Source: an uncultured Oscillospiraceae bacterium (GTDB lineage: Bacteria > Bacillota > Clostridia > Oscillospirales > Oscillospiraceae). Taken from it: a stretch of DNA of 55,533 nt. How positions within the stretch are numbered: the stretch's first letter is position 1; every line of letters starts with the position of its first letter. Below are positions 1 through 55,533 of the stretch, piece after piece. Under the pieces are notes generated by a model, which saw nothing but the letters and a program-made list of their open reading frames with translations, was not told the DNA's origin and ran no database searches. A program made the translations under genes and the position numbers. The stretch is taken from contig CALXDC010000012.1 of the NCBI GenBank assembly GCA_944386975.1, forward strand, positions 1 to 55,533. Direction: 5' to 3'.

Positions 1-2028
1 AAGAACCACGAGCTGCCCAGCGAGGAGATGTACATGGCGGGCAAGAGCCTCTTCCCCCTGACCATCGAGATGGCCCGTCGGATCAGCAAGGAGTTCGACG
101 GCAAGCTCCGCCTGAGCTACTCCGGCGGCGCCGACTTCTTCAACATCGACAAGCTCTTCGCCTGCGGCATCTGGCCCATCACCATGGCCACCACCGAGCT
201 GAAGCCCGGCGGCTACCAGCGCTTCAAGCAGATCGGCGAAAAGCTGGAGATGCTGCAGTTCCACCCCTTCACCGGCGTGGATGTGAGCAAGGTGGAGGCG
301 CTGGCCGAGGCCATCCGCACCGACAAGTACCACGTGAAGGCCATCAAGCCCCTGCCCCGGCGGAAGCTCTATACCAAGGTGCCCCTCATCGACTGCTTCA
401 CCGCCCCCTGCAAGGGCGGCTGCCCCATCGGCCAGGACATCCCCGAGTACATCGAGCTGTGCCGCAAGGGCAAGTATGCCAAGGCCCTGGAGGTCATTCT
501 GGAGAAGAACCCCCTGCCCTTCATCACCGGCACCATCTGCGCCCACCACTGCATGGACAAGTGCACCCGCAACTTCTACGACACCTCCGTCCAGATCCGG
601 GCCACCAAGCTGGTGGCGGCGGAGCGGGGCTACGACAAGGTGCTGCCCGGCCTGAAGCCCGCCGCCCCCGTCACCGACGGGCGGAAGGTGGCCGTCATCG
701 GCGGCGGCCCCACCGGTATGGCAGCTGCCTATTTCTGCGGCCGTGCCGGTATCCCCACCACCATCTTTGAGCGGGAGGCCACCCTGGGCGGCATTGTCCG
801 TCAGGTGATCCCCTCCTTCCGCATCAGCGACGAGGCCATCGAGAAGGACGTGGCCCTGATGAAGAAGATGGGCGTGGAGGTGAAGACCAACACGGTGGCT
901 CCCTCTGTGGAGGATCTGAAGGCCCAGGGCTACACCCACATTCTCTTCGCCATCGGCGCCTGGAAGCCCGGCCGTCTCAGCATCTCCGGCAATGTGAAGG
1001 GCGTGATCGGCTGGATGAAGGACGTGAAGAGCGGCAAGGTGGAGGAGCTTGGCCATGTGGCCGTCATCGGCGGCGGCAACACCGCCATGGATGCTGCCCG
1101 TCTGGCCCTCCGTGCCGGCGCCAAGAGCAGCACCCTGGTCTACCGCCGCACCAAGAAGTATATGCCCGCCGACGCCGAGGAGCTGGAGCTGGCCATTGCC
1201 GACGGCGTGAAGTTCCTGGAGCTGGTAAGCCCCGTGGAGCAGAAGGACGGCAAGCTGGTCTGCAAGAAGATGGTCCTGGGCGAGCCCGATGCCTCCGGCC
1301 GCCGCAGCCCTGTGGAGACCGACGAGACCGTCACCATCGACTGCGACACCGTGATCTCCGCCGTGGGCGAGAAGGTGGACAGCGAGATGCTGGCTTCCTA
1401 TGGTGTGAACGTCAACGAGAAGGGCCGTCCCGGCTTTGAGACCAACATCCCTGGCGTCTACTCCGCCGGCGACGCGCTCCGGGGTCCCGCCACCGTGGTG
1501 GAGGGCATCTCCGACGCCGCCGCCTTTGCCGAGGCAGTCATCGGCAGCGCCTATGAGGCCAAGATCCCCCACATCGCCCACGCTACCCGGGAGGAGGCCA
1601 TTGCCAAGAAGGGCATCCTCTGCGAGAGCGCCAAGCGGGAGGGCGACCGCTGCCTCACCTGCAACGTGGTATGTCAGTGCTGCGCCGACGTGTGCCCCAA
1701 CCGGGCCAACGTGGTCATCAAGCTGCCTGACGGCCGTCACCAGATCCTCCACGTGGACCGGATGTGCAACGAGTGCGGCAACTGCACCGTGTTCTGCCCC
1801 TACGACAGCGCCCCCTATCGGGACAAGTTCACCCTCTTCCACGACCGGGAGGGCTTCGACGAGAGCAAGGACAACACCGGGTTCCTGCCTCTGGGCGGTC
1901 GGAAGGTGCTGGTGCGCCTGAACGGCCAGGTCCAGGAGGTGGATCTGGACGAGACCAACGACCTGCCTGCTGAGATCGAGGTGTTCATCTACACCGTCCT
2001 CACCGGCTACCGCTATCTGCTTGGATAA
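1..2028 (+). CDS. ygfK: YgfK-type flavin and iron-sulfur oxidoreductase (putative selenate reductase subunit), 5' truncated
   Basis: The frame is open from base 1, so the start lies outside the window; 675 residues are visible. The family is about 1000 residues, so roughly a third is missing. In order one sees the end of a TIM-barrel-like region, a DPD/GltD-type Fe-S domain starting near residue 131 (CFTAPCKGGCPIG), an FAD site (VIGGGPTGM, near 235), an NADPH site (VIGGGNTAM, near 355), and a C-terminal 4Fe-4S ferredoxin-like domain with cysteine clusters near 551 and 589. YgfK proteins are cytoplasmic electron-transfer flavoproteins that often sit with Se-dependent molybdenum hydroxylases and SsnA in anaerobic purine and uric acid catabolism. 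That role is inferred from the family, because the upstream neighbours are not visible. A YczE-like gene follows after 3 bp. Confidence 0.85.
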   Translation, partial: KNHELPSEEMYMAGKSLFPLTIEMARRISKEFDGKLRLSYSGGADFFNIDKLFACGIWPITMATTELKPGGYQRFKQIGEKLEMLQFHPFTGVDVSKVEALAEAIRTDKYHVKAIKPLPRRKLYTKVPLIDCFTAPCKGGCPIGQDIPEYIELCRKGKYAKALEVILEKNPLPFITGTICAHHCMDKCTRNFYDTSVQIRATKLVAAERGYDKVLPGLKPAAPVTDGRKVAVIGGGPTGMAAAYFCGRAGIPTTIFEREATLGGIVRQVIPSFRISDEAIEKDVALMKKMGVEVKTNTVAPSVEDLKAQGYTHILFAIGAWKPGRLSISGNVKGVIGWMKDVKSGKVEELGHVAVIGGGNTAMDAARLALRAGAKSSTLVYRRTKKYMPADAEELELAIADGVKFLELVSPVEQKDGKLVCKKMVLGEPDASGRRSPVETDETVTIDCDTVISAVGEKVDSEMLASYGVNVNEKGRPGFETNIPGVYSAGDALRGPATVVEGISDAAAFAEAVIGSAYEAKIPHIAHATREEAIAKKGILCESAKREGDRCLTCNVVCQCCADVCPNRANVVIKLPDGRHQILHVDRMCNECGNCTVFCPYDSAPYRDKFTLFHDREGFDESKDNTGFLPLGGRKVLVRLNGQVQEVDLDETNDLPAEIEVFIYTVLTGYRYLLG

Positions 2029-2031
2029 GAG

Positions 2032-2703
2032 ATGATGGATCAGCGAGAGCGTGTTCGCCGCTACCTTCTGTTTCTCATCGGGCTGGCGGTGAACGCCCTG
2101 GGCGTCGCCTTTATTTCCCGGGCGGCCCTGGGGACCTCTCCCCTGTCCAGTCTGTCCTTTGTGCTGAGCCTCAGTACGCCCCTCACACTGGGCGAATACA
2201 CCGTCCTTTTCAACACCCTGTTTTTGATCGGGGAGGCGCTGGTGCGCCGGACCTTCACCCTGCGTCAAGCCGTCCAGCTGCCCTTTACTCTGCTATTCAG
2301 CGGGTGCATTGATCTCTTCATGTGGATCATTCCCACTCAGCTCCACGGGACGCTGCCCATGCAGCTTCTGTATCTGGCTGCGGGGTGCCTGCTGCTGAGC
2401 CTCGGCATTGCCTTTGAGGTGTTCGGCGGGGTGGTGATGCTCCCCGGCGAGGCGTTGGTCCGGGCCATCTCCCAGCGGTGGAACATCCCTTTCCATCGGG
2501 TGAAGGTGGTGTTTGACAGTACCATCACCGTACTGGCGGCCCTGCTGGCCCTGAAAGTCTTCGGCCGTCTCAACGGCGTCAAGGAGGGCACTGTGGTGGC
2601 AGCCCTGGTGGTGGGCCAGCTGGTGAAGATATACTCCAGACTTCTGGGGCCTGCCATGGAGCGCTTTTGCACCGGTGGAACTCCCTACACTCACACTGTT
2701 TGA
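2032..2703 (+). CDS. YczE/YitT-like integral membrane protein
   Basis: This encodes 223 residues and begins 3 bp after the ygfK stop, so the two are probably co-transcribed. The chain opens with a short charged stretch (MMDQRERVRRY) and then about five or six hydrophobic helices. The segment GLAVNALGVAFISRAALGTS, with a small-residue-rich first helix followed by a GTSP turn, is typical of the YczE/YyaS/YitT group (DUF6198-like). The substrate of these proteins is unknown. A second ATG directly follows the first (2035), so the start could be one codon later. Linkage to ygfK suggests transport or support for the same pathway, but this is inference only. A strong hairpin terminator follows at 2721. 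Confidence 0.75.
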   Translation: MMDQRERVRRYLLFLIGLAVNALGVAFISRAALGTSPLSSLSFVLSLSTPLTLGEYTVLFNTLFLIGEALVRRTFTLRQAVQLPFTLLFSGCIDLFMWIIPTQLHGTLPMQLLYLAAGCLLLSLGIAFEVFGGVVMLPGEALVRAISQRWNIPFHRVKVVFDSTITVLAALLALKVFGRLNGVKEGTVVAALVVGQLVKIYSRLLGPAMERFCTGGTPYTHTV

Positions 2704-2720
2704 CCCCTGCATAATCAACA

Positions 2721-2755
2721 AAGCCGCCGCGGAAGAGATTCTTCCGCGGCGGCTT
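2721..2755 (+). terminator. Rho-independent terminator after ygfK-yczE-like operon
   Basis: A perfect 15-bp stem (2721-2735 with 2741-2755) has a 5-base loop and is followed by a short T-rich stretch. It lies 17 bp after the stop of the YczE-like gene. Confidence 0.8.
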
Positions 2756-2765
2756 ATCTTTCCTA

Positions 2766-2800
2766 AAAAAAGAAACCACCGGCCGGTGGTTTTCTTTTTC
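2766..2800 (-). terminator. Terminator of the phosphopantetheinyl transferase gene
   Basis: The palindrome around AAACCACCGG/CCGGTGGTTT has A-rich and T-rich flanks on opposite sides, so it can terminate both strands. It lies immediately downstream of the minus-strand gene ending at 2807. Confidence 0.75.
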
Positions 2801-2806
2801 TGTTCT

Positions 2807-3433
2807 CTATTCTCCATCAGAGGGAAGGGCGTGGAGGCGAGTCAACAGCTCATCCAAGGTTACCACATGGGCACGGATCCCCGCTCCTCGGTCCTCTGTG
2901 GCTACGGCCTCATAAAAACCATCCAGCATGGGTAAGGAAACACAGTCCACCGACTGCTCCAACCCCGTATCCCAGTGGGGCAGCACCGCGAACCCCTGTC
3001 CGTGGCACTTGGCAATGGCTTCCCGCCGCACCCACATCCGCCAGAAGGTGTCCTGACTCTCAATCTGATAGTAGCGCATAATGGCTACTGCCGCCTCCCG
3101 GCTGCGCTCAATATCCACCCCCACCGGGTGGTCGTGGACAGCACAGAGCACCGCTCCGTCGGTGTGGCTCAAATTAAAGTGAATCTCCGGCCGGTCCCGA
3201 AATACCGGCTTTCCCTCTTTGCACAGAGCGATGGCCGGCAGCGTCTTCAGTCCGTACTGCTCCTCCAGAGCGTGGCGCAGCAGCCCATAGGCGCACATGG
3301 CCTGATTCTGCCGGTTTTCCCGGGCCCGGGTAAGCCGCTGATAGCGGGCGTAGGGCAAAATACTGACCAGACAATCCCGCTCCTCATCGGTAAGCTCCCG
3401 GTCGATTGCCAGGGCATAGACTTGGATTTCCAA
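2807..3433 (-). CDS. Sfp-type 4'-phosphopantetheinyl transferase
   Basis: This 208-residue protein transfers the phosphopantetheine arm of CoA to a serine of acyl or peptidyl carrier proteins. The family signatures are present: FNLSHTDG (86-93), GVDIE (105-109, Mg-binding Asp/Glu) and a WxxKEA variant WVRREAIAK (134-142) in which Arg replaces the usual Lys. The length fits the Sfp superfamily. The start is taken as TTG at 3433, because AGGAG lies 8 bases upstream and no ATG is near. It has its own near-consensus promoter (3522-3550) and terminator, so it is monocistronic. A client could be the free-standing carrier protein at 46041-46265 or a fatty acid ACP; this is inference. Confidence 0.85.
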   Translation of the reverse strand: MEIQVYALAIDRELTDEERDCLVSILPYARYQRLTRARENRQNQAMCAYGLLRHALEEQYGLKTLPAIALCKEGKPVFRDRPEIHFNLSHTDGAVLCAVHDHPVGVDIERSREAAVAIMRYYQIESQDTFWRMWVRREAIAKCHGQGFAVLPHWDTGLEQSVDCVSLPMLDGFYEAVATEDRGAGIRAHVVTLDELLTRLHALPSDGE

Positions 3434-3521
3434 GGGCGACGCTCCTCTCTCCCGGCCGCCGGCCGTTTCTCTCTACTTTGCCCCGGTTTTCTGCCGTCAT
3501 GCACCCGCGGCACCGTAAAAT

Positions 3522-3550
3522 AGTATACCAAAATAATTTTTCTATGTCAA
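3522..3550 (-). promoter_or_regulatory. Sigma-A promoter of the phosphopantetheinyl transferase gene
   Basis: On the minus strand, -35 TTGACA (3545-3550), a 17-base spacer and -10 TATACT (3522-3527). It would give a leader of nearly 90 bases before the TTG start. Confidence 0.8.
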
Positions 3551-3591
3551 TTCCTCGCCCTCTCCCTCCGCCCCCTTTCCCACAAAATATA

Positions 3592-3634
3592 AGCGGGCCC
3601 GTTTCCGGCGGCAGACGCCGGGAACGAGCCCGCT
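3592..3634 (-). terminator. Hairpin terminator after the E2-like gene
   Basis: A 19-bp stem (3592-3610 with 3616-3634) carries two G-T wobbles. On the minus strand it is followed by TATATTTTG. It lies 38 bp beyond the stop of the E2-like gene. Confidence 0.65.
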
Positions 3635-3671
3635 GAGTCTTTTCCCCCTGCAAACCGCTGCGGCAGAGGTC

Positions 3672-4529
3672 CTACATGGCCTGCGACACCGTCTGCGGCT
3701 CCGGAGCTTCCTCCATCCGCTCCAGGCTGCGGGGATTCTCCAGATATTTTCGGAGGGTCTTGTTGAACATAGCGTAGTCATGTCCGGTACAGATCCGCTC
3801 ATCCATCACCACGCTCAAGGGCATGAGACGGTCCCCCAGGTTGCCGGAGAGATAGTTTGGAATAGACTTGCCCATGCTGAGAAAGACACTGGTCGTGCCG
3901 AACTCATAGACGTGGTGGTAGATATGGGTGGTGTTGATGGAGGCCAGGTTGGTGATAAACATACTGGTGTGGAAAGGGCTGAGGTCGATGATCGCCCGGG
4001 GCAGCAGCCCGCCCCGGTCCAGAAGCCGCACCAAGGCCATCACCAGCTTGGGCAGCACCGGCAGAGAAAACATGAAGGCCGCGAACTTATCGGTGTTGTT
4101 CATGTGCACCGGCTGGCTGTTCTTCTCGATGAGCTCGTTGATCCGCTGGTTGATGGTAAATACCGTATCCTCCGGCTCCATGAAGACCTTGATGGTGGTC
4201 TCGTCGGGGGTACCGTCGGCCCGGTTTTTCAACATCACAAAGCTGACGCAGAAATGGTTGCGGTCATAGATCCGGCTGTTCATCACGAAGCGGTTGACAT
4301 AAGGATGCTTCAGAGAGGCCAGATAGTAGGCGGTGATCACCACCGCCATGCGGCTGAGGCGAATTCCCTTCTCCCGCCGCACATCCCGGATGTAGTCCTT
4401 GATGATCTCCTCGTCCAGATATTCCGTCACATAGTTCTGGGCGTCCACCCGCTTGGGCATAATAAAGGGAATCGCCTGCTCGATCGCCGTGAGCCCCTTC
4501 GCCCGCTTTCCGTCCGCTCGCCTCATCAT
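3672..4529 (-). CDS. Stand-alone E2/CAT-fold acyltransferase-like protein lacking catalytic His
   Basis: This 285-residue protein resembles the catalytic domain of 2-oxoacid dehydrogenase E2 acyltransferases. The stretch from FHTSMFITNLASI to EFGTTSVFLSMGK matches the E2 core, and MDERICTGHDYAMF (about 242-255) aligns with the E2 active-site motif DHRVxDGADAA. In that alignment the catalytic His is Glu and the Asp of the DG pair is Thr, so normal CoA acyltransfer is unlikely. There is no lipoyl domain and no E1 or E3 gene nearby. It overlaps the upstream DMT permease by 4 bp (ATGA) and has a good ribosome site (AAGGAGG), so the two are translationally coupled. Its role is unknown; a structural or binding role is possible. 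Confidence 0.65.
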   Translation of the reverse strand: MMRRADGKRAKGLTAIEQAIPFIMPKRVDAQNYVTEYLDEEIIKDYIRDVRREKGIRLSRMAVVITAYYLASLKHPYVNRFVMNSRIYDRNHFCVSFVMLKNRADGTPDETTIKVFMEPEDTVFTINQRINELIEKNSQPVHMNNTDKFAAFMFSLPVLPKLVMALVRLLDRGGLLPRAIIDLSPFHTSMFITNLASINTTHIYHHVYEFGTTSVFLSMGKSIPNYLSGNLGDRLMPLSVVMDERICTGHDYAMFNKTLRKYLENPRSLERMEEAPEPQTVSQAM

Positions 4530-5437
4530 GTCCCTCCTTCCAGGCCCTTTCTCGTTCCCTTGCGGGTGAGGAAGGAAAATTTCGTCTCAGAACACACAAC
4601 TGCCACAAAAATCAATGCAAAGCCCGCCAACAGCCGTCCAGTCACCTCATCGCCATAAAACACCACGGAGCACAACACTCCGAACACCGATTCCAGGGAC
4701 AAAATCACCGAGGCGGAGGCCGGGTCAGACCATGCCTGTCCCACATTCTGGAACAGCAGGGCCACGGCGGTGGCCATCACAATGAGATACCCCAGCTGCA
4801 CCAGCATATCCGTCGTAAACACCGATACCGGCGGCATGGTCTGGGTGAAAAGGCCGCAGATCCAGGCATACGCCGCAGCGAACAGGAACTGCAGTACCGT
4901 CAGAAGGGAGATGTCCTTCTCCTGGGAAACCTTGGCCACTGCCACGATATGGGCGGCATAGAATACGGCACACAACAGCGTCAGCCCGTCCCCCCAGGTG
5001 ACGGACAGATCTCCATTGAGAGACACCAGCCCCACCCCTGCCACGCAGAGGAGGGCGGCGGAGATGTTGTACCGGTCCGGCCGCTTCCCCGCCGCCGCCC
5101 AGTAGAAAAAGGGCACCAGCACGCAGTACACCGCGGTAAGGAAGGCGTTTTTAGATGGGGTGGTGCCCATAAGACCGAAGGTCTGCACCGAGTAGGCCAG
5201 GAAAAGGAAGCCGCCGATAATGGCCCCCCGCCACCAGTAGTCCCTGGTCATCTGCCGCCACCGGCTCCAGAACACCAGGGCCAGCAGCACTGCACCGCCG
5301 GTAAAGCGCAAAGCCAGTAAGTAAAATGTGGGAATAACATCCACGGCACCCTTCATAATGAAGAAGGAAGAGCCCCAGATAAAAGCCGCCGCAAAGAGCA
5401 TGGGCTTGGCCAGACGGCGCATCATGGTATTGTGCAA
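4526..5437 (-). CDS. EamA-family DMT superfamily permease
   Basis: This is a 303-residue inner-membrane protein with about ten hydrophobic helices arranged as two EamA repeats. The first repeat begins AAAFIWGSSFFIMKG and the second near LLCAVFYAAHIVAVAK. Members export amino acids, metabolites or drugs; the substrate cannot be read from sequence. The start is taken as TTG at 5437, which has AAAGGAG 9 bases upstream; the first ATG (5425) is 21 bases from that site. It is the first gene of a two-gene operon with the E2-like gene and has a promoter at 5512-5540 divergent from serC. Confidence 0.85.
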   Translation of the reverse strand: MHNTMMRRLAKPMLFAAAFIWGSSFFIMKGAVDVIPTFYLLALRFTGGAVLLALVFWSRWRQMTRDYWWRGAIIGGFLFLAYSVQTFGLMGTTPSKNAFLTAVYCVLVPFFYWAAAGKRPDRYNISAALLCVAGVGLVSLNGDLSVTWGDGLTLLCAVFYAAHIVAVAKVSQEKDISLLTVLQFLFAAAYAWICGLFTQTMPPVSVFTTDMLVQLGYLIVMATAVALLFQNVGQAWSDPASASVILSLESVFGVLCSVVFYGDEVTGRLLAGFALIFVAVVCSETKFSFLTRKGTRKGLEGGT

Positions 5438-5511
5438 ATGGGATCGCTCCTTTGCTGCCGTCCGGAGCCTTCGGCGCCTGTCGCCCTCCGGACAGAAATC
5501 TCTCTATGGAA

Positions 5512-5540
5512 AGTATATACTACTTCTTAACAGATTGCAA
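5512..5540 (-). promoter_or_regulatory. Promoter of the DMT permease/E2-like operon
   Basis: Minus strand -35 TTGCAA (5535-5540), 17-base spacer and -10 TATACT (5512-5517). It is back to back with the serC promoter about 65 bp away. Confidence 0.75.
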
Positions 5541-5605
5541 ATGACTGCCCCCGGCTTTTTGCTAAAATTATTTGTGATATTCACAAAATTTTTTATCCTT
5601 CCCGG

Positions 5606-5633
5606 TTGATTATTTGTAATTGTGTGATATACT
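5606..5633 (+). promoter_or_regulatory. Promoter of the serC-serA operon
   Basis: -35 TTGATT (5606-5611), 16-base spacer, -10 TATACT (5628-5633) with an extended TG motif (TGA just before the -10). Confidence 0.75.
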
Positions 5634-5688
5634 GAGGGTACAAGCTGGTTTTTACACCGGACAAATGCTTCTTTGAGGAGGAAACGCA

Positions 5689-6777
5689 ATGAATTACGGT
5701 CGTATCTACAATTTCTCCGCTGGTCCCGCCACCATGCCCGAACCGGTTCTGGAGGAGATCCGGGACGAGATGATGAACTACAGAGGCTCCGGCATGTGTG
5801 TGATGGAGATGAGTCATCGGTCCAAGGTGTATCAGCAAATCATTGATGAAGCGGAGCAGGATCTCCGCGACCTTATGGGCATCCCCGACAACTACAAGGT
5901 CCTCTTCATTCAAGGCGGCGCTACCCTGCAGTTCGCTATGATCCCCATGAACCTGATGAAGAATGGCGTGGCCTGCTACTATGAGACCGGCGCCTGGTCC
6001 AAGAAGGCCATTGCCGAGGCCAAGAAGTACGGCGAGGTAGTGGTGCTGGGCTCCAGCAAGGACCGCAACTATAGCTATATCCCTGCCGAGAACACAGCCG
6101 ACATTCCCGACAACGCCGACTATGTTTACATCTGCGAGAACGAGACCATCCACGGCACCACCTGGCAGAAGCTGCCCGACACCAAGGGCAAGGTGCTGGT
6201 CAGCGACCAGAGCTCCATGTTCCTCTCCAAGCCCTGCAACGTCTCCGACTACGGCCTCATCTACGCCGGGGTACAGAAGAACGTGGGTCCCGCCGGCATG
6301 GTGGTGGTGATCATCCGTGAGGATCTGATCCGGGACGACCTGCCCGCCACGGTGCCCACTTATATGGATTACAAGATCCATGCTGACAACGGCTCCATGT
6401 ACAACACCCCCAACTGCTGGGCCATTTACTGCTGCGGCAAGGTGTTCAAGTATCTGAAGAAGATCGGCGGCCTGGAGGCCATGGACAAGATCAACCAGGA
6501 GAAGGCCAAGGTGATGTACGACTTCCTGGATTCCTCCAAGCTCTTCAAGGGCACAGTGGACAAGGAGGTCCGTTCCCTCATGAACATCCCCTTCGTCACC
6601 GGGGACAAGGATCTGGACGCCAAGGTGGTGGCCTACACCAAGGAGTGCGGCTTTGAGAACCTGAAGGGTCACAAGAGCGTGGGCGGCCTGCGCGCCTCCA
6701 CTTACAACGCCATGCCCAAGGAGGGCGTGGAGGCCCTGGTGGAATGCCTGAAGAAGTTCGAGGCGGAAAACGCCTGA
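5689..6777 (+). CDS. serC: Phosphoserine aminotransferase
   Basis: SerC converts 3-phosphohydroxypyruvate and glutamate to O-phosphoserine in the cytoplasm, using PLP. The 362-residue length is normal. The N-terminal IYNFSAGPATMPEPVLE and the PLP-lysine context YAGVQKNVGPAGM (Lys near 197) are diagnostic, and IQGGATLQFAM contributes to the phosphate pocket. A strong ribosome site (GAGGAGGAAACGCA) fixes the start. serA follows after 47 bp with no terminator between them, so the first two steps of serine synthesis form one operon. No serB phosphatase is seen here. No leader riboswitch was recognised. Confidence 0.97.
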   Translation: MNYGRIYNFSAGPATMPEPVLEEIRDEMMNYRGSGMCVMEMSHRSKVYQQIIDEAEQDLRDLMGIPDNYKVLFIQGGATLQFAMIPMNLMKNGVACYYETGAWSKKAIAEAKKYGEVVVLGSSKDRNYSYIPAENTADIPDNADYVYICENETIHGTTWQKLPDTKGKVLVSDQSSMFLSKPCNVSDYGLIYAGVQKNVGPAGMVVVIIREDLIRDDLPATVPTYMDYKIHADNGSMYNTPNCWAIYCCGKVFKYLKKIGGLEAMDKINQEKAKVMYDFLDSSKLFKGTVDKEVRSLMNIPFVTGDKDLDAKVVAYTKECGFENLKGHKSVGGLRASTYNAMPKEGVEALVECLKKFEAENA

Positions 6778-6824
6778 GCCGTCCCGTCCCATCCGACCAT
6801 ACTGACAGATAGGAGAAGATTACT

Positions 6825-7736
6825 ATGAGAATTCTGGTTACCGACGGCATGGATAAGACCGCTCTCGCCAAGCTCCGGGAGAACGGCCACGAGGTGGTGG
6901 AGCAGTTCTACGCCCCCGAGGAGCTGGGCAAGGCCCTGCGGGACTTTGACGTCTGCGTGGTCCGCAGCGCCACCAAGGTCCGGGCCAACATCATCGACGA
7001 GGCCAAGGGCGGCAAGCTGAAGCTGGTCATCCGCGGCGGCGTGGGCGTGGACAACATCGACGTGAAGTATGCTGAGGACAACGGCATCACCGTGAAGAAC
7101 ACTCCCCGCGCCTCCTCCAACTCCGTGGCGGAGCTGGCTCTGGCCCATATGCTCTCCTGCTCCCGCTATATCTCCATCGCAGGCCACACCATGCGGGAGG
7201 ACAAGTGGGAGAAGAAGGCCTACGGCAAGGGCATTGAGATCGAGGGGAAGACCCTGGGCATCATCGGCTTCGGCCGCATCGGCCAGGCCCTCGGGCGGAA
7301 GGCAAAGGCTCTGGGCATGGAGGTCATCGCCGAGGATATCTACCACGTGCCCGGCATTGAGGAGCAGATGGGTATGAAGTATGTGGAGCTGGACGAGCTG
7401 CTGGCTCGGGCCGACTTTATCTCCCTCCACACCCCCTCCCTCAACGGCGTGAAGCTGATTCGCAAGGAGAACATCGACAAGATGAAGGACGGCGTGGTAT
7501 TCGTCAACACCAGCCGGGGCGACAACGTGGACGAGGACGACCTGCTGGAGGCCCTGAACAGCGGCAAGATCCGCGCCGCCGGTCTGGACGTGTACGCCAA
7601 CGAGCCCGCCAGCAACAAGGCACTCTACAGTCATCCCAATGTCTCCTGCACGCCCCACATCGGCGCCGCTACCAAGGAGGCCCAACAGCGCATCGGTATG
7701 GAGATTGTGGACATCATCGAATCCTTTGGCAAGTAA
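6825..7736 (+). CDS. serA: D-3-phosphoglycerate dehydrogenase, short form without ACT domain
   Basis: SerA oxidises 3-phosphoglycerate to 3-phosphohydroxypyruvate with NAD. The Rossmann motif GIIGFGRIGQALG lies near residues 144-156, VNTSRGDNVDEDDLL follows in the substrate lobe, and the catalytic His sits in TPHIGAATKE (near 277). At 303 residues it ends right after the dehydrogenase core, so it lacks the ACT domain that mediates serine feedback in longer SerA proteins. Feedback inhibition through ACT is therefore not expected. It is the last gene of the serC-serA operon and is followed by a strong terminator. The start has AGGAG 8 bases upstream. Confidence 0.95.
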   Translation: MRILVTDGMDKTALAKLRENGHEVVEQFYAPEELGKALRDFDVCVVRSATKVRANIIDEAKGGKLKLVIRGGVGVDNIDVKYAEDNGITVKNTPRASSNSVAELALAHMLSCSRYISIAGHTMREDKWEKKAYGKGIEIEGKTLGIIGFGRIGQALGRKAKALGMEVIAEDIYHVPGIEEQMGMKYVELDELLARADFISLHTPSLNGVKLIRKENIDKMKDGVVFVNTSRGDNVDEDDLLEALNSGKIRAAGLDVYANEPASNKALYSHPNVSCTPHIGAATKEAQQRIGMEIVDIIESFGK

Positions 7737-7754
7737 TCCGGCTATTCATACAGA

Positions 7755-7788
7755 CCGGGGAGAGCAGCTTCGCTCTCCCCGGTTTTTT
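7755..7788 (+). terminator. Terminator of serC-serA
   Basis: An 11-bp perfect GC-rich stem (7755-7765 with 7772-7782) with a 6-base loop is followed by six T. Confidence 0.93.
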
Positions 7789-7798
7789 ACGCATTGAG

Positions 7799-7833
7799 AA
7801 GCTGCCGCCGGGGTCCTCCCCCAGCGGCAGCTT
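7799..7833 (-). terminator. Hairpin after the TetR gene of the efflux operon
   Basis: A stem AAGCTGCCGC with GCGGCAGCTT and extra inner GC pairs sits directly downstream of the TetR stop. It lacks a clear T-run on the minus strand, so it may be a weak terminator or mRNA end structure. The T-rich side faces the plus strand. Confidence 0.55.
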
Positions 7834-7837
7834 TCAT

Positions 7838-8413
7838 TTATTTTTTCTGGATTCCCCGGAGCACCAAATCCAGCGTCACGTCCATAGGGTGCTGAATTTC
7901 CGCCCGCTGCATGCTCATGAGCAGAATAGGACTGGGCAGTGTGGTCAGCAGAATGGTGACCGCCTTCACATCCACCTCCGCCGCCAGCTCTCCCGACGCC
8001 ACCGCGTCGCTTACCGCCTGGCCGATCTTCTGGAACAGCAGGGTCTGGAACTCCTCCACGCACTCGTAGAGGGTGTCCCGGATGGGGTCGCTGGTCATCA
8101 GCAGATTGAGGCTGCCTCCCAGCTCCCCCATGATCCGCTCCACATAGTGGTAGTACCGCAAAATACGGTCCCGGAAGCTGTCCTCCGGGGAGGAGGCCGC
8201 CTCCATCTCTGTTAATACCTCACCCCACAGCTGGGCGCAGGTCTGCTGGAGGAGCTGGTCCTTGGAGGTGAAATATTCGTAGATGGTAGACTTGGCGATG
8301 CCTGCCCGGCGGGCGATCTCCGCCATGGAGGCGGCGTCCAGCCCCTTTTCGCAGAACTCCCCCCGGGCTGCCAACAGGATGGCCGCCCGGCGCTCATCCC
8401 TTATTCTTGACAC
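7838..8413 (-). CDS. TetR/AcrR-family repressor of the RND efflux operon
   Basis: The 191-residue protein has a TetR-type N-terminal helix-turn-helix (GLDAASMAEIARRAGIAKSTIYEYFTSK, split near residue 40) and an all-helical ligand/dimer domain. The start is GTG at 8413, with AAGGAGG 7 bases upstream inside the end of the RND gene; the two genes overlap by 13 bp, so it is translationally coupled as the last cistron. The operon promoter carries a perfect palindrome of the type bound by TetR-family repressors (13926-13945), which makes autoregulation of the whole pump operon the simplest model. The ligand is unknown. Confidence 0.9.
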   Translation of the reverse strand: MSRIRDERRAAILLAARGEFCEKGLDAASMAEIARRAGIAKSTIYEYFTSKDQLLQQTCAQLWGEVLTEMEAASSPEDSFRDRILRYYHYVERIMGELGGSLNLLMTSDPIRDTLYECVEEFQTLLFQKIGQAVSDAVASGELAAEVDVKAVTILLTTLPSPILLMSMQRAEIQHPMDVTLDLVLRGIQKK

Positions 8414-11400
8414 AGGTCCACCTCCTTGTTATTCCGGGTGTGCTTGCGAAGCCGGGCATCCAAGCCGTCCAGCAGGCTGTAGTACACCGGTGTGAACAAC
8501 AGGGTCACCACGGTGGATACCACCAGGCCCGTAATCATCACCGTGGCCATGGGCATCATGATCTCGCTGCCCTCGCCCATACCGAAGGCCATGGGCAGAA
8601 GGCCCAGGACGGTGGTAAGGGTGGTCATCAGCACCGGCCGCACACGGCGGGGACAGGCCTTCAGGATGGCCTCGTTCTTCTCCTCTCCCCTGCCCCGGCG
8701 GATGTTGATGTAGTCCACCAGCACAATGGAGGAGTTGACCACCACGCCCGCCAGCATGATGACGCCCACGAAGGCGATCATGGACACCTTCATGCCGAAG
8801 ATGGGCAGAGTGAAAAGGGACCCGATAAGGCCCACCGGCAGGATCATCATGACGATGATGGGCATGAGGAAGGACTCAAACTGGGAGGCCAGCACGAAGA
8901 ACACCAGGCCGATGGCCACCGCCAAAGCGTAGCCCAGATCCTGGAAGGCCTGGATCATCTCCGCATTCTCTCCGGAGGTCTCCAGGGTAATCCCCTGAGG
9001 CAGCTGGAAGGCGTCCACCACCTGCTGCACCGACTCCGCAATGCCGGCGGCGTCGTCGGTGGCGCTGCCGCCGGTAATGGTGATGGTGCGGCTCTGGTTC
9101 TCCCGGGAGATGGACTGAGGCGCCATGGTCACCGTCACGTCCGCCACCATGCCTAAGGGGATGTCGGACCCCAGAGCCGTGGTGATGGGCAGGGACCGCA
9201 GAGCGTCCAGGCTCTCGCCGGCGTTGCTGTCCCCCCGGACCACCACATTGATCTCCTCCCCGTTCATCTTCAGGGTGGTGGCGGTGGTACCGGTGAGCTG
9301 GCTGCGGACGGCGCTGCCCACAGTGGCGGCGGTGAGGCCGTACTGGGCGGCCACGTCCCGCTTGAGGGTAATGTCCACCTCCGGCACCTGGTCGGAGGCG
9401 GAGGTCTTCACCTCTACCGCGTCGGGGATCTGGGCAATCTCCGCCGCCAGACGGTCGGCGGTCTCGGTGAGAAGGTCATAGTCGTTGCCGGAGAGGGTCA
9501 GATTGATGGCTGCGCCGGTGAGGGCCGACATGTCCATCACCCCCGCCGAGGACACGGAAATCTCCGCTCCTGCCACATCTGCCAAATCGAGGCGCAGCTG
9601 GCTGGCAATCTCCGCCGCCGACCGGTCTCGGTCCCCCGCCTCACCAAGATTCAGTGTGACGGAGGTGCCGCCGCCGCCGGTCATGCTGCTGAGAGCTCCC
9701 CCGCCGGTGGAGTAATAGATACTCTCCGCTTCGGGCACCGTCTCCAGAGCGATGTCCGCCACCTGCTCGGCAATGTGCTGGGCCTCCTCCATCTCCGCTC
9801 CCACCGGCAAATCCACAGAGACGCTGACTACGTTCTGATCAATGTCGGGGATCAGCTCAAAGCCTGCCAGGAAGATGGAGGCGCCGAAGGCAACCACCAT
9901 GCCCAATGTCACCAGCATGGCCACGGCCCGGTGGGTGATGAAGTAATTAAGCCGCCGCACGTACCACTGACTCAGCCGGTTGGCCTTTTTCCCGGCGTTG
10001 GCGGCAATCTTCATTACCTTCAGGTTCTTGTTGCCGCGGCCCAGGAGGAAGTAGCTGAGGAGGGGCACGATGGTAAGGGCCACCACAAGGCTGGTCAGCA
10101 TGAGGGTACAGATGGTGAGGCAGAAGTCGGAGAAGAACATGCCCACCATCCCGTCGGACAGACCGATGGGCAGAAACACCGCCACGGTGGTGAGGGTGCT
10201 GGCGGAGATGGACAGAGCCACCTCACCGGTGCCCTGAGTACAGGCCTCAAAGTTGTTATATCCGTCTGATCGGTAGTGGAAGATGTTCTCCAGCACCACG
10301 ATGGAGTTATCCACGATCATGCCCACGCCCATGGCTACACCGCCCAGGCTCATCATGTTCATAGTGATGTCCAGAAGCTGCATCACCAGGAAAACAGTGA
10401 TGATGCAAAGGGGCATGGCCACGGAGATCACCAGGGTGGCGCCCCAGTCCCGGAGGAATACGAACAGCACCAGGGCCGCCAACAGCACGCCCAAAAGGAT
10501 ATTCTCAATGGCGCTGTCCACGGCCAGATTGATGAAATCACTCTGGTCCATCAGCAGCACCCAGTCCAGGGTGGGATTCTCCTCGGTGACCTCATCCAGA
10601 GCGTCCTGGACCCGCATGGCCGTCTGGACGGTATTGACCCCGGACTGCTTGTTCACCGACAAAATCACGCAGGGTTCCCCGTCCACCTTGGCGATGGTCT
10701 CCTGATCCTGCGCCTTCAGGGAGACGTTGGCCACCTCGCTGAGACGGACAGAGCCGCCGGTGGGCAGGGGGATGAGGCAATTGGCCACGTCGTCCACTGA
10801 GGAGAACTCTCCGTCGGTGCGGACGGTAATGGTGCTCTCGCCGGAGCTGACGTCGCCGGCGGGGAGGGCAATGTTCTCCGCCGCCAGGATCTGGGCAATA
10901 TAGGAGATGGACAGGCCGTAGCCCGACAGCTTCTCCCCATAGGTCTCCACGGCAATCTCATTGGAGTAGCCGCCCAGGATATCCACAGAGGCCACACCGT
11001 CGATCCGCTCCAGTGCCGGGGAGATGGTGTCCTCGGCAATGGTCTGAAGGCCGGAGAGGCTGGTGCCCTTCAATCCGATCTGCACCACCGGCATGGCATC
11101 CACATTGATGGACATGACCACTGGGGCGGAGGCGTCCTCCGGGAGATAACTCTTCACCATGTCGATCTTCTCCCGGAGATCCACCAGGGCGTTGTCCATG
11201 TTGGTGCCGTCGGCGAAGGTGACCATGACGAGACTCATGCCCTCGCTGGACACGGACTGGAGCTCCTCCATGCCGGACACGGAGGCGCAGGCGGACTCCA
11301 GCGTCCGGGTCAAAAGGTTCTCCACCTCTTGGGGTCCGGCCCCGGTGTAGGTGCTATAGACCACCGCCATGGGGAATTCAATATCCGGCATCAGAGCCAG

Positions 11401-11499
11401 GGGCAGGGTGTTGAAGCCCATGACGCCGAACACCGCGATCATCACGCAGGCCATGATGGTGGTGACCCGGTGCTTGATACAAAAGGAAACCAGCTTCAT
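8401..11499 (-). CDS. RND-family (AcrB/HAE1-like) efflux permease
   Basis: This is a 1032-residue proton-driven RND permease with the usual two halves, each having one N-terminal helix, a large extracytoplasmic loop and five further helices. The first helix is in MKLVSFCIKHRVTTIMACVMI, the TM4 proton-relay region is GVAMGVGMIVDNSIVVLEN (an Asp-Asn pair in place of AcrB's Asp-Asp), and the second half has GVIMLAGVVVNSSIVLVDY. It overlaps the adaptor gene upstream by 4 bp (ATGA). It should work with the lipoprotein adaptor and the TolC-like protein encoded upstream. The substrate is unknown; drugs, bile acids or lipophilic metabolites are possible. Confidence 0.95.
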   Translation of the reverse strand: MKLVSFCIKHRVTTIMACVMIAVFGVMGFNTLPLALMPDIEFPMAVVYSTYTGAGPQEVENLLTRTLESACASVSGMEELQSVSSEGMSLVMVTFADGTNMDNALVDLREKIDMVKSYLPEDASAPVVMSINVDAMPVVQIGLKGTSLSGLQTIAEDTISPALERIDGVASVDILGGYSNEIAVETYGEKLSGYGLSISYIAQILAAENIALPAGDVSSGESTITVRTDGEFSSVDDVANCLIPLPTGGSVRLSEVANVSLKAQDQETIAKVDGEPCVILSVNKQSGVNTVQTAMRVQDALDEVTEENPTLDWVLLMDQSDFINLAVDSAIENILLGVLLAALVLFVFLRDWGATLVISVAMPLCIITVFLVMQLLDITMNMMSLGGVAMGVGMIVDNSIVVLENIFHYRSDGYNNFEACTQGTGEVALSISASTLTTVAVFLPIGLSDGMVGMFFSDFCLTICTLMLTSLVVALTIVPLLSYFLLGRGNKNLKVMKIAANAGKKANRLSQWYVRRLNYFITHRAVAMLVTLGMVVAFGASIFLAGFELIPDIDQNVVSVSVDLPVGAEMEEAQHIAEQVADIALETVPEAESIYYSTGGGALSSMTGGGGTSVTLNLGEAGDRDRSAAEIASQLRLDLADVAGAEISVSSAGVMDMSALTGAAINLTLSGNDYDLLTETADRLAAEIAQIPDAVEVKTSASDQVPEVDITLKRDVAAQYGLTAATVGSAVRSQLTGTTATTLKMNGEEINVVVRGDSNAGESLDALRSLPITTALGSDIPLGMVADVTVTMAPQSISRENQSRTITITGGSATDDAAGIAESVQQVVDAFQLPQGITLETSGENAEMIQAFQDLGYALAVAIGLVFFVLASQFESFLMPIIVMMILPVGLIGSLFTLPIFGMKVSMIAFVGVIMLAGVVVNSSIVLVDYINIRRGRGEEKNEAILKACPRRVRPVLMTTLTTVLGLLPMAFGMGEGSEIMMPMATVMITGLVVSTVVTLLFTPVYYSLLDGLDARLRKHTRNNKEVDLCQE

Positions 11500-12590
11500 G
11501 CCGCACCCTCCACCACACGGACGGCCGCGCCGTCGGAGAGATAGGTCTGGCCCCGGGTCACCAGCTGCTCGCCGCCCTGGAGGCCGGCTGCGATCTCCGT
11601 CTGGGAGGCCCCCACCAGACCGGTGGTCACATTCACCCGGAAGGCAGCGTCGCCCTCGACGATGTACACATACTGCTGGCCGTCCTCGGTGAGGATGGCG
11701 TCGGAGGGAATCAGCACCACGTCCTCACGCTGGTCGGTGAGGAATTTCACCGTAGCGAACATGCCGATGGACACCTGCAGCTCCTCCGGCAGATCGATAT
11801 GGACCTCATAGAGAGCGGTGGTGGTGCTGACGGCCCCGGCCACGGAGGCCACGGTGCCCTTGATCGTCTCCCCGGAGGTGGAGAGGGTCACGTCCACCTC
11901 CTGTCCCACGGCGATGAAGGGCTGAAGGGTCTCGGACACGTTCACCACCGCCTGGGGCTTGCCGATCTCCGAGACCACCACTCCCACGGTGGTGTTGCTG
12001 GTCATGACACCGCCGGTGACGGACACGGAGGTCACCGTGCCGTCAATGGTGGCGTAGACGTTGGGGTCGTTCAGCACGTCCACCACATCGTCGATGCCCA
12101 TCTGGGCCAGGGTGGTGGTGCGGCTGGTCTCCGCCTGGAGGACCCCCAGCTGGGCCTGCTCCACGGTGTTGCGGGACACGGCCCCCAGCTCGTAGAGGGC
12201 CTGGGTGTTGCTCAGGGTCTGCTGGGCCTGACGGACCTGCTCGTCCAGGAGGGTTTTGGTGCTCTCATAGGAGGTCAGCAGGGTATCGTAGGTATCCCGC
12301 AGGTCGGCGGTGTCCATGGTAAAGAGCACGTCCCCCTTCTTCACCGTGTCGCCGGCGCTGACCTTCACCTCCTTCACCTTCCCCGCCACCGGCGGCATCA
12401 CCGGCACATCCCGGTTGGCCATCACGTTGCCGGTGACGGTGCTCTCCGCCGCCAGGTCTCCTCGGGTGACGGTCATCACCTCCACGGCGGTTCCCGCCGG
12501 GAGCTGGGGGGTGGTGTCCTCCTCGGTGGAACAGGCCGCGAGGCCAAGGACGAGGACAAGAGCAAAAAGCAATGCAAGATAACGTCTCAT
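11496..12590 (-). CDS. RND adaptor (HlyD/MFP family) lipoprotein
   Basis: This 364-residue membrane-fusion protein has a lipoprotein signal (LVLGLAAC, Cys near 20), so it is anchored on the outer face of the cell membrane. A lipoyl-like barrel half (PVAGKVKEVKVSAGDTVKKG) leads into a coiled-coil hairpin (about 100-165, Gln/Thr/Leu-rich), the second lipoyl half (ATIDGTVTSVSVTGG) and beta-barrel domains. The start ATG has GGAGG 5 bases upstream, beside the end of the TolC-like gene, and its stop overlaps the RND start. It should link the RND pump to the TolC-like protein. Confidence 0.93.
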   Translation of the reverse strand: MRRYLALLFALVLVLGLAACSTEEDTTPQLPAGTAVEVMTVTRGDLAAESTVTGNVMANRDVPVMPPVAGKVKEVKVSAGDTVKKGDVLFTMDTADLRDTYDTLLTSYESTKTLLDEQVRQAQQTLSNTQALYELGAVSRNTVEQAQLGVLQAETSRTTTLAQMGIDDVVDVLNDPNVYATIDGTVTSVSVTGGVMTSNTTVGVVVSEIGKPQAVVNVSETLQPFIAVGQEVDVTLSTSGETIKGTVASVAGAVSTTTALYEVHIDLPEELQVSIGMFATVKFLTDQREDVVLIPSDAILTEDGQQYVYIVEGDAAFRVNVTTGLVGASQTEIAAGLQGGEQLVTRGQTYLSDGAAVRVVEGAA

Positions 12591-12600
12591 GGGTTCCTCC

Positions 12601-13887
12601 TCAGATCAGGCCGTAATCCCGGGCCCAGATGTAGTTGCGGTAGGCGGTGAACAGCTCCAGCTGGGCGGCATTCACGCTCTCCTGGGCAGCGAGGAGATCG
12701 CTCTCCCCTGTGCGGTACTCCTCCTGGGAGATCATCCCCAGCTCATACTTCTTCTCGGTGATCTCGAAGGTCCGCTGCTGGAAGCTGAGGGCCTCCTCTG
12801 CCACGCCTACCAGCCGCTCCTTCTCCTCCACGGTCATGCAGAGAACCTTGAAATTGTAGGCAAAGGTGTCCTTGGCGGCCTGGAGGGTGTGCTTCCCAGG
12901 GGTAGTGCTGTCGTTGTCCAGCTCCTCCTGGGCGTTCAGCACATCCACATTCCGCCGCTGGCCAATGGGCATATCCTTCTCATAGTCAATGGCGTCCAGC
13001 TCCTCCTGGGTGGGCATGGGCAGCTCCCCCAGGGCCACGGTGCCCCGGAGCTCCAGGCCGCACATGCCCTCCAGGGTGATCTTGCTGGTCTCGATCTGGA
13101 AAAGGAGGCTCTCCATCTGGCTGGCCAGACTGCTGCGCTGGTAGTTGATGCTCTCCACGTCGTATTGTGAGGCCATACCCAGCTCGTACTGCTTCTCATA
13201 GATGGCCACCGCCCGGTCCATGGCGTCCAGCCCACGCTGGAGGGCGTCCACCGAGGACTCCATGGTGACGATGCCGATGTACAGGGTCTCCGTCCCCTTG
13301 ACGATCTGGTTGATAGCGTCGTTGAGGGTATTCTTGGTGGTGGAAAGGGTGGTGTCGATGGACCCCATCTGACTCTGGAGGGTCATGATCTGGCTCTGGA
13401 TGGAGGCGGTGTCCGCCGTCAGGGTCACGTTGAGGGAGGAGAGGATCAGCTTCTGCATGAGAAGGCTCTGCATGGCCTCGTCCTCCGCCCCCATGTCGCC
13501 CTCCTCGGCGGCCTTGATGAGCTCCTCCACCTGGGTCAAGGCCTTGGCCACCTCGGTCTGAGCTGCCTGGACGCCGGTCTTCAGCTGGTCCATCTGGATC
13601 ACTGCATCCCAGATGTCGCCGCTGTCCTGGCTGTTCAGATCCAGCATGTTGGCTTCCAGGGCCTTCACGTTGTAGTTGTTGTTGCGCAGCACCGCTCGGA
13701 GATCCTCAAACTCCAAGAAGGACGATGTGGAGGCGTTCTGGACCACGGAAGCCGTCAGGGCCTCCTCCTCCACGGAGGCGGATGTCTCCGCAGTCCCTCC
13801 GTCGGCCCCGTCCTCCGCCATGGCGGGGGCCAGGGACAGGGCGGCCAGCAATCCCACCGCCAGCAGTCCGGCAAGTATCCGTTTCAT
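12601..13887 (-). CDS. TolC-family (OEP) protein
   Basis: With the start at ATG 13887 (AAAGGAG 8 bases upstream), this is 428 residues with a clear signal peptide (KRILAGLLAVGLLAALSLAPAMA, cleaved near residue 25). The rest is long amphipathic alpha-helix in two repeats, as in the outer-membrane efflux family, with EKKYELGMISQEEYRTGE and EKQYELGMASQYDVESI as the internal repeat signature. A longer upstream reading frame exists but would lack a ribosome site and bury the signal. TolC proteins normally cross an outer membrane, and nothing in this window indicates one. In monoderm Clostridia such proteins may form periplasm-like or wall-spanning tubes; this is inference. Confidence 0.88.
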   Translation of the reverse strand: MKRILAGLLAVGLLAALSLAPAMAEDGADGGTAETSASVEEEALTASVVQNASTSSFLEFEDLRAVLRNNNYNVKALEANMLDLNSQDSGDIWDAVIQMDQLKTGVQAAQTEVAKALTQVEELIKAAEEGDMGAEDEAMQSLLMQKLILSSLNVTLTADTASIQSQIMTLQSQMGSIDTTLSTTKNTLNDAINQIVKGTETLYIGIVTMESSVDALQRGLDAMDRAVAIYEKQYELGMASQYDVESINYQRSSLASQMESLLFQIETSKITLEGMCGLELRGTVALGELPMPTQEELDAIDYEKDMPIGQRRNVDVLNAQEELDNDSTTPGKHTLQAAKDTFAYNFKVLCMTVEEKERLVGVAEEALSFQQRTFEITEKKYELGMISQEEYRTGESDLLAAQESVNAAQLELFTAYRNYIWARDYGLI

Positions 13888-13925
13888 GGGCAAAACTCCT
13901 TTTCTGTTCCAATGGCTTACAAAAT

Positions 13926-13945
13926 CCGACCGACCGGTCGGTCGG
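13926..13945. promoter_or_regulatory. Putative TetR operator of the efflux operon
   Basis: A perfect 20-bp inverted repeat with half-site CCGACCGACC. It starts about 10 bp downstream of the -10 box, so it covers the expected transcription start of the TolC-adaptor-RND-TetR operon. Alternating GACCGACCGGTCGGTC-type palindromes are common TetR-family operators. Confidence 0.8.
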
Positions 13946-13953
13946 CTGGTTTT

Positions 13954-13982
13954 ATTATACGAGCCCTCCCCCGCCCTGTCAA
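13954..13982 (-). promoter_or_regulatory. Consensus sigma-A promoter of the efflux operon
   Basis: Minus strand -35 TTGACA (13977-13982), 17-base spacer, -10 TATAAT (13954-13959). A perfect consensus promoter fits a gene set kept off by a repressor at the adjoining palindrome. Confidence 0.92.
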
Positions 13983-14023
13983 GACGGAGGCAAGGCTCCG
14001 GCATAAACTTTCTGACAAAAAAG

Positions 14024-14052
14024 TCCCCGGAGAGGACGGTCCTCTCCGGGGA
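14024..14052 (-). terminator. Terminator of the DUF4250/HIT transcript
   Basis: A 14-bp perfect stem (14024-14037 with 14039-14052) is followed on the minus strand by CTTTTTTG. It lies 24 bp after the DUF4250 stop and separates it from the efflux promoter. Confidence 0.9.
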
Positions 14053-14075
14053 TGGCACAGAAAAAATCCAGGGGG

Positions 14076-14255
14076 TTACGCCCCCACAAACTGGTTGCTG
14101 GCGGCGTCGTAACGGCAGTCCACGGCGGCGAGCCGTTGCTCCAGGTCGGCGACGGACACGTCCTCCGCCGCGCACAGTTCGTCCAGGTCGGGGTAGGTGT
14201 CCCGCAGGCGGGTATTCACCACACTCAACAGGATCACAGGATCATTGGGCAGCAT
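14076..14255 (-). CDS. DUF4250 small protein
   Basis: This 59-residue protein starts MLPNDPVILLSVVNTRLRD and ends CRYDAASNQFVGA, matching the DUF4250 family of Firmicutes small cytoplasmic proteins of unknown function. The ATG at 14255 has GAAGGAAG upstream. A longer frame to 14492 runs through tandem repeats and a copy of the HIT gene end and is not credible as protein. It lies downstream of the HIT gene in the same direction, separated by 221 bp of repeats and hairpins, and ends at a strong terminator. Confidence 0.85.
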   Translation of the reverse strand: MLPNDPVILLSVVNTRLRDTYPDLDELCAAEDVSVADLEQRLAAVDCRYDAASNQFVGA

Positions 14256-14315
14256 GGGTTCGCTTCCTTCTTTCCACAGGTGTTGGGTACTTTGCAGATG
14301 GGGCCACCCGGGGCA

Positions 14316-14353
14316 GCACTTTCGTAAGTGGAGTCGGCCCGGAGGCCAGGTCA
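14316..14353 (-). repeat. Diverged partial copy of the HIT gene 3' end
   Basis: These 38 bp match 14459-14496 at an offset of 143 bp with six differences. The true copy contains the last HIT codons (TWPPG plus stop). In this copy TWPPG is still readable with three synonymous changes, but the stop codon is changed to CGA. Confidence 0.75.
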
Positions 14354-14356
14354 CAG

Positions 14357-14406
14357 CAGCGTCAGCAAACACCGCAGCGTCAGCAAACACCGCAGCGTCA
14401 GCAAAC
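14357..14406. repeat. 18-bp tandem repeat, about 2.8 copies
   Basis: The unit CAGCGTCAGCAAACACCG is repeated at 14357, 14375 and 14393, the third copy incomplete. It sits between the two copies of the HIT gene end. The count is low and there are no spacers, so it is not a CRISPR. Confidence 0.9.
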
Positions 14407-14456
14407 ATGCCGGTGGCATGTTTGCAGCGTAGGCCCCGGAGGCTGTGCCTCCGGGG
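14401..14456. repeat. Two adjacent perfect hairpins between HIT and DUF4250 genes
   Basis: An 11-bp stem (14401-14411 with 14415-14425) with a 3-base loop is followed by a 10-bp stem (14434-14443 with 14447-14456), also with a 3-base loop. Neither has a T-run, so they resemble REP-like or mRNA-stabilising hairpins rather than terminators. Confidence 0.7.
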
Positions 14457-14458
14457 TG

Positions 14459-14496
14459 GCACTTTCGTAAGGGGAATCAACCGGGAGGCCAAGTCA
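14459..14496 (-). repeat. HIT gene 3' end, the functional copy of a 38-bp duplication
   Basis: This covers the last codons of the HIT gene and about 18 bp beyond its stop. It pairs with the diverged copy at 14316-14353. Confidence 0.75.
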
Positions 14497-14821
14497 TGTC
14501 CCGTCCGGCCAGCACATGGAAGTGGAGGTGGGGGACGGTCTGCTGACCGGCCTCGCCGATGTTGGACACCACCCGGTAGCCGGGACCGGCAAAGCCCAGC
14601 TCCTCCGCCAGCTTGGCAATGACGGCGAAGATGTGGCCCACGATGGGGGCGTTCTCCTCATTCACCGCGGAGACGGACTGGATGTGCTCCTTGGGCACCA
14701 CCAGGAAGTGGGTGGGCGCCTGGGGATTGATATCGTAGAAGGCGTAGCAGAGGTCGTCCTCGTACACCTTATTGCTGGGGATCTCCCCGGCAATGATCTT
14801 GCAGAACAAGCAGTCAGACAT
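14477..14821 (-). CDS. HIT-family (histidine triad) nucleotide hydrolase/transferase
   Basis: This 114-residue cytoplasmic protein has the HIT signature HLHFHVLAG (about 99-107), with the middle His of the triad as nucleophile, and the family N-terminus CLFCKIIAGEIPSNKVYEDD. It ends WPPG, the usual end of HinT/PKCI-like proteins. Members hydrolyse AMP-lysine-type phosphoramidates. The ATG at 14821 has AAAGGAGG 7 bases upstream. Its 3' end is partly duplicated downstream (14316-14353). Confidence 0.95.
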   Translation of the reverse strand: MSDCLFCKIIAGEIPSNKVYEDDLCYAFYDINPQAPTHFLVVPKEHIQSVSAVNEENAPIVGHIFAVIAKLAEELGFAGPGYRVVSNIGEAGQQTVPHLHFHVLAGRDMTWPPG

Positions 14822-14854
14822 AGAAACCCTCCTTTGCGTGATCGTACCATCAGT

Positions 14855-15406
14855 TTAGCACAACTGTCCCGGTTTATCCAGCCCCAGGACATCGTAATAT
14901 TCGTCGGAAAAGGGAATCGTCGCAGGGGAAAAGGCGGCCTGCAGGGCCTTCACCGGTCCCCAGGGGTCCATAGGCGACAGAGCGAATTCCCTCTCCACCG
15001 CCGCCAGGGCCTGCGCCTTCCGGGCAAAAAACGCCTCGCTCCAGGGCCAGCCGGCCTCGGCGTCCTCCCGGAGCAGGGCGCGGAACCGCTCCTCACTCAT
15101 CCAGTGGATCTGGGTAAGCGGGCTGGCGTCCCGGCAGAAGAGGAGGAAGGACAGAAACTGCCGGAAATCCTCCGCCACCGGGAGAACATAGGTGCCCTCT
15201 TCGCCCATGGCCGGGTCCACACAGAAGATCCGCTCATCCCCGGGCAGCAGGACAAAATGGATGCCGTCCGCCCCCAGGCTGCCGATATGCTCCGCTCCCA
15301 CCGGGGTACAGAAATAGTCCACGGGTTCCTCCGGCGGCATCAGGCCGATGCTTTCAAAGTCGATCTCCATGGCGTAAAACCGCTGCAAATCTTCTCGCAC
15401 AGACAT
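14855..15406 (-). CDS. Uncharacterised 183-residue protein
   Basis: I do not recognise the family with confidence. The ATG at 15406 has AGGAGG 6 bases upstream, which rules out a longer frame that reaches into the palindromic repeats. The protein is acidic with no signal peptide or membrane helix. The middle part (DGIHFVLLPGDERIFCVDPA, then a run of aromatic and Leu residues) loosely recalls SUKH/SMI1-like domains, but this is weak. It lies 33 bp upstream of the HIT gene on the same strand and may be co-transcribed with it. Confidence 0.7.
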   Translation of the reverse strand: MSVREDLQRFYAMEIDFESIGLMPPEEPVDYFCTPVGAEHIGSLGADGIHFVLLPGDERIFCVDPAMGEEGTYVLPVAEDFRQFLSFLLFCRDASPLTQIHWMSEERFRALLREDAEAGWPWSEAFFARKAQALAAVEREFALSPMDPWGPVKALQAAFSPATIPFSDEYYDVLGLDKPGQLC

Positions 15407-15441
15407 GATGTTCCTCCTGTCTCTACAAAGCGATTCCCTCC

Positions 15442-15459
15442 GTCGGAAAGCTTTCCGAC
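15442..15459. promoter_or_regulatory. 18-bp perfect palindrome in the leader of the unknown gene
   Basis: The half-site GTCGGAAAG is perfectly inverted with no loop. It lies about 36 bp upstream of the start codon at 15406. It could be an operator or a hairpin; no regulator is identified. Confidence 0.45.
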
Positions 15460-15507
15460 CGTGCCCCGGACGGTGCGGAACACCGCCCGGGGGCTCCATC
15501 GATTTCA

Positions 15508-15705
15508 CTCTGTTTGGGCGAAGTGCATCCGCCCAAACCAAGGTTTTGCCTCCGGCAAAACGCTTGTACGCCGCAGAGCGGCGAGGGCAAAGGCGTCGCT
15601 CAGTCGGCCAGCTTTCCGGCTACGAAGTCGTCCAGCGCCGCCAGGGCGTCGTCCAGCTTGAGCAGGTCAGATCCTCCACCCATAGCGCTGTCCGGCTTCC
15701 CGCCG
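15508..15705. repeat. 198-bp direct duplication, outer copy
   Basis: This matches 15750-15947 at an offset of 242 bp with four mismatches. It contains three hairpins (15512-15538, 15543-15561 and 15569-15583) and the last 35 codons of alaS. Confidence 0.93.
15600..15705 (-). pseudogene. Detached 3' fragment of alaS
   Basis: Reading the minus strand gives the last 34 residues of AlaS (GKPDSAMGGGSDLLK to VAGKLAD) and its stop, with no start. The three base differences from the real alaS end are all synonymous (Val, Gly and Asp codons). That suggests divergence while coding, for example in another allele, not free drift. It is non-functional by itself. Confidence 0.85.
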
Positions 15706-15737
15706 TCCCCATACGATGCCCTGCATCGTATGGGGAC
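15705..15737. repeat. 14-bp perfect hairpin at the duplication junction
   Basis: The stem is 15705-15718 with 15724-15737 and the loop is 5 bases. It starts exactly where the outer copy stops matching alaS, so it may be the foot of an insertion or recombination event. Confidence 0.8.
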
Positions 15738-15841
15738 CCCTAATTGGATCTCTGTTTGGGCGAAGTGAATCCGCCCAAACCAAGGTTTTGCCTCCGGCAA
15801 AACGCTTGTACGCCGCAGAGCGGCGAGGGCAAAGGCGTCGC

Positions 15842-18520
<2,679 letters not shown>

Positions 18521-18566
18521 GGTTTCTACCTCCAAAAAATCATATCAACCTGTCAATTTTATCCGA

Positions 18567-20744
18567 TCACCGGGTCAAACCGATGTTGTCGATCATCAGA
18601 TCCAGGGAGCGGTCAAAGACCAGGGACAGTGCTGTGACGGCGCTCCAGTCGAAGCCCTCCTGGGCCTCAAAGCCCTCGGGCGGAATGGTGACGGTAGCAA
18701 AGCTGGTCTTATAGGTGCAGTTCTGGAACACATAGTCCAGCTTGTCCGTCCGTACCGGGAGCACCTGGAAGAGGGTGGCGAAATCCCCCGCCCGGGCGGA
18801 GGCCGTGCGGCCTTCTCCGTCCGTCAGCTCCACGGTGAAGTCCAGCAGGGCAAAATTCCCCCGCTCCACCTCGTACTCCCGCCGGTCGCAGACATCCAGG
18901 CAGACGCTCTGACCAGCAAAATCCGCCGCATCCGGCAGGGCGATGGTGTACCGGGAGTCAAAGCTGCTGGTCCGCAGCCGCAGGGCGTGAGTGTCGAAGG
19001 AGGAGTCGTCGGCGAAATCCACCAGCTCCTCCGTCCAGAGGAGGAGGCCCTCCGTGGTCACCGCCGCCCCGTCCAGGGCGGCCGTCTCCAGGTCCGAGTC
19101 CTCCTCAAAGTCCGCGATCACCGAGAAATCCGAGGTCTCGTAGCACTGGACGTACACCGTCTGCGGCAGCTGGGCGGCGCAGCTGTCCCAGTCCGTGAGG
19201 AGGCTGCGGCAGCTCTGGTCCCCCTTCAAGGTCACATCCAAAAATGCCTTGATGAAGAGACGGGCAATGGTCTGCTGATCCGCTTCAGAGAGCATGCTCT
19301 CCGTATTCAGCAAGGTGTTGAAAGGGGCGGGCTGGTCGTAGGCCCCCCAAAGGGAGTTGAACTGGCCATGATTGGCCCCGGCGATGTAGAGGGCCGATTT
19401 CAGGTAATCCCCCGCCCCGGTGAATGTGACATTCTCATACTGGGCCATGCCCATGAAGTCCTTCACATCCCGGTCGTCGGTGCCGTGGAGGAGGAGGTAA
19501 TTCACATCCTCGATCTCCACGCTGTGGTCCGCCGGCTTGTACTGGTTCACCGTGGGGGCCACGGCAACAATAGACCGGATATGATAGTGGTAGTCAAAGC
19601 GGACACCGCCGTTCTCCGGGTACCGGTCGTAGCCGTTGAAGAGGTAGGCGGTGGCTGCCATCTCTCCACCCCTGGAGTGGCCCCCGATGGCAATATTGTC
19701 CTCGTCCAGCACCCCATACAGGGGATTGCCCGGCTGGCTGTTGTAGCCCAGCAGGAGGCCGATGTGCTCCAAAAGGAGCACCGCCCGGCCGTCGTTCTCG
19801 TTGTAGAGGAGGTTGCAGGCGTTGTGGTCCACCGACACCACCACATATCCCCAGCTGGCCAGGTACTCCCCCAGATAGTCGTAGCCCAGGTAGGAGTCCA
19901 CGGCGATCTCGTGGTTGCCGTGGGCAAAGAACAGAACCGGGCAGTCCTGTCCCCCCGCCGGATACCACACCCGGCCCACCAGGGGCACGGCACTGAGGTC
20001 GTAGTCCAGATAGTATTCGGCGTAGGTACCGGTAACCTCGGCGCTGGAGCGGCTCATATAGGCGGTGAGGCTCACGGTGTCGGAGGGAAGGCCCTCCTCC
20101 GTGCCGTAGTCCACGGTCAGCACCTGCTGGGGACCCATGGAGAGGCTGTCCTCCAGGGCGGCGAGGCTCTGGGGCTCCCCCATAAGGGTCACATACTTCT
20201 CAATATAGTGGTCCTCAAACCCGTCGGTGAAGAGGAACACCAGCAGCAGTGCCGTCCCAGCCGCAGAGAGAAGCGCGGAGCTCACTGTGGTGGGAGTCAC
20301 CCGCCGGTACCGGAGGAGGCTCCACCAGGAGGCGGCCAGCAGCCACAACACCGCTGTGACGCCTAAGGCGAAGGCCACCACCCGGAAGGAATAGCCCTCC
20401 CCCGCCCCCCGGCGAAACAGCTCAATATCTGCCGCAGCCAGCACCCCCAGGGCAGTGAGCCAGGTAAGGCGGTGGCCCAGAAAACGCTGGAGAATCCAGC
20501 CCAGGAGATACGAGAGAGGCAAAGCCAGCAGAAACAGCACCGCCGGAATCAGGCAGTAGCCCAAAAGCGCCGGCCAGTAGGTATCCGCCAGGCAGAGGCC
20601 CCCCACCAGGGCGGCAATCCCCAGGGCCAGCACGTTGAGGGCCGGGGCAGTTTGGGAGAAGCTGCGGACAAACCAACGGCTCACCGCCCCGCAGGCCCGG
20701 CAGGGCGCTTCCCGGCAGCGCCGGAACAGATCTCCCGCCTTCAC
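18567..20744 (-). CDS. Membrane-anchored alpha/beta hydrolase
   Basis: This 725-residue protein has about five N-terminal hydrophobic helices (about 35-170), then an extracytoplasmic alpha/beta-hydrolase domain of the PAF-acetylhydrolase/cutinase-like type. The oxyanion region is VLFFAHGNHE, the nucleophile elbow GGHSRGG (Ser near 355), the acid in LHGTDDRDV (near 420) and the His in GANHGQFN (near 458). A C-terminal beta-rich region (about 540-725) may bind carbohydrate or peptide. The GTG start overlaps the lipoprotein stop by 4 bp (GTGA). The substrate is unknown, probably an ester or amide outside the cell. It sits in the alanine T-box unit ahead of alaS, an unusual place for a hydrolase. 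Confidence 0.8.
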   Translation of the reverse strand: MKAGDLFRRCREAPCRACGAVSRWFVRSFSQTAPALNVLALGIAALVGGLCLADTYWPALLGYCLIPAVLFLLALPLSYLLGWILQRFLGHRLTWLTALGVLAAADIELFRRGAGEGYSFRVVAFALGVTAVLWLLAASWWSLLRYRRVTPTTVSSALLSAAGTALLLVFLFTDGFEDHYIEKYVTLMGEPQSLAALEDSLSMGPQQVLTVDYGTEEGLPSDTVSLTAYMSRSSAEVTGTYAEYYLDYDLSAVPLVGRVWYPAGGQDCPVLFFAHGNHEIAVDSYLGYDYLGEYLASWGYVVVSVDHNACNLLYNENDGRAVLLLEHIGLLLGYNSQPGNPLYGVLDEDNIAIGGHSRGGEMAATAYLFNGYDRYPENGGVRFDYHYHIRSIVAVAPTVNQYKPADHSVEIEDVNYLLLHGTDDRDVKDFMGMAQYENVTFTGAGDYLKSALYIAGANHGQFNSLWGAYDQPAPFNTLLNTESMLSEADQQTIARLFIKAFLDVTLKGDQSCRSLLTDWDSCAAQLPQTVYVQCYETSDFSVIADFEEDSDLETAALDGAAVTTEGLLLWTEELVDFADDSSFDTHALRLRTSSFDSRYTIALPDAADFAGQSVCLDVCDRREYEVERGNFALLDFTVELTDGEGRTASARAGDFATLFQVLPVRTDKLDYVFQNCTYKTSFATVTIPPEGFEAQEGFDWSAVTALSLVFDRSLDLMIDNIGLTR

Positions 20745-21145
20745 TGCTGGGACGCCTCGATGCCGATAAGGGCCATATCCGTGTCAAAGGCCACCCGGAA
20801 GAGGACCTTCTCCTTCCGGTATTCGCAGAGGATCACGGCTACGCCGTAGTCCTCCCCGTCGCTGCTCTGACCGGTGGCCATCCGGTCCAGCCGGGAGACA
20901 AACTCCCCAGCGTCCTCCTGAGCCTTGTCCATCATGGCGGACACCTGCTCCGCGGTGAGGTTCTCCCCCACATCCTCCCGGAATCGGTCCAGCACGGCGG
21001 CGTAGTCCCCGTTAATGAGCAGCTGCACCACCTCCCAGCCCGCCTCCTCCACGGCGTCGCTGTCCATGCCGTCGGGCAGCGGGGCCGGGGAACAGCCGGT
21101 GAGCAGCAGAAGGCCCAGCAGGCAGGCAGCCATCACTCTTTTCAT
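20741..21145 (-). CDS. DUF3887-type lipoprotein
   Basis: This 134-residue protein has a lipoprotein signal (MKRVMAACLLGLLLLTGC, Cys 18). The rest fits the DUF3887 fold: a helical start (VVQLLINGDYAAVLDRF), a middle helix (LTAEQVSAMMDKAQEDAG) and a beta-strand end (VLFRVAFDTDMALIGIEASQQ). The ATG at 21145 has AAGGAGG 8 bases upstream. It is the first gene behind the T-box leader and is translationally coupled to the hydrolase. In other proteins DUF3887 often precedes a hydrolase domain in one chain, which suggests that this pair acts together; that is inference. Confidence 0.8.
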   Translation of the reverse strand: MKRVMAACLLGLLLLTGCSPAPLPDGMDSDAVEEAGWEVVQLLINGDYAAVLDRFREDVGENLTAEQVSAMMDKAQEDAGEFVSRLDRMATGQSSDGEDYGVAVILCEYRKEKVLFRVAFDTDMALIGIEASQQ

Positions 21146-21174
21146 TTTCTCTGTCCTCCTTTTCCGTGGTAAGC

Positions 21175-21420
21175 AAAAAGAAAAGACCCTCGCCACCACA
21201 TAGGGGCGAAAGTCTCGCGGTACCACCCTAATTTGTCCCAAGCGGGACATCTCAGCGGCCCGATAACGGAGGCCAGACCGTGGGACTCCTCGTCCCCCGC
21301 TCGGAAGTGGCCGCACCGGACGCTCTGCCGCGGGGCTCTCACCCTCCCCCGCTCGCTTAGGCCGCAGACCGGCGCTCAGTTCCTCATGGCATTTTTCCTG
21401 CGGCAAAAGCGCCGCATACA
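21175..21420 (-). ncRNA. T-box riboswitch (alanine, GCC specifier) for lipoprotein-hydrolase-alaS
   Basis: The conserved T-box AGGGTGGTACCGCGAGA occupies 21213-21229 on the minus strand. It is followed by a terminator hairpin (21205-21214 with 21185-21194, two G-U pairs) and a T-rich run at 21175-21184. In Stem I the pairs GCGCCGG/CCGGTGC and GGAA/TTCC leave an internal loop whose 3' side reads GGCCAC, giving the codon GCC (Ala) at 21309-21311 followed by A, as expected for a specifier. Uncharged tRNA-Ala should favour read-through. The alaS gene at the end of the unit agrees with this specificity. Confidence 0.9.
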
Positions 21421-21426
21421 TAATGT

Positions 21427-21454
21427 ATTATACCACAGTTCCCCTGGTTGTCAA
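21427..21454 (-). promoter_or_regulatory. Promoter of the alanine T-box unit
   Basis: Minus strand -35 TTGACA (21449-21454), 16-base spacer, -10 TATAAT (21427-21432). Transcription would start close to the first T-box hairpin. Confidence 0.85.
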
Positions 21455-21476
21455 CTTCCTTTTCTTGGAAAAGGAG

Positions 21477-21501
21477 ACCGGGGGAGCGGCGCTCCCCCGG
21501 T
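21477..21501 (-). terminator. Terminator of the CD1247-like gene
   Basis: An 11-bp GC-rich stem (21477-21487 with 21491-21501) followed by CTCCTTTT on the minus strand insulates the T-box promoter just downstream. Confidence 0.8.
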
Positions 21502-21525
21502 GGGTTCCATTGGAAAAAGCGGGAC

Positions 21526-21966
21526 TTACTCCTCGTCGCCGCAGCCGCAGCAGCCACCGCAACCGTCCTCCAGGGAGGACAGGTCGAACTCCAGCTTCTC
21601 GCCGCAGTTGGGGCACTCCACGCTGCCGTCGGCCAGGATGTCCTCATCAAAATAGATGGGCTCCTCACAGTTGGGACAGGTGGTCTCGTAGACGGGCTCG
21701 TCGTCGTCCTCGTCGTCCTCATCCTCATCGTCGTCCTCGTCAAAGGCCTCGTAGATGAAGGACTCCACATCGCTGAGGTCGTCGCTGACTGCGTCCAGGC
21801 CCTCCTCGATCTCACACTGCTCGTCCCGCAGATCCTGCATCTCCAGAGCCATGTCGTCCAGGATGTCGATCATCACCTTGAGGATCTTGCCCTCCTTGGT
21901 GCTCTCGTCCAGGCTGAGGCCCTCGGCCAAGCCCTTCAGGTACGCTACTTTCTCCAGAATTTCCAT
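21526..21966 (-). CDS. CD1247-type acidic zinc-ribbon protein
   Basis: The 146-residue protein has an N-terminal helical domain (EILEKVAYLKGLAEGLSLDES), typical of the clostridial CD1247 N-terminal domain. A very acidic Asp/Glu linker (about 74-92) follows, then a zinc ribbon with two CPNC knuckles (near 97 and 118) and a Cys/Gly-rich tail. Its function is unknown; it may bind nucleic acid or a protein partner. AAAGGAG lies 6 bases before the ATG. It is 69 bp downstream of efp on the same strand with no terminator between, only a 6-bp hairpin at 21983-21998, so efp read-through is likely. Confidence 0.85.
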   Translation of the reverse strand: MEILEKVAYLKGLAEGLSLDESTKEGKILKVMIDILDDMALEMQDLRDEQCEIEEGLDAVSDDLSDVESFIYEAFDEDDDEDEDDEDDDEPVYETTCPNCEEPIYFDEDILADGSVECPNCGEKLEFDLSSLEDGCGGCCGCGDEE

Positions 21967-22035
21967 AGCCTACTCCTTTCTTGCGGACGCTTGTCCGCCG
22001 TCAATGGCGCTGTTTCCTGCCTGTGATCCGTTCAA

Positions 22036-22605
22036 TCAGTTCTTGCAGCGGCTGAGATACTCGCCGGTGCGGGTGTCGATGGTGATCTTGTCGCCGATGT
22101 TGATGAACAGGGGCACCTTGATCTCCGCGCCGGTCTCCAGGGTGGCGGGCTTGGTGACGTTGGTGGCGGTGTTGCCGGCAAAGCCGGGCTCGGTCTCGGT
22201 GACCTCCAGGTCCACAAAGTTGGGAGCCTCCACGCCGAAGACGTTGCCCTTGTAGCTGAGGACCTTGCAGGTCATGTTCTCCTTCACGAAGCGGAAGGCG
22301 TCGCCCAGCACATCCTTACCGATGGGCAGCATATCGTAGGTCTCCATGTCCATGAAGTAGTACAGGTCGCCGTCGTTATAGCTATACTCCATGTCCTTGC
22401 GCTCCACAAACGCCTGCTCAAACTTGGCGGTGGGGTTGAAGGAAGTTTCGGTCACAGCGCCGGTCACCACGTTCTTCATCTTGGTGCGGACGAAGGCTGC
22501 GCCCTTGCCGGGCTTCACGTGCTGAAACTCCACCACCTGCATAACCTTGCCGTCCATCTCAAAGGTGACGCCGTTGCGGAACTCACCGGCAGAAATCGTT
22601 GCCAT
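22036..22605 (-). CDS. efp: Translation elongation factor P
   Basis: EF-P rescues ribosomes stalled on polyproline. The 189 residues cover all three domains, beginning [20 protein letters not shown], with the tip loop KPGKGAAF (Lys 34, the position modified in many bacteria) and the C-terminal OB fold with [16 protein letters not shown]. No EpmA/EpmB-type modification gene is seen here. AGGAGG sits 9 bases before the ATG. A good promoter lies at 22644-22672, overlapping the divergent pseudouridine synthase promoter. Confidence 0.98.
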
Positions 22606-22643
22606 ATTTCATATCCTCCTATCGGAAAAATCTTCCGTTGGCT

Positions 22644-22672
22644 ATTTTACCCCATCTCCATTGTAATTGCAA
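22644..22672 (-). promoter_or_regulatory. Promoter of efp
   Basis: Minus strand -35 TTGCAA (22667-22672), 17-base spacer, -10 TAAAAT (22644-22649). Confidence 0.75.
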
Positions 22673-22689
22673 GGGCTTTATGATAAAAT
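22661..22689 (+). promoter_or_regulatory. Promoter of the RluA-like gene
   Basis: -35 TTGTAA (22661-22666), 17-base spacer, -10 TAAAAT (22684-22689) with an extended TG. Its -35 region overlaps the -35 of the divergent efp promoter, so the two may compete. Confidence 0.65.
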
Positions 22690-22726
22690 CCTGTTACCTT
22701 ATTCTTACTTTTGGCAGGTTGTCGAT

Positions 22727-23383
22727 ATGGTGCCCATTTTTGCGGAAAATCATTCTGTCATTCTGTGTGAAAAACCGGTGGGAGTGCTGTCCCAGCCCTC
22801 CCCCGGCCGGCAGGAGAGCATGCTGTCCCTTCTGGAAGCCCAGTGCCGCTGCGCCGTCTACCCCATCCACCGGCTGGACCGGGAGGTGGGCGGCGTTATG
22901 GTCTTTGCCAAGACCGCCCCCGCCGCCGCCGTTCTCTCCGCCGCCGTCCAGCATCGCACCTTGCAGAAGGAGTATCTGGCCATTGTCCGGGGCCGCCCGG
23001 AAGCGCCCTCCGGGACCTTCACCGATCTCCTCTTCAAGGACAGCGGTCGAGGCAAGAGCTTCGTGGTCACCCGGATGCGCAAGGGGGTGAAGGAGGCATC
23101 TCTCTCCTACGAGGTTCTGGCGGAGAGGGACGGCTGCTCTCTGGTGCGGGTGCGGCTCCACACCGGGCGGACCCACCAGATCCGGGTCCAGTTCTCCTCC
23201 CGGGGGATGCCTCTTTTGGGGGACCGGAAGTACGGCGGTCCCGCCGCTCCCGGCCTCGCCCTCTGGAGCTGCCGTCTGTCCTTTCCCGGCGGGAAAGGGG
23301 CGGCGCCCTTTACGGTTGCCTCCCTGCCCCACGGGGAGGTGTGGGAGGCGTTTCGAGCGGCACTCGACGGGCTTACCATATAA
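22727..23383 (+). CDS. RluA-family pseudouridine synthase
   Basis: This 218-residue cytoplasmic enzyme isomerises uridine in rRNA or tRNA. The catalytic motif HRLDREVGGVMVFAK has the Asp nucleophile near 51, RLHTGRTHQIRVQF is family motif III, and no S4 domain precedes the catalytic core. The start at ATG 22727 follows a weak ribosome site (GGCAGG); an upstream ATG at 22667 lies within the promoter and is unlikely. The target base cannot be assigned. It is monocistronic with its own terminator. Confidence 0.9.
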   Translation: MVPIFAENHSVILCEKPVGVLSQPSPGRQESMLSLLEAQCRCAVYPIHRLDREVGGVMVFAKTAPAAAVLSAAVQHRTLQKEYLAIVRGRPEAPSGTFTDLLFKDSGRGKSFVVTRMRKGVKEASLSYEVLAERDGCSLVRVRLHTGRTHQIRVQFSSRGMPLLGDRKYGGPAAPGLALWSCRLSFPGGKGAAPFTVASLPHGEVWEAFRAALDGLTI

Positions 23384-23396
23384 AATTCACCTTATT

Positions 23397-23434
23397 AAAA
23401 AGGACAGCGTGGTATCGGCCGCGCTGTCCTTTTT
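23397..23434 (+). terminator. Terminator of the RluA-like gene
   Basis: A 13-bp stem (23397-23409 with 23422-23434) starts with five A and ends with five T. Confidence 0.9.
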
Positions 23435-23448
23435 CGCTATTGGGTCCG

Positions 23449-24033
23449 CTGGCGGGGGTTTTTCTTTCTTGTTGGCGGCCGACGGTTTTTCGTTTGGTGT
23501 TCTGCCTCCGGCGGCCTACTTTTCTCGCGGAAGAAAAGTAGGCAAAAGTCCGCTTAGAACCTACGGTTCTAAGGACTCCCTTCGCTTGTTACCAAGACCG
23601 GAAAGTCAGGGAGGCTTTTTGCTGTTGGCTTGGTGCGGGTGACGCCTGTTTGGGTCATCTTCTGCTTCTGCGCCGCGCTTCAGCGCGCTCGTGCGTCAGG
23701 TAGACGCAGACACTTGCGTCTACCGCTTTTTCCGCGAATGAACTTGTGCGGCGTTGGCAAGTCCGACAGCATCGGTGCAGAGGCCCCTACGACCACCAGG
23801 GCAGCGCGCCGAAGCGCGGAAACAGGGGAACCCGGTCACCCCTTTGATGGGTCAGCCGCACAATCTAAAAAAAGGTGCAGACTACCCATAATAGGCCAAA
23901 AGGAGTCCTTAGAACCTTGGTTCTAAGCTGATTTTTGCCTACTTTTGTTCAGCGACAAAAGTAGGCCGCCGGAGGCAGAACAAGGTATCAATATACCGTC
24001 GGCCGCCGACTAAAAAGACACTGCCCCCGTCAG
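23449..24033. repeat. 585-bp multi-hairpin element with terminal inverted repeats, copy A
   Basis: The ends are CTGGCGGGGG and its near-inverse CCCCCGTCAG. Inside each end, about 100 bp form an imperfect inverted repeat with a series of hairpins, including TTAGAACC/GGTTCTAA pairs at 23554-23572 and 23909-23926 and a CCTACTTTT/AAAAGTAGG stem-loop at each arm. The core holds more stems, for example GGTAGACGCA with TGCGTCTACC. Copy B (41622-42207) matches as the reverse complement. It fills the gap between two convergent transcription units. No convincing coding sequence is present. Confidence 0.88.
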
Positions 24034-24076
24034 AGGGCATAAAACGGCCCCGCCCGGCCAGAGGGCAAAAGAGTCC

Positions 24077-24106
24077 ACCCCCGGTGGGATGCCCCGCCGG
24101 GGGTGA
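24077..24106 (-). terminator. Terminator of the ten-gene operon
   Basis: A 9-bp stem CACCCCCGG/CCGGGGGTG (24077-24085 with 24098-24106) is followed on the minus strand by GACTCTTTTG. It lies 6 bp after the M18 peptidase stop. Confidence 0.75.
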
Positions 24107-24112
24107 AAAACA

Positions 24113-25498
24113 TTACCGCTCGTAAATGGCCTTCATTGCCTTGTAGGTCATATAGCAGTCCAGCTTGCTGACGGTCTCGAAGGGGGCGTGCATGCTGAGC
24201 ACCGGCACGCCCGCGTCCAGGGTATCGATGTTCCGGTTGGCCATATACTTGGCCACGGTACCGCCGCCGCCGGCGTCCACCTTCCCCAGCTCCGCCATCT
24301 GCCACAGGGCCCCCGCCTCGTCAAACACCCGACGGGCAAAGGCGACCACCTCGGCGCTGGCGTCGGAGGCGCCTCCCTTGCCCCGGGAGCCGGTGTACTT
24401 GCACAGTCCCACACCGTAGCCCAGCCGGGCGCTGTTGCGCTTCTCGTACACATCCCCGAAGTTGGGATCATAGGCCGCCGTCACGTCGGCGCTGAGGCAG
24501 AAGGACCGCTCAAGACAGGCCTTGAGGGGCGTGCCCAGCGCCTCGCAGAGATCGTCCATGAAGCTGTCGAAGGCCGCCGTCTGCATACCGGTGACGCCGT
24601 CGGAGCCGATCTCCTCCTTGTCCGCCAGCACACACACCGCCGTCTTCTCCGGAACCTTCTCCATGTCGAAGAGGGCCTTCAATGCGGCATAGGCGCAGAC
24701 CCGGTCGTCATGGCCGTAGGCCCCGATCATGCTCCGGTCCAGACCGATGTCCACGGCGTTCACCGCCGGCACTGCCTCCAGCTCCGCGGAGATGAAGTCC
24801 TCCTCGGTGAAGCCGTACTTCTCATAGAGAAGCCGCAGCAGCTGGGTCTTCACCCGCTCGGTGTCGTCCCCTTCCATGGGGCGGCTGCCGATGAGGATAT
24901 TCAGCTGCTCGCCGCCGATGCCCTCCGCCAAAGTCTTCTTGCTCTGCTCGGCGCCCAGGTGGGGCAGCAGGTCGTTGATCACCAGCTTGGGCTCCTCCTC
25001 CTCACCGATGGCCACCTCTACCACCTGTCCGTCCCGGAGCGCCACCACTCCCCGGAGCTCCAGGGGGATGGTCACCCACTGGTACTTGCGGATACCGCCG
25101 TAGTAGTGGGTCTTGAGATACCCAAGCTCCGCCTCCTCATAGAGGGGGTTGGGCTTCAGGTCCAGCCGGGGGGAGTCAATGTGGGCGGCGGTGATCCGGG
25201 CCCCGTGCTCCATCCCCGCCGTACCGATCACCGCCAGCATCAGCATCTTGTCCCGGTTGTTCCGGTAGACCTTGTCTCCGGGCTTCAGGGTCATGCCCCG
25301 CTCATACGCCCGGAAACCCAGAGCCTCCGCCTGGCGGATGGACTCCTTCACACAGCAGCGCTCCGTCTTGCCTGCGTCCAGATAGGCCTTATAGGCCGTG
25401 CAGTAGGCCTCCAATGGGGCCTCCTCCTCCTGAGGAAGGCGGTCCCAGCCGTTTTTGGGGTTGTAAAGCAGTTTTTCTTTCCACTCCTTGATATCCAT
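24113..25498 (-). CDS. M18-family aminopeptidase
   Basis: This 461-residue protein is a di-zinc metallopeptidase of the M18 family (aspartyl aminopeptidase/aminopeptidase I type) that trims N-terminal residues in the cytoplasm. Visible metal and catalytic motifs are ITAAHIDSPRLDLKPNP, SMIGAYGHDDRVCAY, DKEEIGSDGVTGMQ and the late His in PVLSMHAPFETVSKLD. The ATG at 25498 has GGAGG 9 bases upstream, and the coaE stop lies inside that spacer, 4 bp away. It is the last gene of the operon beginning with ddl. M18 enzymes favour acidic or hydrophobic N-termini; the preference here is not known. Confidence 0.94.
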   Translation of the reverse strand: MDIKEWKEKLLYNPKNGWDRLPQEEEAPLEAYCTAYKAYLDAGKTERCCVKESIRQAEALGFRAYERGMTLKPGDKVYRNNRDKMLMLAVIGTAGMEHGARITAAHIDSPRLDLKPNPLYEEAELGYLKTHYYGGIRKYQWVTIPLELRGVVALRDGQVVEVAIGEEEEPKLVINDLLPHLGAEQSKKTLAEGIGGEQLNILIGSRPMEGDDTERVKTQLLRLLYEKYGFTEEDFISAELEAVPAVNAVDIGLDRSMIGAYGHDDRVCAYAALKALFDMEKVPEKTAVCVLADKEEIGSDGVTGMQTAAFDSFMDDLCEALGTPLKACLERSFCLSADVTAAYDPNFGDVYEKRNSARLGYGVGLCKYTGSRGKGGASDASAEVVAFARRVFDEAGALWQMAELGKVDAGGGGTVAKYMANRNIDTLDAGVPVLSMHAPFETVSKLDCYMTYKAMKAIYER

Positions 25499-25502
25499 GG
25501 CT

Positions 25503-26099
25503 TCATTCCTCCGTATCCAGTAAAATATCCTCGAAAAACTCTCGAATGAGGGCCTCGAATTCCTTTTGACTCCTCGCCCGGTTCTCCAGCAGGAAGTGAC
25601 AGTGCTTTTTATAGTAGGCGTCCTTCTTCTGGGCCTCGATGCGCTGCCGGGCGTAGGCCTCGTCGATGCTGTCCCGGGCCATGATCCGCCGCAGCCGCAC
25701 CTCTTGAGGAGCCGTGATGGCCACGGTAAGATCACACCGCCTCCCCAAGCCGCTCTCGATGAGGTTGATGGCGTCGATCACCGCCCCCCGGCCCTTCACG
25801 GCGGCGATCTCCTTCGCCACCGCCCGGTCCATGGCTGGGTAAACGATGGCATTGAGCTTTGCCATCTGCCCCCTGTCCCCAAAGACTATGGTGCCCAGGG
25901 TCCGCCGGTCTAACTGTCCGTCGGGCAAAAACACATTGCCAAATGTATCCGTCAGCTGCTGCCGGAGGACCTCGTCGGTTTTCAAAAGCTCGTAGTAGGC
26001 CGCGTCGCAGTCGATCACCCGGAAGCCCATGGTCTCCAGCACCCGGAGGGCCGTGGTCTTCCCGGACCCGGTGGGGCCGGTGAGGCCGATCACCGTCAT
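25503..26099 (-). CDS. coaE: Dephospho-CoA kinase
   Basis: CoaE phosphorylates dephospho-CoA in the last step of CoA synthesis. The 198-residue protein starts MTVIGLTGPTGSGKTTALRV with the P-loop at 8-15, has the DCDAAYYELLK region after it and the lid segment RLRRIMARDSIDEAYARQRI. The ATG at 26099 has AAAGGAGG 9 bases upstream, which makes longer upstream starts unlikely. It follows tsaC/ywlC by 14 bp and precedes the M18 gene by 4 bp. Confidence 0.96.
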   Translation of the reverse strand: MTVIGLTGPTGSGKTTALRVLETMGFRVIDCDAAYYELLKTDEVLRQQLTDTFGNVFLPDGQLDRRTLGTIVFGDRGQMAKLNAIVYPAMDRAVAKEIAAVKGRGAVIDAINLIESGLGRRCDLTVAITAPQEVRLRRIMARDSIDEAYARQRIEAQKKDAYYKKHCHFLLENRARSQKEFEALIREFFEDILLDTEE

Positions 26100-26113
26100 G
26101 GCACTTTCCTCCT

Positions 26114-27127
26114 TTACACCTCCACCACGTGGAACCCCGCCGCCTTTTTCAGGCGGTTGGCCACGGCCAGGCCCAGGCCCCCCTCGTCGGGGCACTGGGC
26201 AAAAATCTCCGTCACGTCGGTGGCGTCGAAGGCCCGGAGGGCGTCGAAGACCCGGCGGGCCTGCTCCCCCTTGTCGGCGGCGGGGCCCATCTTCTCCACC
26301 ACGCAGTCCTCGGCGAAGAGGTCCGCAAATTCGTCAAAGCAGATGACCCCCATGCCTCTTCCCTGCCGCCGGATATACCGGGCGGACCGGATAGGATCGC
26401 CGGTGACCACCGTCACCGGGGCCTTGGGAGCGTAATGGCGGTATTTCATACCGGGGGCTTTGGGCTTCTCTCCGGCGCCAAGGGGCCGGATCACCGCCTT
26501 GTCCACGGCCACCTCCCCCAGCACCTCCCGGAGGGACTCCAACGGCAGTCCGCCGGGCCGCAGCAGCCGGGGCGGACGGCAGGTCAGGTCGATAATGGTG
26601 CTCTCCACCCCCACGCCGCAGGGACCGCCGTCCAGAATGGCGTCGATCTTCCCGTCCATGTCCTCCCACATGTGCTGGGCGCAGGTGGGGCTGGGGCGGC
26701 CGGAGGTGTTGCCGGAGGGGGCAGCGATGGGCACGTCCGCCTGCCGGATCACCTCTAAAGTCAGCGGGTGGTTGGGGCAGCGGACCCCCACGGTATCCAG
26801 TCCCCCGGTGGTGACGTTGGGCACGTTCTCCCGCCGCTGGAGGATCATGGTGAGGGGGCCCGGCCAGAACCGCTCCGCCAGGGCGTAAGCCGCAGCGGGG
26901 ATGTTGCGGCAGTAGCGGCTGAGCCAGGAGGCGTCGGGCACATGGAGGATGAGGGGGTTGTCCTGGGGACGGCCCTTGGCCTCGAAGATGTGCCGCACCG
27001 CCTCGCTGTTGAGGCCGTTGGCCCCCAGGCCGTACACCGTCTCCGTGGGAATGCCCACAAGTCCTCCCCGGCAGAGGATCTCCGCCGCCTCAGGAATATC
27101 ATGTTCCGTCAGATACTTCGTCTTCAT
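26114..27127 (-). CDS. ywlC: Threonylcarbamoyl-AMP synthase (Sua5/YwlC type)
   Basis: This enzyme makes threonylcarbamoyl-AMP from threonine, bicarbonate and ATP for the t6A37 modification of ANN-decoding tRNAs. The 337-residue length and C-terminal Sua5 domain (from about 235) mark the long Sua5/YwlC form. The YrdC core has GGLVGIPTETVYGLGAN, KGRPQDNPLILHV and PIAAPSGNTSGRPSPT. The start at ATG 27127 lies within the end of the small membrane-protein gene (29-bp overlap) and has only a weak ribosome site, so translation may be coupled. Neighbouring prfA is a common arrangement in Firmicutes. Confidence 0.95.
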   Translation of the reverse strand: MKTKYLTEHDIPEAAEILCRGGLVGIPTETVYGLGANGLNSEAVRHIFEAKGRPQDNPLILHVPDASWLSRYCRNIPAAAYALAERFWPGPLTMILQRRENVPNVTTGGLDTVGVRCPNHPLTLEVIRQADVPIAAPSGNTSGRPSPTCAQHMWEDMDGKIDAILDGGPCGVGVESTIIDLTCRPPRLLRPGGLPLESLREVLGEVAVDKAVIRPLGAGEKPKAPGMKYRHYAPKAPVTVVTGDPIRSARYIRRQGRGMGVICFDEFADLFAEDCVVEKMGPAADKGEQARRVFDALRAFDATDVTEIFAQCPDEGGLGLAVANRLKKAAGFHVVEV

Positions 27128-27395
27128 TTGCTCGTCTTCTTTGCTTGTTTCTTTTTGTTGTGCCGTACACGGCCAGGGCCAGCAGCAAAAGGAACGCCGG
27201 GAGCAGCAGCAGGGCCAACCATCCTGACGCCCAAGCTTCCTCCGCCACACGGAGATTCTCGTCGGCGCCGAACCGCTCCAGATATAGCGTCCCCCACAGC
27301 CATACCCAGGCCAGGAGGCCTTCCACCGCCGCTGCCGCGGCGGTGGGGAGCCACAGAAGGGCCCAGAAAAGGATGTCCCTCAGCATTCTCAGCAT
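27099..27395 (-). CDS. Small two-helix membrane protein
   Basis: This 98-residue protein starts 11 bp after the prfA stop with an AGGAAGAG site upstream and overlaps ywlC by 29 bp. It has two hydrophobic segments (about 7-38 and 57-77), an Arg/Lys-rich patch (KRNKQRRR) and an acidic tail. I do not recognise a family. In Clostridia a small membrane protein is sometimes found between prfA and ywlC, where PrmC is found in Bacilli; no prmC is seen in this operon. The gene is credible because of its ribosome site and spacing. Confidence 0.6.
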   Translation of the reverse strand: MLRMLRDILFWALLWLPTAAAAAVEGLLAWVWLWGTLYLERFGADENLRVAEEAWASGWLALLLLPAFLLLLALAVYGTTKRNKQRRRANEDEVSDGT

Positions 27396-27406
27396 TTCAG
27401 CTCTTC

Positions 27407-28477
27407 CTATTCCTCCCCGCCGCTCTGGAGCCGCTCCGCCTGATCGGCGGTGACCAGGGCGTCGATGAGGGGGTCTAAATTGCCGTTGATGATCTGGTCG
27501 ATGTTGAAATTCTTGTTGTCCCCGGTGAGACGGTGGTCCGTCACCCGGTTCTGAGGGAAGTTATAGGTGCGGATGCGCTCGCTGCGGTCGCCGCTGCCCA
27601 CCTGGCTGCGCCGCTGGGCGGCGATGGCGGCGTTCTGCTTGGCCTGCTCCGCCTCGTAGAGCTTGGACCGGAGAATCTTCATGGCCCGGTCCTTGTTCTT
27701 ATACTGGCTGCGCTCATCCTGGCACTCCACCACCACCCCGGTGGGCAGGTGGGTGATGCGGATGGCGCTCTCCGTCTTGTTTACGTGCTGGCCTCCCGCC
27801 CCGGAGGAGCGGAAGGTGTCGATCTGCAGGTCCTTGGGGTCGATGGTGAACTCCACCTCCTCCGCCTCCGGCAGCACCGCCACCGTGGCGGCGGAGGTCT
27901 GGATGCGGCCGCTGCTCTCGGTGACCGGCACCCGCTGGACCCGGTGGGTCCCGCTCTCAAACTTCAGCCGGGACCAGGCCCCCTCACCCTCCACGACGAA
28001 GCTGATCTCCTTGATGCCGCCCAGTTCCGTCTCGTTGGCGTTCACCACCTCCAGCTTCCATCCCTTGCTCTCGGCGTACATGGTGTACATCCGGAAGAGG
28101 TCGGCGGCAAAGAGCATGGCCTCCTCCCCGCCCACGCCGCCGCGGATCTCCATGATGACGTTCTTGTCGTCGTTGGGGTCCCGGGGCAGCAGCAGAATTT
28201 TCAGCTCCTCCTCCAGCCGCTCCAGCTCCGCCTTGGCGGTCTGAATCTCCTCCTGGGCCATCTCCTTCAGTTCCGGGTCCCCCAGCAGCTCCTTGGCCGC
28301 CTCCAGGTCCTCCGTCGTCTTCCGGTAGGCCCGGCTGGCCGCCGCCACCGGCTCCAGCTCCTTCTGCTCCCGGCTCAGCTTTTTGAGAAGGGCGGCGTCG
28401 GCGTACACCGCCGGGTCCGCCAGCTGCTCCTGGATCTCCTGAAACCGCTGTTCAATGCCCTTCAGCTTCTCCAGCAT
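27407..28477 (-). CDS. prfA: Peptide chain release factor 1
   Basis: RF1 terminates translation at UAA and UAG. The 356-residue protein has the PVT tripeptide (near 186, RVPVTESSGRIQTSAA) that reads the stop codon in RF1, and the GGQ loop SSGAGGQHVNKTESAIR (near 228) that triggers hydrolysis. No in-frame frameshift signal is present, unlike prfB. The ATG lies 5 bp after the flavodoxin stop, with AAGGAG 8 bases upstream. The gene itself ends in TAG. Confidence 0.97.
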   Translation of the reverse strand: MLEKLKGIEQRFQEIQEQLADPAVYADAALLKKLSREQKELEPVAAASRAYRKTTEDLEAAKELLGDPELKEMAQEEIQTAKAELERLEEELKILLLPRDPNDDKNVIMEIRGGVGGEEAMLFAADLFRMYTMYAESKGWKLEVVNANETELGGIKEISFVVEGEGAWSRLKFESGTHRVQRVPVTESSGRIQTSAATVAVLPEAEEVEFTIDPKDLQIDTFRSSGAGGQHVNKTESAIRITHLPTGVVVECQDERSQYKNKDRAMKILRSKLYEAEQAKQNAAIAAQRRSQVGSGDRSERIRTYNFPQNRVTDHRLTGDNKNFNIDQIINGNLDPLIDALVTADQAERLQSGGEE

Positions 28478-28482
28478 ACCTC

Positions 28483-28974
28483 TTACTCCTTCTCCATGCT
28501 CCGCCGCACTTCCTTGATGAACTCTGCCCGCCAGAAGGGCTCCCCTACGTCACCGCCCTTGAGGGACACGGCGCAGAGGCGGGGACGGGCGGTGTACAGG
28601 TCCATCTGCTCAAAGACCTGCTCGTACTTGTTCTTCTCGTCCTGGCGGGTGATGACATAGGCCATCTTCCGGCAGCTCTTGCCGTACTTCTTCAAAAACT
28701 CCCGGGCGATGCTGCTGCACCGGCCCGCCCACACCGGGGTACCCAGGATTACCAGGTCGTACTCCTCCACCGGCTTAGGGGTGGTGAAGGGGTCCAGATA
28801 CCGGGTGCTCTTGCGCACCGCGTCGAAGCCGGAGCGGAGGAACCCCCCAAGGCCCTTCCGGTCCACTCCGTCGGTGATCTCCACCAGATCCGCCTCCAGC
28901 TCCTTGGCCACCGCCTCCATGGTAGCCCGGGTCTTGCCGGTGCGGCTATAGTATACGCACAAAATGTCAGCCAT
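28483..28974 (-). CDS. Flavodoxin-family protein
   Basis: This 163-residue protein begins MADILCVYYSRTGKTRATME, where SRTGKT is the FMN-phosphate loop of flavodoxins. The middle stretch DLVILGTPVWAGRCSSIAREFL has the GTPVWAG loop that contacts the isoalloxazine ring. It is larger than a minimal flavodoxin and could be a quinone or electron-transfer flavoprotein. AAAGGAG lies 8 bases before the ATG. It sits between ydcF and prfA in the long operon; its redox partner is unknown. Confidence 0.88.
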   Translation of the reverse strand: MADILCVYYSRTGKTRATMEAVAKELEADLVEITDGVDRKGLGGFLRSGFDAVRKSTRYLDPFTTPKPVEEYDLVILGTPVWAGRCSSIAREFLKKYGKSCRKMAYVITRQDEKNKYEQVFEQMDLYTARPRLCAVSLKGGDVGEPFWRAEFIKEVRRSMEKE

Positions 28975-29003
28975 CGCTGCATCTCCTTTCCTTGTGGATG
29001 GTC

Positions 29004-29744
29004 TTATCCGAATACCAGGAGCTCCGCCGCGGCGAAGGCCTCCCGGATGTAGTAGTTGACAGTCAGGGCAAAAAACCGGCTGGGCATGTGGGCCGCCACC
29101 GGCACCATCCCAGGCCCGCCCCACAGCAGGGAGGCCCGGTAGAGGTGGTAGTCCGAGGTGACCACGGCAATATTGTCTGTAAGGTCAATCCCCTTGTCAG
29201 CAAGGAGTTCCCGGGAGAATTGGATGTTCTCCTCGGTGTTGTCCGCCTGGTCCTCCAGGAGGATACGGTCCTCCGAAATGCCCCGGGCCATGAGCCAGTC
29301 GGCCATGCACCTGGCCTCGGAGATGTCCTCCCCGGGCCCCTGGGAGCCGGTGACCACGATGGGGATGTCCGGCTTGTCCTGAAGGTAGTCGAGAGCCGCC
29401 TCCAGCCGGACCTGGAGGCTGAGGGAGGGCACGGTGCCGTTGACCCCCGCCCCCAGGATCACCACGGCGGACACCGCCGTCTCCCGGTCCGTGCGGCCAT
29501 AGCGGATGACCTGGGCCTCCAGCACGGTGAAGACCCCCAGGCCCAACATGAGGCAGGCCAGCAAAACCCGCCAAAGGACTTTCGCCAGTTTTCCCCGCCG
29601 CCCCGCCAGGAAGCCCCACAGCAGCAGGAAGACGGCGGCGGCAAAGAGAAGGTAGCCGGAGAAGCGCATGGGGGTATAGCCAAAGGCGAAGAGGGCCCCC
29701 AGCAGGACGGCCATCGCCGCCGGAATCCAGTACCGCTTCTTCAT
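29004..29744 (-). CDS. YdcF/SanA-like (DUF218) membrane protein
   Basis: This 246-residue protein has about three hydrophobic segments at the N-terminus (about 5-25, 28-45 and 55-75), then an extracytoplasmic DUF218 domain. Key family features are VVILGAGVNGTVPSLSLQVRLEAAL, VVTGSQGPGEDISEA and EDQADNTEENIQFSREL. YdcF/SanA proteins are linked to envelope integrity and may bind a nucleotide-sugar-like ligand. The ATG overlaps the ABC-F stop by 4 bp (ATGA). Co-transcription with ddl and murF fits a cell-wall role. Confidence 0.88.
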   Translation of the reverse strand: MKKRYWIPAAMAVLLGALFAFGYTPMRFSGYLLFAAAVFLLLWGFLAGRRGKLAKVLWRVLLACLMLGLGVFTVLEAQVIRYGRTDRETAVSAVVILGAGVNGTVPSLSLQVRLEAALDYLQDKPDIPIVVTGSQGPGEDISEARCMADWLMARGISEDRILLEDQADNTEENIQFSRELLADKGIDLTDNIAVVTSDYHLYRASLLWGGPGMVPVAAHMPSRFFALTVNYYIREAFAAAELLVFG

Positions 29745-31633
29745 GCCTCCGCCTCCTCGCTGAGGGCCTCCCATTTCTCCATGAGGGCTAAAAGCTCCTC
29801 GTCCATCTGCTCCTTCTCGGCGTAGAGCGCGCTATACTTCTCATAGTTGCAGGCGTTCTCCTCCATCTCCGCCTCTTTTGCCTTGATGGCCTCCTCCAGC
29901 TTGTCGATGTCCCGTTGAACGATGGTCAGCTGCTTCCGGGCCGCCTGCTGGGCCCGGCCTCCCTTGGGCTGGGACTTGGGCTTCTCCTCCTGCCGGTGAG
30001 GCTTCGCCGCCGGGACCTTCTCCTCCAGGGCCTTCAGGTCCCGATAGCGCTGGAAGGTGACGGGATAGTCGGTAATGACCCCATCCTCCAGCTCCCAGAT
30101 TCGGGTGGCGAAGCGGTTGATGAAGTAGCGGTCGTGACTGACAAAGAGGAGGGCCCCCTCATAGGCCTCCACCGCCTCCTCAATCCACTCCCGGCTGGCA
30201 ATATCCAGATGGTTGGTGGGCTCGTCCAGGATGAGGAAGTTGATCTCCTCGTCCATAAGCATGCACAGTCGAAGGCGGCTCTGCTCCCCGCCGGAGAGCA
30301 CCGACACCGGCTTGAACACGTCCTCCCCCTTAAACTGGAAGGCCCCCAGCCGGTCCCGGGCAGCCTGGGTGGTCATCCCCCGTTTGGCATAGAGCATGGT
30401 GTCCACCAGGTTCCGGGAGGGGTCGTCAAAGTGGATGATCTGGGGCAGATAGGCCGTCCGCACCGAGGGGCCGTACTTGATCCGCCCCCCGTCGGGCAGC
30501 TCCTCCCCCATGAGGATTTTCAAAAAGGTGGATTTGCCGGTGCCGTTGTCTCCGATGAGGGCAATCCGCTCGCCCCCCTCCACCCGGAGGTCCACATCAT
30601 GGAACAAGGTCCTTGGACCGTAGGACTTGTCAAGGTGTTTCACTTCCATGACCTCGTCGCCAAAAAACTCCTTCTCCCCGAACCGGGTGGTCATGGCCTT
30701 GGTCTTCACCGGCCGGGCGGCCTGGCTCTGGCGGATGCGCTCGATGCGCCGCTCGATGGAAAAGGCCCGCTTGTGGAGAAGCTCCGTGTTGTGCTCGTGC
30801 ATAGACCGGGCAGTCTCCGTCAGGCGCTGGATCTCCGCCTGCTCCTTCTCGTAGCGGCGCATCCGTTCCAGCTCCCGCTTCTCTTTCTCAATGGCGTAAA
30901 AGCTATAGTTGCCGCTATAGAATTCCGCCTTTCCGTCCTGAATCTCGATGACCCGTGTGATGGTCCGGTCCAGGAAGTACCGGTCGTGGCTGATGGCCAC
31001 CACGGTGCCCTTGAAACGGCTCACATACTCCTCCAGCCACTCCACAGCGTGGAGGTCCAGGTGGTTGGTGGGCTCGTCCAATAGCAGGATATCCGTATCC
31101 TCCAGAAGGAGTCGGCCCAGATTCACCCGGGTCTTCTCCCCGCCGGAGAGGCTGTCGAAGGGCTGGGAGCGCATCTCCGGAGAAATAGACAGGCCGTTTG
31201 CCACCTTGTTGACGGCGGTATCGGTGTCGTAGCCCCCCAGGCCCTCAAAGCGGGCGCTGAGCTCCCCGTACCGCTTCAGGGTGGTTTCGGAGCTGTCTCC
31301 CTCGGCCATGGCGGCGGTAAGCTGTTCCATCTCCTCCAGAATCTTCTGGTGGCGGGAGAAGGCGGTACGGAGCACGTCCTCCACGGTGTAGCCCTCTGGG
31401 TACACCGGAATCTGGGAAATAAGCCCCAGACGGCGGTTCCGGCCCAGGATTACCTCGCCGCTGTCGTACCCCAGCTCCCCGGTGAGGATTTTGAAGAGGG
31501 TAGACTTTCCCGCTCCATTGCGGCCCAGAAGACCCACCCGCTCCCCCTCCTGGATCTGGAAGGTAAGGCCGTCTAAAATGTTGCTGCCGATCTCAAAGGA
31601 TTTGACCAGGTTGCTGACTGCAATATCAATCAT
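29741..31633 (-). CDS. ABC-F family ATPase (ribosome-associated type)
   Basis: This 630-residue soluble protein has two ABC domains and no membrane segment. Walker A sites are GRNGAGKST and GDNGTGKST; the signatures LSGGEKTRVNLGRLLLEDTDILLLDEPTNHLD and LSGGEQSRLRLCMLMDEEINFLILDEPTNHLD are complete (each longer than shown in one stretch). A linker of charged helix (about 240-320) and a C-terminal coiled coil (about 560-625) mark the Uup/YdiF/YfmR type. These act on ribosomes, in stalling relief or antibiotic protection; a specific role cannot be read here. It overlaps both neighbours by 4 bp. Confidence 0.92.
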   Translation of the reverse strand: MIDIAVSNLVKSFEIGSNILDGLTFQIQEGERVGLLGRNGAGKSTLFKILTGELGYDSGEVILGRNRRLGLISQIPVYPEGYTVEDVLRTAFSRHQKILEEMEQLTAAMAEGDSSETTLKRYGELSARFEGLGGYDTDTAVNKVANGLSISPEMRSQPFDSLSGGEKTRVNLGRLLLEDTDILLLDEPTNHLDLHAVEWLEEYVSRFKGTVVAISHDRYFLDRTITRVIEIQDGKAEFYSGNYSFYAIEKEKRELERMRRYEKEQAEIQRLTETARSMHEHNTELLHKRAFSIERRIERIRQSQAARPVKTKAMTTRFGEKEFFGDEVMEVKHLDKSYGPRTLFHDVDLRVEGGERIALIGDNGTGKSTFLKILMGEELPDGGRIKYGPSVRTAYLPQIIHFDDPSRNLVDTMLYAKRGMTTQAARDRLGAFQFKGEDVFKPVSVLSGGEQSRLRLCMLMDEEINFLILDEPTNHLDIASREWIEEAVEAYEGALLFVSHDRYFINRFATRIWELEDGVITDYPVTFQRYRDLKALEEKVPAAKPHRQEEKPKSQPKGGRAQQAARKQLTIVQRDIDKLEEAIKAKEAEMEENACNYEKYSALYAEKEQMDEELLALMEKWEALSEEAEA

Positions 31634-32973
31634 AGCGTCTGTAAATACTCCGTAATCCGTTCAAAATGCATGGCGTGGCTGGCCTTCACCAGCACCACCG
31701 CCCCGTCGGTAAAGGCCGCGGCAATGTCCGGCAGAGCCTCCTCCACACGGGCGAACCACCGCACGTCCATCCCGGCGGCCCCCATGGCCATCTTCCGGGA
31801 CTTCTCCCCGATGGCAATGAGCGTACCGATGCCGAGTCGTTTTGCCAGCTCCCCCATCTGCCGGTGGCCCTCCTCCGTGAGATGACCCAGCTCGCCCATG
31901 TCGCCCAGCACCGCCACGGTGACAGGCTCCTTGCTCAAAATCTCCAGAGCAGCACCCATAGACTGGGGGTTGGCGTTGTAACAGTCATCCAGGATCACCC
32001 GGCCGCGGCTGCAGGGAATCAGCCGCATCCGGGACCCGGCAGGGCGGTAATCTCTCACCCCGGCGCAGATCTCCTCCGCCGTCATACCCAGTTCCTCGCC
32101 GATGGCTACCGCCATGGCGGCGGGGTAGACCATATGCTCCCCCAGCGCGGGAATCTGGAGAGGATACTCCCCTTTCCTTGTAGTCACTGTACAGGAAATT
32201 CCCTTAACGCCCTTATCCACCACACGGCTCACCCTCACGCCGCAGTTCTTCCCCCGGCCGCAGCGGATGGTACGAAAGCCGAGGTCCAGGGTGTTCAGCA
32301 TGTCGTCGTCTCCACTGAGGATGGCTACGCCGTCCCGGTCCAGATTCTCGAAGATCTCCGCCTTGGCCTGGAGAATGCCCTCCCGGCTGCCCAAAAACTC
32401 AATGTGGGCGTCGCCGATGTTGGAGATCACGGCGTAGTGGGGGCGAATCATCTCCCCCAGATACCGGATCTCCCCGAAGTGGTTCATGCCCGTCTCGATC
32501 ACCGCCACCTGGTGCGACCGCTCCAGACCGAAGAGGGTGAGGGGCACGCCGATGTCATTGTTGAAGTTGCCTGCGGTGCGGTGGACCCGGAAGCGCCGGG
32601 CCAGCACGGCGGCGATCATCTCCTTGGTGGTGGTCTTCCCCACGCTGCCGGTAATCTGGATAAAGGGGATGTCAAATTTGTCCCGGTAGTGGGAGGCCAG
32701 GGCCTTCAAGGCCAGTCGGGTATCCGCCACCTGGATGTAGAACCGGTCCGGCCGCAGCGTCTCCGGCAAGGTACTGCAAAGGCACCCCGCCGCCCCCTTC
32801 TCCATAGCGGAACCGATATAGGCGTGGCCGTCGAATCGCTCCCCCTTCAAGGGAACGAAAAGGCTCTTCTCCGGAATGGACCGGCTGTCGGTGGACACCG
32901 CCAGAACCTCACCGTCGCCGTGGAGGGTGCCGTTTACCGCCTGAGCGATCTCCTTTGCCGTCATGGGAATCAC
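31630..32973 (-). CDS. murF: UDP-MurNAc-tripeptide:D-Ala-D-Ala ligase
   Basis: MurF adds D-Ala-D-Ala to the UDP-MurNAc-tripeptide, completing the pentapeptide precursor. The 447 residues include the Mur ligase N-terminal domain, the P-loop QITGSVGKTTTKEM (109-120), AVIETGMNHFGEI in the central domain and ILDDCYNANPQSM in the C-terminal domain. The start is GTG at 32973, overlapping the ddl stop (GTGA) with AGGAGG 7 bases upstream; an ATG 9 bases later would be too far. Direct coupling to ddl, which makes its substrate, is biologically sensible. Confidence 0.97.
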   Translation of the reverse strand: MIPMTAKEIAQAVNGTLHGDGEVLAVSTDSRSIPEKSLFVPLKGERFDGHAYIGSAMEKGAAGCLCSTLPETLRPDRFYIQVADTRLALKALASHYRDKFDIPFIQITGSVGKTTTKEMIAAVLARRFRVHRTAGNFNNDIGVPLTLFGLERSHQVAVIETGMNHFGEIRYLGEMIRPHYAVISNIGDAHIEFLGSREGILQAKAEIFENLDRDGVAILSGDDDMLNTLDLGFRTIRCGRGKNCGVRVSRVVDKGVKGISCTVTTRKGEYPLQIPALGEHMVYPAAMAVAIGEELGMTAEEICAGVRDYRPAGSRMRLIPCSRGRVILDDCYNANPQSMGAALEILSKEPVTVAVLGDMGELGHLTEEGHRQMGELAKRLGIGTLIAIGEKSRKMAMGAAGMDVRWFARVEEALPDIAAAFTDGAVVLVKASHAMHFERITEYLQTL

Positions 32974-34037
32974 AGCCGCTCCTCCTTCCGCGCCGCCAGG
33001 GACAGGCGGACAATCTCGTCACACAGCTCCTCGTAGGCCATCCCCACAGCGGCGGCCTCCTTGGGCAGAAGGCTGGCGGGGGTCATGCCGGGGAGGGTGT
33101 TCACCTCCAGGCACCAGGGCCGCCCCGCCTCGTCCACGATGAAGTCGGTGCGGGAGTAGACAGAGAGGCCAAGGGTTTTGTGGAGATTCAGGGCGTACTC
33201 CCCCATCTCCCGCCACAGCGCATCGTCGATCCGGGCGGGGCAGATCTCCAGGGAGCCGCCGTCCTGGTACTTGGCCACATAGTCGAAGTATCCGGCGGTC
33301 TGGGGGATGATCTCCACCGCCGGCAGATACCGGTCTCCCAGTACCCCCACCGTCAGCTCCCGGCCGTGGATCTTCTTTTCCACGATGACGTGACTGCCGT
33401 AGCGGAGAATCTCCCGGAGCGCTGCCTCCAGTTCCTCCTTGGTGTCCGGCAGGGACACGCCGATGGAGGAGCCGCCGTTGACAATCTTCACCGCACAGGG
33501 GACCTCCAGCTCCTCCACCAGACGTGGAATGTCCGCCTCGGTGTAGGACACGATGTCACGCCAGGGGGCAGTGGGCACGCCGCAGCGCTCCATGGCGTAC
33601 TTGGTAAGGGCCTTGTCCATGGCCATGCCGCTGCCCAGATACCCGGCCCCGGTGTAAGGGATGCCCAAAAGGTCGAAGGCAGCCTGGACCCGTCCATCCT
33701 CGCCGCAGGCGCCGTGGAGGCCCAGGAACACGATATCCGCCATGGCGCAGAGGGCCAGCACGTCCTTTCCGAAAAGACTGGGCCCCTGGTCCTTCCGGCC
33801 CCGCCGCACCGCCTCCAGGTCCGGGGCGCTGGTTTCGATGGCGGCGGAGCCAATGAGACCGTCGGGGGCGTCAAACACCTCCTGGAGGTCTCCCTCCCAG
33901 CCCTCCAGGCCCAGGAACATATCCACCAGCACCGCCTGGTGACCCCGGCTGCGCAGCGCCCTGCAGATGCTGCTGCCGGAAACCAGGGAGACATGGCGCT
34001 CGGAGGACAGGCCTCCGCACAAAACAACGATCTTCAT
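32970..34037 (-). CDS. ddl: D-alanine--D-alanine ligase
   Basis: Ddl joins two D-Ala with ATP for peptidoglycan synthesis. The 355-residue ATP-grasp protein has GGLSSERHVSLVSG at the N-terminus, FLGLHGACGEDGRVQ, NGGSSIGVSLP, EKKIHGRELTVGV and the C-terminal CLEVNTLPGMTPASLLPKE. Nothing suggests a vancomycin-type D-Lac or D-Ser ligase, and no van regulator is present. It is the first gene of the ten-gene operon, with AAGGAG 9 bases before the ATG and a promoter at 34096-34124. Confidence 0.96.
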   Translation of the reverse strand: MKIVVLCGGLSSERHVSLVSGSSICRALRSRGHQAVLVDMFLGLEGWEGDLQEVFDAPDGLIGSAAIETSAPDLEAVRRGRKDQGPSLFGKDVLALCAMADIVFLGLHGACGEDGRVQAAFDLLGIPYTGAGYLGSGMAMDKALTKYAMERCGVPTAPWRDIVSYTEADIPRLVEELEVPCAVKIVNGGSSIGVSLPDTKEELEAALREILRYGSHVIVEKKIHGRELTVGVLGDRYLPAVEIIPQTAGYFDYVAKYQDGGSLEICPARIDDALWREMGEYALNLHKTLGLSVYSRTDFIVDEAGRPWCLEVNTLPGMTPASLLPKEAAAVGMAYEELCDEIVRLSLAARKEERL

Positions 34038-34095
34038 ACTGTTTACTCCTTGTTAGACGCGGGAGGATCCCCGCGGACGTAGTCATACAGATTAA

Positions 34096-34124
34096 AGTAT
34101 AGCACCAACTTTCGGGAAATACAA
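34096..34124 (-). promoter_or_regulatory. Promoter of the ddl-murF operon
   Basis: Minus strand -35 TTGTAT (34119-34124), 17-base spacer, -10 TATACT (34096-34101). No other strong promoter was noticed down to the M18 gene. Confidence 0.7.
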
Positions 34125-34188
34125 CCATTCTCCAAGAAAGGACAGGCGGAAAGCCCCCTCCTCCGGGCGCCGGGGCGGAAAACGGTGC

Positions 34189-34220
34189 GGCCCCGGACCG
34201 CCTGACGGCGATTCGGGGCC
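34189..34220 (-). terminator. Hairpin terminator after the 3D-domain gene
   Basis: The stem GGCCCCG/CGGGGCC (34189-34195 with 34214-34220) with further inner pairing is followed on the minus strand by a weak GCACCGTTTTCC tail. Confidence 0.6.
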
Positions 34221-34245
34221 ATTGTCATCTCAGTGCAGTATTTCC

Positions 34246-35268
34246 TCAGTCGAGGATGTAGACCGTGCAGTTGCGCACACCGAAGTTGATGCACTCCTGA
34301 TAGGTCTCAAAATAGAGGTCAATCCGGTTCTGCCGGATGGCCCCGCCGGTGTCCTCCGCCACGGAAAAGCCGTAGAGGTAGGCGCCGTCGTTGGACACCA
34401 CGTACATCTTGGTGCCGAAGGGAATCTGCTTGCGGTCCACGGCCACGGTGCCCACCCGGACGGTGGTGCCCGAGGCGGTGATGGTGCCCACGCCGGGGTC
34501 GCCGGTGGTGTAGGCAGTGGCCTTCATATTCAGAGTCTGGTTGAAGGTCAGCTCCTGGCCATTCTCCAGAATAATCTTGCCGGTGCCGTCGCCGTTCTTG
34601 ACGATGTTGGCCACCTCGGCATCGTTGGGGGCGAAGTTGGACAGCGTGCCCTTTTCAATCACGGTCTCTGTGGCCTGGGTATCCGTCTCCTCCACCAGCT
34701 GGCGGGAAACCTCCCGGCCGTCGCTATAGACCACCTCGTAGATCTTGGTGTGAACGCCGTCCTGGCCCTGCCGGAGCACGGTCTCGCTCCAGGTGGGGAG
34801 TACGTCGTTGTACACATAGGTCACAGGACTTTCCGTCACGGTTTCCACCCGGTCATAGAGCACGATATCGGATCCCACATGGATCTCCACCGTGTCCCCG
34901 GAGGCGTCTACCGCCACCGTATCCAGAGGACCGGGCTCCGCGCCCAGCCGCTCCAGAAGCTGGGAAACCGTCTCATCTCCGGCAGTTTCCGTGAAGCTCT
35001 CTCCGTTATAATACAGGATGACGCTCTGACCAGCCTTCAGAAGAACATCCTTGCCGCTCTCCTCGGCTGTCAGCTGTGCACCGTTGGCGAGATAAATGTC
35101 AGAATTCAGATCCTCCACCTGGATGTATGCGGGCTCCGCCACATCGGCGGCGGCCACAAAGCCGGAAGAGGCATTGGGAATGGCCACGGCCGCCAGAACA
35201 ACGGCGGCGGAAAAGGCCCATACGCGCTTGCTGCGGAAGTATCTCGCCAGATTGCTTTTGTTCAGCAT
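34246..35268 (-). CDS. G5/3D-domain envelope protein (YabE/Rpf-like)
   Basis: This 340-residue exported protein has an N-terminal membrane anchor or signal (about 15-40), a DUF348-like ubiquitin-fold repeat (about 47-140), a G5 domain (about 143-215) and a C-terminal 3D domain (about 245-338). The 3D signature is TASGTTVRVGTVAVD, then FGTKMYVV, AEDTGGAIRQNRIDLYF. 3D domains have the MltA-like fold, and the three conserved Asp residues (TVAVD, EDTGG and RIDLYF) suggest wall-lytic activity as in YabE and Rpf-like proteins. AGGAGG is 8 bases before the ATG. It has its own consensus promoter. Confidence 0.92.
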   Translation of the reverse strand: MLNKSNLARYFRSKRVWAFSAAVVLAAVAIPNASSGFVAAADVAEPAYIQVEDLNSDIYLANGAQLTAEESGKDVLLKAGQSVILYYNGESFTETAGDETVSQLLERLGAEPGPLDTVAVDASGDTVEIHVGSDIVLYDRVETVTESPVTYVYNDVLPTWSETVLRQGQDGVHTKIYEVVYSDGREVSRQLVEETDTQATETVIEKGTLSNFAPNDAEVANIVKNGDGTGKIILENGQELTFNQTLNMKATAYTTGDPGVGTITASGTTVRVGTVAVDRKQIPFGTKMYVVSNDGAYLYGFSVAEDTGGAIRQNRIDLYFETYQECINFGVRNCTVYILD

Positions 35269-35358
35269 AGTGATAACCTCCTATCGTCTTCTGCGGTAAC
35301 AGTCTGGTCGCCCTCAGCAGGGTTTGTAACTTTTGTTACCTTTCGGAAAACTGTGGTG

Positions 35359-35387
35359 AGTATAACCTACTTTTACCCATTTGTCAA
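35359..35387 (-). promoter_or_regulatory. Promoter of the 3D-domain gene
   Basis: Minus strand -35 TTGACA (35382-35387), 17-base spacer, -10 TATACT (35359-35364). The short leader carries an inverted repeat GTAAC-TTTT-GTTAC that could form a hairpin. Confidence 0.85.
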
Positions 35388-35636
35388 GTTTTTAGGCTCA
35401 AATGATTTTTTGTCGAAACATTTTTCGTCAAAAATTTTTGCACCACCCTCCAGTTTTTTGTCCAACCTTTCCTATAAATAGTTACAAATCGTAACAAGTA
35501 TGACAAAATGAAGTGGAAAATTTTCCGCCTTTTTTCATGGAATGACGAAAAAACCTGAAAACGGCGTTTTTTTGAAGAACGTTAAAAAACAAAGAAAAAA
35601 ACTCCTTGAATAGCCTGTCAAGAGGGACTTTTGCGT

Positions 35637-35828
35637 AAAAATTCCCCCAGCGGAATCATCACCTTGCAGGGGATTTTCTTTCAGGATTCCGTTGCCGCTC
35701 TCCCACAGCCGTTCCATCACGGTGTGCTTGGCTGCCTGGTGGTCATCGAGAAGAGACAAGGCCAGGCAGCAGAAACTGGCGCACCACCGTCTGGGTGCAC
35801 TTCCCCGCCTCCTGGCCAATCGGGCAAC
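35637..35828 (-). ncRNA. Candidate structured non-coding RNA
   Basis: The 671-bp gap between the 3D gene and ade is AT-rich near the 3D gene but GC-richer here. On the minus strand an outer stem GTTGCC/GGCAAC (35823-35828 with 35691-35696) encloses a 9-bp hairpin (35731-35739 with 35762-35770) and a GCACC/GGTGC stem. Downstream, 35637-35677 can form a terminator-like hairpin followed by five T. The size (about 190 nt) and long imperfect fold recall 6S-type RNA, but no conserved motif was proven and no promoter was found. A 126-codon reading frame runs through the terminator and is unlikely to be a gene. Confidence 0.3.
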
Positions 35829-35874
35829 TTCTGTGCAGATTGACCAGAGTTTATAAATTTTCTCCAGGTTTGAA

Positions 35875-35903
35875 TGGACATTTCCACCATTTTGTGGTAT
35901 GCT
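35875..35903 (+). promoter_or_regulatory. Promoter of the adenine deaminase gene
   Basis: -35 TGGACA (35875-35880), 17-base spacer, -10 TATGCT (35898-35903) with an extended TG. The leader is only about 30 bases, which leaves no room for a purine riboswitch. Confidence 0.65.
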
Positions 35904-35939
35904 GACGGGTAACAATCATGAAAGAAAGAGGGTGCCGCT

Positions 35940-37676
35940 ATGGGATACCATCAGGAGAGCTACACCGGAAAGATCAACCGCATGCTGGCCAGAAAGCAGC
36001 GGATCGTCAACGTGGCTGCCGGTCGGGAACCGGCGGATCTGGTGCTGAAAAACGCATCCTACGTCAACGTTTTTGCCAACCGGATCTGCACAGGGGACAT
36101 CGCCGTGGCGGAGGGGCTGATTGCGGGGATCGGCGGTCCCTACCGGGGGGCGGAGGAGCTGGACATGACCGGCAAGCTGCTGCTGCCCGGCTTCCTGGAC
36201 GCCCACGTTCATCTGGAGAGCGCCATGGTGGCCCCCAAGGAGTTTGCCAAGGCGGTGCTGCCCCACGGCACCACCACCGTCATCACCGACCCCCACGAGA
36301 TTGCCAACGTCATGGGTACCGACGGCATTGAGTACATGCTCCAGGCCACCGAGGACCTGCCGGTGGATGTGCGGTTCATGCTGCCTTCCTGTGTCCCCGC
36401 CACGCCCATGGACGAGAGCGGCGCGGTGCTGGACTACCGCTCCATCGACTCCTTCTACGAGCACCCCCGGGTCCAGGGTCTGGCGGAAATGATGAACTAT
36501 GTGGGGGCAGTTGCGGCAGACAGCCAGGTGCTGGAAAAGATCGCCGCAGCCCAGGCCCATCACAAGAAGATCGACGGCCACGCCCCCGGCATCACCGGCT
36601 ACGACCTCAACGCCTACGTGGCCTCCGGCGTCTACTCCGACCACGAGTGCTACACCATTGAGGACGCCATGGCCAAGCTGGAGTTGGGGCAGTACATCAT
36701 GATCCGGGAGGGCACCGCCGCCAGGAACCTGGAGGCCCTGCTGCCCCTCCTCACCCCCCAGTACGCCGACCGGTGCATGTTCTGCTGCGACGACAAGCAC
36801 CCCAGCGACCTTCTGGAGAAGGGACACATCGACTATCTGGTGAAAAATGCTATCCGGGCGGGGGTGGACCCCATCCTGGCGGTGAAGGTGGCCTGCCTCA
36901 ACGCCGCCCGGTACTTCCTTCTCAACAATCGGGGCGCCATTGCCCCGGGGTATCTGGCGGACATTGTGGTCATCGACAACTTCCAGGATTTCACCATCGA
37001 GAGGGTGTTCAAGCTGGGCCAGCTCATGTACTGCGACGGGGTGCTCCGGGATTTCGAGGCCCCCCAGGTGGACCCCAATCTGGCCCGAAAGGCCCTGGAC
37101 ACCTTCCGGGTGTCCACCCTCACTGCCCAGGACTTCCGGGAACCCAGGCCCAGAGGCGTCATCGGTCTGGTGGATGGAGAAATTGTCACCGAAGACAAGG
37201 GCTACGCCAACGGTATCGACCTGACGAAGGATATTCTGAAGATCGCCGTCATCGAGCGGCACAAGAACACCCGCCACATCGGCATAGGGTATATCCAGGG
37301 CTACGGCCTCAAGGAGGGGGCCGTTGCCACCAGCATCTCCCACGACTCCCACAACATCATTGTGGTGGGGGCGGATGAGCAGTCCATGGCCGACGCGGTG
37401 AACCGGGTGGTGGAGCGCCGGGGCGGCATCGTGGTGTGGAAGGACGGCGGCTGCGCCGGGGAGGTAGTGCTGTCCATCGCCGGCATCATGAGTGAGGACA
37501 CCCTGGAGCATGTGAACCGGGATCTGGAGGCTGCCAAGGACGCCGCCTTCCGTCAGGGAGTCAACCCAGGGATCGACCCCTTCATGACACTCAGCTTCAT
37601 GGCCCTGCCGGTGATTCCCACCCTGCGCCTCACCACAAGAGGCATCATCGACGTGAACACCCAGCAATATATCTGA
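35940..37676 (+). CDS. ade: Adenine deaminase
   Basis: This enzyme deaminates adenine to hypoxanthine. The 578-residue amidohydrolase has the metal motif LPGFLDAHVHLESAM (near 83-97), TTTVITDPHEIANVMG (near 112), DGHAPGITG and CCDDKHPSDLL, all typical of the Ade family, and the C-terminal Ade_C domain ending in PTLRLTTRGIID. The ATG at 35940 has AGAGGG upstream; an earlier ATG at 35918 is out of frame. It is monocistronic with its own promoter and terminator. With YgfK at the window start it is the second purine-linked gene here, but they are 34 kb apart. Confidence 0.96.
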   Translation: MGYHQESYTGKINRMLARKQRIVNVAAGREPADLVLKNASYVNVFANRICTGDIAVAEGLIAGIGGPYRGAEELDMTGKLLLPGFLDAHVHLESAMVAPKEFAKAVLPHGTTTVITDPHEIANVMGTDGIEYMLQATEDLPVDVRFMLPSCVPATPMDESGAVLDYRSIDSFYEHPRVQGLAEMMNYVGAVAADSQVLEKIAAAQAHHKKIDGHAPGITGYDLNAYVASGVYSDHECYTIEDAMAKLELGQYIMIREGTAARNLEALLPLLTPQYADRCMFCCDDKHPSDLLEKGHIDYLVKNAIRAGVDPILAVKVACLNAARYFLLNNRGAIAPGYLADIVVIDNFQDFTIERVFKLGQLMYCDGVLRDFEAPQVDPNLARKALDTFRVSTLTAQDFREPRPRGVIGLVDGEIVTEDKGYANGIDLTKDILKIAVIERHKNTRHIGIGYIQGYGLKEGAVATSISHDSHNIIVVGADEQSMADAVNRVVERRGGIVVWKDGGCAGEVVLSIAGIMSEDTLEHVNRDLEAAKDAAFRQGVNPGIDPFMTLSFMALPVIPTLRLTTRGIIDVNTQQYI

Positions 37677-37690
37677 CCGGAACTGACCGC

Positions 37691-37728
37691 AAAAAAGATG
37701 CAGCGTCTTGTGACGCTGCATCTTTTTT
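37691..37728. terminator. Bidirectional terminator between ade and glgB
   Basis: A 17-bp perfect stem (37691-37707 with 37712-37728) begins with six A and ends with six T, so it serves both convergent genes. Confidence 0.95.
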
Positions 37729-37767
37729 GTCGGAAACTTCGCCGGAGGCCGGAATCCCCTCTACCTG

Positions 37768-39540
37768 CTACTCACTCAACTTCAGCAGCACAGCGGAAAA
37801 AGGCGGCAGGGCGCAGTGGAGGACGGCCCCCTCCAGAACGCACCGACTCTCCCCCTCCGGTGTGCCGCCGCCGAAGCACTGCCAGTCGCTGTCCAGCAGC
37901 GTCTCCGCCCTCTTTACGCCGGGCAGGGACAGCGTATAGGTCTGGGGCCTGTCCCCGAAGTGGAACACCGCCGCCAGCCGCTCCCCGCCTCCCCGCCGCT
38001 CCACGGCGTAGATGCACCGCGCCTCCTGGTGGCAGTCCAGCCAGGCAAACCCTTCCGGGTCGTAGTCCCCTTTCCACAGGGCCGGGTACTTCAGATACAG
38101 CCCGTTGAGCCGGGCCATAAAGTGATAAAACCCGTCGTGAGTGGGGAACTTCCGCAGCATCCAATCCTGCTCCCGCTTTTCATCCCACTCCCGCAGCTGG
38201 CCGAACTCGTTGCCCATGAAGTTCAGCTTCTTTCCCGGGTGGACCATCATATAGAGGTACATGGCCCGACCCTGAGGGAATTTCCCCTCATACTGTCCGT
38301 TCATCTTCTGGAGGATGGTGGCCTTGCCGTGGACCACCTCGTCGTGACTGAGGGGCAGGAGATACCGCTCGTTGGAGAAATACATCATGGAGAAGGTGAG
38401 CTTGTGGTAGCACTCCGGCCTGCAGGCCGGATCCGTCTGGAAGTAGGAGAGGGTGTCGTGCATCCACCCCAAATCCCACTTGTAGTCAAACCCCAGGCCC
38501 CCCCGGTCCGCCGGGGTAGTGACCTTGGGAAAGTTGGTGGAGTCCTCCGCCGCCAGAATACAGTCCGGATGGCGCTCCTTCAGCCCCCGGTTCATGTTCC
38601 GAAGAAACTCCACACCGCTGCCGTTGACCCCCCGCCGCTCGTCCCCCTGCCAGTAGAGGATACGGCTGACGGCGTCCATCCGGAGGCCGTCGAAGTGGAA
38701 TTCCTCCAGCCAGTAGTGGGCGGCGGACTGGAGAAAGCTGCGGACCTCCCCCCGGGAGTGCATGAAGTTGTGGCTGCCCCACTCGCTGACCTCCACGTCC
38801 CGGTGGGGATACTCATAGAGGGCGCTGCCGTCGTACCGGGCCAGACCGTAGCCGTCCACGGCGAAGTGGACGGGGACAAAGTCCAGAATGGCGCCGATCT
38901 TCGCCTGGTGGAGCCGGTCGATGAGAGCGCGCAGCTGATCCGGGGTACCGTAGCGGCTGGTGGGGGCAAAAAAGCCGGTGTTCTGATAGCCCCAGCTCTC
39001 ATCGCAGGGGTGCTCGCTGAGGGGCAGGAACTCCACATAGTTGTAGCCGCTCTCCTGGAGGTACTGAATCAGAGGCTCCGCGATCTGGTCGTAGCGGTAC
39101 CAGTCGCCCCCCGGCTGCCGCCGCCAGGAGCCCAGATGGAGCTCGTAGATGTTCAAAGGCCCGGCGGCGCAGTCCGTCCGCCGCCGCATCCAGGCCTCGT
39201 CGTGAAACCGGTAGCCCCCCAGAAACCGCAGCAGGGAGCGGTGGGCGGGCCGCAGCTCCATGGCAAAGCCGTAAGGGTCGCAGTGTTCCACCCACCGGCC
39301 GTCCTGTCCCAGAATCCGGAAGGCGTAGGGCTCCCCCTCCTCTCCCTCCGCCACGGTGATCTCAAAAAAATTCCCATCCCACACCCGCTCCATGGGCAGC
39401 TCCCCGCCCCGCCACAGGAGACGGATCTCCCGGGCGGCAGGGGCGAAGGTGCGGAACACCACCCCCGCCGCCGTCCGGTGGGCCCCCAGTTCCCGGTAGG
39501 CATCGAAGGACTGTCCGGTGTAAAAGCCGTAGGTATCCAT
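37768..39540 (-). CDS. glgB: 1,4-alpha-glucan branching enzyme
   Basis: GlgB makes alpha-1,6 branches in glycogen. The 590-residue protein has an N-terminal CBM48 domain (about 20-105) and a GH13 barrel with catalytic Asp in DGLRMDAV (near 288), Glu in ILAAEDST (near 331) and the transition-state Asp in PLSHDEVVHGK (near 398), followed by a short C-terminal beta domain. It is shorter than typical GlgB (630-730) because only one N-terminal domain is present. AGAGGAG precedes the ATG. No other glycogen gene is in the window. A TetR gene is divergent from it 143 bp away. Confidence 0.93.
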   Translation of the reverse strand: MDTYGFYTGQSFDAYRELGAHRTAAGVVFRTFAPAAREIRLLWRGGELPMERVWDGNFFEITVAEGEEGEPYAFRILGQDGRWVEHCDPYGFAMELRPAHRSLLRFLGGYRFHDEAWMRRRTDCAAGPLNIYELHLGSWRRQPGGDWYRYDQIAEPLIQYLQESGYNYVEFLPLSEHPCDESWGYQNTGFFAPTSRYGTPDQLRALIDRLHQAKIGAILDFVPVHFAVDGYGLARYDGSALYEYPHRDVEVSEWGSHNFMHSRGEVRSFLQSAAHYWLEEFHFDGLRMDAVSRILYWQGDERRGVNGSGVEFLRNMNRGLKERHPDCILAAEDSTNFPKVTTPADRGGLGFDYKWDLGWMHDTLSYFQTDPACRPECYHKLTFSMMYFSNERYLLPLSHDEVVHGKATILQKMNGQYEGKFPQGRAMYLYMMVHPGKKLNFMGNEFGQLREWDEKREQDWMLRKFPTHDGFYHFMARLNGLYLKYPALWKGDYDPEGFAWLDCHQEARCIYAVERRGGGERLAAVFHFGDRPQTYTLSLPGVKRAETLLDSDWQCFGGGTPEGESRCVLEGAVLHCALPPFSAVLLKLSE

Positions 39541-39560
39541 ATTGGTCTCTCCTCTGATAC

Positions 39561-39589
39561 TTGACTGGTGTCTAATAATTTACTATAGT
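39561..39589 (+). promoter_or_regulatory. Promoter of the TetR gene with operator-like inverted repeat
   Basis: -35 TTGACT (39561-39566), 17-base spacer, -10 TATAGT (39584-39589). The imperfect inverted repeat GGTGTCTAA...TTAGTGTACC (about 39567-39599) overlaps the -10 box, as expected for an autorepressor site. No good -35 was found for the divergent glgB. Confidence 0.65.
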
Positions 39590-39683
39590 TAGTGTACCGG
39601 ATTCAGACAGCCGGCGCTACCTTCGATTTTCCGCCTTCGTACAGTATTGGACACATTTGAAAAACCGTCAAGGAGGACCCCTC

Positions 39684-40220
39684 ATGGATCTGCGGGAAAA
39701 AAAGACCAAGCGGAGCATTCGCAGCGCATTTTTGCAGCTGCGGGCCAGAAAGCCCCTGGAGCGGATCACCGTCAAGGAGCTGTGCACCTTGGCAGAGATC
39801 AGCAAGGCCACCTTCTATCTCCACTACCACGACCTGTACGATCTCTCCGACCGGCTGCAGCAGGAGGTGGTACAGAGCATTCTGGCCTGCATCACCCACC
39901 CCGAGCGATTCGTCTCGGAGCATGAGCGGTTTGTGCGGGAGCTGTTTGATGCCTTTCATGCCCAGCAGAATCTCATTGAGATTCTCTTCTCCGACGCCCA
40001 GGCCGCGCTGCTTCCGGTCCGTATCGAGCGGGAGCTGAAGGAGATGATCTACCGCCTGGAGCCGTCGCTCCGTGAGGACGTCACTCGCAACATTCTCCTC
40101 ACCTACCAGATTCAGGGAGGGTTTTCCGCCTATATGGAGCACCGCCGGGAGTTCGGGGCGGACCGGGTACGGGACACCATCGGCCGCTTTTCGACGCTGC
40201 TGTCCGACGGTCTCTCCTGA
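39684..40220 (+). CDS. TetR-family transcriptional regulator
   Basis: This 178-residue protein begins MDLREKKTKRSIRSAFLQL and has a TetR helix-turn-helix (ITVKELCTLAEISKATFYLHY, near 32-52), a form common to the Firmicutes DhaS/FadR-like group with a TetR_C domain. AGGAGG lies 7 bases before the ATG at 39684; an in-frame start 27 bases earlier has no ribosome site. Likely targets are its own gene and perhaps glgB or the downstream CarboxypepD-repeat gene (93 bp away); the ligand is unknown. Confidence 0.88.
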   Translation: MDLREKKTKRSIRSAFLQLRARKPLERITVKELCTLAEISKATFYLHYHDLYDLSDRLQQEVVQSILACITHPERFVSEHERFVRELFDAFHAQQNLIEILFSDAQAALLPVRIERELKEMIYRLEPSLREDVTRNILLTYQIQGGFSAYMEHRREFGADRVRDTIGRFSTLLSDGLS

Positions 40221-40312
40221 GGCCAGCACCCTCCCGTGGCAAGCGGCATAGGATGGGACGTGCGGGCAGAAGCCCGCGCCACCACTTCAGAACCCACAGG
40301 AGGATTGTTTCT

Positions 40313-41167
40313 ATGGCTGACATGCTCCAGGATCTCTACGGCCTGCAGTATAGCCCCAGCTTTACCATTGAGGGGCAGCAGGAGGCGGACGTCAATCTCA
40401 GCCTGCCCCCCGCACCCAGTACCCTGGCCTCGGTCTACGGTACGGTTACCGACGGTGCCGCCCCCATTGCCGACGCCACCGTCAAGCTCTTCGACAGCGC
40501 CGGGCTCCCCTACCGTCATACCGTCACCGACGCCTCCGGCGCCTATGCGATTGACGGAATTCCTGCCGGGACCTACAGTCTGGCGGCAGTGGCCGACGGC
40601 TATCGGGTCAGCGACGCGGCAGGGGTCACCCTGTCCGGCGGCGCATCCACGGAGATCCCCATTGTCTGCACCCTGGACACTACTCTGGCTTTGGGCGCCA
40701 TTGCCGGCGTGCTCTCCGTGGCGGGGGCCGCCGTTTTCACCCCGTTGGCAGGGGCCAAGATTACGCTGAAGGGCGCCCTGGGGGCCGATGTGGCCGCCAC
40801 CTATACGGCGGACGACGGCGAGTTCGTGTTCTACGACGTGGTCGATGGGAGTTACACCCTGATTGCTACCGCCGACGGCTATCTGGCCACCGCGCCCATG
40901 ACTGTCACCATCCTGGGCGGCTCCATCGCCAACGTGACTATGTCCATGACGGTGGATGAGCGCACCTACAACGGCACCGTCAGCGGCGTCATCCGGGACC
41001 AGAACGGCGCCGCTGTGGCAGGCTGCTTCGTAGGGCTCTACCAGCTGAATGCGGGGACGGGCAGCGAGACCCTCCTGGCCACCACCAAGACCAACGCGCT
41101 GGGAAACTATCTCTTCGGCGGCGTCAGCAGCGGTCAGTATCTTGTCAAGGCCAAGCTGAACGGTTAA
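40313..41167 (+). CDS. Carboxypeptidase-regulatory-like beta-sandwich repeat protein
   Basis: This 284-residue protein has three CarboxypepD_reg/CNA-B-like Ig-fold repeats (about 38-120, 130-210 and 220-284). Each has the pattern G-V-x-D, then A-x-V-x-L, T-D-A-x-G-x-Y/F and a G-x-Y-x-L/V-x-A end (for example TVTDASGAYAIDGIPAGTYS). A short N-terminal segment (MADMLQDLYGLQYSPSFTIEG) carries no signal peptide or anchor, which is odd for a domain family that is normally extracellular. AGGAGG is 9 bases before the ATG. It lies after the TetR gene and may share its transcript. Its partner and function are unknown. Confidence 0.75.
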   Translation: MADMLQDLYGLQYSPSFTIEGQQEADVNLSLPPAPSTLASVYGTVTDGAAPIADATVKLFDSAGLPYRHTVTDASGAYAIDGIPAGTYSLAAVADGYRVSDAAGVTLSGGASTEIPIVCTLDTTLALGAIAGVLSVAGAAVFTPLAGAKITLKGALGADVAATYTADDGEFVFYDVVDGSYTLIATADGYLATAPMTVTILGGSIANVTMSMTVDERTYNGTVSGVIRDQNGAAVAGCFVGLYQLNAGTGSETLLATTKTNALGNYLFGGVSSGQYLVKAKLNG

Positions 41168-41229
41168 ATCTTCACCGCAGCGCTCCCTTCTGCCTTCGCG
41201 ATGGGGAGGAGGCGGGGATCTCCCTCCGC

Positions 41230-41541
41230 ATGAGGGAGCCCTATGATCGATGCTCCGTGCTGCTGCGGTCCTGCCGCCCCCTGGAGTGGGCGGCTCTCGG
41301 GCAGAGGGGACACTGCTCCGTGCGGGAGGCGCTGCGGGCGGAGACGGTATTTTTTGCCGCTCTCCGCCCCGGCGCCGCCCGGCTGACCATGGGGCGGAAG
41401 GGCCGGACGGCGGCGCTGCTGCTGCGGCTGCCTCCGGGGGCCAACATAGAGATTCTGTGGGACGCCCAGGGCCGCCTGTGCTGGCGGCGACTGGCCGGTC
41501 CCTGCTTCTACAATTCCAGGCCCCATGTCCTGATGCTGTGA
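41230..41541 (+). CDS. Hypothetical 103-residue protein
   Basis: This reading frame starts ATG 63 bp after the repeat-protein gene and ends 1 bp before a strong terminator, which supports a transcription unit ending here. The ribosome site is poor (GGAGGAGG is about 17 bases upstream). The product is Arg/Leu/Cys-rich with no recognised domain; LLLRLPPGANIEILWDAQGR looks like a beta-hairpin region. An overlapping minus-strand frame exists but has no supporting signals. It may be a genuine small gene or GC-driven noise. Confidence 0.35.
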   Translation: MREPYDRCSVLLRSCRPLEWAALGQRGHCSVREALRAETVFFAALRPGAARLTMGRKGRTAALLLRLPPGANIEILWDAQGRLCWRRLAGPCFYNSRPHVLML

Positions 41542-41542
41542 C

Positions 41543-41588
41543 AAGCGCGCCGCCCCGGAGCATCTGCTCTGAGGCGGCGCGCTTTTTT
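41543..41588 (+). terminator. Terminator after the repeat-protein unit
   Basis: A 12-bp perfect stem (41543-41554 with 41573-41584) with an 18-base loop is followed by a six-T run. Confidence 0.92.
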
Positions 41589-41621
41589 GCCTTCCGGCCG
41601 GTCGGGCCGGTTTGCTGCCCT

Positions 41622-42207
41622 CTGACGGGGGCGGAACTTTTTTGTCGGTATCCGACGGTGTTTGGTTTGGTGTTCTGCCTCCGGCGGCCTACTTTTGTTG
41701 CTGAACAAAAGTAGGCAAAAATCAGCTTAGAACCTACGGTTCTAAGGACTCCCTTATCTCCTGAGCTTGGAAATCTTAATGCCCTGGCGGGACTGTCTGC
41801 CCCTGACGCAGCAAGGGGGTGACAGTTCCCCTGTTTCCGCGCTTTAAGCGCGCTGCCCTGGTGGTGGTAGGGGCTTTTGCTCCGAAGCGATCAGACTTGC
41901 CAACACCGCAGGCACTCATTTGCGGAAAAACGGTAGACGAAAGAATCGGCGTCTACCCAACAGATCAGCGCGCTTAAAGCGCGGCGCAGAAGCAGAAGAC
42001 GACCCAAAACAGCGTCACTCGCAGAAAGCCTCCGAACAAAAGCATCCCTGACCATCCGGTCTTGGTAACAAATAAAGGAGTTCTTAGAACCTTGGTTCTA
42101 AGCGGACTTTTGGTGACTTTTCTTCCGCGAGAAAAGTCACCCGCCGGAGGCAAAACACCAAACGAAATACCGTCGGATACCGGCAAAAAAGCCAAAATCC
42201 CCGTCAG
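41622..42207. repeat. 586-bp multi-hairpin element with terminal inverted repeats, copy B
   Basis: The ends are CTGACGGGGG and CCCCGTCAG, matching copy A at nearly identical length. Read as the reverse complement, the interior matches copy A, for example the CGCAGAAGCAGAAG stretch and the CCCCTGTTTCCGCGC stretch. The left arm of B carries the loop seen in the right arm of A and the reverse, so orientation is clearly inverted. Like copy A it lies between convergent genes and between two terminators. Confidence 0.88.
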
Positions 42208-42236
42208 CGATACAAAAAACCGGGGGGAGATCATAC

Positions 42237-42256
42237 AAAGGGGGCTCTCCCCCTTT
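42237..42256 (-). terminator. Hairpin at the ylmC-like stop codon
   Basis: An 8-bp stem AAAGGGGG/CCCCCTTT with a 4-base loop overlaps the last bases of the stop codon. The T-run after it is short. Confidence 0.5.
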
Positions 42257-42545
42257 ATAATCGACACCTCCCCCTGCGGTTTGGTCGGCAGGGCTCCCGG
42301 CGCTGGAAGGGCTTGTCGATCAGAATGATGTCGTCCCCGATCTGCCGGATGCAGTCCCAGGGGATGTAGTAGTCCTCCCCCCTGCCGAACAGGCCGAAAA
42401 ACCGGCAGGGCCCCGGCACGATGATGGCCGTCACCTTCCCGTCGGGCAGGCAGATCTCCACATCCCCTACAAACCCCAGCCGGCAGCCGTCGTTGATATT
42501 GATGACCTCCTTGTACCGCATCTCCACCATTCTGCACTGCTGCAT
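42255..42545 (-). CDS. YlmC/YmxH-family PRC-barrel protein
   Basis: This 96-residue protein shows the YlmC/YmxH signature MRYKEVININDGCRLGFVGD near the start, followed by EICLPDGKVTAIIVPG, then FFGLFGRGEDYYIPWDCIRQIGDDIIL (in two parts). The family is a PRC-barrel group found in endospore formers. It starts at ATG 42545 with AAAGGAGG 10 bases upstream, though the internal ATGs at MVEM or MRYKE could be used. The C-terminus is Cys/Arg-rich. A long terminator-like palindrome separates it from the dlt-like operon. Confidence 0.9.
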   Translation of the reverse strand: MQQCRMVEMRYKEVININDGCRLGFVGDVEICLPDGKVTAIIVPGPCRFFGLFGRGEDYYIPWDCIRQIGDDIILIDKPFQRREPCRPNRRGRCRL

Positions 42546-42599
42546 ACCCTTCCCGCCTCCTTTGGGAAAGCCTATGCGGCTTCCAGACTGTCCTATGAC

Positions 42600-42639
42600 A
42601 AAAAGCGATTGGGAATCCATGGATTCCCAATCGCTTTTT
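42600..42639 (-). terminator. Terminator of the dlt-like operon
   Basis: A 19-bp perfect stem (42600-42618 with 42621-42639) begins with five A and ends with five T. It lies 3 bp after the stop of the SGNH-deacetylase gene. Confidence 0.93.
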
Positions 42640-42642
42640 CCC

Positions 42643-44463
42643 TTATCCCCGGAGGAGCTCCAGCAGCGCCGCGCCGCTGATCTCCTCCACGTTGTACCGC
42701 CCCAGGCCGTAGAGGCACTGGGGAAGGCCCTTGATGAGGACGTTGGTCCGGGCCTCGGTGGTGAAGGTGGCCTTCAGGCCAAGCTTCGCGCACAGGGCCT
42801 GACTCAGAGTGGTGTAGTCCCCATTGGGGTAGGCAAGAGCCGTCACCGGCTCCCCCACCCCCGCCCGGATCTCCGCCATGGACTGCTCCATGTCGGTGAG
42901 GAAGGCCGCCATGTAGTCCTCCTCACTCTCCCCCTCCAAGGGCACCGCAGAGGTGCGGGCAGGGGCGGCATCCAACTGGGCGGACTGGTGCATGTCGTAG
43001 GTGTGGCTCTGGATGGAGATGACCCCACTCTCCGCCATCTCCCGGGCCTCCTCATAGGAGAAGTGGGGGGTGATGGCAACGCCGGTGTCCTTGTAGGTGT
43101 CCTTCCCCACGGAGACGCCGATGGTGAAGATCACCGCCTCCATGCCGTACTCCTCCAAGATGGGGAAGGCGATCTGGTAGTTGCTCTCGTACCCGTCGTC
43201 AAAGGTGATGAGAATGGGCTTCTCCGGAAGGTCTCTCCCCTCCTCCACATAGGCGTAGAGGTCGTCGAGACTTACTGCCGTGTACCCCGCCTCATGGAGG
43301 GCGGCGATCTGCTCTTCAAAGCAGTCCGCCGAGATGGTGACGCCGCCATCCCCCTCCTCCGCGATGTGGTGGTACATGAGGACGGGAACTTCACAGGTGT
43401 AGCCGCTGTCCTCAAGGCCGCCGGTGCGGTTTGTGAGGGTCCTCACGTGGTCCGCTACATTCTCCGCCGTCACGTAGGCCCCGAAGTCCTCGGGGATATA
43501 GATGCTGTCGTCCCCGAACATCTTCGCCAGGGCCATGTCCCCCACGGCGTTGCGGAAGTGGGTGGCATCGTAGAAGTACCGGGGCTCCCAGCTGACGGAG
43601 CTGTAGGTGAAGTCCCAGTAGTCCGTCACCTCGGCGAGAGCGGTGTAGAAGGCCGTCAGGTCCTCATCGGTGAAGGTGTTGAGGTACTCCCCGTACACCG
43701 GGGCACAGACCACGTAGAGGTCCACATCCGCCGCCTCGCACATGTCCCGGATGGCGGCCACGCTCTTCATGGTGTTCTCGATCTCCCCCATCCGGGCGGG
43801 GTAGACGGGGTAGTCGGTGAATACCGGGTAGGCTTCATAGTACCGCTCCAAATCCCCGATGTTCTCCACGTCCCGGGCCCGCTTGTCGTAGGCCCCGGTC
43901 TCCTCGTCAAAGACGTCGAAGGTCTGGGACAGTTCCGTGTCCGCCGCCTTGTCCTTCAGCTTGTCCAGGATGTAGTTGGGGTCCGCCAGAAGGTAGCCCC
44001 CGTAGAAGGACACCGGGTTCTCCCCGCTGACCTCCCCGTGGAGCTTCAGGGTCAGCTGGTCCTGGCCGGTGTCGTAGGTAACACCGTTGTCCACATACAC
44101 GTTGAGGACGATGTTGCGGACGGTGCAGTTGTCGAGAAGCCACCCCACCGTCTCCTCCGCGTCCTTCATGTCCACCCCGTAGGAGATGGTGTTGTAAAAG
44201 GAGGCGTCCAGATATTCATTCAGGGCGTCCACCGGGTAGGAGCTGGTGGAGCTGCACCCCACCAGATAGGAGTCATACTCCGACCCGTGCTCCTTCAAAT
44301 AGGTGGTCTTGGCCACCCGGGGGTTCAATGTCTCGCTGAAGGAGTACCAGGTCATGTTGCCGAAGACGGCGAAGGGGTCCACGATGAAGTTGGCCGCCAT
44401 CAGCAGCAGCGGGAGGGACAAAAGACACCCCAAAAACATGAAGACCCATTTTTTTGACTGCAT
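42643..44463 (-). CDS. SGNH-like domain fused to CE4 polysaccharide deacetylase, membrane-anchored
   Basis: This 606-residue protein has an N-terminal anchor helix (about 6-27). A DltD/AlgJ-like SGNH domain follows, with Ser block YLVGCSSTSSYP (about 67-77) and the DxxH block YDATHFRNAVG (Asp near 299, His near 302). A CE4 deacetylase domain (about 372-606) follows, with LMYHHIAEEGDGG, ITFDDGYESNY (metal Asp near 422) and SHTYDMH (near 485). The protein should act outside the cell. It stands where DltD stands in dlt operons, and the deacetylase is an addition. The gene starts 12 bp after the MBOAT stop with AAGGAGG upstream. It may transfer an acyl or aminoacyl group and remove acetyl groups from the same polymer; this is inference. 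Confidence 0.85.
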   Translation of the reverse strand: MQSKKWVFMFLGCLLSLPLLLMAANFIVDPFAVFGNMTWYSFSETLNPRVAKTTYLKEHGSEYDSYLVGCSSTSSYPVDALNEYLDASFYNTISYGVDMKDAEETVGWLLDNCTVRNIVLNVYVDNGVTYDTGQDQLTLKLHGEVSGENPVSFYGGYLLADPNYILDKLKDKAADTELSQTFDVFDEETGAYDKRARDVENIGDLERYYEAYPVFTDYPVYPARMGEIENTMKSVAAIRDMCEAADVDLYVVCAPVYGEYLNTFTDEDLTAFYTALAEVTDYWDFTYSSVSWEPRYFYDATHFRNAVGDMALAKMFGDDSIYIPEDFGAYVTAENVADHVRTLTNRTGGLEDSGYTCEVPVLMYHHIAEEGDGGVTISADCFEEQIAALHEAGYTAVSLDDLYAYVEEGRDLPEKPILITFDDGYESNYQIAFPILEEYGMEAVIFTIGVSVGKDTYKDTGVAITPHFSYEEAREMAESGVISIQSHTYDMHQSAQLDAAPARTSAVPLEGESEEDYMAAFLTDMEQSMAEIRAGVGEPVTALAYPNGDYTTLSQALCAKLGLKATFTTEARTNVLIKGLPQCLYGLGRYNVEEISGAALLELLRG

Positions 44464-44475
44464 CTTCCGTCCTCC

Positions 44476-46035
44476 TTAAAACTGCGCGTAGATGAACTCC
44501 GCCGCCACGTAGCCCTGGCCCACGGCCCCCAGCAGCACGATCACCAGCAGGGGCACCATCACCATGGCCCACTGGGCCAGGGCGCCGCGGCCCTCCATCC
44601 ACTTGCGGACGTGGCCGCCCTTCTCCTGGTACCACTCCACGGCGGTGACCACCACCATACCCAGGGCCACCACCCAGTAGTCGAAGGCGGTGAGACCGAA
44701 GGAGAGAAGGGTGCCGTCGGTGAAGCTCTGGAGCTGGAAGTCCGTCACCGTGGCCCGGATCATGGCCAAGGCCGTGATGAGCCGGGGGGCCCGGGTCATA
44801 TACCGCCCCACGAAGACGATGAGGCTGGTGCGGGCCATCTGGAAAAGGTGCCAGCCCTTGCCGTCCCACCGGATGGGGATCCGCTCCCGGAGCTTCACGA
44901 AGGTGGGCTCCAGAAGGAGGCCGGCGGTGATGAGGCCGCCGTTATAGAAGCCGTAGGCGATATAGCGGAAGTTGGCCCCGTGCCAGATGCCGATGACGAA
45001 GTAGACCACGAAGGTGGCCATGGAGGTGGCGAAGATTTTCCCCATGACGCCGCCGAAGTGCTTGCGGGCAAAGGAGCCCAGCTTTCGAAAGCCGCTGGAG
45101 AGGGCGATGGGATAGAACACATAGTCCCGCATCCAGCCCCCCAGGGTGATGTGCCAGCGCCGCCAGTACTCCGTGAGGCTGAGGGCGAAGAGGGGGCGGC
45201 GGAAGTTCTCCGCCATGTCGATGCCCAGCATCTGGCCCACGCCCCGGGTGATGTCGATGCCGCCGGAGAAGTCGCAGTAGAGCTGGATGCTGTAGCCCAG
45301 CACCGCCGCCGCCATCATGGACCCGGAGTAGCCCCACACGTCGGCGAACACGGCGTTGACCATGACCCCGATGCGCTCGGCGATGACCAGCTTCTTGAAG
45401 TAGCCCCACATGCACAGCTGGATGCCGTACTTCAGCTGGTCCCAGTCGAGCTGGTGCTCCCCCAAAAGCTGGGGACCCAGCTGATCGTACCGGGCGATGG
45501 GGCCCTGGATGATCTGGGGGAAAAAGGACACAAACAGGGCATAGCGCCCCAGGTGCTCCTGGGGCGCGTATTTTCCCCGATAGCAGTCGATGACGTAGCC
45601 GATGGACTGGAAGGTGAAAAAGGACACCCCCAGGGGCATCAGCAGGTCCGGCGCGGGCAGGTGGAAGCCGGAGGCGTTGTTCACCACCTCGGCGGTGAAG
45701 CTCCAGTATTTGAGGATATAGAGAAGGCCGAAGTTGAGAAGGCAGGCGGCCAGCACCACCTGTTTCTTCCTCCGGTCAAAGGATGGCTTTTTCGCCTTCC
45801 GCTCCTCGGCGGGCAGGGCCTTCAGGCGGCGGTTGAGCCCGCCCAGAAGCCGCCCCGCGAGATAGGTGGAGCAGGTGGTGATGAGAAGATACACCACCGT
45901 CTTTCCCCCGCCCCAGAGGTAGAAGGCGTAGCTGGCCAGGAGCAGCAGCGCCCACTGGAATTTCCGGGGGACCAGGTAGTAGAGCACCACCAGGACCCCC
46001 AAAAATACCAGAAACGTCAAGGAGGTAAAGGACAT
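44476..46035 (-). CDS. MBOAT-family O-acyltransferase (DltB/AlgI-like)
   Basis: This 519-residue integral membrane protein has about eleven hydrophobic helices. The family features are RPLFALSLTEYWRRWHITLG with WMRDYVFYPI and the catalytic-His segment FVIGIWHGANFRY (His near 351). In DltB this protein takes the acyl group from the carrier protein thioester on the inside and passes it across the membrane. It starts 5 bp after the carrier gene and is followed by the SGNH-deacetylase gene. The GMG motif and other features cannot assign the acyl group. Confidence 0.93.
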   Translation of the reverse strand: MSFTSLTFLVFLGVLVVLYYLVPRKFQWALLLLASYAFYLWGGGKTVVYLLITTCSTYLAGRLLGGLNRRLKALPAEERKAKKPSFDRRKKQVVLAACLLNFGLLYILKYWSFTAEVVNNASGFHLPAPDLLMPLGVSFFTFQSIGYVIDCYRGKYAPQEHLGRYALFVSFFPQIIQGPIARYDQLGPQLLGEHQLDWDQLKYGIQLCMWGYFKKLVIAERIGVMVNAVFADVWGYSGSMMAAAVLGYSIQLYCDFSGGIDITRGVGQMLGIDMAENFRRPLFALSLTEYWRRWHITLGGWMRDYVFYPIALSSGFRKLGSFARKHFGGVMGKIFATSMATFVVYFVIGIWHGANFRYIAYGFYNGGLITAGLLLEPTFVKLRERIPIRWDGKGWHLFQMARTSLIVFVGRYMTRAPRLITALAMIRATVTDFQLQSFTDGTLLSFGLTAFDYWVVALGMVVVTAVEWYQEKGGHVRKWMEGRGALAQWAMVMVPLLVIVLLGAVGQGYVAAEFIYAQF

Positions 46036-46040
46036 ACCCT

Positions 46041-46265
46041 TTACGCCTGGAGCCGCTGGATCAGGTCCAGCATGGCGGCCACGGAGTTGAAGTTCTCCGG
46101 CACCAGGTCGTCCACGGAGATGGTGACGCCGTAGGTGTCCATGATGGCGGAGACGATGGTGACGATGTCCAGAGAATCCAGAATTTCGTCGTCGATGAGG
46201 GCCTCAGACCCGGCGAAGTCGATGCCGGGGCAGGTCTCGGTCAAAAGCTGCAGCAGTTCTTCCAT
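46041..46265 (-). CDS. Free-standing acyl/peptidyl carrier protein (DltC-like)
   Basis: This 74-residue protein has the phosphopantetheine motif DSLD (Ser 31) in EILDSLDIVTIVSAI, and an acidic helix-rich sequence. It should carry an activated acid as thioester. ATG 46265 is preferred over an in-frame TTG two codons earlier, because AAAGGA is 9 bases from the ATG but only 3 from the TTG. It sits between the GNAT gene (stop 2 bp upstream of its ATG) and the MBOAT gene. The Sfp-type transferase at 2807-3433 could activate it. Confidence 0.92.
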   Translation of the reverse strand: MEELLQLLTETCPGIDFAGSEALIDDEILDSLDIVTIVSAIMDTYGVTISVDDLVPENFNSVAAMLDLIQRLQA

Positions 46266-46267
46266 AG

Positions 46268-47041
46268 TCAATCATCCTTTCTTATGAAAACGGCCGCGGT
46301 CCATCCGTCGGGACAAAAGCCGTTTTTCTCGTAAATGTGCCGGGGGGCGGCATAGTCCTCCCGGACCCACACCACGCTCCCCTTTTCGCCAAAGCGCCGG
46401 GTGAACTCCGCCGCGAGGCTCCCGGCCAGCCCCTCCCCCCGATGGGCGGGGTCCGCCGCTAAGTGGCGCAGCTCCCAGCCCTTCCGGTAGGGTGCGGAGC
46501 GCAGCAGGGCAATGAGCCGCCCGTCCGTATCCCGGCGGGTGAGGACCCGGCCTTGGGCGCAGTCCGCCGCCAGCTCCTCCCGGTCCGGGAGGCAGCCGGT
46601 GCGGGGATCGAAGCACCGGTGGAGGAGGTCCATGGCCTCCCCGGCCTCCACCGCCTCCGGCGGCGGCAGGGCCTCACCGGTCTCTCTGCCCGGCCGCTGC
46701 ATCCGCATCCGGGTGAATTCCCGGGAAAAGCCCCAGGACTGCCAGAGGTCCGCCTGAGCGGCGGTATCCCGGGGGCGGCGGACGATCTCCGTCACCACCT
46801 CCCCGGGCCAGGGAAGGTCCGGCGGGCAGGTAGGGTCGTTTACATAATAGTACATCCGCCAGAATCCCTCCCGCCTCTTGAAGAGGAGGAGCCCCCCCTC
46901 CCACCGGTGGACCCACAGGGTCCCGGCGGCGATCTCCCGGCGGAGGTCCTCGCCGGAGAGGGTGCAGTTTGTCATCAGGCCCGGCCGCAGGCTGGCGGAG
47001 ATGGCGGCGGCGAGGGCCTGGTAGTCATCGGCCTGTCTCAT
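46268..47041 (-). CDS. GNAT-family N-acetyltransferase
   Basis: This 257-residue protein has a GNAT domain in its C-terminal half, with the acetyl-CoA loop HLAADPAHRGEGLAGSLAAEF (split near 213) and the ending ENGF-like RHIYEKNGFCPDGW. The N-terminal half (about 1-120) may be a degenerate second GNAT domain (WVHRWEGGLLLFKRREGFWRM). The ATG overlaps the adenylation gene by 17 bp, with AAGGA upstream, so translation is coupled. GNAT is not a usual dlt component. It could acetylate the amino group of the activated amino acid or of the carrier-bound product; this is inference. Confidence 0.85.
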   Translation of the reverse strand: MRQADDYQALAAAISASLRPGLMTNCTLSGEDLRREIAAGTLWVHRWEGGLLLFKRREGFWRMYYYVNDPTCPPDLPWPGEVVTEIVRRPRDTAAQADLWQSWGFSREFTRMRMQRPGRETGEALPPPEAVEAGEAMDLLHRCFDPRTGCLPDREELAADCAQGRVLTRRDTDGRLIALLRSAPYRKGWELRHLAADPAHRGEGLAGSLAAEFTRRFGEKGSVVWVREDYAAPRHIYEKNGFCPDGWTAAVFIRKDD

Positions 47042-48545
47042 GGAAATAGGCGTCCTTCAGCTTCACCCGGTCCACCTTGCCGTTGGCGTTGTGGGGCAGG
47101 AGGTCCAGCTGCCGGAAGACGTTGGGCTGCATATACTTGGGCACCAGAGTTTTGAGGTGGCCCAGGATGGCGGCGGGGTCCGCCTCCCCGGCGTAATAGC
47201 AGACGATGGCGTCCTGGGGGGCGTCGAAGAAGCAGATGGCGTCCTTCAGGGGGGCGAAGCTGGCCAGAGCCCGCTCGATCTCCCCCAGCTCGATGCGGTA
47301 GCCCATGTGCTTGATCTGTCCGTCCTGCCGGGACTGGAACACCAGCAGGCCTTCCTCGTTCACCAGGGCGATGTCCCCGGTGCGGTAGATCCGGTCCGGG
47401 TAGTGGGGAGTCAGGGGGTTCTGGATGAAGGCGGCGGCGGTCTTCTCTGGGTCCCGGAAGTAGCCGTGGGCCAGACCGGAGCCACGGATGCAGATTTCAC
47501 CGGGGGTGCCCTGGGGCACCGGCTTCAGCTGCTCGTCCAGCAGGAAGACCTCCTTGTTGGCGCAGGCGGAGCCGATGGGGATGGGCTCGTAGTCCGCAAA
47601 GGTCCGGTCCACCTTGTACCAGGCGGCGTCCACGGTGGTCTCCGTGGGGCCGTAGAGGTTGACGTAAGTCACCTCCGGCAGGGCGGCGCGCCAGAGGTTC
47701 AGATCCCGCGCCAGCATGGCCTCCCCTCCCGCCAGCAAAATCCGCAGGTGCGCCGGGCGGTGCTCCGCCAGAACGCCCGAGGCCGCAACCAGATGGAAGG
47801 CGGAGGTGGCCCACTGGAGGGCGGTGACCTTCTTCTGGTTGAGGTAATCCACCAGGAGCTTGGGGAAGAGGAAGAGCTTCTTGGGCAAAATCTCACAGGT
47901 GGCAGCGCACTTGACGGTCATGTACAGGTCCTTCACAGAGCCGTCGAAGTAGAAGGGGGCCTGGTTGCCCAGCACGTCCTTCTCGGAAAATTCCCCGGCC
48001 TCCGCCAGCCACTCCGCCAGGTCCATGACGCCCCGGTGGTGGCAGACGATGCCCTTGGGCACGCCGGTGGAGCCGGAGGTGAAGATGATGTACACCGGGT
48101 CCGTGTCCAGCACCGACGCGCGCCGCCAGGCCAGCAGGGCCGGGTCCTCCAGCTCCGTGAGGTGGGCGCTGATGGACTCCATGGGATACCGGTCCCGCAG
48201 CTGGGCCGCCAGCTTCTCATCGCTGTCGCCGTAGAGGACCACCGGGGTCTCCAGCTGGTCCAGAATGGCCTCCAGCCGCTTCCGGGGCATCTGGCCGTCC
48301 AGAGGCACGTAGCAGCAGCCGCACTGGAGGGCGGCCATGAAGGCGATGGGGCTGCGGACCCCCCGCTCCACCAGCACGGCAATGGGGGTGCGGTTCACCG
48401 GCGCCTGCCGGGCCAGCCAGGTGCCGAGACGGCGGGATTTCTCCTCCAGCTCCCGGAAGGTCACGGCGCTGTGCTCATCGGCAAAGGCCGTCTTGTCCGG
48501 CAGCCGCCGGGCCGTGGCCTCCAAATATTCCACAACATTCCGCAT
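47025..48545 (-). CDS. Stand-alone amino acid adenylation enzyme (DltA-like position)
   Basis: This 506-residue protein is an ANL-superfamily adenylation domain that activates an amino acid as AMP ester and loads it on the carrier. The motifs are YIIFTSGSTGVPKGI (151-166), FDGS (Asp 201, which binds the alpha-amino group), NLYGPTETT (296-304), YRTGD and the C-terminal NGKVDR with catalytic Lys. At the DltA FCGE position it has LAGGE (271-275), so the Cys that favours D-Ala in DltA is missing; the substrate may differ. The ATG at 48545 has AAAGGA upstream. It is the first gene of the operon, with a promoter at 48598-48626. Confidence 0.92.
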   Translation of the reverse strand: MRNVVEYLEATARRLPDKTAFADEHSAVTFRELEEKSRRLGTWLARQAPVNRTPIAVLVERGVRSPIAFMAALQCGCCYVPLDGQMPRKRLEAILDQLETPVVLYGDSDEKLAAQLRDRYPMESISAHLTELEDPALLAWRRASVLDTDPVYIIFTSGSTGVPKGIVCHHRGVMDLAEWLAEAGEFSEKDVLGNQAPFYFDGSVKDLYMTVKCAATCEILPKKLFLFPKLLVDYLNQKKVTALQWATSAFHLVAASGVLAEHRPAHLRILLAGGEAMLARDLNLWRAALPEVTYVNLYGPTETTVDAAWYKVDRTFADYEPIPIGSACANKEVFLLDEQLKPVPQGTPGEICIRGSGLAHGYFRDPEKTAAAFIQNPLTPHYPDRIYRTGDIALVNEEGLLVFQSRQDGQIKHMGYRIELGEIERALASFAPLKDAICFFDAPQDAIVCYYAGEADPAAILGHLKTLVPKYMQPNVFRQLDLLPHNANGKVDRVKLKDAYFHETGR

Positions 48546-48597
48546 GGCTTGATTCCTTTCACAGTGCGGAGGCAGTCTCCGCATAGAAATACAGTTT

Positions 48598-48626
48598 AGT
48601 ATACCACACTGTCCCCCGCATTGCAA
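48598..48626 (-). promoter_or_regulatory. Promoter of the dlt-like operon
   Basis: Minus strand -35 TTGCAA (48621-48626), 17-base spacer, -10 TATACT (48598-48603) with TG before the -10. The leader has a 7-bp hairpin (TGCGGAG/CTCCGCA) shortly before the ribosome site. Confidence 0.8.
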
Positions 48627-48716
48627 ACGTTTCTTCCTCTTTGTTCCCGTCCACACCGGCCCGGACACGTTTTTTCTCAACAGACCGCCCCGCACCCATC
48701 CGGAACAAAACCGAAA

Positions 48717-48738
48717 GGGCGCCGCTTGTGCGGCGCCC
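48717..48738 (-). terminator. Terminator of the small membrane protein gene
   Basis: A 9-bp perfect GC stem (48717-48725 with 48730-48738) with a TTGT loop is followed on the minus strand by TTTCGGTTTTGTT. Confidence 0.85.
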
Positions 48739-48809
48739 CTCCCCTGTAGTCTCCCATTTTCCCTTTTTCCGGTCCGGGCCTCCGGGGCGGACCAGGCCCC
48801 TGAGCATGT

Positions 48810-49328
48810 TCACCGCGGCCGTCCAAAGCCCAGCAGCCGCCGCCAGTCCCGCCGCCACCGGAGAGACAGACGGCCCAGCAGCCGGTCCAGGAGGAGAAAG
48901 ACGGCCTCTCCCAGAAGGAGCAGAAGCCACCGCATCCAGGCCGTCTCCTCCGGCAGCCCCAGCAGCAGTCTTCCCAGCCCGTCAATAAGGAGGAGGGCGA
49001 CAGTCCACACCGCCAGCTTGCCAAGGCCCCGGACCCACCGGCGGCGGATGCGGTCCAGAGGCCCCTTCACCGCCGGGTAGAATCCGGCGCAGGCGAACAC
49101 CAGAGCCGCCTCCGGCTCCGGCGTCAGCAGCGCCCCCACAGCCGCCGCCGCGGCATAGGACGCCAGGGCCCAGCCGGCGCCCGCCTCCTCCGCCGCCACC
49201 GCCAGGGGCAGCATGGCCAGCACCGGTCCGCAATAGGTCGCCAGAGGCAACGCCCCCGTCAGCAACAGCGCTGCGCTCAGCGCCGCCATCATGGCGCACA
49301 GGGTCAGCCGCCGCACCTTCGCCGCCAT
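48810..49328 (-). CDS. Integral membrane protein, possibly ECF S-component-like
   Basis: This 172-residue protein starts MAAKVRRLTLCAMMAALSA and has about five hydrophobic segments. A basic start followed by an Ala-rich helix (TLCAMMAALSAALLL) recalls S-components of ECF transporters, but no substrate motif is seen, and a YybS-like family is also possible. The C-terminus is Arg-rich (RLSLRWRRDWRRLL). ATG 49328 has GGAGGAGG 7 bases upstream; a longer frame to 49427 has no ribosome site and would include the promoter. It is monocistronic. Confidence 0.65.
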   Translation of the reverse strand: MAAKVRRLTLCAMMAALSAALLLTGALPLATYCGPVLAMLPLAVAAEEAGAGWALASYAAAAAVGALLTPEPEAALVFACAGFYPAVKGPLDRIRRRWVRGLGKLAVWTVALLLIDGLGRLLLGLPEETAWMRWLLLLLGEAVFLLLDRLLGRLSLRWRRDWRRLLGFGRPR

Positions 49329-49356
49329 GCTCCCGCCTCCTCCCCCGTTTTTTCCC

Positions 49357-49385
49357 ATCATAGCCCGGCAAGACCGGGAAGTCAA
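49357..49385 (-). promoter_or_regulatory. Promoter of the membrane protein gene
   Basis: Minus strand -35 TTGACT (49380-49385), 17-base spacer, -10 TATGAT (49357-49362). Confidence 0.7.
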
Positions 49386-49410
49386 CGGCCAAATTTCCAT
49401 CCATAGCCCC

Positions 49411-49439
49411 TTTACATATTCGAACAAATGAACTATAAT
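49411..49439 (+). promoter_or_regulatory. Promoter of the SLOG-dinB operon
   Basis: -35 TTTACA (49411-49416), 17-base spacer, -10 TATAAT (49434-49439). The spacer contains CGAAC, one half of a Firmicutes LexA box, but the second half does not match. Confidence 0.75.
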
Positions 49440-49474
49440 GTAGCTGAAACGACACAGAGAGAGGAGGGCCTGCC

Positions 49475-49984
49475 ATGCGCGCGCGCCCCATCACCTGCTG
49501 CTTCACCGGACACCGGCCCTCCAAGCTGCCCTGGGGGCGGAACGAGGAGGATCCCCGGTGTCTCAGCCTCAAAGATCGTATCCGGGACGCGGTGGACGCC
49601 GCCTACGAGGAGGGCTTCCGCCACTTCATCTGCGGCATGGCCAACGGCTGCGACTTCTACTTTGCCGAGGCGGTGCTGGCCCTCCGGACCCGCCACGGGG
49701 ATGTGACGTTGGAGGCCGCCGTCCCCTGCCCCACCCAGGCGGACCGCTGGGAGGAGGCGGACCGGCGGCGGTATCAGGAGCTGCTGGCGGCCTTCGACTT
49801 CGAGACTCTGGTCCAGGACCACTACGGCCCCGGCTGCATGCAGCGGCGCAACCGCTACATGGTGGACCACAGCGCCCTGCTCATCGCCGTGTACGACGGC
49901 ATGCCCGGGGGCACCCGCCAGACCCTGGAGTACGCCCTGCGCCGGGGGGTGTCCTTTGTGGACCTCCGGCCGGAGGGGAGGTGA
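49475..49984 (+). CDS. SLOG-family (DUF1273/YspA-like) protein
   Basis: This 169-residue protein belongs to the SLOG (SMF/LOG-like Rossmann) superfamily. The N-terminal CCFTGHRPSKLPWG and the middle ICGMANGCDFYFAEAVLAL are the family motifs; SLOG proteins bind or process nucleotides, and DUF1273 relatives act in stress or phage-linked contexts. GAGGAGG is 7 bases before the ATG. It precedes dinB with only 4 bp between, so the two are probably one operon and may share a DNA-damage response; that link is inferred. Confidence 0.88.
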   Translation: MRARPITCCFTGHRPSKLPWGRNEEDPRCLSLKDRIRDAVDAAYEEGFRHFICGMANGCDFYFAEAVLALRTRHGDVTLEAAVPCPTQADRWEEADRRRYQELLAAFDFETLVQDHYGPGCMQRRNRYMVDHSALLIAVYDGMPGGTRQTLEYALRRGVSFVDLRPEGR

Positions 49985-49988
49985 GGGG

Positions 49989-51206
49989 ATGGACCGGACC
50001 ATCCTCCACTGCGACCTCAACTGCTTCTACGCCTCGGTGGAGCTTCTCAGCCTGCCAAGGCTCAAGAAGCTGCCGGTGGCGGTGTGCGGCGACCCCTCCT
50101 CCCGCCACGGCATCATCCTGGCCAAAAACGAGCTGGCCAAGTCCTTCGGCGTGAGGACGGCGGAGACGGTGTGGCAGGCAAAAAAGAAGTGCCCGGAGCT
50201 GGTGCTGGTACCCCCCCACCACGACCGCTACCGGACCTATTCCCAAAAGGTCAACGCCATCTACCTCCGCTTCACCGACCTGGTGGAGCCCTTCGGCATC
50301 GACGAGAGCTGGCTGGACGTCACCGGCTCCCTCCACCTCTTCGGCGGCGATGCCGGGGCTCTGGCGGACCGGATCCGGGCCACGGTGGGCCGGGAGCTGG
50401 GGCTCACACTGTCGGTGGGGGTCAGCTTCAACAAGGTCTTCGCCAAGCTGGGCAGCGACTACAAAAAACCCGACGCCACCACCGTCATCGGCCGGGACAA
50501 CTGGCGGGAGATTGTCCACCCCCTGCCGGTGGGGAGCCTCCTCTTTGTGGGCCGGGCGGCGGAGGAGGCCCTGGGGCAGTACGGCATCCGCACCATCGGC
50601 CAGCTGGCCGGGGCAGATCGGGAGCTTCTCACCGACCGGCTGGGCAAGCTGGGGGGCCAGCTCCACGACTATGCCAACGGCCTGGACCGGTCCCCGGTGC
50701 GGCCCTGGCACCAGAGGGAGCCGGTGAAGAGCGTGGGCAACGGCACCACCTTCTCCCAGAACCTCACCACCGTGGACCAGGTCCGGGCGGGGACGGCCCT
50801 CCTCTGCGACAGCGTGGCCATGCGCCTGCGCCGCCAGGGACTCTGCTGCAGCGGCGTTCAGGTGACGGTGAAGGACCCCCAGTTCCGGGTGATCTCCCGG
50901 CAGAAGCAGCTGTCCCACGGCACCCATCTCATGAAGGAGCTCCAGGCGGCGGCCATGGAGCTGATCCTCTCCGCCTGGAAGCCCCCAGACCCCATCCGCC
51001 TCATCACCGTCACCGCCATCCATCTCACGGAGGAGGGGGAGACCTACCGCCAGACGGACCTCTTCGCCGACCCGGAGGAGGAGCGGCGGCAGCAGCGGCA
51101 GGAGAAGCTGGAGCAGGCCATGGACGCCATCCGGGGCCGGTTCGGGAAGGACGCCATCGCCTTCGGCTCCCCCGGGGAGACCGGCGGCAGAGGGGATCTG
51201 CCGTAA
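49989..51206 (+). CDS. dinB: DNA polymerase IV (Y family)
   Basis: Pol IV copies past damaged bases at low fidelity. The 405 residues begin MDRTILHCDLNCFYASVE (catalytic Asp 9), with DESWLDVTGS (Asp/Glu near 104) and the little-finger domain in the C-terminal half. A beta-clamp motif QTDLF is near 353. ATG 49989 has a GGAGGTGAGGGG run just before it. It is 4 bp after the SLOG gene and ends with a terminator. The family is variably SOS-regulated; only a LexA half-site is seen. Confidence 0.95.
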   Translation: MDRTILHCDLNCFYASVELLSLPRLKKLPVAVCGDPSSRHGIILAKNELAKSFGVRTAETVWQAKKKCPELVLVPPHHDRYRTYSQKVNAIYLRFTDLVEPFGIDESWLDVTGSLHLFGGDAGALADRIRATVGRELGLTLSVGVSFNKVFAKLGSDYKKPDATTVIGRDNWREIVHPLPVGSLLFVGRAAEEALGQYGIRTIGQLAGADRELLTDRLGKLGGQLHDYANGLDRSPVRPWHQREPVKSVGNGTTFSQNLTTVDQVRAGTALLCDSVAMRLRRQGLCCSGVQVTVKDPQFRVISRQKQLSHGTHLMKELQAAAMELILSAWKPPDPIRLITVTAIHLTEEGETYRQTDLFADPEEERRQQRQEKLEQAMDAIRGRFGKDAIAFGSPGETGGRGDLP

Positions 51207-51253
51207 GGGGACGGCGGACAACCTGCCGCTATTTGGGCCGCAGGCAGGGGACA

Positions 51254-51286
51254 ACAGGGGAAATCCTCGGGTTTCCCCTGTTTTTT
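51254..51286 (+). terminator. Terminator of the SLOG-dinB operon
   Basis: The stem ACAGGGGAAA/TTTCCCCTGT with an 8-base loop is followed by six T. Confidence 0.9.
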
Positions 51287-51320
51287 GTGCAAATTTACAG
51301 GGAAGATACCAGAAAAACAG

Positions 51321-51349
51321 TTGCAAATTCCCAGCAGTCCCATTATGAT
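51321..51349 (+). promoter_or_regulatory. Promoter of the aspartate aminotransferase gene
   Basis: -35 TTGCAA (51321-51326), 17-base spacer, -10 TATGAT (51344-51349). Confidence 0.75.
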
Positions 51350-51418
51350 AGAGGGGACGCTGAAACAGCGGCATGCCGGGGAGCCCGCTCCGCGGCGCCG
51401 GAAAGGAGACAAACCAAC

Positions 51419-52696
51419 ATGAAAGCATATTCCGCAATGACCCGTGAGGAGCTGACCGCCGCCTATGCCCAGGCGCAGGCGGAGTTTGAGGCCGTGAAGG
51501 CCAAGGGGCTGCAGCTGGACATGTCCCGGGGCAAGCCCGGCGCTGAGCAGCTGGACATTGTTATCGGCCTGCAGACCGTTTTGAAGGACAATGAGGACTG
51601 CTTTGACGGCAAGCTGGACTGCCGCAACTACGGTACCCCCATGGGCATCCCCTCCTGCCGCCAGCTGTGGGCGGACATCCTGGGGGTGAAGGTGGAGCAG
51701 GTGATGGCCGCCGGCAACGCCAGCCTCAACCTGATGTACGACACCGTGGCCAAGGCCTACACCCACGGCCTTCTCCACAGCGAGAAGCCCTGGTGCAAGC
51801 TGGACAAGATCAAGTGGATCTGCCCTGTCCCCGGCTATGACCGCCACTTCTTCATCTGCGAGACCTTCGGCATTGAGATGATCCCCGTGGCCATGGACGA
51901 CAACGGCCCCGACATGGACGCCGTGGAGGAGCTGGTGAAGGATCCCGCCGTGAAGGGCATGTGGTGCGTGCCCAAGTACTCCAACCCCTCCGGCTGCATC
52001 TACTCGGAGGAGGTGGTGGAGCGCATCGCCGCCATGAAGCCCGCCGCTCCCGACTTCCTGCTCATGTGGGACAACGCCTACTGCATCCACGAGTTTGAGG
52101 GCGACTTCGTCCCCTTCCCCAACATTCTGGACCTGTGCGAGAAGCACGGCAACCCGGATATGGTGGTGGAGTTCGCCTCCACCTCCAAGGTAACCCTCCC
52201 CGGCGCCGGCGTGGCCTGCATGGCCACCAGCGAGGCCAACATGAAGCACCTCATGAAGCTGATGAGCTTCCAGACCATCGGCTATGACAAGATGAACCAG
52301 CTGCGCCACGTGCGGTATCTGAAGGACAAGGAGAACACCCTGGCCCTGATGAAGAAGCACGCCGCGGTGCTGGGTCCCAAGTTCGCCGCTGTGGTGGACG
52401 GCCTGGAGCGTGAGCTGGCGCCTCTGGGCTTCGCCAGCTGGAGCCACCCCAAGGGCGGCTACTTCGTCAATCTGGACGTGATGGAGGGCACCGCCAAGCG
52501 GACCGTGGCCCTGTGCAAGGAGGCCGGCGTGGTGATGACCCCCGCTGGCAACCCCTTCCCCTACGGCAAGGACCCCAAGGACAGCAACATCCGCATCGCC
52601 CCCTCCCTGCCTCCCAAGGCGGAGCTGGAGGCCGCGGTGGAGGTGCTGTGCGTCTGCGCCAAGCTGGCCGCTCTGGAGAAGCTTCTGAACAAGTAA
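51419..52696 (+). CDS. Aspartate aminotransferase, subgroup Ic type
   Basis: This 425-residue PLP enzyme fits the Asp_aminotransf family (AAT subgroup Ic). It begins AYSAMTREELTAAYAQAQAE, has LQLDMSRGKPGAEQLD near 31-46, KYSNPSGCIYS, the MWDNAYCIHEF segment with the PLP-stacking Asp/Tyr, and the Schiff-base lysine in EFASTSKVTLPGAGV (near 256). It exchanges the amino group of aspartate with 2-oxoglutarate; substrate breadth cannot be read. AAAGGAG is 10 bases before the ATG. It is monocistronic. Confidence 0.93.
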   Translation: MKAYSAMTREELTAAYAQAQAEFEAVKAKGLQLDMSRGKPGAEQLDIVIGLQTVLKDNEDCFDGKLDCRNYGTPMGIPSCRQLWADILGVKVEQVMAAGNASLNLMYDTVAKAYTHGLLHSEKPWCKLDKIKWICPVPGYDRHFFICETFGIEMIPVAMDDNGPDMDAVEELVKDPAVKGMWCVPKYSNPSGCIYSEEVVERIAAMKPAAPDFLLMWDNAYCIHEFEGDFVPFPNILDLCEKHGNPDMVVEFASTSKVTLPGAGVACMATSEANMKHLMKLMSFQTIGYDKMNQLRHVRYLKDKENTLALMKKHAAVLGPKFAAVVDGLERELAPLGFASWSHPKGGYFVNLDVMEGTAKRTVALCKEAGVVMTPAGNPFPYGKDPKDSNIRIAPSLPPKAELEAAVEVLCVCAKLAALEKLLNK

Positions 52697-52707
52697 ACCG
52701 GATGAAG

Positions 52708-52750
52708 AAAGGTCCCCTGCAAGGGTTTCGCCCTTGCAGAGGACCTTTTT
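52708..52750. terminator. Bidirectional terminator between aminotransferase and SdpI genes
   Basis: A long stem (52708-52725 with 52731-52749, one mismatch) has A-rich and T-rich flanks and serves both convergent genes. Confidence 0.88.
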
Positions 52751-52772
52751 GACTGATGTTCGCTCTTTTCCG

Positions 52773-53150
52773 TCAGCGGATCCGGCCGGATTTGTTGTAC
52801 ACCCGCCGGAGGGCCACCTCCGTTGGGATGATGAGAGAGCAGAAGATGAGCCCCTGAACGGCCAACAGGCCGCAGCCGAAGAGAACCACGGCCAGGACGC
52901 CCCGACCGAAAAACAGGGCCATGCCCACCGCCGATGCGGCCAGCACCGCCGGACTGACCCAGCAGCAGATCTTGCCGAAAAACCGCTGGGCGAATCGCCA
53001 GGTGTCGCGACTCCGCTTGGCCATGGCGGTGCGGTATCCCCACAGCCGGGAGATGTACCTGGGGGGCCGGACCAAATAGCCGCAGCCCACCGCCAGCATC
53101 ACCAGGGGCGGCAGCAGCACCAGCACCAGCATCACGATCCACAGAGCCAT
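52773..53150 (-). CDS. SdpI-family membrane protein
   Basis: This 125-residue protein has a hydrophobic first helix (LWIVMLVLVLLPPLVMLAVG), then the SdpI signature RPPRYISRLWGYRTAMAKRS followed by DTWRFAQRFFGKI, and two more hydrophobic helices. SdpI in Bacillus gives immunity to the SdpC toxin; many relatives have no known toxin. No sdp-like toxin or SdpR regulator gene is seen here. ATG 53150 has GGAGG 7 bases upstream. Confidence 0.88.
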   Translation of the reverse strand: MALWIVMLVLVLLPPLVMLAVGCGYLVRPPRYISRLWGYRTAMAKRSRDTWRFAQRFFGKICCWVSPAVLAASAVGMALFFGRGVLAVVLFGCGLLAVQGLIFCSLIIPTEVALRRVYNKSGRIR

Positions 53151-53291
53151 GACAACGCCTCCATTCCGCGCCCGCTCCCCCGGAGCGGCGCAAGTTGTCT
53201 CCGTTTTTCTCATTGTAGCACGGCGGCGGAGGGATTTCCATAGGACGTTTCTCAATATTTTGTAAATTCTCCCCGCCCCTTGGGGCGAAAA

Positions 53292-53323
53292 AAGGCCGGT
53301 CCCCGGAACCGGGGACCGGCCTT
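53292..53323 (-). terminator. Terminator of valS
   Basis: A 15-bp perfect stem (53292-53306 with 53309-53323) is followed on the minus strand by TTTTCGCC after the AAGGCC/GGCCTT base. It lies 27 bp after the valS stop. Confidence 0.9.
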
Positions 53324-53349
53324 CTGATTGAGAATGGGCCGGAAAGGAG

Positions 53350-55533
53350 TCACTTGCCCATGGCGGCGGCGGACTGGTCCAGCTGGGCGATGAGGGCGCG
53401 GTACTTCTCCGCTTTCTCCCGCTCGGCGTTCACCACCGCCTCCGGAGCCTTGGCCACGAAGGACTCGTTGGACAGCTTGCGCTCCACGGCCTCCAGGCCC
53501 TTCTGGGCCTTCTCCCGCTCCTTGGCAATGCGCTGGAGCTCCTGCTCCACGTCCACCAGCTCGGCCAGAGGCATGAACAGCCGGGCGGCGTGGGTCACCA
53601 CGGACACCATGCCCTCGGGGCTGGGGGCCTCCCGCACAATCTCCACCTCGCTGGCGGAGGCCAGACGCTGGAAGAAGGGAACGCCGGCGGCGAACACGTC
53701 CTGCTCCTCGGCGGCGATGATCAGCTTCACCTTCCGGCTGGGGGGCACGTTCATCTCGGCACGGCGGCCGCGGATGGCACGGATAGCGTCCATCACCTTC
53801 TCCATGGCCGCCTCCTCGGCGGGGAAGGCCAGCTTCTCGTCATACACCGGCCAATCGCTGGTCATGATGAAAGCGTCCTTCTCGTCGTGGGGCAGGGCCT
53901 GGTAGATCTCCTCGGTGATGAAGGGCATGAAGGGGTGGAGGAGCTTCAGCATTTCGATGAGCACATAGCACAGCACGTTCTGGGCGGCCACCTTGGCGGC
54001 CTCGTCGTCCCCCTGCATCCGGGACTTGGTCAGCTCAATGTACCAGTCGCAGAAGGTATCCCAGATGAAGTCGTAGACCTTGGCGCTGGCCACACCCAGC
54101 TCATAGGCCTCCATGTTGTCGGTGACTTCCTTGATGAGGGTGTTGAGCTTCGAGAGGACCCACTTGTCCTCCAGCTCCAGCCGCTCCGGCAGCGCCACCT
54201 TGTCGATGGTCAGGTTCATCATCACAAAGCGGCTGGCGTTCCAGATCTTGTTGGCAAAATTCCGCATGGCCTCGCACTTCTCCACGTAGAAGCGCATGTC
54301 ATTGCCGGGGCTGTTGCCGGTGATGAGGTTGAAGCGGAGGGCGTCGGCGCCGAACTTGTCCGCCATCTCCAGGGGATCGATGCCGTTGCCGAGAGACTTG
54401 GACATCTTCCGGCCTTTGTCGTCCCGGACCAGGCCGTGGATCAGCACCTTCTCGAAGGGGTACTTCTTCATCTGCTCGCAGCCGGAGAAGATCATCCGGG
54501 CCACCCAGAAGAAGATGATGTCATAGCCGGTGACCAGGACGCTGGTGGGATAGAAGTAGTCCAGCATCTCCGTCTTCTCCGGCCAGCCCAGAGTGGAGAA
54601 GGGCCACAGGGCGGAGGAGAACCAGGTGTCCAGCACGTCCTCCTCCCGGACGATGTTCTTGCTGCCGCACTTGGCGCAGCAGGTGGGGTCCTCCCGGTCC
54701 ACGGTGATGTGGCCGCAGTCCTGGCAGGTCCAGGCGGGGATCTGGTGGCCCCACCACAGCTGCCGGGAGATGCACCAGTCATGGACGTTCTCCATCCAGT
54801 TGATATAGGTCTTGCTGAAGCGGTCGGGGACGAACTTCACCTCGCCGTCCTTCACCACACGGAGGGCCTCCTTGGCCAGGGGCTCCATCTTCACGAACCA
54901 CTGGGCGGAGATCAGGGGCTCCACGTCGGTGCCGCAGCGGTAGCAGGTGCCCACGTTGTGGCTGTAGTCCTCCACCTTCTCCAGAAGGCCCAGCTCCTCC
55001 AGGTCGGCAATGACGGCCTTCCGGCACTCGTACCGGTCCATGCCCTCGTACTTGCCGCCGTTGGCGTTGATCCTGCCGTTGTCGTCGATGACCCGAATGG
55101 TCTCCAGGTTGTGGCGGAGGCCCACCTCAAAGTCGTTGGGGTCGTGGGCGGGGGTCATCTTCACGCAGCCGGTACCGAAGTCCATCTCCACGTACTCATC
55201 GGCCACAATGGGGATCTCCCGGTTCATGAGGGGCAGAATGCAGGTCTTGCCGACGAGGTGCTTGTACCGTTCGTCGTCGGGGTGGACGGCCACGCCGGTG
55301 TCGCCCATCATGGTCTCCGGCCGGGTGGTGGCCACCACCAGATAGCCGGAGCCGTCGGTGAGGGGGTAGCGCATGTGCCAGAGGTGGCCGGGCTTGTCCT
55401 GATACTCCACCTCCGCGTCACTCAGAGCGGTAATGCAATGGGGGCACCAGTTGATGATGCGGCTGCCCTTGTAGATGAGGCCCTTGTCGTAGAGCTCGCA
55501 GAAGGTCTCCCGGACGGCCTTGGAGCAGCCCTC
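53350..55533 (-). CDS. valS: Valyl-tRNA synthetase, 5' truncated
   Basis: The frame is open to the window end, so the start is outside; 727 residues are visible of about 880. It charges tRNA-Val and edits Thr. The CP1 editing region is largely present ([29 protein letters not shown], split). A zinc ribbon has Cys pairs at CQDC and [21 protein letters not shown] leads to the class I core, and [12 protein letters not shown] is the KMSKS loop. The C-terminal coiled coil ([20 protein letters not shown]) is typical of ValS. No T-box can be judged because the leader is not visible. Confidence 0.97.

Follow-up and report, generated by a model that had tools for sequence, protein, structure and literature searches.

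Two ways of feeding MBOAT–SGNH acylation machines are contrasted in the portion of PMC12148441 consulted here: the Dlt pathway uses a carrier protein and the DltX microprotein, whereas the other MBOAT–SGNH pathways covered there do without both, are fed by acyl-CoA and bear the shuttle motif on the MBOAT itself. In peptidoglycan O-acetylation, the MBOAT PatA acylates the tyrosine of its own C-terminal FXYXXF motif, from which PatB takes the group (same portion of PMC12148441). The operon analyzed here resembles the Dlt pathway in that an adenylation enzyme, a carrier, an MBOAT and an SGNH protein are encoded together, with an acyl group that would be carrier-fed. It departs from Dlt by an extra GNAT, by the joining of a CE4 domain to the SGNH protein and by a shuttle motif on the MBOAT with no DltX gene in the operon; in contrast to PatA–PatB and the other carrier-free, acyl-CoA-fed pairs, it encodes a carrier and a loader. 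No described MBOAT operon with an adenylation enzyme, a GNAT and an SGNH–CE4 fusion was found in titles and abstract openings (preprints and subscription papers being outside this search).

The operon is located in the window, i.e. the whole stretch of 55,533 nucleotides that was analyzed, from an uncultured Oscillospiraceae bacterium. Its genes, designated A, G, C, B and D, run on the minus strand from 48545 down to 42643; the five open reading frames are intact and tightly packed, and lie exactly where the first-pass annotation had placed five coupled genes. The features are as follows:

47025..48545, minus strand: A, stand-alone amino-acid adenylation enzyme, 506 aa, pocket code DGKQLALVDK, 347.6 bits against TIGR01733 (cut-off 317.4 bits)
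46268..47041, minus strand: G, tandem GNAT, 257 aa, acetyl-CoA loop RGEGLA at residues 201–206
46041..46265, minus strand: C, acyl carrier protein, about 74 aa, attachment Ser33 (numbering from the alternative TTG start at 46271)
44476..46035, minus strand: B, MBOAT, 519 aa, His352 in WHG, C-terminal acyl-shuttle motif FIYAQF (Tyr516)
42643..44463, minus strand: D, 606 aa, membrane anchor helix at residues 3–28, SGNH domain (Ser71, Asp299, His302) and PgaB/PplD-like CE4 domain (Asp422, Asp423, His487, His492)
48598..48627, minus strand: sigma-70-type promoter-like site, a consensus match only
42600..42639, minus strand: terminator-like hairpin after D, 18-bp stem whose 3' end is the T run, -30.5 kcal/mol, z -7.5
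48742-48713: second terminator-like site, upstream of A, from the pattern scan

A shares 17 nt with G, and gaps of 5 and 12 nt separate C from B and B from D, respectively. C starts either at the TTG at 46271, 4 nt within G, or at the ATG at 46265, 2 nt past G, the latter being the start in the closest relative. The promoter-like site ends 53 nt ahead of the start of A (two overlapping matches, vs a chance mean of 1.0). The hairpin at 42600–42639 was missing from the terminator pattern scan, probably because its T run belongs to the stem; no Rfam family matched within 40000–52000 at the gathering threshold. These signals support the earlier proposal that the operon has its own promoter and terminator and forms a separate transcription unit, as far as can be judged from sequence.

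Pfam recognized AMP-binding in A (4.1e-67), Acetyltransf_1 in G (1.5e-6), PP-binding in C (3.8e-6), MBOAT in B (3e-16) and Polysacc_deac_1 in D (3.7e-21). The Pfam and NCBIfam assignments of A, C, B and D, the last as a PgaB-like polysaccharide deacetylase, support the activate–carry–cross–transfer logic proposed in the first-pass annotation. Its description of the operon as dlt-like fared less uniformly: the order of steps stands, but the proteins fall short of the Dlt families and the shuttle motif sits on the MBOAT. Indeed, the window's A passed the model for amino-acid adenylation domains (TIGR01733), and reached only 269.9 of 559.85 and 282.3 of 476 bits with the DltA models TIGR01734 and NF003417, respectively; B reached 144.8 of 375 bits with the DltB model TIGR04091, and C 19.6 of 68 and 13.0 of 52.35 bits with the DltC models NF003464 and TIGR01688. 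Canonical Dlt membership was rejected, as the window's A, B and C are all under these cut-offs.

The five-gene order, sought across Oscillospirales as had been suggested, was found there, and in all 33 of 114 distinct loci display A-G-C-B-D. The compared set comprises L051–L080, L082–L161, L191–L201 and the window (122 in total), minus seven duplicates and L133, in which nothing rose above threshold; L215–L222 lie outside the 33 loci. L082–L161 are the best 80 of at least 528 candidates retrieved from named genomes with the D alignment, and the tally is not a frequency; in that scan, the fused proteins came mostly from uncultured Oscillospiraceae and other Clostridia. The remaining arrangements were A-G-C-B (3 loci), A-C-B-D (7), A-B-D (1), B-D-C-FkbH (10), FkbH-C-B-D (1), B-D (2), the unfused CE4-MBOAT-SGNH (1), D by itself (9), CE4 by itself (41) and six arrangements seen once each (C-B-D, C-D, G-C-B-D, B-SGNH, A-G-B and A-C-G), some of them truncated by contig ends. 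The D fusion is thus, to judge from gene content, the fixed part, and the supply module varies, consisting of A and G, of A alone or of an FkbH-type loader. The FkbH-type protein, which replaces A beside C, B and D in relatives and has no counterpart at the window's operon, was identified with TIGR01686 (234.7–276.8 bits vs a cut-off of 146.65, three out of three tested). Proteins of the FkbH type charge carriers with glyceryl groups.

The GNAT is present in 16 of 250 genomes at the family level, in all 16 between A and C, as first described for the window, and with D directly after in 14. At the class level (391 genomes), 44 genomes matched the GNAT at E 1e-10; only the 12 whose match spans some 200 positions or more out of 261, the window's among them, were followed, which gave 11 more genomes with near-full-length matches, the GNAT being directly behind A in 10 and part of a full A-G-C-B-D order in 8. 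The phylum level (398 genomes) added two genomes of one genus, both with the GNAT in the full order. In the window's own genus, 8 of 11 genomes have a homologue of A at E 1e-50 (five at 73–100% identity, three at 42%) and three have none; among the five, the full order is found in the window, G212, G638 and G641, while the contig of G642 ends within B. The three same-genus genomes with the 42% identical A (L215–L217) carry a second operon made of a large lipoprotein, this A, a short GNAT-like gene, a carrier and an MBOAT, the GNAT-like gene being recognized by eye from the translation in L217 and by weak profile scores of 17–18 bits in L215 and L216.

As judged from the dN/dS ratios measured against G212 (A 0.078, G 0.216, C 0.023, B 0.079, D 0.120), all five genes show purifying selection. 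The distances of all ten gene pairs are correlated (Mantel test, r 0.74–0.90, with 0 of 2000 permutations as high) over the 30 complete loci, L087, L096 and L112 being excluded from the 33 because they are truncated by contig ends. A chance neighbourhood was rejected on account of the 33 distinct loci, the dN/dS ratios of 0.02–0.22 and the correlated gene distances.

At the membrane-crossing step, the attachment residue Ser33 of C is invariant (16 of 16 rows), and the MBOATs aligned with B conserve Tyr516 in 19 of 19 rows and His352 in 17 of 19. B possesses both marks of the MBOAT of an MBOAT–SGNH pair, i.e. the catalytic histidine (WHG) and the C-terminal FXYXXF motif (FIYAQF). A DltX gene would not fit into the operon, whose genes overlap or are separated by 12 nt at the most and whose leader behind the promoter-like site measures about 50 nt. 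With carrier and loader genes on the one hand and FIYAQF on B on the other, the operon combines a carrier-fed supply with an MBOAT-borne shuttle; the predicted plan is a hybrid one, Dlt-like in its carrier feeding and PatA-like in the shuttle. The host genome (90% complete, 96 contigs) encodes three other MBOATs.

Starting from the observed gene content, gene order, conservation, predicted folds and active-site residues, we propose that the operon directs a carrier-fed MBOAT–SGNH acylation coupled to polymer de-N-acetylation, a five-step scheme to which, taken whole, we give an even chance. A would activate a free amino acid and load it on the phosphopantetheine of C; G would use acetyl-CoA to acetylate the amino group of the C-bound amino acid (or its side chain); and B would transfer the acyl group from C across the membrane to Tyr516 of its own FIYAQF motif, a shuttle role taken by analogy from the published homologues. 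Outside, Ser71 in the SGNH half of D would take the group over from the acyl-tyrosine and hand it on to a hydroxyl of a surface polymer, and the CE4 domain of D would strip N-acetyl groups from the amino sugars of what we infer to be the same polymer. The amino acid loaded by A, the substrate of G and the acceptor polymer are likewise put forward as what the gene set suggests.

G belongs to the GNATs by Pfam, by its predicted fold and by its RGEGLA loop (the pattern [QR]xxGx[GAS] is found in 13 of 16 and 11 of 15 rows); compared with mycothiol synthase MshD and other tandem GNATs, it has 14% identity and is encoded between adenylation and carrier genes. The pocket of A, whose position numbering and meaning we take on assumption, has Asp235 and Lys517 in 45 of 45 rows, lysine at code position 239 in 39 and aspartate at position 331 in 38. 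The code DGKQLALVDK presumably resembles glutamate-type substrate codes, which is a lead only, and we assume it to be unlike that of DltA; the substrate of A is probably a polar or acidic free amino acid rather than D-alanine. Such a pocket, which would accommodate a free amine, suggests that acetylation occurs after activation, on the carrier-bound amino acid.

A rival reading, possible but in our opinion rather unlikely, retains the same pathway but has the GNAT act off the carrier, on a free precursor, on a side chain before activation or on an unrelated metabolite, so that the polymer receives an unmodified amino acid. The first-pass annotation had taken the GNAT as part of the system, and relatives with canonical dltABCD at this place, the GNAT being lost or frameshifted, as an outcome that would count against this. 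That outcome did not arise: the GNAT was found in most A-type relatives (35 of 43 rows of the A tree). It is missing from several and looks like an accessory component. On this tree (43 proteins, L199 and L201 being left out), its presence changes four times while A persists, all four changes being forced by well-supported branches; with the direction given by midpoint rooting, we infer a history made mostly of losses, and the GNAT looks like an old, repeatedly lost and separable step. L058 and L059, which adjoin the window's clade, lack the GNAT, with an A–C spacing of only 49 nt, and nevertheless have nearly the window's pocket code (DGKQVVLVDK). Position 331 is occupied by asparagine in four and aspartate in four of the eight GNAT-less A proteins, and by asparagine in L199 and cysteine in L076 and L077 among the GNAT-positive rows; the pocket code hence does not simply track the GNAT. 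G is also the fastest-diverging of the five genes (gene-distance comparison, 30 loci), which again favors an action off the carrier. Three observations speak against it: almost every genome with the GNAT has G between A and C, the distances of G co-vary with those of A (r 0.85), and the second A–C–MBOAT operon (L215–L217) has a short GNAT-like gene at the corresponding position, recognized by eye in L217 and scoring just 17–18 bits in L215 and L216.

The other alternatives bear on D. The two-domain enzyme reported at the DltD position was recovered: the SGNH half is invisible to Pfam and clear in the predicted structure, with DltD structures among the fold matches, and the CE4 half has a NodB-type fold and an Asp-Asp-His-His site. 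The concern that a sequencing error had created the fusion was dispelled, as 31 of the 32 D proteins aligned are fused in this way. The window has the SGNH triad (S71, D299, H302), as do 31 of 32 rows, and all seven SGNH and CE4 active-site residues are present in 30 of 32. Relative to the CE4 de-N-acetylases PgaB, IcaB and PplD, the CE4 domain of D sits behind an SGNH domain and scores below the cut-off of the PgaB equivalog TIGR03938 (131.3 of 321.9 bits). A PNAG locus in the genome was rejected, PgaC/IcaA being under cut-off (none above it in the 90%-complete genome, with four weaker matches).

The conservation of the seven residues, together with the retention of the fusion under every loader (A and G, A or FkbH), would fit an N-acyl exchange, in which CE4 frees an amine that the SGNH domain of the same polypeptide acylates, an acetyl group being swapped for an aminoacyl or glyceryl one. 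We consider such an exchange improbable: known MBOAT–SGNH pairs form esters, and the two domains do not always go together. In L131 (Tissierellaceae), the split exception, CE4, MBOAT and SGNH are three adjacent genes, with no carrier or loader found at the locus. L069 and L101, at whose loci no MBOAT was found, have lost the SGNH residues and kept those of CE4, which probably works alone there. The SGNH half therefore appears to depend on the MBOAT and the CE4 half to be independent, but this is no rule, since other D-alone loci (e.g. L099, L104, L107 and L108) keep the SGNH residues.

The presence of an acetylase and a deacetylase flanking the transfer steps in one operon could also mean that acetylation by G protects the C-bound amino acid from cyclisation or hydrolysis and that CE4, on the outer side, takes this acetyl group off once the transfer is complete. 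This is very unlikely, as CE4 is kept in 7 A-C-B-D loci without the GNAT and in 11 FkbH-type loci (10 B-D-C-FkbH and 1 FkbH-C-B-D), and 41 loci have a related CE4 protein but none of the other genes. CE4 is thus not tied to the product of the GNAT, and the existence of systems with an FkbH-type loader argues for a deacetylase acting on the polymer; its target is most likely the amino sugars of the acceptor polymer, as the comparison of loci suggests.

Finally, this could be a dlt operon that has diverged and simply D-alanylates a teichoic-type polymer. That would account for the step order, for the DltA models among the best matches of A, for DltB as the only NCBIfam match of B and for the DltD structures among the fold matches of D, but it is the reading we hold least probable given the scores of A, B and C far under the Dlt cut-offs, the lack of a place for DltX in the operon, the presumed dissimilarity of the pocket codes and the absence of any match to Glyphos_transf (PF04464) in the 90%-complete genome.

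The operon is best placed among the MBOAT–SGNH acyltransferases, as a variant with carrier feeding, a fused deacetylase and a loader that can be exchanged, and is probably a recurring variant of cell-envelope acylation systems conserved in Clostridia. A bolder view, which we deem improbable, is that it belongs to a modular editing of the clostridial envelope, in which a fixed unit, made of the MBOAT with its built-in Tyr shuttle and of the SGNH–CE4 fusion, would take interchangeable carrier-bound aminoacyl, N-acetyl-aminoacyl and glyceryl payloads and swap them for amino-sugar acetyl groups on the same residue. On the carrier-fed scheme preferred here, the operon would merge the two plans contrasted in the consulted portion of PMC12148441 and add to them a carrier-stage acetyltransferase and a fused deacetylase. 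Loci with A and G, with A alone, with FkbH or with no loader found form a natural series that offers a way to study how MBOAT–SGNH machines choose their acyl groups, and the prediction is that polymers of gut Clostridia carry amino-acid, and possibly glycerate, groups.

Immediately past the terminator of the five-gene operon lies a gene for a YlmC/YmxH family sporulation protein, and the window's genome (G000) carries three further MBOAT genes:

42255-42620 of the window, minus strand, YlmC/YmxH family (TIGR02888 match at 85.1 bits)
G000:C24:25060-25989, MBOAT
G000:C6:81212-81901, MBOAT
G000:C21:38662-39267, MBOAT

The MBOAT's conserved catalytic His (the WHG motif) is substituted at several of the loci compared from relatives' genomes (L-numbers): it is replaced by Gln (WQG) at L067, L097, L098, L106 and L127, and by Ala (WAG) at L076, L079 and L194, with the C-terminal Tyr retained in both groups. 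At four GNAT-less loci (L097, L098, L106 and L127), the WQG MBOAT coincides with an Asn at position 331 of the adenylation enzyme's pocket code.

The SGNH–CE4 fusion proteins of L069 (8379-10211) and L101 (7908-9749) have lost the SGNH catalytic residues and kept those of CE4 intact; no MBOAT was found at either locus. At L131 (5679-9032), a CE4 lipoprotein-like gene, an MBOAT gene and an SGNH gene adjoin one another unfused, and neither a carrier nor a loader was found there.

Within the window's genus, L215, L216 and L217 hold a second operon type, comprising a large lipoprotein (with VCBS-like repeats, as judged by eye), an adenylation enzyme, a short GNAT-like gene, a carrier and an MBOAT of ~400 aa.

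Finally, an FkbH-type carrier loader replaces the adenylation enzyme and GNAT beside relatives of the carrier, MBOAT and fusion at L062, L064, L066, L070-L073, L080, L102, L105 and L111 (with duplicates L095, L103 and L121). At L070, L071 and L073, a small divergent gene resembling, by eye, an Sfp-type phosphopantetheinyl transferase adjoins the MBOAT gene. The MBOAT of L062 (1638-3467; identical to L095) is split over three frames, reflecting either a broken gene or a sequencing error. For the FkbH-type operons as a whole, the loader predicts a surface polymer bearing a glycerate group.
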